Of a DNA stretch of 24,761 nucleotides, positions 1 to 24,761 are shown piece after piece. Both the position numbers and the translations under genes were made by a program. The stretch lies in IMG/VR virus record IMGVR_UViG_3300005613_000400, positions 1 through 24,761 of that record; one strand, given 5' to 3'. Every line of letters begins with the position of its first letter. Position 1 is the stretch's first letter. The notes beneath the pieces were generated by a model. The model saw only the letters and a list, made by a program, of their open reading frames with translations. It did not search any database and was not told where the DNA came from. This stretch comes from a virus.

Positions 1-1
1 A

Positions 2-796
2 AGTGTAATAACGAAAGCACCAGGTATTGAAGAACGAAAAATAGAATTAATGGATTTAGCACGTGGAGTTGCACAGCAACCTGTGACTATTCCAGCTATG
101 CAAGTTGCACCTTTTGGTGCTTTAGAACAGCAAGGTTTAACGGCTGCAGGAACCACAGGAGTTGGAGCTCCTACAGTAACATCAGGGCTAGGACAATTAC
201 TAGCTGCACAGACTCCAAACATTTCACAATTTTATAATCCTTATCAATCTTATGTGATTGATGAAATTAATAGACAAGCTGCACAAGCTAGAAATCAATT
301 ATCTGCACAAGCGGTTGGTGCTGGAGCATTTGGTGGTGGACGAGAAGGTGTAGCCATCGGAGAATTAGAAAGAGCTAGATTAGGTCAAGTTGGTTTAGCA
401 CAACAACAAGGTTTTGGTACTGCATTACAAGCAGCACAACAACAGCAAAGAACTTTAGGGGACATCGGTACACAGATGGCACAAATTGGTCAACAGCAAC
501 AAGCTATGTCACAACAAGACATAAATCAATTATTACAAGCAGGCGGATTGCAAAGGCAACTTGCACAAGCTGCATTAGATGCTCAAAGACAAACACAATT
601 ACAACAAGCTTATGAACCTTATCAACGAGCTGAGTTCTTATCTAATATATATGCTGCGGGACCTAAATCTCAGTCTACGTTAACAGCGGCTACTCAACCA
701 CAAACGAGTCCATTAGCACAAGCAGTTGGAACTGGATTGGGAGCGTTCACAGCATTTCAAGGATTTGGACAAGGACAACAACAAAGGACGATTTAA
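2..796 (+). CDS. Q/A-rich virion-associated protein, 5' truncated
   Basis: The frame is open from base 2, so the gene begins upstream of the window; the first in-frame ATG at 50 is probably internal. The visible 264 residues are rich in Gln, Ala and Gly and nearly free of Cys. A segment with GAGAFGGGREG lies in the middle, followed by long Gln-rich helical stretches. This composition is typical of phage virion or tail-associated proteins encoded beside large internal proteins, and I recognise the general type from marine phage contigs, but no enzymatic motif is visible. The stop overlaps the next start by one base (TAATG), so it is co-translated with the following virion-like genes. A structural role is inferred from composition and position. 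Confidence 0.7.
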   Translation, partial: SVITKAPGIEERKIELMDLARGVAQQPVTIPAMQVAPFGALEQQGLTAAGTTGVGAPTVTSGLGQLLAAQTPNISQFYNPYQSYVIDEINRQAAQARNQLSAQAVGAGAFGGGREGVAIGELERARLGQVGLAQQQGFGTALQAAQQQQRTLGDIGTQMAQIGQQQQAMSQQDINQLLQAGGLQRQLAQAALDAQRQTQLQQAYEPYQRAEFLSNIYAAGPKSQSTLTAATQPQTSPLAQAVGTGLGAFTAFQGFGQGQQQRTI

Positions 797-3099
797 TGTC
801 TTTAAACAAAGTCCTTAACAGGCCACTATTTAGGCAAGCTGCTTTAAAAAAAGGTTATCTAAAACCTATCAAAGCACAAGTAGGTCAAATGATTGGTATG
901 GATGTACCTGGTGGTGTTCAAAATTATATTCAAAAAGGTGGTGGCTTTTACGATCCTGTTACAGGAAGAATAGTAGGAGGATTACCTGCAAGAACAGATG
1001 TTAAACCTCCTAAACCAGGTCTTGGATTTAGAATGAGACAAGACGTAAAAAGTTTTTTTAGAAATTTAAGAGATCCAAGATTTTTAATTAACGCACCTTT
1101 TGGAATGGGTGGTGGAACTACTAGAACTTTAGGCTTTTTGGGTATTGATCCCTTAGTGGGTGAAGTAACTAGAAAAGCAGGTATGCCAGAAGGTGGTGGC
1201 AAACTAGCAATGGATGCAGGAATTGCTACATTGTTAGCAAGAAATCCATACGCTATGGCAGCTGGTTTAGCTTATGGAGGTTATAGAGGTGCAAGACCAT
1301 TTATTGGTAGAGCAGTTGATGATTTAAAAGAAAGAGCTCCAGGTACAACAGCAGCTAATCCTGCTTTTATGCCAAGTGTAGAAGGCGTTTTAGGTCAACC
1401 ACTTGAAAGAGTTTCATTAGAAGAAATGTACAGAAAGAATCCTACTGTAGCTAGAAACTTTATGCCTATTGAAGCATCAATTGATAATAAAGCTATCGCA
1501 TCAGGTAGAGGTGCGGGATCAAAAGATCCATCAGTAGGATACCAAGAATTTAGGACAGCATTGGGAAAAGGTAAGGGAGATGTTTTAACACAACCTGAGA
1601 ACACAGTTGTTGAAGGTGGTAAGGAATTTGTAGATGTTACTAAAGTAGCTGATAACGCTAAAAATAATATCAGTAATATGGGGGGTGGTATAACACCAGG
1701 TCAAGATAGATTTCCGATAGCTGATAAAGAAAGAAAAGATTATATGGGTGTTGAAAAAGAAAAAGAAGAGATGAAACCAAAAGCACCTGTTGAAGAAGTA
1801 CCAACAACGGACACTGGAGCAAATCAAAAAGTTGTTAAACGTTCTGAAACATCTCAAAGAATGATTTCTGATCCTTTAATTGATAGAGCTAGAGAATTAT
1901 ACAATCAAATGAATCAAGGTAAAGGAATGTCACAATCTAATTTAGTATTCTTAGCTAACTTAGCTTCTGGATTATTAACAGGAACTACAAGTAAAAAAGG
2001 TTTAGGAGGAGCACTAGAAGTATTTGGTGCTGCATTAGGCCCTGCAGTTAATAATTATGCAGTAATGAAATTGAAAGAAGATGAGATTCAAAGAAACTCT
2101 ATGGAGACTTATCTAGGTTATGCACTAGATGAATTAAAATTATTTAATGAAGCGGCTGCTGGTACACCATTTGAAGGTGAGTTAGGTGTAGTTCAATTTA
2201 CCGATGAAAACGGTAATATAAGAAATATTAAAGGACGACAAACTAAAGGTGGAACTATGCAAATTGCTACTGGTCAATTAGATCAAAATGGAAGAATGAT
2301 CTACGCACCTGTAGGTGGTGAAGCTATAGCGGAACTAGGAACACCTACACAATTTTTAGATAAAAAAGAAATAGGTGAAAATACTGAAAAGGTTGGAGTA
2401 ATATTATCTAACAGATATAAGACGTATGGGGTAGCTAATGACGTGTTAGATATACTTACTGCTAAACCAACAGCAGGTGGTCCAAAAGGTGCTATTCAAT
2501 TATTTACAACTAGATTTGGAGGAGCTTTACAAGATGTATTTGGTATTGGACCTACTACGGCAACTGAAGCAAAAGCTATATATGAACAACAAAGAGCTCT
2601 AATTGAAGCAGACGATAAGTTGTCTGATGAAGCTAAAAAGAGAGCTTTAAAAGCTTTTAATTACGATAAAATTTACAAACAAGCTGAAAAAAGAATAAAA
2701 TCTAGATTAGGTGATGAAGAGGTAGATGTTGAAACTTTAGAAAAATTAGCAGTAGCAGAGACTACACTTGTATACGCATTAGCTAATTCATTTAAAGACC
2801 AAGATCGATTAACTGAAAGAGACGTAAGAGCTGCTGAAAAATTGGTTAACTTATTTACATTAACTAGAAGTAGTAAATCTACAAGAGCTTCTATCAAAGC
2901 GATTGCAGAGGAGTTAGAAAAAGACATCTTAAGATACGAAAATGATTACAGAAGACTTGGTGGATTAGATATTACACTTGATGCAATGAGAAGACAGAAT
3001 AATTTTAGATTACAAGAAGGAACCTCAATATCAGAAAACATTTTAAGTAAATTTGATCAAATGAATGCAGATGAGTTATTAGAGGAGTTTAATAAATAA
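796..3099 (+). CDS. Large virion-associated protein (unknown function)
   Basis: This is a 767-residue protein. The N-terminal part is basic and Gly-rich, with hydrophobic Gly/Ala stretches around residues 135-170. A Lys/Glu/Pro-rich linker follows at about 305-345, then a second hydrophobic segment around 378-420. The C-terminal half is a charged, probably helical region ending in an acidic tail. No catalytic motif is evident. The start overlaps the previous stop and the stop overlaps the next start, each as TAATG, so three large genes form one translationally coupled late block. The size, the alternation of amphipathic/hydrophobic and charged segments and the neighbours suggest an internal or ejected virion protein, but this is inference. 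Confidence 0.75.
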   Translation: MSLNKVLNRPLFRQAALKKGYLKPIKAQVGQMIGMDVPGGVQNYIQKGGGFYDPVTGRIVGGLPARTDVKPPKPGLGFRMRQDVKSFFRNLRDPRFLINAPFGMGGGTTRTLGFLGIDPLVGEVTRKAGMPEGGGKLAMDAGIATLLARNPYAMAAGLAYGGYRGARPFIGRAVDDLKERAPGTTAANPAFMPSVEGVLGQPLERVSLEEMYRKNPTVARNFMPIEASIDNKAIASGRGAGSKDPSVGYQEFRTALGKGKGDVLTQPENTVVEGGKEFVDVTKVADNAKNNISNMGGGITPGQDRFPIADKERKDYMGVEKEKEEMKPKAPVEEVPTTDTGANQKVVKRSETSQRMISDPLIDRARELYNQMNQGKGMSQSNLVFLANLASGLLTGTTSKKGLGGALEVFGAALGPAVNNYAVMKLKEDEIQRNSMETYLGYALDELKLFNEAAAGTPFEGELGVVQFTDENGNIRNIKGRQTKGGTMQIATGQLDQNGRMIYAPVGGEAIAELGTPTQFLDKKEIGENTEKVGVILSNRYKTYGVANDVLDILTAKPTAGGPKGAIQLFTTRFGGALQDVFGIGPTTATEAKAIYEQQRALIEADDKLSDEAKKRALKAFNYDKIYKQAEKRIKSRLGDEEVDVETLEKLAVAETTLVYALANSFKDQDRLTERDVRAAEKLVNLFTLTRSSKSTRASIKAIAEELEKDILRYENDYRRLGGLDITLDAMRRQNNFRLQEGTSISENILSKFDQMNADELLEEFNK

Positions 3100-6000
3100 T
3101 GGCAACTATTGAACAATTACAAAAACAATTAGATGATAAGACTCTTGATCCAAATGCATTAAGTGCAAAACAAAGAGCTATCATTGATAAACTAATTGAT
3201 AAAGGAGCTTTACAAGGCCCAAAGACAAATGAGCTGATGGCTTTAAGAGGAGCCACAGCAAAGAAGTTAGCTAGAGAAGAAGAATATTATAAAGATCCTA
3301 TTCAAGTTGCTGCAAGAGAAGCGGACATTTTTGGTTTAAGATCAGGTCAAGCTAGTTTTGAATTAGCTGGTGATTTAACTGGCAGTATTGCACCTTATGC
3401 AGTCATGCGTAAAAAAATATATGGTGCAGCCAAGTCTGGTAATTTATGGAACAAAAGCCCAGGTTATTTTGTACAACAAGCAGCTAAGCTTGGAGATAAG
3501 TTGCCTGGCAGATTTAAATTTTTAGGAAGTGTTTTAAAAACAGTAGCAAGAGCTGCTGATGTTCCTGCTAAAGTAGTACAAAGTCCATTAGGTAGAGCAG
3601 AACTTTATTCTGTATTAGGTGGTTCAGCAGGAGCTGGTACAGGAGCAGTAACTTATGATTTATTAAATGAAACAGTAGGTCAACAAATCGCTGGAGCTAT
3701 CTCTGATGATTTAGCTACAATCCCTGAAAAAGAAATTGATAGAGATACTTTGACGAATGCTGCTTATGCTACAAGAAATGCATTGTTATGGAACTCTGGT
3801 GCAGCTGCATTATCACCTTTTATATTTGGTCCACTAGGTAAATTGGGAAGAAAATTATTTGGAACAGTAGGCCCTGAACAAGCTGAATTAGCTAAATATG
3901 CAAGAGACAAAGGTTTACCAATACCTCTTATGTCAGCTATGAAACAAGGCCAAAGTTGGCTAGGTGGTATGGGACAAACATATTTTAAAACAGTGGGTGT
4001 ATTTCCATTTGTATCAGGCATAGGTAGAGAGGCTTTACAAGGTGCAGAGCAAGCTGCAGGTCGACAATACTTGAATGATTTAGTTGCTTACTCACCCTTA
4101 TTAAAAACAAGTATTTTATCAACTGATGTTTACAGTCAAATCAATAAAGTATTTTCAGATAACATAGATTTGATTGCTTCTAAATATAAAGCTTTCGATG
4201 CTTTAGCTACTACATCAGGTAATCCAAAAGCTATTAAACTTTTAAATACTCAAAAAGCTGCTAATGATTTTTTAGATTCAGTAAAAGGAAACTTTCCTGA
4301 ATTTGATGCTTACACGACAAGAGGAGCCATTCCTATTAAAGACATTGATAAAGTTTTAACATCAAGCGGAGATCCTTTGAATTTATTTATGCAAGCTACG
4401 GCAGCTATTAAGGATGGCATGATTACACCTAAACAATACAAAGGTTTAATCACAATGTTAAATAGAGCTATAGAAGGATCAGCATACAAAACTTTGAAAG
4501 CAGAGATTTGGGCTATGAGAGAAGCTATGGAAAATGACTTTAATGCTTTTGGTGGTATGTTAAATAAAGGTACTATGTTACAAGACGAAGGTATTAAAGC
4601 TACATACGAAGCTTTAGCTAAACAAAATCCACAAGCCGCAGAAGCTTATATAGCTAACAACATTGCAGCTGCAGAAAAATTAAGAGATAAATTATATGAT
4701 GCTAACAATACTTTTTCATCTATTTTAGGTTTTTACCAAAGAGCTAAAGTACCTCAAATATTAAAACAATTTGATAGAACATTATTCACACAAAAAGGTG
4801 TTAATGGTATTTATGGTATGCAAAATAAATTTAGAGACCAAATCTTTGAAACATTAGAAAGAGATGTATTTGCTTCTAATAGTCCTAAAGCATTAGAGCA
4901 ATTTGCTAAACTGATAGGTGCAGAAGGAGCTCCTGAGTTAGGTATTAAAGCAACTGCAGGTGGTAAAGCATTATTAAAAGCTGCAAAATCTAGATATATG
5001 TTTAATGCTTTCTTAGATTCTTTTGACACAGCTTCAACGCCACAAGCACAATCAATTTTTAAAAATGTATTAGATGAATCAGCAGATGTAAAAGCTGGTA
5101 CACAATACGCACAAGATGCTATGGGTTTATTATCAAGAGAGCAGAGAGCTAACTTACCTGACTTTAGTTTAGATAGCGTAAGATTAAGAAATGGTATCTA
5201 TGATGTAACAGATATTAGATTTAGTCCTAATGATTTTGCAAGTTTCAATATCAATAAGTTTTTAAACAAGCTTGGTATTGGTAGTGCTACTGAAGAACTA
5301 GGCAGACAAAAAATGATTAAGATGTTAGGTGAAAACGGTGCGAGTGACTTCTTTAAATTTACTAATTATATGAAAGCAATATCAGATGTACCTTTATCAG
5401 ATACTTCTACATTCTTACAAAGAAGAATGACACTAGGATCTTTTGGATCTGTAGCTGGAGGTATGTTTGTAGGTGCTGGTATGTTTACAGTTAATCCTTT
5501 AGCACCAGCTATCTTTTTATTATTAGCTAGAAGAGCAGGTAGAATTTTAACTGACCCTACTGCTTTAAGATATATGAATGATGCTTTATTACCTGATGAA
5601 TTAGTTAAAGGATTAAAAGGTAAGAAGATTGGACCAGACAATAACTTTAGTATTAGAAGTGTTAACTCTAAAATAACTGCATTGGGTTTAACACAGAAGA
5701 GAGAAGCCTTTGCTAGATTATTTAATTACTTAAATGAAGAAGACAAAGATGTACCTAGAGTAAATCCTAAAAATATTGATCCTGAAGCTATTTCTAGAGA
5801 AATATTAAATATGAGTTACAGAATTCCACAACCTAAGTATGACGATAAGAATTTACCAAAAGAAACTGTTGAGTCTATGTTTGTACAAGACTTTACTAGT
5901 CCATCAGGTGATACAGTTACAGATAACGAAATGGTATCTTATATGAATACTTCTGTAGCTAACGAAGAAGCTGTAGAAAATGACGAAGCAGAAAGAGAAA

Positions 6001-6170
6001 GAACATCTGTTATGGGTGACGTAACTATGGAAGATTTACAATCACCAGTGGGTGTTGGAGCACAGCCAACGGTCAGCGGACAACAAGCACCGCAATCAGA
6101 ACAACTACAATCTTTATTCCCTTTTGATACTACATCGATTGCGGCAGCTAGAAGAAGGGAACAAGCATAA
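3099..6170 (+). CDS. Very large internal-virion-like protein
   Basis: This 1023-residue protein is the largest in the window. Small-residue hydrophobic stretches occur near residues 169-190 and 226-250, and a strong Gly/Ala/Leu-rich hydrophobic segment lies at about 780-815 (MFVGAGMF, then PAIFLLLARR). The rest is mainly helical and charged, with an acidic Asp/Glu-rich and Gln-rich C-terminus. I see no lytic transglycosylase or peptidase signature. Proteins of this length near the end of late operons in podovirus-like phages are often ejected into the host envelope, and the membrane-like segments fit that role, but function is not demonstrated. It is coupled by TAATG to both neighbours. Confidence 0.75.
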   Translation: MATIEQLQKQLDDKTLDPNALSAKQRAIIDKLIDKGALQGPKTNELMALRGATAKKLAREEEYYKDPIQVAAREADIFGLRSGQASFELAGDLTGSIAPYAVMRKKIYGAAKSGNLWNKSPGYFVQQAAKLGDKLPGRFKFLGSVLKTVARAADVPAKVVQSPLGRAELYSVLGGSAGAGTGAVTYDLLNETVGQQIAGAISDDLATIPEKEIDRDTLTNAAYATRNALLWNSGAAALSPFIFGPLGKLGRKLFGTVGPEQAELAKYARDKGLPIPLMSAMKQGQSWLGGMGQTYFKTVGVFPFVSGIGREALQGAEQAAGRQYLNDLVAYSPLLKTSILSTDVYSQINKVFSDNIDLIASKYKAFDALATTSGNPKAIKLLNTQKAANDFLDSVKGNFPEFDAYTTRGAIPIKDIDKVLTSSGDPLNLFMQATAAIKDGMITPKQYKGLITMLNRAIEGSAYKTLKAEIWAMREAMENDFNAFGGMLNKGTMLQDEGIKATYEALAKQNPQAAEAYIANNIAAAEKLRDKLYDANNTFSSILGFYQRAKVPQILKQFDRTLFTQKGVNGIYGMQNKFRDQIFETLERDVFASNSPKALEQFAKLIGAEGAPELGIKATAGGKALLKAAKSRYMFNAFLDSFDTASTPQAQSIFKNVLDESADVKAGTQYAQDAMGLLSREQRANLPDFSLDSVRLRNGIYDVTDIRFSPNDFASFNINKFLNKLGIGSATEELGRQKMIKMLGENGASDFFKFTNYMKAISDVPLSDTSTFLQRRMTLGSFGSVAGGMFVGAGMFTVNPLAPAIFLLLARRAGRILTDPTALRYMNDALLPDELVKGLKGKKIGPDNNFSIRSVNSKITALGLTQKREAFARLFNYLNEEDKDVPRVNPKNIDPEAISREILNMSYRIPQPKYDDKNLPKETVESMFVQDFTSPSGDTVTDNEMVSYMNTSVANEEAVENDEAERERTSVMGDVTMEDLQSPVGVGAQPTVSGQQAPQSEQLQSLFPFDTTSIAAARRREQA

Positions 6171-6349
6171 TGACAAAGAAAACAGCATTAGAAAAAATAG
6201 AATATCATGAAAAAATCTGCAGAATTATGCAGAAACAAACTTTTGAAAGAATAGATAGAATGGAAACCCGTATTGCTAGAATAGAAAAATGGATCATTGG
6301 TGGATTGACTGCAATACTTTTAGCTGTACTTTCTGGACATATTAGCTAA
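6170..6349 (+). CDS. Small coiled-coil plus TM protein, XhlA/holin-like
   Basis: This 59-residue ORF starts by TAATG overlap with the 1023-residue gene. Residues 1-40 are highly charged and probably helical (ERIDRMETRIARIEKW). One hydrophobic helix follows at about 42-55 (IIGGLTAILLAVLS) with a very short tail. A charged heptad region followed by a C-terminal membrane helix is the architecture of XhlA-type hemolysin/holin-accessory proteins, which phages commonly use in lysis. Its position at the end of the late block fits. There is no adjacent endolysin in the window, so a different membrane role, such as a spanin-like or tail-associated protein, is possible. Confidence 0.7.
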   Translation: MTKKTALEKIEYHEKICRIMQKQTFERIDRMETRIARIEKWIIGGLTAILLAVLSGHIS

Positions 6350-6358
6350 TATGCTGAT

Positions 6359-7024
6359 ATGCAAATCATAAAAAAATATCCTTATAAAAGACACAATAGA
6401 TTTCAATCAGAAACAGGACGTAAGTATCTTGTAGAAGATAAACCTGTACCTAGTGTTACAACTATTCTTAGTGCTACAGAAGATAAAAGATTCCTAGATA
6501 ATTGGAGAAGAAAGATTGGTGCAGAAAACGCTGACAGAATTGTAAATGAATCAGCTAAAAGAGGAACTGAAATGCATCGTGTACTAGAATTTTATTATCA
6601 AGGTCAAAAATATTATAATGCAACTGATGAGGGTGCTCATCCTAGAGCTATGGCAGAATTAATTAAATCTAATTTAAACATAGAAGAAGTATGGGGAAGT
6701 GAGATATCTTTATCTTATAACTATGAATACGCAGGAACTACAGATCTAGTAGCTGTGTCTGCAGGTAAACCAAGTATTGTAGACTTTAAACAATCTAATA
6801 GACCTAAAATAGAAAAATGGATTGATGGGTACAAACATCAGTTAGGTGCTTACTACTTAGCACACAAAACACATTACGGGCCAATAGAACAAGGAATCAT
6901 ATCAATAGCTACAAAAGATTTACAATATCAACAATTTGTATTGAACGAAAACGATTTAAAAGAATATTCTGAAAAGTTTTTACAAAGAGTAGAACTTTAT
7001 AAAGAGATGATGAAGAAAGGTTAG
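6359..7024 (+). CDS. PD-(D/E)XK exonuclease, RecB/Cas4-like
   Basis: This 221-residue protein carries the RecB-like nuclease core: RGTEMH at 68-73, Glu115, GTTD with Asp129, VDFK with Asp142 and Lys144 (the D/E-x-K catalytic pair), and QLGAY at 161-165 (the QxxxY motif). These residues coordinate metal for DNA hydrolysis in this superfamily. Phages use such nucleases for end resection in recombination, or for host DNA breakdown and DNA processing during replication. The polymerase in this window lacks its own 5' nuclease domain, so this protein may supply exonuclease activity. The gene is separated by 9 bases from the holin-like gene and converges on the leftward helicase gene with a 4-base overlap of the 3' ends. 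Confidence 0.88.
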   Translation: MQIIKKYPYKRHNRFQSETGRKYLVEDKPVPSVTTILSATEDKRFLDNWRRKIGAENADRIVNESAKRGTEMHRVLEFYYQGQKYYNATDEGAHPRAMAELIKSNLNIEEVWGSEISLSYNYEYAGTTDLVAVSAGKPSIVDFKQSNRPKIEKWIDGYKHQLGAYYLAHKTHYGPIEQGIISIATKDLQYQQFVLNENDLKEYSEKFLQRVELYKEMMKKG

Positions 7025-8445
7025 ATCAACCAATTCTTAGCTTTATCCCCTAACGTTTGATTAGATAACTGTATTTTACGAGCAAGTGCTTTAACTATCT
7101 TCTCATCAATCGTATCTTTGGCAATGATATCTATATAAACAACATTCTTAGTTTGTCCTATCCTGTGAGCTCTATCTTCTGATTGTAGTCTTACTTCAAG
7201 ATTATAATTATTAGAATAATAAACAACATACTTAGCTTTGGTTAAAGTTAAACCGTAACCACCTGTTGTAGGATTAGCTACAAAAAATCTACATGCAGGA
7301 TCTTCTTGAAATCTTCTAACTGCTTCTTGTCTATCAGGCACGCTAGTTTCTCCAAACATAGAAACGGTAGACTCTGATCCATACTTCTCACTTAAAGCTT
7401 TTATTATCTCTTGTATGTTGTGTACATAAGTTGCCCAGATAATAACTTTCTCATCTGTTTCCTCTAGTATTTCCATCAGAGCTTTTAATTTTTCATTAGT
7501 AAATTGTATCAAATCACCTTCATCAGATTTACAATAACCATTAGCTATTTGGTGTAATCTTAAAATTTCAGTTAATTGATTGTGTACTGAAATAGTTTCT
7601 GTTTCAAATCTAGCTAAAGCTTGTCTTCTTAATGTTTCATAAATTTTTTTTTGTTCACCTGATAATGTAATTTCTCTTTTTTGATATATCTTTTCAGGTA
7701 TATCTAAACATTCATCTTTAGTAATTCTCATTGAGAAAGCTTTAAGTTTTAATTCTAACTCATCTAAGTTTCTGTAACCTGATGGTACCATCATTTGATT
7801 ACCCCCAGGGACATATATCTCTTCAAACGTACAATATCTATTTCTAAAAGTATAATAACTCTTATGTCCTAATAATGCTGGATCTAGGAAAGCACATTGT
7901 GTATATAGGTCTAATGGAGATTTTGTTACTGGCGATCCTGTTAATATACGCCTTACACGGGATAGGTATTTTAATTCTAAAATATTTTTTGTCCTTTTTG
8001 CTTGTGGGTTTTTTATTGTTGTACTTTCATCTATTATAATCATGTTCATTGGATTTAATGTTAAAAATTTCTTACACCAATCCACACCTTTTTTTGTTGA
8101 TAAAGCTTCAACGTTAATTAAAAATAATTTTAAATCTTTAGATAAATTAAATTTATTCCATTCTTTTTCTTTATTAATTTTCCATAAGTATTTTATTCTT
8201 GGTATTTCATCAGGCAAATGAGTATCGATTTCTTTATCCCATACAGTGTACACAGATTTAGGTGCAATGATTAATGCAGCATTAATGTTTCTTTTAAACC
8301 ATAAATATCCAAGACTATCTATGGTTGTTTTTGTTTTACCTGTACCCATTTCCATAAAGTATGCAAATACATCTTTATCTGCAGAAAGCTGTAGGGCTTT
8401 CCTTTGATGTTCATAGGGTTTAGTCTTATAAGGGTATTTCCACAT
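7021..8445 (-). CDS. SNF2-like superfamily 2 helicase/ATPase
   Basis: This 474-residue protein has all diagnostic superfamily 2 motifs. The Q-like region YEHQRKALQL lies at 11-20, Walker A GTGKT at 34-38, the DExx box as DEST at 139-142, LTGSP at 168-172, the motif V region GGYGLTLTKA at 395-404, and the arginine-finger motif EDRAHRIGQ at 423-431. HRIGQ and the domain spacing are typical of the SNF2/Rad54 group; such phage proteins are thought to remodel or translocate on duplex DNA in replication or recombination. The ATG at 8445 has no clear Shine-Dalgarno sequence, but the N-terminus directly precedes the conserved helicase start. It is the only leftward gene in the replication block, divergent from the gene at 8510 and convergent with the exonuclease. 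Confidence 0.93.
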   Translation of the reverse strand: MWKYPYKTKPYEHQRKALQLSADKDVFAYFMEMGTGKTKTTIDSLGYLWFKRNINAALIIAPKSVYTVWDKEIDTHLPDEIPRIKYLWKINKEKEWNKFNLSKDLKLFLINVEALSTKKGVDWCKKFLTLNPMNMIIIDESTTIKNPQAKRTKNILELKYLSRVRRILTGSPVTKSPLDLYTQCAFLDPALLGHKSYYTFRNRYCTFEEIYVPGGNQMMVPSGYRNLDELELKLKAFSMRITKDECLDIPEKIYQKREITLSGEQKKIYETLRRQALARFETETISVHNQLTEILRLHQIANGYCKSDEGDLIQFTNEKLKALMEILEETDEKVIIWATYVHNIQEIIKALSEKYGSESTVSMFGETSVPDRQEAVRRFQEDPACRFFVANPTTGGYGLTLTKAKYVVYYSNNYNLEVRLQSEDRAHRIGQTKNVVYIDIIAKDTIDEKIVKALARKIQLSNQTLGDKAKNWLI

Positions 8446-8470
8446 CCGATAAATTTATATAAAAATAAAT

Positions 8471-8500
8471 TTGACATTGCAAATAAAAAGTTTAAAAGGA
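8471..8500 (+). promoter_or_regulatory. Candidate promoter and RBS of the replication operon
   Basis: A perfect TTGACA lies at 8471-8476 in the 64-base gap between divergent genes. The best -10 candidates (TTAAAA at 8492 or TAAAAG at 8493) are weak and overlap the ribosome binding site AAAAGGA at 8494-8500, which is 9 bases before the ATG at 8510. The assignment rests mainly on the -35 match and the divergent arrangement. Confidence 0.4.
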
Positions 8501-8509
8501 TGACTAGAT

Positions 8510-9043
8510 ATGGATATTGAAAAATTCTCAAGTCTAGAACTTAAGACAGAAGATGTAAAAGATATTACAGAAGTCTGTAATAAGTGTATAGATTTAGAAC
8601 AACAAGTAAATTCAGCAGAAGAGAACCTATCTAGACTCAAGGAAAAACTTAGAGACTATCAAGAACGAATCATTCCTGAAATGATGCAGGAAGCTGGTGT
8701 TGACTCATTAGTTTTAACTAATGGTAAAAAAGTTAATGTCAAACCGTTCTATGGTGCTAAGATTCCTATCGAGAGACAAGATGAAGCCTTTAGTTGGTTA
8801 AGAGCTAAGGGTCACGGTGATATGATTAAAAATTCTATCACTGCAAATTTAGATCGTGGTCAAGATAATCTAGCATCTGAGTTAGTTAAAGTATGTCAAC
8901 AACATGGTTTTAATTATTCTCAGAAGATGAAAGTTGAACCAATGACTTTAAAAGCTTGGGCTCGAGAACGAGTTGAAAAAGGTGAAGAACTTCCTTTTGA
9001 TTTATTTGGTATCTATATCGCTAATAGAGCAACTATTAAGTAA
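8510..9043 (+). CDS. Conserved phage coiled-coil protein, replication-operon leader
   Basis: This 177-residue protein is the first gene of the rightward replication block and has a good ribosome binding site (AAAAGGA). Residues 1-55 are acidic and probably coiled-coil. A compact conserved-looking middle follows with KKVNVKPFYGAKIPIERQDE and WLRAKGHGDMIKN, then a C-terminal segment with VEPMTLKAWARERVEKG and LFGIYIANRA. I recognise the overall pattern as recurring in marine podovirus-like phages, always without known function. Its position before the ssDNA-binding candidate and primase suggests a replication or recombination accessory role. I assign no enzymatic activity. Confidence 0.82.
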   Translation: MDIEKFSSLELKTEDVKDITEVCNKCIDLEQQVNSAEENLSRLKEKLRDYQERIIPEMMQEAGVDSLVLTNGKKVNVKPFYGAKIPIERQDEAFSWLRAKGHGDMIKNSITANLDRGQDNLASELVKVCQQHGFNYSQKMKVEPMTLKAWARERVEKGEELPFDLFGIYIANRATIK

Positions 9044-9059
9044 TAAGTAACAAATAATA

Positions 9060-9073
9060 ACCAAGGAGGAAAA
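9060..9073 (+). promoter_or_regulatory. Strong Shine-Dalgarno before the 261-residue gene
   Basis: The sequence AAGGAGGAAAA immediately precedes the ATG at 9074. It contains a complete AGGAGG, which is the best ribosome binding site in the replication block and suggests high translation, as expected for a stoichiometric DNA-binding protein. Confidence 0.7.
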
Positions 9074-9859
9074 ATGTCTAGTGAAAAACGGACAGATCTA
9101 ACAACGAAGAAAAACAATTCAGTTGTAGCTTTTGATATTGAAAAATATGCAGATCAAGGTTTTGATAACGTTGATTCAAAAAGTTTACAGCTGCCTTTCC
9201 TAAAAATCTTAGGACAACTATCACCACAAGTAACACAAGGAGATTCTAAATTTATTCCTGATGCAAGACCTGGAATGATTTACAATACAGTTACTGACAA
9301 GCTATATGATGGGCAAAAAGGTATTCAAGTAATACCTGCTTATTATAAGTTTGAATATATTGAATGGGCTGACAGAGGCCAAGAAGGTTCTGCTTCTCCA
9401 AGAAATATATATTCGGCTGATAGTGACATTATGCAAAAAACTACAAGAGATGATTCAGGTAAAGATAGACTTGAAAATGGTAACTACATAGAAGAAACAT
9501 CTTCACATTATGTAGTTGTTGTTGAAGGTACTACTGCATCTGAAGCATTGATCACTATGAAGTCCACTCAAAGAAAAAAATCTAAGAAGTGGAATAGTAT
9601 GATGAACTTGATGCAACAACCTAGAAAAGATGGAAAGGGTACATTTAGACCTGCACCTTTTACTCAATTATATAGATTGAGAACTGTACTTGAAAAAAAT
9701 CAATTAGGTTCTTGGTATGGTTGGGAAATCACATCAGAGGGTATTTGCGATAACGAGTCTTTAGTACAGCGTGCTATGAAATTTAGACAAGCATGTTCTG
9801 GAGGATCAGTTAACGTCAAACACGATAAAGAAGAACAATCAGCTAAGACACCGTTTTAA
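9074..9859 (+). CDS. Conserved phage protein, candidate ssDNA-binding/recombination accessory
   Basis: This 261-residue protein opens with a low-complexity basic N-terminus, then a recognisable conserved block: LQLPFLKILGQLSPQV at about 39-54, ARPGMIYNTVTDKLYDGQKG, and a VIPAYYKFEYIEW strand region. The C-terminus is Lys/Glu-rich and ends in TPF. Many phages have this type of protein between coiled-coil and primase or polymerase genes; it is abundant by its ribosome binding site. A single-stranded DNA-binding function is inferred from position, probable OB-like strand content and strong translation signal; no signature proves it. It is followed after 3 bases by the primase gene. Confidence 0.78.
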   Translation: MSSEKRTDLTTKKNNSVVAFDIEKYADQGFDNVDSKSLQLPFLKILGQLSPQVTQGDSKFIPDARPGMIYNTVTDKLYDGQKGIQVIPAYYKFEYIEWADRGQEGSASPRNIYSADSDIMQKTTRDDSGKDRLENGNYIEETSSHYVVVVEGTTASEALITMKSTQRKKSKKWNSMMNLMQQPRKDGKGTFRPAPFTQLYRLRTVLEKNQLGSWYGWEITSEGICDNESLVQRAMKFRQACSGGSVNVKHDKEEQSAKTPF

Positions 9860-9862
9860 TGT

Positions 9863-11434
9863 ATGGATTTTAGCAAAGACCTGGAACAGTTTAAAACCCT
9901 GTTCCAGGGCTCCCAAACTTATTACGGACAATCCAAACCTACAGGTACTAAAAAACCTACGGGTAAAGAAGAATATAAAAGTTGGATTGTAGCTGAACCT
10001 GTTACTGATAAAGATTGGATAAATCATTTAGAAGGTAAATCACATTTAGGTTCTGTTGTAATACATGACGATAGTACGTGTACCTGGGGTGTTATAGACA
10101 TCGATAGGTATGGTATGGATTTAAAACAATACATTAGTTTAGTTAGAGAACGAGGTTACCCATTTGTACCTTACCGTTCTAAATCAAATGCATTACATTT
10201 AATTGTGCACTTATCTGAGCCAATGGCTGCTGCAGATATGCGTAAGAAATTAATTTCTATAGCTGCTGATCTAGGTGTTAATGACACTAAGACAGATATT
10301 TTTCCAGCTCAAGACACAGTAGATTTAACTCCTGAAAAATGGGAAGACAAACAAAAAGGTCAATTCTTAAACTTACCTTACCAAAACGCAAAATTTTCTA
10401 CACGATGTGCATTAGATGATAATGCCAACAGTATTCCTTTTGATAAATATCTTGAATACGTAAAAACTTTTATAGTCAAACCTGAAGACTTTTTAAATAT
10501 AAATACAGACAATGATAAGGAAAATAAAGATTGGCCTAACTGCGTAAATAAATTTATTAGAAATCAAGTAACAGAAGGTGAGGGCCGTAATGATGCAATG
10601 TTTAATGTTGGTGTACTAGCTAAGAAGATTAATTCTGACAAAGATTATTGGACAGATATGGTTAGAGATTTAAATAAAAAGATTTGTGTTCCACCTCTTG
10701 ATCCAAAAGAAATTAATAAAGTTATAGAGATGATCGAAAAACATGATTACAGTTTTAAATGTGGAACTGCCATAGCTAGACAGTTTTGTAATGGTAGCAA
10801 ACAATGTGCAAAGAGAAAGTATGGTATTGGCCTAAATGAAGCTTTACCTGAAGTAGGTAAGTTAGTTAAAGTTAATTCATACCCTGAGCCTTATTGGTTG
10901 CTTCCTATACAAGGTAAGGTAGTTAAATTAGAAACTAAACAACTATATCAACAACAGTTACTTGGAGAGAGACTTTTATCTTATGATATTGTTTGGAGAA
11001 CACTAAAAGGTTCTAAAAGAGATCCTGATCCATATAAAGATTGGCTAGAAGAACTTATGGCTAACAAGATTGATATGGAAGGTATTGATAGAGAAGAAGA
11101 AAGACTAGATGTGTTCAATACAAGAATGACTAAATTTTTTGAAGACACAGATACAACTACTGACTTTGATCAAATTGAACACGATAATATATGGCACGAT
11201 GATAAAAATATTAGATTTAAACTAGAAACCTTTAAGTTATTTATGAAAAAGCAGGGCTACAATTGGTCTGAAAAAGATTGTACAATATTCCTACAGGAAG
11301 GCGGATGTAAGAAGAGTAAGAAATTTGAAAGCATTAACACGAGACACTGGGTTGCAGACAAACCACAACAAACAACGCACAAAAATAAAAATGTCAAATT
11401 CACTAAAGCAAAAACTCCATGGGAAGACAATTAA
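9863..11434 (+). CDS. Archaeo-eukaryotic-type primase (AEP) with PriCT-like region
   Basis: This 523-residue protein synthesises primers for the adjacent polymerase by inference from its domains. The AEP catalytic motif is visible as VIDIDRYG with Asp79 and Asp81. It is followed by YRSKSNALHLIVHL at 104-117, which fits the S-x-H nucleotide-binding motif of AEP enzymes. Residues 240-298 (RNDAMFNVGVLAKKI onward) resemble the PriCT helical module. A cysteine cluster follows (Cys300, Cys309, Cys315), plausibly zinc-binding. The N-terminal GKSHLG/VVIHDD strands resemble TOTE-type primase domains. No T7 gp4-type TOPRIM primase is present. The last 44 bases overlap the start of the UvrD-like helicase gene. 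A GC-rich hairpin lies within codons 6-16. Confidence 0.85.
   Translation: MDFSKDLEQFKTLFQGSQTYYGQSKPTGTKKPTGKEEYKSWIVAEPVTDKDWINHLEGKSHLGSVVIHDDSTCTWGVIDIDRYGMDLKQYISLVRERGYPFVPYRSKSNALHLIVHLSEPMAAADMRKKLISIAADLGVNDTKTDIFPAQDTVDLTPEKWEDKQKGQFLNLPYQNAKFSTRCALDDNANSIPFDKYLEYVKTFIVKPEDFLNINTDNDKENKDWPNCVNKFIRNQVTEGEGRNDAMFNVGVLAKKINSDKDYWTDMVRDLNKKICVPPLDPKEINKVIEMIEKHDYSFKCGTAIARQFCNGSKQCAKRKYGIGLNEALPEVGKLVKVNSYPEPYWLLPIQGKVVKLETKQLYQQQLLGERLLSYDIVWRTLKGSKRDPDPYKDWLEELMANKIDMEGIDREEERLDVFNTRMTKFFEDTDTTTDFDQIEHDNIWHDDKNIRFKLETFKLFMKKQGYNWSEKDCTIFLQEGGCKKSKKFESINTRHWVADKPQQTTHKNKNVKFTKAKTPWEDN
9880..9908 (+). repeat. Perfect 10-bp inverted repeat in the primase start region
   Basis: The left arm CCTGGAACAG (9880-9889) and right arm CTGTTCCAGG (9899-9908) are exact reverse complements separated by 9 bases. 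The stem is GC-rich compared with its surroundings and begins 17 bases after the primase ATG. There is no following T-tract, so it is not an intrinsic terminator. A translational control hairpin is possible. Confidence 0.75.
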
Positions 11435-13007
11435 ATTTTTTGGTCCACCAGGAACAGGTAAAACACATAGACTACTACAAAGAGCAAAACGCTTTTTAAG
11501 AATGGGTCTATCACCTGATGAGATATGTTACATCTCATTTACAAATAAAGCTGTTCAAGAATGTAGAGATAGAATTAGAAAAGAGTTTAAAGGTTACAAT
11601 GAAGATGACTTTAAATATTTTAGAACCTTACATAGTTTAGCTAGACAACAATTCTCAGACATACCTGTATTAGATCCTAAAGTAGATTTATTACAATTTC
11701 ATACACAATACGGAACTGTAAAGTTAGATTACAAACCTGCTTGGGATGACAAGAAAGTTTATAACAACTGGTCGTTACAAATTTATGATAAGGCAAGGAA
11801 CATGAAGATTGATCCCGTAGAGCTTTACAAAAAAGAACCTAGAAAGAAAGTTAGATTACAACAATTTAAATCTATTATTCACGGCTATGAGAACTATAAA
11901 AAGTACGAAGAAAGCCCAGGGGAGTTTAAAAATGATAGATTAGATTTTACAGATATGGTTGAGAAGTTTATTAAATCAGGTTTAGCTTTACCTTTTAGAG
12001 TATTGATGGTGGATGAAGCTCAAGATCTAACACCTTTACAGTGGGATATGGTTGTTAAGTTAGCATTAAGCTCAGAGAAAGTTTATCTAGCTGGTGATGA
12101 TGATCAGGCTATCTATGAATGGAATGGTGCAGAAGTAACTTACTTTCAAACTTTTCCAGGTAAGATAAAAATATTAGAAAAATCTAGAAGACTGAATAAA
12201 CAAGTACATTTTTTTGCTAGGTGTTTATTAAATGGTATGGAAGGTTATAGAGTAGAGAAACAATTTAATTCTAATGGTAGTGAGGGAACTATAAGTAAGT
12301 GGAATAATCTTAAGAAAATACCTTTAGATGATGAAGGATCTTGGATGATATTAGCTAGAATAAATGATGTTAAGAAAGAACTACAGGATGAAGCTAGAGA
12401 TATGGGTATATACTTTCAGGACATGCGAGGTACGAGATCTTTTGATCCTAACCAATGGAAAGCCATACAAGATTGGGAAAAGATTTGCGAAGGTGGTAGC
12501 ATAACAAGAGAAGATGCAGGGAACATGTACAATTTTCTTTTAAACATAGATCACGGCTACCGATCAACGGACAGCAAGAAATGGAGCTTTGCTCATCCGA
12601 ATCAAGTATTTAATTTTGAACAACTGCACCTGCAGGGAGGAATGGTCGAAGAAAAGAAACCTTGGACAGAAGCGTTTCAACGTAAGTTTAAAGAAAAAGA
12701 AAAATTATATTTTATGAAGTTAATTGAGAATGGTTTTAATTTAGACGAAAAGGCAAAGATAGTTATTGATACGATACACCAGGTTAAAGGTGGAGAAGCA
12801 GATAATGTTATACTATCTTCTAAATGTAACTTCCCATCACATTATGAAAGAAAGAGTTTAGCAGACAAGGTTAAAGAATTAAGGGTATGGTATGTAGGAG
12901 CAACTAGAGCAAAGAAGAACTTACATCTATTAGGCACTTTCCACAGATATCATTTTCCCTTGAGTAAATATTATAAATTGTATAAAAGTAATTATGTCAC
13001 CGTATAA
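11391..13007 (+). CDS. UvrD/Rep-like superfamily 1 helicase
   Basis: I choose the ATG at 11391, giving 538 residues, because it leads directly into the ATPase core; a longer TTG start at 11325 adds only residues overlapping the primase end. Motifs are Walker A GPPGTGKT at 18-25, motif Ia YISFTNKAVQECRDRI at 47-62, Walker B VDEAQD at 207-212, GDDDQAIYEW at 235-244 (motif III), VKGGEAD at about 465-471 (motif V) and YVGATRAKK at 501-509 (motif VI). This is a DNA-unwinding motor of the UvrD/PcrA group; in phages with AEP primase and family A polymerase it is likely the replicative or repair helicase. The last 14 bases overlap the DUF3310 gene. Confidence 0.93.
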   Translation: MSNSLKQKLHGKTIKFFGPPGTGKTHRLLQRAKRFLRMGLSPDEICYISFTNKAVQECRDRIRKEFKGYNEDDFKYFRTLHSLARQQFSDIPVLDPKVDLLQFHTQYGTVKLDYKPAWDDKKVYNNWSLQIYDKARNMKIDPVELYKKEPRKKVRLQQFKSIIHGYENYKKYEESPGEFKNDRLDFTDMVEKFIKSGLALPFRVLMVDEAQDLTPLQWDMVVKLALSSEKVYLAGDDDQAIYEWNGAEVTYFQTFPGKIKILEKSRRLNKQVHFFARCLLNGMEGYRVEKQFNSNGSEGTISKWNNLKKIPLDDEGSWMILARINDVKKELQDEARDMGIYFQDMRGTRSFDPNQWKAIQDWEKICEGGSITREDAGNMYNFLLNIDHGYRSTDSKKWSFAHPNQVFNFEQLHLQGGMVEEKKPWTEAFQRKFKEKEKLYFMKLIENGFNLDEKAKIVIDTIHQVKGGEADNVILSSKCNFPSHYERKSLADKVKELRVWYVGATRAKKNLHLLGTFHRYHFPLSKYYKLYKSNYVTV

Positions 13008-13206
13008 AAAACAAATTCAAGGCAGTCATTATCAAAAATTTAAAATACAACCTTCAAAGTTTATTAATGATAATAGATTACTTGCAGCAGAAGCTAATGT
13101 AATTAAATACGTTTGTAGACACCAAGATAAAGGTAAAGAGAATGATATTAAAAAAGCTATTCATTATTGTGAAATGATTTTAGCTAGAGATTATGGAATT
13201 AAATGA
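12994..13206 (+). CDS. DUF3310 protein
   Basis: This 70-residue protein has the DUF3310 signature: SHYQ at 11-14, a Pro-rich turn, then AEANVIKYVCRHQDKG with a helix-forming KKAIHYCEMIL. The family is common in phages, is sometimes labelled a nucleotide kinase-like protein, and is usually encoded near replication genes; its biochemical role is not settled. The ATG lies inside the 3' end of the helicase gene in another frame, and the stop overlaps the next start as ATGA, so it is coupled on both sides. Confidence 0.88.
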   Translation: MSPYKKQIQGSHYQKFKIQPSKFINDNRLLAAEANVIKYVCRHQDKGKENDIKKAIHYCEMILARDYGIK

Positions 13207-13325
13207 GTGGATGTAAGTGTATAGAATGCAACAGGAGAGACATTGCTTTTGATTGTCTTTATTATTGTAGGATTTGTTATTATAAATTATGCAAAAAAGA
13301 ACATGTACTAGATGTAAAAGAATAG
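13203..13325 (+). CDS. Cys-rich miniprotein, zinc-finger-like
   Basis: This 40-residue ORF starts by ATGA overlap with the DUF3310 stop. It contains seven cysteines: three in CKCIEC near the start, then a single Cys and a CRIC/C arrangement. That spacing is compatible with a small zinc-binding knuckle. The Cys content and coupling to an obvious gene support it being real; function is unknown. Its end overlaps the start of the next zinc-ribbon ORF. Confidence 0.6.
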   Translation: MSGCKCIECNRRDIAFDCLYYCRICYYKLCKKEHVLDVKE

Positions 13326-13456
13326 CAGTTGTCATTGATAGAGGCATTCCTCTATGTGAAGATTGTTATTGTAAAATAGAAAAAATAGGAAAATACGATG
13401 AAGACAAGAAACAAGATACTAAAGATCACAGACAAAATAACCAGTTGGCACTTTAA
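13289..13456 (+). CDS. Zinc-ribbon miniprotein
   Basis: This 55-residue ORF has CTRC at 6-9 and CEDC at 23-26, followed by another Cys, which makes a short treble-clef or ribbon-type CxxC...CxxC zinc site. A charged Lys/Asp/Glu tail follows. It overlaps the 40-residue Cys-rich ORF by 37 bases and ends 3 bases before the polymerase start. Zinc ribbons next to phage polymerase genes often act as small nucleic-acid or protein interaction modules; no specific role can be read here. Confidence 0.65.
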   Translation: MQKRTCTRCKRIAVVIDRGIPLCEDCYCKIEKIGKYDEDKKQDTKDHRQNNQLAL

Positions 13457-13459
13457 ATA

Positions 13460-15331
13460 ATGACTCATCAATTAAATTTTATTTATAATGATTCTGATTG
13501 GGTTTGTCCTTCGGAATACCCTGACTTAAGAGAAGCTACTGAAGTAGCCATAGACTTAGAAACAAAAGATCCTGATTTAAAAACACACGGTTCAGGTTGG
13601 GCCACAGGCAAAGGCCACATCGTAGGTTTTGCCGTAGCAGCATTAGGTAAACAATGGTACTTCCCCATAGCACATGATGCAGGTGGTAATATGGATTTAG
13701 CTGTTACTACTGCTTGGATGGTAGATTTATTAAAAAGACCTAGCACAAAAATATTTCATAATGCTTCTTATGACGTGGGTTGGTTAAAAGCTAACGGCTT
13801 TGAGATTAGAGGAAAGATTGTAGATACAATGACAGCTGCAGCTTTGATAGATGAAAACAGATTTAGTTTTAGTTTAAATGCCTGTGCTAAAGATTACCTT
13901 GGTGAAATTAAGAATGAAACATTCTTAAATGAAAAAGCTAAAGAATGGGGTATCGATGCTAAACAAGATATGTGGAGAATGCCTGCAAGCTTTGTAGGCT
14001 TTTATGCTGAACAAGATGCTGCTCTTACTCTAAGACTTTGGCATCAATTCAAGCCAGAGATTATGAAACAATCCTTGAATGATGTATGGGAAATGGAAAT
14101 GGAACTATTGCCTACACTAATCAATATGAGACAACAAGGTATACGTATCAACGAACAACGGGCACATGATCTTAAAAAAGAATTTAGAAAAAAAGAATTT
14201 GCGTTATTAAAACAAATAAAAGATGAAACAACTATTGATGTAGATATTTGGGCTGCACGAAGTGTAGCACAAGTGTTTGACAGATTAGGAATAGAATATC
14301 CAAGAACTCCTAAGTCTGACGAGCCATCTTTTACACAGAATTGGTTAGCTAACTGTGAACATCCTATTGCACAACTGATAAAGGAAACTAGAGAGATAAA
14401 TAAATTTCACTCCACATTTATTGATTCTATTAATAGATATGTACATAAAGGACGTATTCATTCTGAGATTAATCAATTAAGATCAGATCAAGGTGGTACG
14501 GTATCAGGAAGATTATCTTATGCAAATCCTAACCTACAACAGATCCCTGCTCGTAACAAAGAGTTTGGAAATAAAATTAGATCATTGTTCTTACCTGAAG
14601 AAGGTAGACAATGGGGTAGCTTTGACTATTCACAACAAGAACCAAGATTGGTTGCACATTACTCTGCATCAATTGGAGATCAAATTCAAGGAGCAGAAGA
14701 ATTCATACAAGCTTACCAAGATGAATCTGCAGACTTTCATCAAATCGTTGCTGATATGGCAGGTATATCTAGAACACAAGCTAAGACAATTAACTTAGGT
14801 TTGTTCTATGGTATGGGTAAAGCAAAATTATCTAAGGAATTAGGTATATCTAAAGATGCTGCTGAAATGCTTTTAGCTAAATACAATACAAGAGTACCTT
14901 TCGTAAAGAAGTTAGCAGAAGCTACAACACAATCTGCTAGTAAGTTTGGTTTCATTAGAACTCTTAAAGGTAGAAAATGTAGATTTGATAAATGGGAACC
15001 AGCTACCTTTGGTATGAACCAAGCAATGAGTTATGAAGCTGCCAAAGCACAATATGGAAACAATATTAGGCGTGCCTTTACCTATAAAGCTTTGAATAGA
15101 TTAATACAAGGCTCCGCAGCTGACCAAGTTAAACAAGCTATGATTGATTGTACGAAGGCAGGTTTTATGCCTATGTTACAAATACATGACGAACTTTGTT
15201 TTAGTATAAACGAAGAAAGTGATATAAGTAAAATAACAAATATGATGGAAAATACATTAGATAATCTTAAAGTACCTTTTAAGGTTGATGTAGCCATTGG
15301 TAAAAGTTGGGGAGAGACAGATGATAAATAA
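13460..15331 (+). CDS. Family A DNA polymerase with 3'-5' exonuclease
   Basis: This 623-residue polymerase has an N-terminal DnaQ-like proofreading domain: IDLET with Asp32 and Glu34, NASYD with Asp105, and YAEQD with Tyr182 and Asp186. The polymerase domain shows motif A FDYSQQEPR with Asp389, motif B as RTQAKTINLGLFYG (Lys442, Tyr450) and motif C HDE at 576-578. No 5' nuclease domain is present, as in T7-type enzymes. In motif B, Leu446 aligns with E. coli Pol I Phe762. Work on virioplankton polymerases associates Leu at this position with slower, more accurate synthesis and with AEP/UvrD-type rather than T7 gp4-type gene neighbourhoods, which is what this window shows. The end overlaps the next ORF by 11 bases. 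Confidence 0.96.
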   Translation: MTHQLNFIYNDSDWVCPSEYPDLREATEVAIDLETKDPDLKTHGSGWATGKGHIVGFAVAALGKQWYFPIAHDAGGNMDLAVTTAWMVDLLKRPSTKIFHNASYDVGWLKANGFEIRGKIVDTMTAAALIDENRFSFSLNACAKDYLGEIKNETFLNEKAKEWGIDAKQDMWRMPASFVGFYAEQDAALTLRLWHQFKPEIMKQSLNDVWEMEMELLPTLINMRQQGIRINEQRAHDLKKEFRKKEFALLKQIKDETTIDVDIWAARSVAQVFDRLGIEYPRTPKSDEPSFTQNWLANCEHPIAQLIKETREINKFHSTFIDSINRYVHKGRIHSEINQLRSDQGGTVSGRLSYANPNLQQIPARNKEFGNKIRSLFLPEEGRQWGSFDYSQQEPRLVAHYSASIGDQIQGAEEFIQAYQDESADFHQIVADMAGISRTQAKTINLGLFYGMGKAKLSKELGISKDAAEMLLAKYNTRVPFVKKLAEATTQSASKFGFIRTLKGRKCRFDKWEPATFGMNQAMSYEAAKAQYGNNIRRAFTYKALNRLIQGSAADQVKQAMIDCTKAGFMPMLQIHDELCFSINEESDISKITNMMENTLDNLKVPFKVDVAIGKSWGETDDK

Positions 15332-15521
15332 TGATGATTTAAATACAAGAAACACTAAACAATTTGTAGAATATGGTAAGGATACTTGCATGAGATGTAA
15401 GGGTCTTAGAGAGATTTGGGTGTACAAGGATACTGAAGAATCCACGATGCTTAAAGTAGACTGCCCAATGTGTAGCGAACAACGGCCACCGCAGGAACTA
15501 AGAAACCTAGGGTTGATTTAA
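15321..15521 (+). CDS. Zinc-ribbon small protein downstream of polymerase
   Basis: I choose the ATG at 15321 (66 residues), which has GGGGAGAG just upstream; a longer TTG start is less likely. The protein carries CMRC and CPMC pairs separated by about 22 residues (a CxxC...CxxC zinc ribbon), with REIWVYKD between them. It overlaps the polymerase 3' end by 11 bases, suggesting coupled translation. It could bind nucleic acid or accompany the polymerase; function is not known. Confidence 0.75.
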   Translation: MINNDDLNTRNTKQFVEYGKDTCMRCKGLREIWVYKDTEESTMLKVDCPMCSEQRPPQELRNLGLI

Positions 15522-15542
15522 CACGCAAAAGTGGTATATAAT
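15513..15542 (+). promoter_or_regulatory. Promoter TTGATT-18-TATAAT
   Basis: TTGATT at 15513-15518 and a perfect TATAAT at 15537-15542 are separated by 18 bases. The predicted transcription start falls at or within a base or two of the ATG at 15548, so the first transcript would be essentially leaderless. It overlaps the end of the preceding gene and would open the small-gene region. Confidence 0.65.
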
Positions 15543-15547
15543 CTCTT

Positions 15548-15808
15548 ATGAAGCAATATCGCATACAAATTAGATCAGATGGTCTATATTATAATGGGAT
15601 AGTAAATGCTGAAAATGATGCTGAGGCTCTTGTTCAATTCAAGAATAAACTTGAGAATGGTGAGATCGAAGCTAAAGATGAAGGTTTCTATTTAAAAAAT
15701 AAAATCTTCATCACATATGAGGAGCTAAAAAATGGCACTACAGAAGTTGATATCGGAAAAACTTCAGTTGGAGTCCAAGTGGGCAACACAGGCGTTACAA
15801 CAGGGTAG
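15548..15808 (+). CDS. Small conserved-type protein, possibly leaderless
   Basis: This 86-residue protein begins with an alternating strand/helix pattern (QYRIQIRSDGLYYNGIVNAENDAEALVQFKNKL) like a small alpha/beta fold and ends in a Gly/Val/Thr-rich tail. No ribosome binding site precedes the ATG, but a TATAAT lies 5 bases upstream. The last 77 bases overlap the next ORF in another frame. I do not recognise a family with certainty. Confidence 0.65.
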   Translation: MKQYRIQIRSDGLYYNGIVNAENDAEALVQFKNKLENGEIEAKDEGFYLKNKIFITYEELKNGTTEVDIGKTSVGVQVGNTGVTTG

Positions 15809-15920
15809 AGTAACTCCTGATATGAAGTGGATTGATATCCAAATTAAAGAGCTCAAAACAAAAATCAACGAACAAAGCGTTGAGGATGCAAAAATGGGCT
15901 TATACGATATAGCTAGTTAA
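15732..15920 (+). CDS. Small helical protein overlapping its upstream neighbour
   Basis: This 62-residue ORF is preceded by GAGGAGC about 8 bases before the ATG, a good ribosome binding site inside the upstream gene. The sequence is amphipathic helical (LQKLISEKLQLESKWATQAL, later IDIQIKELKTKINEQ), plausibly coiled-coil. It shares 77 bases with the 86-residue ORF in a different frame. Both frames look protein-like, so either is a true dual-coding overlap or one C- or N-terminus is dispensable. Function is unknown. Confidence 0.6.
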   Translation: MALQKLISEKLQLESKWATQALQQGRVTPDMKWIDIQIKELKTKINEQSVEDAKMGLYDIAS

Positions 15921-15957
15921 AAAAACACTAGCACATTTTCAAAAAGTAATTTATACT
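15912..15957 (+). promoter_or_regulatory. Short hairpin and -10 element before the gene at 15969
   Basis: GCTAGT (15912-15917) and ACTAGC (15927-15932) can pair around an A-rich loop. TATACT at 15952-15957 is a good -10 only 11 bases before the ATG, with no convincing -35. The next gene lacks a ribosome binding site, again suggesting a near-leaderless transcript. Confidence 0.35.
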
Positions 15958-15968
15958 GTACGCTATCT

Positions 15969-16247
15969 ATGTCTCATAAAGATGCCGAAGATTTAGCAGC
16001 GGAAATAGCTTGGATGCAAGACGATCCAAGTTTTCATCCTAAATGGAATCCTAAAGGTAAAAAAGAAAAAGTTGTTAAAGGAAGTGGTTGGATGGAATAT
16101 TCTAATTACGCAAGGCACTATGTTTATGACACACCAACAGGACATGAAATAATTTTAGTATCTGAAGATGGAAGTACATTAAAAATAAATTGTAAATGGC
16201 CAAAAAGAAAAAGAACTAAAGATGGAAGAGTAATTGATAATGGCTAA
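15969..16247 (+). CDS. GWMEY-type small protein, paralogue 1
   Basis: This 92-residue protein has a charged N-terminal extension (residues 1-36) and a conserved C-terminal part with GSGWMEYSNYARHYVYDTPT, LVSEDGSTL and INCKWPK. The C-terminal part is clearly homologous to the 59-residue protein at 18035. Two or three short strands are likely; function is unknown. The ATG has no Shine-Dalgarno sequence. The stop overlaps the next start in ATGGCTAA, an 8-base overlap, so the downstream RMWYA-type gene is translationally coupled. Confidence 0.72.
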   Translation: MSHKDAEDLAAEIAWMQDDPSFHPKWNPKGKKEKVVKGSGWMEYSNYARHYVYDTPTGHEIILVSEDGSTLKINCKWPKRKRTKDGRVIDNG

Positions 16248-16383
16248 AAGAACTTTTTTAAGATGTTTAATAGTTAAATTAAGAATGTGGTATGCTGACA
16301 TGCGTGGACATCATGGTAAAAGATGGAACTATGAACCTAGCAAACGTTATATGAGAAGAAGACATCAAGATGATACAGCTTAA
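16240..16383 (+). CDS. RMWYA-type basic miniprotein, paralogue 1
   Basis: This 47-residue, very basic protein contains LRMWYADMRGHHGKRWNYEP and ends in RRRHQDDTA. The core is homologous to the 41-residue ORF at 17791; conservation across two copies supports it being real. Arg/Lys content suggests nucleic acid or membrane-surface contact. It begins inside the last codons of the GWMEY-type gene (ATGGCTAA). Confidence 0.65.
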   Translation: MAKRTFLRCLIVKLRMWYADMRGHHGKRWNYEPSKRYMRRRHQDDTA

Positions 16384-16386
16384 TTA

Positions 16387-16614
16387 ATGTTTGAATTGAT
16401 TGCGGGATACAAAGGTTTAGTTATTTCTTTAATACTATCAACTGGTGATATTTTAAAAGTTGAAACTCATAACTTAGATTGTGCTGTTTGGTGGGATAAA
16501 TATGTTATTACACACGAAAGAAAAATTCCTTTACCAAAACAAAACCATTACTTTCATACTTTTAAAGGTGAGGTTGTTGTTGGTTACCATTGTAGTGATA
16601 AAGAGCCTAAATAG
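16387..16614 (+). CDS. Small protein, unknown
   Basis: This 75-residue protein starts 3 bases after the previous stop, without an obvious ribosome binding site. The hydrophobic N-terminus GYKGLVISLILSTGDIL may be a beta-rich core rather than a membrane helix because polar residues interrupt it; Trp, His and Cys residues follow. It converges with the leftward gene at 16607 with an 8-base overlap of 3' ends. No family is recognised. Confidence 0.55.
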   Translation: MFELIAGYKGLVISLILSTGDILKVETHNLDCAVWWDKYVITHERKIPLPKQNHYFHTFKGEVVVGYHCSDKEPK

Positions 16615-16816
16615 ATTCTTGCTCTTTACAAGAAAAATTAACTAAAAGCTTATGTTTATTTACTTCTTCAACACCTATTTCTCTTATAACACCCATAGCA
16701 TTAAGAAAACCTGCGGTTGCACAATCATAATGATCGTTATATCTACCTATTTCTAGAGATTGTGAGCATTGCTGGGTTATAGCAGAACATATTTGTAGAA
16801 CTAATAAAAATTTCAT
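16607..16816 (-). CDS. Small secreted-type Cys protein, leftward
   Basis: This 69-residue protein begins with a short hydrophobic stretch (MKFLLVLQICSAI) that could be a signal or anchor segment. It continues with four or more Cys (CSAI, QQC, CATAGF, FSCKEQ) and a conserved-looking NDHYDCATAGFLNAMG block. I recognise this pattern from marine phage genomes, where such small Cys-containing exported-looking proteins recur without known function. It lies on the strand opposite to its neighbours and shares a divergent control region with the gene at 16906 that contains the TCTTAT-N4-ATAAGA dyad. Confidence 0.68.
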   Translation of the reverse strand: MKFLLVLQICSAITQQCSQSLEIGRYNDHYDCATAGFLNAMGVIREIGVEEVNKHKLLVNFSCKEQESI

Positions 16817-16833
16817 ATTGACTTTCTTTTAAA

Positions 16834-16849
16834 TCTTATCTAAATAAGA
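16834..16849. promoter_or_regulatory. Operator candidate, dyad site A
   Basis: TCTTAT-CTAA-ATAAGA is a perfect 6-bp inverted repeat with a 4-base centre. Read leftward it is TCTTATTTAGATAAGAT, which is 17 bases identical to site B at 21858. It sits between divergent genes, overlapping the -35 position of a rightward TATAAT at 16857 and lying just downstream of a leftward extended -10. Confidence 0.6.
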
Positions 16850-16856
16850 GATGTTA

Positions 16857-16872
16857 TATAATATTAATTATA
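16857..16872. promoter_or_regulatory. Divergent -10 elements
   Basis: A rightward TATAAT lies at 16857-16862. Leftward, TGATATAAT (an extended -10, TG-n-TATAAT) has its hexamer at 16867-16872. The two would drive the genes at 16906 (rightward) and 16816 (leftward), both within reach of dyad site A. Confidence 0.5.
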
Positions 16873-16905
16873 TCACACTGACAACATAAACAACTAGAGG
16901 TGAGT

Positions 16906-17166
16906 ATGAAAAAAATGACAGAAGAAGAATTTGCAGCTTACATAGCAGAACAGCAAGATGCAGGTATTCATTATAGAGAACCTTATGAAAAAGGTAGTTG
17001 GAAAGATAGACGAATAGCAGCTATAAACCGATTGTCTAATCATAAAGGTTGGCCTTGTAGTGATAACAATCGCTATTTTGAACAATATAATGCTATCTTA
17101 AACTCAGATGCAACATCACTTTTAGAATTTAAAAAACAATGGAAGGAAAAAAATGGACATAACTAA
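16906..17166 (+). CDS. Small protein, unknown
   Basis: I choose the ATG at 16906 (86 residues), placed just after AGAGGTGAG; a GTG at 16900 would add two residues but consumes the ribosome binding site. The N-terminus is acidic helical (MTEEEFAAYIAEQQDAG). The middle WKDRRIAAINRLSNHKGWPC is basic and the C-terminus is helical (SLLEFKKQWKEKNG). No family is recognised. The 3' end overlaps the ribbon-helix-helix candidate by 14 bases. Confidence 0.7.
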   Translation: MKKMTEEEFAAYIAEQQDAGIHYREPYEKGSWKDRRIAAINRLSNHKGWPCSDNNRYFEQYNAILNSDATSLLEFKKQWKEKNGHN

Positions 17167-17362
17167 ATGGAAAAGTATGGCAATCAAAAAAGAAAACCAT
17201 ACATTATTAAAGGGCCTATGTGCTGATAAGTACAGAGCTCCTGCAGCAATGTTTGAAAAGATCTTGTTAGACTACATAGACTTTCAAGCTAAGAAAAGAA
17301 AAATGAATGTAAATAAGTTTAAGGAAAATCTTATGAGAAAAGGTAATGGTAAATCAAAATGA
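17153..17362 (+). CDS. Ribbon-helix-helix-like candidate DNA-binding protein
   Basis: This 69-residue basic protein has the layout of a small RHH repressor. A short strand, WKSMAIKKE, is followed by helix HTLLKGLCADKY, a turn with RAPAAMF and helix EKILLDYIDFQAKKRK. A strand with alternating small or basic residues followed by two helices is the hallmark of Arc/CopG-type proteins, which bind inverted repeats as dimers. The overlaps with both neighbours (14 and 4 bases) show operon expression. It is the most plausible local binder of the TCTTAT-N4-ATAAGA sites, the first of which lies upstream of its own operon. The RHH assignment comes from pattern reading only. Confidence 0.6.
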   Translation: MDITKWKSMAIKKENHTLLKGLCADKYRAPAAMFEKILLDYIDFQAKKRKMNVNKFKENLMRKGNGKSK

Positions 17363-17580
17363 GCTTAACTCCTGAAGACATAAAAAGACTAAGTGCACTT
17401 AAAAAATTTAGCAAGGAATATTTTAAAGTTGAATTTGATGCGGATCAAAAAACTTTAACTTTAATTGTTAATGATACAACAAGAAACAGTATAGACTTAG
17501 CTGATGCTGAAGAATCATTTGATGATGCGCTTGAAGTAATAAAAAATTTTTTTATTGAATTAAGGGGGACTATACAATGA
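17359..17580 (+). CDS. Small acidic alpha/beta protein, unknown
   Basis: This 73-residue protein starts by ATGA overlap with the RHH candidate and ends by ATGA overlap with the next ORF. It has a basic helical start (LTPEDIKRLSALKKF), a two-strand segment (YFKVEFDADQKTLTLIVND) and an acidic helix. It may form a small alpha/beta fold. No family is recognised; operon position links it to the DNA-binding candidate. Confidence 0.62.
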   Translation: MSLTPEDIKRLSALKKFSKEYFKVEFDADQKTLTLIVNDTTRNSIDLADAEESFDDALEVIKNFFIELRGTIQ

Positions 17581-17822
17581 AGAAACCAAAACCTGTTGCC
17601 AATAGCACTAAACCATATATTAAACAAAAAAGATGGAGTATCATAGCCAACAAAATACACGATGAATGGTGTATCGAGAACGGTTACTCGATCAAGATTG
17701 AAGCACCAAGCTTCAAGCAACAGGCGTCAAGCGTTAAACCTGTAGATGTAACGGCACTTAATATGTACAACACTAACAACTTTGTAAATTATGAAGATCA
17801 AGAGACTAATCGTAAGAATTAG
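17577..17822 (+). CDS. Small basic protein, unknown
   Basis: This 81-residue protein has a Lys/Pro-rich start and a central helix KRWSIIANKIHDEWCIENGY, then a polar tail that looks disordered. It overlaps the upstream gene by 4 bases and the RMWYA paralogue at 17791 by 32 bases. The coding DNA holds a short perfect hairpin (TTGAAGC/GCTTCAA, 17698-17716). No family is recognised. Confidence 0.58.
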   Translation: MKKPKPVANSTKPYIKQKRWSIIANKIHDEWCIENGYSIKIEAPSFKQQASSVKPVDVTALNMYNTNNFVNYEDQETNRKN

Positions 17823-17916
17823 AATGTGGTATGCTAAGCTTAGGGGCCATAAAAGATGGGACTATGAGCCTAGTAAACATTATATGAGAAAAAGACACCA
17901 GGATGATACAGCATGA
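17791..17916 (+). CDS. RMWYA-type basic miniprotein, paralogue 2
   Basis: This 41-residue ORF starts at an ATG within the 3' end of the preceding gene. It encodes LIVRIRMWYAKLRGH, KRWDYEPSKHYM and RHQDDTA, closely matching the 47-residue ORF at 16240 (RMWYA, RGH, KRW, YEPSK, RHQDDTA all conserved, with a two-residue gap after RGH). Many of the differences are conservative and third-position codon changes are frequent, which suggests both copies are translated. The stop overlaps the next start (ATGA). Confidence 0.65.
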   Translation: MKIKRLIVRIRMWYAKLRGHKRWDYEPSKHYMRKRHQDDTA

Positions 17917-18035
17917 AAAAAAAGAAAAAATGGATTATTGATGGATATTATATTGATGAAAAAGGTATAGCTTGGACATTTTTATATTCTGCCGATGATT
18001 GGAGAAAGACTAAAAAAGTAAAAGGAGTGATATAA
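17913..18035 (+). CDS. Lys-rich miniprotein, unknown
   Basis: This 40-residue ORF opens with MKKKKKW, then IIDGYYIDEKGIAWTFLYS, which looks like two beta strands, and a basic C-terminus. It is joined to the upstream gene by ATGA and to the downstream gene by TAATG. Its place between two duplicated genes and tight coupling are the main support. Function is unknown. Confidence 0.55.
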   Translation: MKKKKKWIIDGYYIDEKGIAWTFLYSADDWRKTKKVKGVI

Positions 18036-18214
18036 TGAAAAAAGGTAATGGTTGGATGGAGTATACTAACTATGTTAGGCATTATATTGAAGATACGCCA
18101 ACAGGACATAAGATTACTTTAGTATCAGCAGACGACTCAACATTAGAAATTAATTGTGTATGGTCAGATAGATCTAGAGATAAAACAGGTCGTGTGACCC
18201 TTGCTAAAAAATAA
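18035..18214 (+). CDS. GWMEY-type small protein, paralogue 2
   Basis: This 59-residue protein is homologous to the C-terminal part of the 92-residue protein at 15969: GNGWMEYTNYVRHYIEDTPT, LVSADDSTLEINC and TGRV align without gaps across most of the length. It lacks the 33-35 residue N-terminal extension of its paralogue. AAAGGAG precedes the ATG by 6 bases (18021-18027). Function is unknown; the preserved Trp, Tyr, His and Cys positions mark the fold core. Confidence 0.7.
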   Translation: MKKGNGWMEYTNYVRHYIEDTPTGHKITLVSADDSTLEINCVWSDRSRDKTGRVTLAKK

Positions 18215-18241
18215 TGACTTGCAATAGGAGAAAAAAAGTTT

Positions 18242-18460
18242 ATGAATAAAAAAGAATCAACATTGATTTGCAACAAGTGCAAAGGAAACGGTTTTGTTAG
18301 AGGTTCATTAGGGAACACAGGAACTTGTATCCATTGCTTTGGATCAGGACATAACGACCACGCATCACGGACCACGGCTGATGATATATTAAGTTTATTA
18401 GATATGTGTGAAGATTATGTCGAAGAAGCCGAAAGTACCAAAATTCGAAAGACCCACTGA
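18242..18460 (+). CDS. DnaJ-type zinc-finger small protein
   Basis: This 72-residue protein contains two CxxCxGxG-like repeats: CNKCKGNGF and CIHCFGSGH, the half-sites of a DnaJ central zinc domain, separated by about 15 residues. No J domain is present, so it is a free-standing zinc finger, perhaps contacting a host chaperone, RNA or a partner protein. AGGAG precedes the ATG by 12 bases. The C-terminal acidic helix (DDILSLLDMCEDYVEEAE) overlaps the next gene. Confidence 0.8.
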   Translation: MNKKESTLICNKCKGNGFVRGSLGNTGTCIHCFGSGHNDHASRTTADDILSLLDMCEDYVEEAESTKIRKTH

Positions 18461-18740
18461 ACTAACAAAAGTGTTAGTGCTGATGGCTAAGCACGTACCA
18501 TACAAATATTATCAAAGACTTATAACTGTAATAGGTTCGCTTCTTACAGGTATAACTTTTGGTTATAAATCAGGTGGCATTAATACAGATTTTATTAGAG
18601 ACGCAATAGAGATTTACGGATTCCATCGTGGTGAAGACATAGAAGGTGATGAGCTAAAGGATGAGATAAAAAATAAAATAAAAAGAAATGATAATGTCAT
18701 TCCGTTCAAGGTTATACAGGGTGGTAGAGAAGATGTATAA
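18417..18740 (+). CDS. Small protein, unknown
   Basis: This 107-residue protein starts at the ATG at 18417 (a GTG three codons upstream is an alternative). The N-terminus is Lys/Pro-rich. A hydrophobic helix, YYQRLITVIGSLLTGITFGY, follows at about residues 32-51, then an acidic/basic helical tail ending in VIPFKVIQGG. The hydrophobic part could be a membrane helix or buried core. It overlaps the DnaJ-type gene by 44 bases and the next ORF by 8. Confidence 0.6.
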   Translation: MSKKPKVPKFERPTELTKVLVLMAKHVPYKYYQRLITVIGSLLTGITFGYKSGGINTDFIRDAIEIYGFHRGEDIEGDELKDEIKNKIKRNDNVIPFKVIQGGREDV

Positions 18741-18942
18741 TACTAGAATGGAAAAAAATATAGACAGGGATTATTATTTAATTTCATCTTTAATTAAGGA
18801 TTTAAAATATCAAGGCGCTGAAATCACATCTATCATTCAAGATGTTCATATTAATTACGAGGTCGCCTCTCAAAGAAAAAATAATAGAGAGGTTCACTAT
18901 CGTGATTTATTCGCCAGACTTGTTAAGACTTATGGGCACTAA
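18733..18942 (+). CDS. Small protein, unknown
   Basis: I choose the ATG at 18733 (69 residues), which overlaps the previous stop; an earlier ATG at 18688 would read through the body of the upstream gene. The sequence is helical (YYLISSLIKDLKYQGAEITS) with a basic C-terminus ending VKTYGH. The alternation of Ile and charged residues suggests a small helical or HTH-like domain, but no family is recognised. Confidence 0.55.
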   Translation: MYNTRMEKNIDRDYYLISSLIKDLKYQGAEITSIIQDVHINYEVASQRKNNREVHYRDLFARLVKTYGH

Positions 18943-19369
18943 TATAGCTGCTGACCTTCTTAACCAAAATCATATATCTAACGAACAGAAATTGTGGAGA
19001 CACGTTATTGTCAACGCTATGGAAGATGCACGAGCCACACCTAGTGATAGGAAAACTTCCATTTATAAATTTGATGCACACGAATGGATTATGGAATCTA
19101 AAGACTTTGAGATCATTTGTTGGTGGGCCAATTGGGACCCGGAGGAAGTTAGAGCTCAGTATAAACGTGCATTAAAAGATTTAAACATTAAATTTACTTA
19201 CAAACAAATAGCTTGGAAACAGTATTACGAATTGTTTAAAAAATTAAAAAGAGCAAAAGTTGCAGAAGATAGAAAGTATTTACGTAATAAGGTAGAGGAA
19301 GCAAGACGTGTTGTTATGAACGCAAAAGCCATTGCTATGACTACATTTTTTATTTCTGTCACTGCTTGA
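18932..19369 (+). CDS. Conserved phage protein, possible HTH-type
   Basis: The true start is probably the ATG at 18932 (145 residues), overlapping the previous stop; the longer frame to 18842 only duplicates upstream coding DNA. The protein contains DAHEWIMESKDFEIICWWAN followed by WDPEEVRAQYKRAL, a pattern I know from small phage proteins (an aromatic helix followed by D-P-x-x-V/I-R), where a DNA-binding role has been suggested. The C-terminal half is strongly basic and helical (KLKRAKVAEDRKYLRNKVEEARR). The final codon region contains the -35 of the next promoter. Confidence 0.68.
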   Translation: MGTNIAADLLNQNHISNEQKLWRHVIVNAMEDARATPSDRKTSIYKFDAHEWIMESKDFEIICWWANWDPEEVRAQYKRALKDLNIKFTYKQIAWKQYYELFKKLKRAKVAEDRKYLRNKVEEARRVVMNAKAIAMTTFFISVTA

Positions 19370-19394
19370 TCCCATCTAATTTATCTAAGATAAT
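19366..19394 (+). promoter_or_regulatory. Promoter TTGATC-17-GATAAT
   Basis: TTGATC at 19366-19371 and GATAAT at 19389-19394 are 17 bases apart, close to the sigma70 consensus. The predicted start near 19401 leaves a short leader with AAGGAGA before the ATG at 19425. The spacer contains TTATC-TAA-GATAA, a possible weak relative of the dyad operator. Confidence 0.6.
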
Positions 19395-19424
19395 TGTGTT
19401 CTAACAATCAACGAAGGAGACGCT

Positions 19425-19604
19425 ATGTTCGGATACAAAGACGACGAAGTCGAAAATAAAAACAAAATAGAGCAATTAGAAGATAAGGTTGAAGAACTTG
19501 AAAATAAGATTGCAAACATTATGGACGTATTAGAAATCCAAGAAGAAGAAGTGGATGATGATATGGACGAAGATGTTGAAGACGAAGAAGAAAACGAAGA
19601 GTAA
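19425..19604 (+). CDS. Acidic coiled-coil small protein
   Basis: This 59-residue protein consists of a heptad-like charged helix (KIEQLEDKVEELENKIANIMDV) followed by a tail made almost wholly of Asp and Glu. It has a strong ribosome binding site (AAGGAGA, about 8 bases before the ATG) and its own promoter, so it is probably well expressed. A very acidic tail on a coiled coil suggests a dimeric protein that mimics nucleic acid or binds a basic partner, as several phage inhibitors of host nucleic-acid proteins do; this is inference. Confidence 0.75.
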   Translation: MFGYKDDEVENKNKIEQLEDKVEELENKIANIMDVLEIQEEEVDDDMDEDVEDEEENEE

Positions 19605-19661
19605 AATAAAAACGCCCACTGCAGGAAAATGCTAACAAAAAAGCTAAAACCCGCAGTGGGC
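19605..19661 (-). terminator. Leftward intrinsic terminator of the alpha-CTD-like gene
   Basis: GCCCACTGC (19614-19622) and GCAGTGGGC (19653-19661) form a perfect 9-bp stem with a 30-base loop. On the minus strand the stem is followed by GTTTTTATTTT. It lies 43 bases past the stop of the leftward gene, in the expected place. The long loop is unusual. Confidence 0.65.
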
Positions 19662-19704
19662 TAACGATAGGAGCGCTAATGCGTCTGTCACTAGCACCTA
19701 ACGA

Positions 19705-20136
19705 TTAACAAAATTTGACGTTCTTGTCAAAGGAATTATCTTCCCACTTATCCAGCTCCTGCTTAACATCATACACATAATTTTCATATTCTGTTTCAGG
19801 GTCCATATAGAACGGATCGTTTCTGAACTTATCTAATTTGTCCTCATCATAAGCACAGAATGTGGATGCAACTAACTCTACATTAGTACGCTTGCTTCTT
19901 TTATTAGCATACGCATAATCAGGTAACCTATGGCCAAAGAAGGATAAGTATTTAACTATCCTTTCTGTTTGTTTACCGGTAAAGCCTGAATTCATAAAGT
20001 CAGATAATCTAAAATGTAATAGATCACCAATACTTACATCGGGCCCAAATTTATCAGTTAGTTTTTTAATCAACGATCGGTCTGTACCGAAGTGTTGAGT
20101 GTTTTTAAGTTTAGCGTTGTACGCTTTTATTTTCAT
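19705..20136 (-). CDS. Small leftward protein with RNA polymerase alpha-CTD-like HhH stretch
   Basis: I choose the start at 20136 (143 residues) because AGGAG lies 8 bases before it; an upstream ATG at 20175 lies within a dyad and lacks a ribosome binding site. Residues of roughly 20-62 read RSLIKKL..., VSIGDLLHFRLSDFMNSG, FTGKQTERIVKYLSFFGHRL. This follows the pattern of the bacterial RNA polymerase alpha C-terminal domain (L..L, IGDLL, D/E-L, GKKS-x-EI, L...G..L), a helix-hairpin-helix fold that contacts DNA and regulators. The C-terminal half is acidic and Tyr-rich. The gene has its own promoter candidate and terminator and runs against all neighbours. A transcription-modulating role is my inference. 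Confidence 0.65.
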   Translation of the reverse strand: MKIKAYNAKLKNTQHFGTDRSLIKKLTDKFGPDVSIGDLLHFRLSDFMNSGFTGKQTERIVKYLSFFGHRLPDYAYANKRSKRTNVELVASTFCAYDEDKLDKFRNDPFYMDPETEYENYVYDVKQELDKWEDNSFDKNVKFC

Positions 20137-20158
20137 AGTTTTTACTCCTATGTTACAC

Positions 20159-20176
20159 AATGACTTAAGTGTCATT
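20159..20176. promoter_or_regulatory. Dyad in the leader of the alpha-CTD-like gene
   Basis: AATGAC and GTCATT flank TTAAGT as a perfect 6-bp inverted repeat. It lies between the promoter candidate and the ribosome binding site of the leftward gene, so it could be an operator for autoregulation. Confidence 0.4.
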
Positions 20177-20185
20177 GATAGAAGT

Positions 20186-20213
20186 AAATTAGTTTAATGA
20201 AATTAATCGTCAA
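20186..20213 (-). promoter_or_regulatory. Leftward promoter candidate TTGACG-16-TAATTT
   Basis: On the minus strand TTGACG (20213 to 20208) is followed after 16 bases by TAATTT (20191 to 20186). This predicts a start near 20179, upstream of the 20136 gene. The -10 is only a moderate match. Confidence 0.4.
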
Positions 20214-20241
20214 TAACTTTTTTTATAGGATAGTCTGATAT

Positions 20242-20275
20242 AAAAAACCCAGGTTGGATGAGGCAACCTGGGTTT
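20242..20275 (-). terminator. Leftward intrinsic terminator, 12-bp stem
   Basis: AAACCCAGGTTG (20245-20256) and CAACCTGGGTTT (20264-20275) form a perfect 12-bp stem with a 7-base loop. On the minus strand the hairpin is followed by a T-run (T6 pairing with A at 20242-20247), while on the plus strand no T-run follows. It therefore ends transcription coming leftward from the gap at 20276-20713, where no leftward gene is seen, and insulates the alpha-CTD-like gene. Confidence 0.8.
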
Positions 20276-20460
20276 GTAGAAAGGAATGAAAAACAAATGA
20301 TGCAATATTATATTACACTTTATAGTTGTATGTCTATATCCTAGTTTCCCGAGTGCTTGGGAAAGAGGTTTCCTAAGTGCTTGGGATGATCGTGGTTCGT
20401 GGCTCTAAAGTATGGGGTCACGCACCACGGCTCACGGTTCAGTTGTCATCTACTATAATC
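20276..20460 (-). ncRNA. Candidate structured ncRNA in GC-rich pocket
   Basis: This stretch has no convincing ORF and contains a conspicuously GC-rich part (about 20345-20440) in an AT-rich genome. It includes two 18-base near-identical repeats and an 11-bp stem (CGTGGTTCGTG 20391-20401 with CACGCACCACG 20419-20429, one mismatch). Leftward transcription would end at the strong intrinsic terminator at 20242-20275, as expected for a small RNA. A weak -10 (TATAGT, minus strand, near 20455) is present; the promoter is not convincing. Confidence 0.4.
20345..20386. repeat. Two 18-base direct repeats
   Basis: TTTCCCGAGTGCTTGGGA (20345-20362) and TTTCCTAAGTGCTTGGGA (20369-20386) differ at two positions and are spaced at 24 bases. 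Each is itself a partial palindrome (TCCC...GGGA). They could be protein sites or paired stem-loops in a transcript. Confidence 0.75.
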
Positions 20461-20504
20461 CCGCTCCTTAGAGAAAAAAAATAAAAAAAAAATTTGTAAG
20501 GAAA

Positions 20505-20608
20505 AAACTAGGAAACTAGGAAAAAATGCAAAAAAGCAAGTAAAATCAAGGCAAATATCTTCCCAATTTAAGAAAAAAAACTAGGAAAATTCCCAGAAAA
20601 CTAGGAAA
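20505..20608. repeat. Four AAACTAGGAAA repeats in an A-tract region
   Basis: Exact copies of AAACTAGGAAA occur at 20505-20515, 20513-20523, 20578-20588 and 20598-20608. The surrounding 20461-20660 is extremely A/T-rich with several A- and T-tracts on one strand. The rest of the 20461-20713 gap has no gene. Such iterated sites beside AT-rich DNA suit a replication origin, or a packaging (pac/cos) site recognised by the small terminase encoded directly downstream. Confidence 0.6.
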
Positions 20609-20713
20609 AATCTTGATCCAACCTATTAAATTTGTAAAAATTTTTTTATTTTTCCTACTTTGGGGTATATAGCAGATGAGGAATTGGGAAAAGTATGATA
20701 CAAATAGGTCAAT

Positions 20714-21226
20714 ATGGGTAAAAAGAAAAACGCATTAAAATCAATTACTGAGCTTACGCCAAGGCAAAAGATGTTTGTTGATATCTATGTAGAGAACTAT
20801 GGCCAAATGACTAAGGTTAAAGCTGCAGAGATGGCAGGGTATAAATCTAGCAGTAAATATGGTCCCACTGAAATAGCATCAAGATTAACTAATCCTGATG
20901 TCAATCCACATGTATGCAGATATATGGAAATGAAATTACAAAAAGAATTACAAATATATGAAAAAGATAAATTAAGAAAATATAAAAGATTTGACCACTT
21001 GTCTAAGAAAGCAGAAGACAAAGGACAGTTAGGTGTAGCGGTAAACGCAGAATACCGAGCTGGCCAAATGGCAGATATGTTTGTAAGTAAAGCACAGATA
21101 ACACATGTTGGATTGGAGGGTATGTCACGTGAGCAATTGGAGAAGCGCTTATCCGAACTTGAAAGTAAAATCGGAGAAGCCAAAAACATTATTGACGTCA
21201 CGCCAAATAAAGTTATTGAAGAATAA
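20714..21226 (+). CDS. terS: Small terminase subunit
   Basis: This 170-residue protein recognises phage DNA for packaging. The N-terminus LTPRQKMFVDIYVENYGQMT followed by KAAEMAGY and, further on, PDVNPHVCRYMEMKL matches the helix-turn-helix DNA-binding start of terminase small subunits of the Terminase_2 type. A helical central region and a C-terminal coiled segment (SREQLEKRLSELESKIGEA) for oligomerisation follow. The ribosome binding site is weak. The gene directly follows the iterated AT-rich region, a plausible binding site. Unusually, a full-length large terminase gene does not follow within the window. Confidence 0.85.
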   Translation: MGKKKNALKSITELTPRQKMFVDIYVENYGQMTKVKAAEMAGYKSSSKYGPTEIASRLTNPDVNPHVCRYMEMKLQKELQIYEKDKLRKYKRFDHLSKKAEDKGQLGVAVNAEYRAGQMADMFVSKAQITHVGLEGMSREQLEKRLSELESKIGEAKNIIDVTPNKVIEE

Positions 21227-21317
21227 CGATTGGCATTCTTTTATCCAGGTTTTTAATGAAGTGCATAATCCTGGGATGTGTACTTCTGTTGGAACTGTAA
21301 ATGTGAAAATAAATTAG
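21216..21317 (+). pseudogene. Short ORF overlapping terS end, possible large-terminase remnant
   Basis: From a TTG at 21216 a 33-residue frame runs KNNDWHSFIQVFNEVHNPGM and on to a TAG at 21317. It overlaps the terS stop by 11 bases, the usual place for a large terminase start. The composition (Trp, His, Phe, Asn) looks protein-coding, but the frame closes after 33 residues just before a tandem repeat. It may be the broken 5' end of a large terminase gene, a real miniprotein or a chance frame; I cannot decide between them. Confidence 0.3.
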
Positions 21318-21318
21318 G

Positions 21319-21406
21319 ATGGCTAAAACTTTATTATGGGAATTTAGAGCAAATGGCTAAAACTTTACTATGGGAATTTAGAGCAAATGGCTAAAACTTT
21401 ACTATG
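21319..21406 (+). repeat. 34-bp tandem repeat, 2.6 copies, each with a micro-ORF
   Basis: Units at 21319-21352 and 21353-21386 differ at one base; a partial third covers 21387-21406. Each full unit starts ATGGCTAAAACTTTA and encodes MAKTLLWEFRANG, whose TAA stop lies inside the next unit's ATGGCTAA, so start and stop overlap by 8 bases. The third copy reads MAKTLLCNF and stops. Within a unit, GCTAAA can pair with TTTAGAGC with one bulge. Confidence 0.85.
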
Positions 21407-21423
21407 TAATTTTTGAGATTTTT

Positions 21424-21720
21424 ATGAAACGAAAAATAAAAATAAATAAAAAAATAAAATCAGATTTAGAAAAATATCCAATGGTTGAGTGTCGTTGGTT
21501 GGATATTGTTTCAGACGCAAGTTGGCAAAGCATAGATAATTTAAAAAATACAAAACTTGCTACTTGCATAACTAAAGGACATTTATTAAGTCAATCAAAA
21601 GGTATCACTAGAATATTTGGCGACTACTCTTTAAAAGATAATTCAAAAACAGACATAGAAGAAGTAGGCAATACTACTATTATTCCAAATAGCGTAATAG
21701 TTGAAATTAAAAAAATATAG
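21424..21720 (+). CDS. Conserved small phage protein
   Basis: This 98-residue protein has a Lys/Ile-rich N-terminus, then VECRWLDIVSDASWQSIDNL, LATCITKGHLLSQSKGITRI and finally NTTIIPNSVIVEIKKI. The arrangement W-x-DI...W, C-x-T-x-G, then an IP-x-S-VI end is a recurring pattern in marine phage and bacterial small proteins of unknown function, probably a compact beta-rich fold. It begins the right-hand module, just after the tandem repeat. Confidence 0.75.
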   Translation: MKRKIKINKKIKSDLEKYPMVECRWLDIVSDASWQSIDNLKNTKLATCITKGHLLSQSKGITRIFGDYSLKDNSKTDIEEVGNTTIIPNSVIVEIKKI

Positions 21721-21755
21721 TTGTAATTTAATTTTTACTTTATATATAGAGGTGA

Positions 21756-21854
21756 ATGGATTTTTTAAGATTACTAGAAACATTATTTTCCGCTAATTTT
21801 TTGGCTTTTATTCTATTTATACTACTATTTTTATTATTATCTCTTTTTATTTGA
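21756..21854 (+). CDS. 32-residue membrane miniprotein
   Basis: This ORF has a very good ribosome binding site (AGAGGTGA before the ATG, the same as at 16906). It encodes an N-terminal MDFLRLLETLFSANF followed by an uninterrupted run of Leu, Phe and Ile to the end, a single membrane helix. It could be a small holin- or regulator-type peptide. A TTGTAA at 21721 with TATATA near 21743 may be its promoter. The stop lies inside the TTGACA of the next promoter. Confidence 0.6.
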   Translation: MDFLRLLETLFSANFLAFILFILLFLLLSLFI

Positions 21855-21879
21855 CAATCTTATTTAGATAAGATAACTC
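21851..21879 (+). promoter_or_regulatory. Promoter with dyad operator, site B
   Basis: TTGACA at 21851-21856 is followed by the dyad TCTTAT-TTAG-ATAAGA at 21858-21873 (7 bp each side if the flanking A and T are counted: ATCTTAT/ATAAGAT). The -10 at the usual distance is weak (TAACTC at 21874). The gene starting at 21909 follows, with AAAGGAG before it. Confidence 0.6.
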
Positions 21880-21908
21880 TTTTTTAAAAAACGAAAAAGG
21901 AGTAAAAA

Positions 21909-22901
21909 ATGCAAAAACAAAAACGAATAAGACTAAATGCTGAGATTAGAAATAGGTTAGCTATTCAATTCAAAAATCATTTAGAAAATGAAAGCACACA
22001 AGAAAAAGAAGCTTTCTTACAATCAAGAGAACAATATCCTTTAATGGAAAAAACAGCGTTTGAGACAGCAAGACAAATTGTTTCAAGAGTTTATCCAAAA
22101 GAAGATGTTGAAAAAGCAAAATATCTTTCTGATAAATTTCAAAACATAGATATTTATAGAAAAGATAGTTGTTTTAATTTTTCTTTTACCGCAGAAGCAG
22201 AAGAAAGAAGATATAACTCACATACAAATCAAAACGAAACAATCAAAGTATTAAAATCACAAGAAAAACATTTTGACTTTGGTTTGAGAGGGTCAACAAC
22301 AGGAAACACTTACGATAGCCAAATTGATTTTGCCTTAGCTATGTATAGGGAAGAATTAAAGAAAAATCCTAATTGTAATCCTGATATCCACATTGAACAA
22401 GAAAACGCTAGTCCTTATAAATTAAAATTTACAGAAGCAAATGATAAATTTTTTGGATTAGATAATAAACAAGCTGAGGACACTATTGTTTATCAGTACG
22501 CTAAAGACTTTGAACTTGAAGTTTTAGGGTCAAGCTATTGCAATAGTAGAGTATTGAAAGCTGATAATACAGAAATAGAAGTATTAGAAAAATGGTTAAT
22601 GGCAAAACAAAAAGTTATTGATACTCACGCTATTTGGATAAAAACTATTTTAGACCAAATGAAAATAATCAAACAATCTCTTCATAGTTATAAATACTTT
22701 GATGAAGCGTTTGAGTTGGCTAAAACTTTAAATCTTGATTTAAAAGAAGTTGAAGAGATAAAAGAAAACTCTTCATCACTTACAATATTCAATCCGAATA
22801 ATGTGGCTTCTTTACTTCAAGCAATGAAAAACAAAAAACAAACAAGAGAAGCAAAAATAAAATCTAGATTGCTTTATGAAAAGCAACAAGCAAATGGCTA
22901 A
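21909..22901 (+). CDS. 330-residue phage protein, unknown
   Basis: This is the largest protein of the right-hand module. The N-terminus is basic and helical (RIRLNAEIRNRLAIQFKNHL). Next come a Tyr/Phe-rich beta-like middle with YRKDSCFNFSFTAEAEERRY and FDFGLRGSTTGNTYD, and a helical C-terminal half (WLMAKQKVIDTHAIWIKTIL). The N-terminal helical pattern distantly recalls the Nmad5 family (a putative nucleotide-modification-associated domain found in phages), but I cannot confirm this. AAAGGAG lies 8 bases before the ATG, and the dyad promoter at 21851 precedes it. The stop overlaps the next start as ATGGCTAA. Confidence 0.75.
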   Translation: MQKQKRIRLNAEIRNRLAIQFKNHLENESTQEKEAFLQSREQYPLMEKTAFETARQIVSRVYPKEDVEKAKYLSDKFQNIDIYRKDSCFNFSFTAEAEERRYNSHTNQNETIKVLKSQEKHFDFGLRGSTTGNTYDSQIDFALAMYREELKKNPNCNPDIHIEQENASPYKLKFTEANDKFFGLDNKQAEDTIVYQYAKDFELEVLGSSYCNSRVLKADNTEIEVLEKWLMAKQKVIDTHAIWIKTILDQMKIIKQSLHSYKYFDEAFELAKTLNLDLKEVEEIKENSSSLTIFNPNNVASLLQAMKNKKQTREAKIKSRLLYEKQQANG

Positions 22902-23118
22902 ACAAAAAAGCGAGTGGCTAACAACCACTCGCACAACAAGAAAGCTTATGGCACTTAAAAAAATAAAATCTTGGAATATTGCAGTAGAGTGGCAACATTC
23001 AGACGATACTTGGAGTATCGAGTGGATAGAACAAGACAGTATAGATAAAACTACTTTTAAAAAGATAGAAAAATTTTTGGAAGAGTTTGCAAAAATAGAA
23101 AACAAACAAGAGGAGTAA
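22894..23118 (+). CDS. Small Trp-rich protein, unknown
   Basis: I choose the ATG at 22894 (74 residues), coupled to the upstream stop by the ATGGCTAA overlap; an ATG at 22876 would add six residues. The middle SWNIAVEWQHSDDTWSIEWIEQD looks like two beta strands with several Trp, and the ends are charged helices. The first codons contain a perfect 8-bp hairpin. No family is recognised. Confidence 0.65.
   Translation: MAKQKSEWLTTTRTTRKLMALKKIKSWNIAVEWQHSDDTWSIEWIEQDSIDKTTFKKIEKFLEEFAKIENKQEE
22904..22932 (-). terminator. 8-bp hairpin, leftward terminator-like
   Basis: GCGAGTGG (22910-22917) and CCACTCGC (22925-22932) pair perfectly around a 7-base loop. On the minus strand the stem is followed by TTTTTTGTTT, as in an intrinsic terminator; on the plus strand there is no T-run. 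All genes near it run rightward, so it would stop antisense transcription or act as a translational hairpin. Confidence 0.5.
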
Positions 23119-23121
23119 AAA

Positions 23122-23286
23122 ATGAAAATAAAACTATTTAATATATTAGATATATTTAAAAAGAAAAAACCTAACGCAACACTTCAAACAAGTTTTGAAG
23201 AATTAGAAAATATAGACCCATATATTTTTGAAAAAGTTATATCTTTAAAAAAATATAAATTAAAAAAGGCGGTACAAAATGGATAA
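23122..23286 (+). CDS. Small Lys-rich protein, unknown
   Basis: This 54-residue protein has AGGAG 8 bases before the ATG. It begins with MKIKLFNILDIFKKKK, an amphipathic basic helix, continues with SFEELENIDPYIFEKVISL and ends in a Lys-rich segment and VQNG. The stop overlaps the next start within ATGGATAA, an 8-base overlap like that at 22894. Function is unknown. Confidence 0.6.
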   Translation: MKIKLFNILDIFKKKKPNATLQTSFEELENIDPYIFEKVISLKKYKLKKAVQNG

Positions 23287-23647
23287 AAAAGTTTGTCAAA
23301 ACCCATATTGTTCAGGTTATAAAACTGACGATAGATTTATTAAAGTAGGTGGTCAAAAGTATTTGGCGGATAGGGTTAACTCTAGTTTGCGTTATCAAAA
23401 TGGAAATTTTTGTACACGCACCTGTTTTGAAGAGTGGTTTGGTATTTATGGCGATAGGGCTATTGATTTTATAGGCAGAAAAACTAAAAGAACTATTAAT
23501 TATAATAATATTAGTATTAATAGAAGAAGATATGATTTAGCAAGGGCTTTGCCAAATGGTTGGCTAGACTATCATAATAACCCACAAATTAGGCAACAAA
23601 TAGAAACACAACTATTAAGCGAACTTCAAAGCAATAATAATACTTGA
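23279..23647 (+). CDS. Cys-containing small protein, probable zinc-binding
   Basis: This 122-residue protein has CQNPYC near the N-terminus and FCTRTCFEEWFGIYGDRAID about 30 residues later, giving a C-x4-C...C-x3-C metal site. The block FGIYGDRAIDFIGR is a conserved pattern I have seen in marine phage proteins of unknown function. The rest is basic with an Asn/Gln-rich tail. The start overlaps the upstream gene by 8 bases. A nucleic-acid-binding zinc protein is likely but not shown. Confidence 0.75.
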   Translation: MDKKVCQNPYCSGYKTDDRFIKVGGQKYLADRVNSSLRYQNGNFCTRTCFEEWFGIYGDRAIDFIGRKTKRTINYNNISINRRRYDLARALPNGWLDYHNNPQIRQQIETQLLSELQSNNNT

Positions 23648-23672
23648 CTATCTTATGAAGATAAGAGATAAA
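23644..23672 (+). promoter_or_regulatory. Promoter TTGACT-17-GATAAA with dyad operator, site C
   Basis: TTGACT (23644-23649) and GATAAA (23667-23672) are 17 bases apart, and the spacer contains the dyad TCTTAT-GAAG-ATAAGA (23651-23666). The -35 overlaps the previous stop. The gene at 23715 follows with AAAGGAG. Spacing of TTGACW to the dyad is the same as in site B. Confidence 0.65.
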
Positions 23673-23714
23673 TTGATTAATTTAAGACTAAACAAATAAC
23701 AAAGGAGTTAACAA

Positions 23715-24029
23715 ATGAATAGTCAACAATTAAAACAAGTAGAAGAGTTTAAAGAAAAACCTTTAAACCAATTAGTGTTAGAACACGCTAAAGATGATGA
23801 GATGATTAAGACAATCAATAAAATACATAAGTTAAGAAAAGAGTATATTATTGAGCAAGTTAAAAGCAAAAAGCTTTTCACTCACAAAAAACAAAAAGTT
23901 GCGGTTGAAATCATAAGAACATTAAGAAGTATCTTTGATACAACAACTTTTAGAAAAGAAAATCCTGACACTTACGATAAGTACAAAAAAGAAAGTGAAG
24001 CGGTTTCTTTAAAAACAACAATACTTTAA
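23715..24029 (+). CDS. Helical small protein, unknown
   Basis: This 104-residue, charged, all-helical-looking protein reads LKQVEEFKEKPLNQLVLEHA near the start, then KTINKIHKLRKEYIIEQVKS and VAVEIIRTLRSIFDTTTF. A ribosome binding site (AAAGGAG) and the dyad promoter precede it. The stop overlaps the next start as TAATG. No family is recognised. Confidence 0.7.
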   Translation: MNSQQLKQVEEFKEKPLNQLVLEHAKDDEMIKTINKIHKLRKEYIIEQVKSKKLFTHKKQKVAVEIIRTLRSIFDTTTFRKENPDTYDKYKKESEAVSLKTTIL

Positions 24030-24154
24030 TGTTTAAAACTTTATTAAAATGGCTTAACCCACCTTTAAAGCGTGGGTTAAGTATTTTGAAAGTAAAACCA
24101 TTAAGCAAAATAAATACAAATAAAGGAATAAGAAAATGCAAACATTTAAAATAA
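24029..24154 (+). CDS. Cationic 41-residue miniprotein
   Basis: This ORF starts by TAATG overlap and encodes MFKTLLKWLNPPLKRGLSIL followed by a Lys/Asn-rich tail: an amphipathic, strongly positive peptide. The coding DNA contains a perfect 9-bp hairpin (24053-24081), which could instead be the real element here, with the ORF a by-product. Its first codons share AAAACTTTATTA with the 34-bp repeat unit. Confidence 0.45.
   Translation: MFKTLLKWLNPPLKRGLSILKVKPLSKINTNKGIRKCKHLK
24053..24081 (+). repeat. Perfect 9-bp inverted repeat
   Basis: CTTAACCCA (24053-24061) and TGGGTTAAG (24073-24081) pair around an 11-base loop; TATTTTG follows on the plus strand. It resembles a weak rightward terminator after the 104-residue gene, but the T-run is short. 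Confidence 0.5.
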
Positions 24155-24309
24155 ATTTAAAGGATATGTATTTGAACACAAAACGACCTTTGAAACATCA
24201 ACAAAAATTTAAAACATTTTTGTTAAGTAAAGAAGATAGAGAACGAATAGAACGAGACAAAGCAAATATTCAACGAGTAGATAACCAAATAAAAAAAGGA
24301 GCAAAATAA
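24136..24309 (+). CDS. Small basic helical protein, unknown
   Basis: This 57-residue ORF has AAAGGAA before the ATG and overlaps the 3' end of the cationic ORF by 19 bases. It contains KRPLKHQQKFKTFLLSKEDR and a Lys/Glu helical end. It stops one base before the next gene. Function is unknown. Confidence 0.6.
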   Translation: MQTFKINLKDMYLNTKRPLKHQQKFKTFLLSKEDRERIERDKANIQRVDNQIKKGAK

Positions 24310-24310
24310 A

Positions 24311-24761
24311 ATGGGTATGGACATATATGGCTTAAAGCCAAAAATAAAAGGTAAAAGACCTGAGATTGATTGGGATAAACCAACAACAGAAAAACAAAGA
24401 GATAAATATTTTCAAGAACTAGGAAAATTTGAAGCTGAAAATGTTGGTTATTATTTTAGAAACAATGTTTGGTTTTGGCGACCTCTCGCAAATTTAATTA
24501 CTGTACTCAACGAGGATTGGCTAACAGATGAGCAAAAAGAAAGATTGCAAGACAATAGCGGTTTTGAATTTAGTGAACTCGAAGCCATTAAAATAAAGCT
24601 ATCTTTAGAAAAGGTAATTAATAATGGTTGGCTTAAAAAAGCTGAAGAACAATGGAAGAAAGAAGCTAAACAAGCTGAACTTTGGAACGCACAAATAAAA
24701 GAACAAATGGAAAAGTTAAAAAAACAAGCCATTAAAGAAACCGCAAAAGCTAATATTATTC
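24311..24761 (+). CDS. MGMDIYG-type conserved protein, 3' truncated
   Basis: The gene runs off the window end after 150 codons. It begins MGMDIYGLKP and contains YYFRNNVWFWRPLANLITVL at about residues 46-65. MGMD-x-YG followed by G/x-YFRNN-VW-W-RPL is a widespread conserved pattern in phages and marine bacteria without known function. The C-terminal visible part is a long charged helix (KAEEQWKKEAKQAELWNAQI). AAAAGGAGC lies just before the preceding stop, so it is expressed with the upstream ORF. Confidence 0.82.
   Translation, partial: MGMDIYGLKPKIKGKRPEIDWDKPTTEKQRDKYFQELGKFEAENVGYYFRNNVWFWRPLANLITVLNEDWLTDEQKERLQDNSGFEFSELEAIKIKLSLEKVINNGWLKKAEEQWKKEAKQAELWNAQIKEQMEKLKKQAIKETAKANII

Follow-up and report, generated by a model that had tools for sequence, protein, structure and literature searches.

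A predicted operator on promoters of HTVC023P-type pelagiphages and its ribbon-helix-helix-like candidate regulator

Results

The dyad TCTTAT-N4-ATAAGA, present three times in a 24,761-nucleotide stretch of viral DNA (the window), is one form of a paired half-site that recurs at predicted promoters of HTVC023P-type pelagiphages, a very abundant group of viruses infecting ocean bacteria. We favor, with some reserve, the reading that these dyads are the operators of a regulon in this phage group, bound by a phage regulator that most likely represses. The regulator is probably a ribbon-helix-helix (RHH)-like protein encoded in the window. The window is part of an HTVC023P-type pelagiphage, its TerS and PolA proteins being 70.7% and 59.6% identical, respectively, to those of HTVC023P. 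A TerL was not recognized in the window, and a BLASTN comparison of the right-hand module with phages gave no match. Features are listed in Table 1.

The dyads in the window

The three exact dyads reported by the first-pass annotation were confirmed (mean of 0.02 and maximum of 1 among 100 dinucleotide shuffles). When as many as two mismatches were allowed, the window showed no excess (5 found, 4.5 expected). In post hoc controls for any recurring 6-N4-6 dyad, a triple arose in 6 of 300 Markov shuffles and, across spacers of 0-12, in 1 of 60 shuffles. Because such shuffles also yield triples, the window dyads alone are only moderately significant and no more than suggestive, and proof has to come from relatives.

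All three dyads are intergenic, as had been noted; at C it is the -35 hexamer, not the dyad, that runs into the stop codon of the preceding ORF. A TTGACW hexamer ends one base ahead of B and of C, and A (read leftward) and B have 17 bases in common (TCTTATTTAGATAAGAT), both again as described. The proposal that the sites lie in the spacer between -35 and -10 holds for B and C but not for A, which sits about one helical turn further on; because its TTGACT is 10 bases upstream, dyad A overlaps the predicted -10 element. The -10 element at B is poor, the best candidate matching at 2/6 positions. Site A separates a leftward ORF from the operon of the RHH-like gene and is also present in the relatives L009, L010, and L115; site B is conserved in L009 and L010.

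Table 1. Predicted regulatory sites and neighboring genes in the window
Feature	Position	Strand	Remarks
ORF leading away from site A	16607..16816	-	Small, 69 aa; 28 similar ORFs among loci examined, duplicates included
-35 hexamer TTGACT, predicted rightward promoter at A	16818..16823	+	10 bases upstream of dyad
Operator A (predicted)	16834..16849	+	TCTTATCTAAATAAGA; overlaps predicted -10 TAAATA 16841-16846
First ORF of operon behind site A	16900..17166	+	88 aa from GTG 16900; probable start ATG 16906, 86 aa
Candidate regulator, RHH-like	17153..17362	+	69 aa; conserved MDIxKWKSVAI-type N terminus
-35 hexamer TTGACA at B	21851..21856	+	From sequence
Operator B (predicted)	21858..21873	+	TCTTATTTAGATAAGA; in promoter spacer
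Protein behind site B	21909..22901	+	330 aa; 39% identical to HTVC027P gp35
-35 hexamer TTGACT at C	23644..23649	+	From sequence
Operator C (predicted)	23651..23666	+	TCTTATGAAGATAAGA; in 17-bp spacer before GATAAA 23667-23672
Protein behind site C	23715..24029	+	104 aa; phrog_6244, E 0.00018; orthologues throughout phage group

Half-sites, spacing, and promoter linkage

Relatives were surveyed in 86 sequences (673 kb, non-redundant). Left out from this survey onward were window pieces (L001-L003), duplicates (L005, L007, L011, and L012), and two sequences retrieved through the dyad pattern alone (L006 and L008); L004, found by the pattern and then by protein as well, was retained. The half-sites ATRRGA/TCYYAT pair at the single spacing N4: inverted pairs number 76 there, compared with 0-10 at 30 other spacings, and direct pairs number 43, compared with 0-8 at other spacings. 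As a correction to the proposed operator, its true unit is the half-site ATRRGA (ATAAGA, ATGGGA, ATAGGA, or ATGAGA), which forms both inverted and direct pairs.

Lesser peaks at inverted N9 (9 cases), inverted N25 (10), and everted N3 (16) were discarded, since on inspection they consist for the most part of coding sequence shared by homologous loci or of sequence extending sites in the count. A third phased half-site, suspected by eye, was rejected, exact copies being absent at the next 10-bp step in both directions. An inverted form with a two-turn spacing, N14, was seen in 10 cases, with TTGAC just upstream in 4 and, by eye, TTTACA, TTGATA, or TTGCTA just upstream in 5 more.

Coding sequence makes up 88% of bases in a crude ORF map that places 77 of the 119 sites between genes, so the dyad is not equally frequent in coding DNA. 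TTGAC stands just upstream of 82 of the 119 phased pairs (about 5 expected). Within 21 bases there are 84 such links, with offsets of 0-4 or 9-14 in 82, and the best -10 element at 16-18 bp agrees with TATAAT at no more than 4/6 positions in 60. The sites thus sit on what are predicted to be host-sigma70-type promoters, overlapping the region from -35 to -10 at a fixed phase, as is characteristic of repressor operators on sigma70 promoters. A repressor operator should also recur at several unrelated transcription units, and the TTGAC-linked sites stand ahead of unrelated ORFs that form 31 clusters, of which 15 have at least two members. Conservation upstream of orthologous genes, another prediction of the first-pass annotation, was found at the site-C gene, where 43 of 48 upstream regions have a phased pair (77 of 600 controls). 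As had also been suggested, control would extend to both the small-gene region and the right-hand module: sites occur at the small-gene block and at the block after TerS.

Bound at these positions, between -35 and -10 or over -10, a protein would block polymerase, and repression is therefore the most likely outcome. Lytic phages without an RNA polymerase often use activators or temporal-switch factors, and the bound protein might instead act in that way in mid infection. The frequency of poor -10 elements, by which some promoters may be weak, speaks for such a role. We nevertheless regard it as unlikely: besides the blocking position, the TTGAC core of the -35 element is present, making a MotA-like replacement unneeded, and the assumed 16-18-bp spacer leaves no need for a MerR-like rescue.

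That the dyads act as RNA hairpins, in leaders or as terminators, is highly improbable. The three window sites can fold hairpins of 6-7 bp (-2.7 to -4.0 kcal/mol), and, with G-U pairs permitted, RNA pairing would be possible at 38 of the 47 inverted sites linked to TTGAC; but the hairpins are weak, full pairing is impossible for the other 9, 43 of the phased pairs are direct repeats, and the predicted promoters place the sites mostly upstream of the transcription start.

Distribution among pelagiphages

In 23 HTVC023P-type whole records, selected by length (984 kb summed), there are 41 strict inverted sites and 1 match to a reversed-pattern control. No excess of sites was seen in 474 kb from nine other pelagiphages (2 sites, 2 control matches), including five phages of HTCC1062, and an effect of the AT-rich host is rejected on this ground. 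HTVC027P and 023Pt_psg01 have no strict inverted site. The phage regulon that had been proposed from the window is upheld, but it extends over the whole phage group.

Use of the sites by a host (SAR11) transcription factor would fit the resemblance of the promoters to host sigma70 promoters and the action of CtrA on phages of Alphaproteobacteria, described in the available portion of PMC9437464. The lack of excess in the nine other pelagiphages, including those infecting HTCC1062, makes this improbable, as does the CtrA motif given in the same portion, TTAA-N7-TTAA (PMC9437464), which differs from the motif recurring here, TCYYAT-N4-ATRRGA; by their recurring motif the promoters do not match CtrA-controlled ones. 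That the regulator is encoded by the phage is well supported, if indirectly, and the first-pass reading of the dyads as binding sites of a phage regulator is, as a whole, supported, the identity of that regulator being inferred.

The candidate regulator

The RHH-like gene is found in 21 of the 23 HTVC023P-type records and in none of the nine other pelagiphages; the HTVC027P homologue was missed at E 0.001 by a profile built without it. Strict inverted sites are present in 8 records of at least 50 kb. In these records as written, 13 of the 14 sites fall between -1 and +10 kb of the RHH-like gene, and the remaining one, in G002, does so too if its record is permuted or circular. In 43 of 53 loci (40 with TTGAC), a site that reached or exceeded the 95th control percentile was present no more than 1.5 kb upstream of the gene. 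The same test at half-site spacings of 8, 11, and 12 gave 4, 4, and 3 loci, and at spacing 9 still 17 of 53. Many loci are homologous, so that site and gene counts are not independent, and in many the best upstream site is a leftward promoter of a neighboring gene rather than that of the RHH-like operon itself. The score of site A, 14.4, falls between the 95th percentile (13.0) and the maximum (15.1) of control windows.

No Pfam RHH model reached its cut-off. The best RHH_1 score was 18.3 bits (cut-off 20.5) for the 023Pt_psg01 homologue, RHH_5 matched 8 of 31 members (best E 0.023), and no RHH profile was listed for six MAG-contig relatives scanned. Because no curated profile matches significantly, we call the protein RHH-like and do not file it as an RHH member. 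Two monomer models, which cannot show an intersubunit ribbon, predict helices at residues 13-26 and at 30-48 or 30-49; residues 3-8 are helix rather than strand in the first model, and residues 1-12 are non-helical in the second. The structure comparison of one family member was led mostly by RHH proteins (Reg576, Z 5.7; CopG, Arc, and PutA, each 4.7), in a listing from which absent families are not thereby excluded; Foldseek E-values for the models were all above 1. Lys-5, Lys-7, Ser-8, and Ala-10 are invariant or nearly so, which would be compatible with a ribbon contacting operator bases.

By inspection, half-site type and the RHH-like protein sequence showed no sign of varying together, as ATAAGA and ATGGGA sites are both present in L010 and again in L004. 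In a sample of 385 genomes from a single class, only the genome serving as its center carried the RHH-like family.

The operator could be real and phage-specific and yet be bound by another phage protein, with the RHH-like gene a mere neighbor. This we consider a minority possibility, the most serious of the alternatives. The sequence matches behind the RHH assignment are weak and its Z values modest, and no DNA-binding domain emerged at a convincing score from the small genes scanned. The RHH-like gene, however, keeps company with the sites, in occurrence and by proximity in most loci, and an RHH dimer on each half-site would account for the common spacing of direct and inverted pairs, as with omega in the accessible part of PMC4803016.

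Discussion

Our searches of an open-access library, within the portions of text available, did not turn up this regulon. In those portions, the words promoter, operator, and ribbon are absent from PMC12753301, promoter from PMC9599517, and promoter, repressor, operator, motif, and ribbon from PMC10149686; no paper in that library joined "Pelagibacter phage" with "ribbon-helix-helix." HTVC027P is without an RNA polymerase gene and is said, in the part of PMC12753301 available, to depend on that of its host.

In the model we propose, a pair of 6-bp ATRRGA half-sites, set one turn of DNA apart, would lie on host-sigma70-type promoters, inside the spacer or over the -10 element. A phage-encoded regulator, for which the RHH-like protein is the best candidate, would bind them, probably with one dimer per half-site because inverted and direct pairs have the same spacing, and would block host RNA polymerase. 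It would most likely repress its own operon, which begins with site A, along with the block of accessory small genes and the one that follows TerS; by position, the protein would be an autoregulated repressor working like P22 Arc. Binding by this protein, repression, and switch timing are what we infer from the computed results. The operator, candidate regulator, and predicted regulon together bring the question within reach of simple binding and reporter tests, and they provide a marker for accessory islands that are controlled jointly.

In phage P22, Arc shuts down genes of the lytic phase, and its operator is set in the -35/-10 region of a promoter. Like Arc, the candidate is a small phage protein, with an RHH-like shape in its predicted models. 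Unlike Arc, to which no significant sequence relation was found, it would serve many promoters, with sites at 31 unrelated ORF clusters and direct pairs common. Reg576 of plasmid p576 (PDB 6gyg) was the top structural match of two modeled family members (Z 5.6 and 5.7) but is a plasmid regulator with 16-18% identity, at Z values too low to exclude a merely common arrangement. CtrA sites in alphaproteobacterial phages likewise cluster at regulatory regions, according to the available part of PMC9437464, but CtrA is a host regulator with the distinct motif given above. The RHH regulator omega, from the omega-epsilon-zeta locus of plasmid pSM19035, recognizes heptads NATCACN, whereas here two 6-bp half-sites stand at a pitch of 10 bp, with no exact third copy at the next step on either side. 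In the portion of PMC4803016 available, an omega dimer binds each short repeat, and the repeats, as here, occur in palindromic and non-palindromic arrangement.

Putative Recognition Element

The three TCTTAT-N4-ATAAGA dyads of the window lie exactly where the first-pass annotation had placed them, with 3 exact copies against 0.02 expected. However, when any recurring 6-N4-6 dyad was accepted in a post-hoc control, a triple occurred in 6 of 300 Markov shuffles, and the excess in the window was gone once two mismatches were allowed. For these reasons the dyad evidence from the window alone is suggestive but not conclusive. The same three sites are present in two close contigs (L009 and L010), with the B-to-C distance of 1793 bases seen in the window.

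The window, 24,761 bases in all, is a virus record whose TerS and DNA polymerase are 70.7 and 59.6% identical, respectively, to those of Pelagibacter phage HTVC023P. The HTVC023P equivalents of the site regions are intergenic, namely the divergent gp10/gp11 gap and the TerS-TerL interval, and in them, by eye, TTGACW precedes variants whose half-site is ATGGGA/TCCCAT. In HTVC027P, where the strict inverted pair is absent, promoter-like TTGAC is followed, again by eye, by ATAGGA or, in one case, by TCCCAT.

The half-site was redefined as ATRRGA only after the relatives had been inspected, and so other spacings were needed as an internal control. The set of 86 sequences consisted of the window, two pieces of HTVC023P, segments of two further phages, and the fetched loci; 673,193 bases were counted after masking of redundant stretches. 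Inverted TCYYAT-Nk-ATRRGA pairs numbered 76 at k = 4 versus 0-10 at the 30 other spacings (k 0-30), and direct repeats of the half-site numbered 43 at k = 4 versus 0-8 elsewhere. These 119 pairs, spread over 53 of the 86 sequences, are not independent because masking was set at 90% identity. Their 238 half-sites comprise ATAAGA (111), ATGGGA (105), ATAGGA (17), and ATGAGA (5); the window-type ATAAGA/ATAAGA combination accounts for just 9 of the 76 inverted pairs. Across 23 whole HTVC023P-type records (984,026 bases summed) we found 41 inverted sites, in 20 records, versus 1 match to a reversed-pattern control. Nine other pelagiphages (473,645 bases summed) showed no excess, with 2 sites versus 2 control matches; both sites read TCTCATGGTGATGAGA, and the two records that carry them are similar in length.

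Coordinates of features in the window and in relative loci
Feature	Sequence	Coordinates	Strand	Remark
Site A	Window	16834-16849
Site B	Window	21858-21873
Site C	Window	23651-23666
RHH-like gene	Window	17153-17362	+	69 aa; second gene behind site A
Site-C gene	Window	23715-24029	+	104 aa
actaggaaa repeats	Window	20500-20615		Long non-coding gap before terS
Tandem repeats	Window	21319-21406
Tandem repeats	L091	12469-12565
gp09-type promoter	L091	7640	Leftward	Start codon of gp09-type gene
gp28 operator	L091	16558-16573		Contains annotated gp28 start (16568)
Second RHH-like copy	L053	7103-7315
Second RHH-like copy	L054	7102-7314
GIY-YIG and Mom-like genes	L058	6575-7554		A few genes downstream of a site

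Two further kinds of repeat were noted around terS. Tandem repeats (∼2-4 copies of 29-38 bp) in 39 of 63 loci start 83-177 bases beyond the point where the terS match ends; their sequences differ widely between phages, and they are a candidate packaging or TerS-binding site. The repeated actaggaaa stretches also occur in the corresponding HTVC023P gap.

Promoter Linkage

For 82 of the 119 pairs, with both strands considered, TTGAC starts at most 27 bases upstream, versus ∼5 expected by hand calculation from a TTGAC density of 0.00097 per strand position. Of 84 TTGAC links (at most 21 bases from hexamer to first half-site), 82 lie at 0-4 or 9-14 bases and the others at 8 and 20, giving two promoter classes about one DNA turn apart. 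In the window, sites B and C have the operator in the spacer (first class), and site A has it over the -10 element (second class). Both placements would block polymerase. Taking the best of three spacings (16-18 bases) without a control, the -10 hexamer matched TATAAT at 6, 5, 4, 3, and 2 positions in 9, 15, 38, 19, and 3 cases, the first nine being perfect.

At the start codon of a gp09-type gene, a leftward promoter, TTGACC/G-N17-TATAAT, overlaps a direct half-site pair; equivalents occur in L028, L031, L035, L039, L047, L049, L052, L054, L056, and L062, and the -10 element is TATACT in L091 and L035. HTVC023P gp28 would fit better with a start ∼42 bases past the operator than with the annotated one.

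Genes behind the Sites

A simple rule assigned a downstream ORF to 83 of the 84 TTGAC-linked site/strand cases; these ORFs form 31 clusters that show no similarity to one another at E 0.001. Of these, 15 have at least two members and 16 are single, with some ORFs possibly misassigned among the latter. GP88-like proteins are among the genes of operator-bearing blocks. In one such block, between TerS and TerL in L058, a GIY-YIG protein is encoded along with a Mom-like DNA-modification protein (phrog_1384, E 2e-29).

Conservation upstream of orthologues was confirmed for the site-C gene: with half-site spacings of 10 or 20 bases, 43 of 48 distinct upstream regions score at least 12 versus 77 of 600 other-ORF regions, which may themselves hold true regulon members. 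At single spacings, 34 of 48 score at 10 bases, and 0, 7, 4, and 4 at 8, 9, 11, and 12.

Eight records of at least 50 kb hold 14 strict inverted sites, 13 of them at -1 to +10 kb from the RHH-like gene in the record as written; the 14th (G002) falls in the same interval if counted round the record ends. Strict inverted sites are absent from 023Pt_psg01 and HTVC027P, also at least 50 kb. The phage regulon proposed from the window is larger than claimed: the finding is real, and the putative regulon is group-wide across HTVC023P-type phages.

Candidate Regulator

Relatives of the RHH-like gene occur in 21 of the 23 HTVC023P-type records. One of the two without a match is a 30.7-kb fragment that, judging from its relative L028, probably ends ahead of the gene; the other is HTVC027P, whose gp21 is a weak candidate found by iterated profile only. 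The family was not found in the nine other pelagiphages and turned up in a single genome among 385 from one bacterial class, the MAG at the centre of the sample. Relatives were also seen on contigs of MAGs titled bacteria and one archaeon (L115-L121), probably wrongly binned phage contigs; L115, L116, and L119 also hold an inverted operator pair. Two related phages carry a second, divergent copy.

Among 53 RHH-like loci (including near-duplicates, two second gene copies, and seven MAG contigs), 43 carry, no more than 1.5 kb upstream of the gene, a site that reaches the 95th percentile (13.0) of control windows taken from the structural half of HTVC023P, 40 with TTGAC; half-site spacings of 8, 9, 11, and 12 gave 4, 17, 4, and 3. 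Site A, scoring 14.4, is inside the control range (maximum 15.1). The best upstream site in many loci is the leftward promoter of a neighboring gene, and so putative autoregulation is best supported in the window clade (site A) and the L070-L090 clade, where most members have a site ∼480-495 bases upstream on the same strand.

Two AlphaFold2 models of the family (mean pLDDT 79.1 and 80.8) both have helices at residues 13-26 and 30-48 or 30-49; residues 3-8 are helical in the first and non-helical in the second. Structure comparison of a family member returned mostly RHH proteins at the top (Reg576, MazE, MatP, CopG, Arc, and PutA), with Z from 5.7 down; the first plainly unrelated protein, ClpP, ranked 31 (Z 2.8). 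We use the label RHH-like because every Foldseek E-value for the models exceeded 1, Pfam RHH models scored under their cut-offs, and no RHH model was listed for the six MAG-contig relatives scanned.

The strongest mechanistic hint is the N4 spacing shared by direct and inverted pairs, which is expected if one near-symmetric dimer binds each half-site. Most likely, the phage would open its accessory blocks from host-type promoters first, with the small RHH-like protein among the earliest products, which would then shut these promoters, its own included. A study of HTVC027P describes a lytic phage without RNA polymerase that relies on the host enzyme and whose early genes are all of unknown function (PMC12753301).

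Comparison with Known Systems

Our literature searches turned up neither this regulon nor its site nor its candidate regulator; phage regulators that have operators on promoters are already known as a kind of system. Arc of P22 works in the manner proposed for the RHH-like protein. The RHH omega regulator is described as binding with one dimer per half-site, the same arrangement as that proposed here (PMC4803016).
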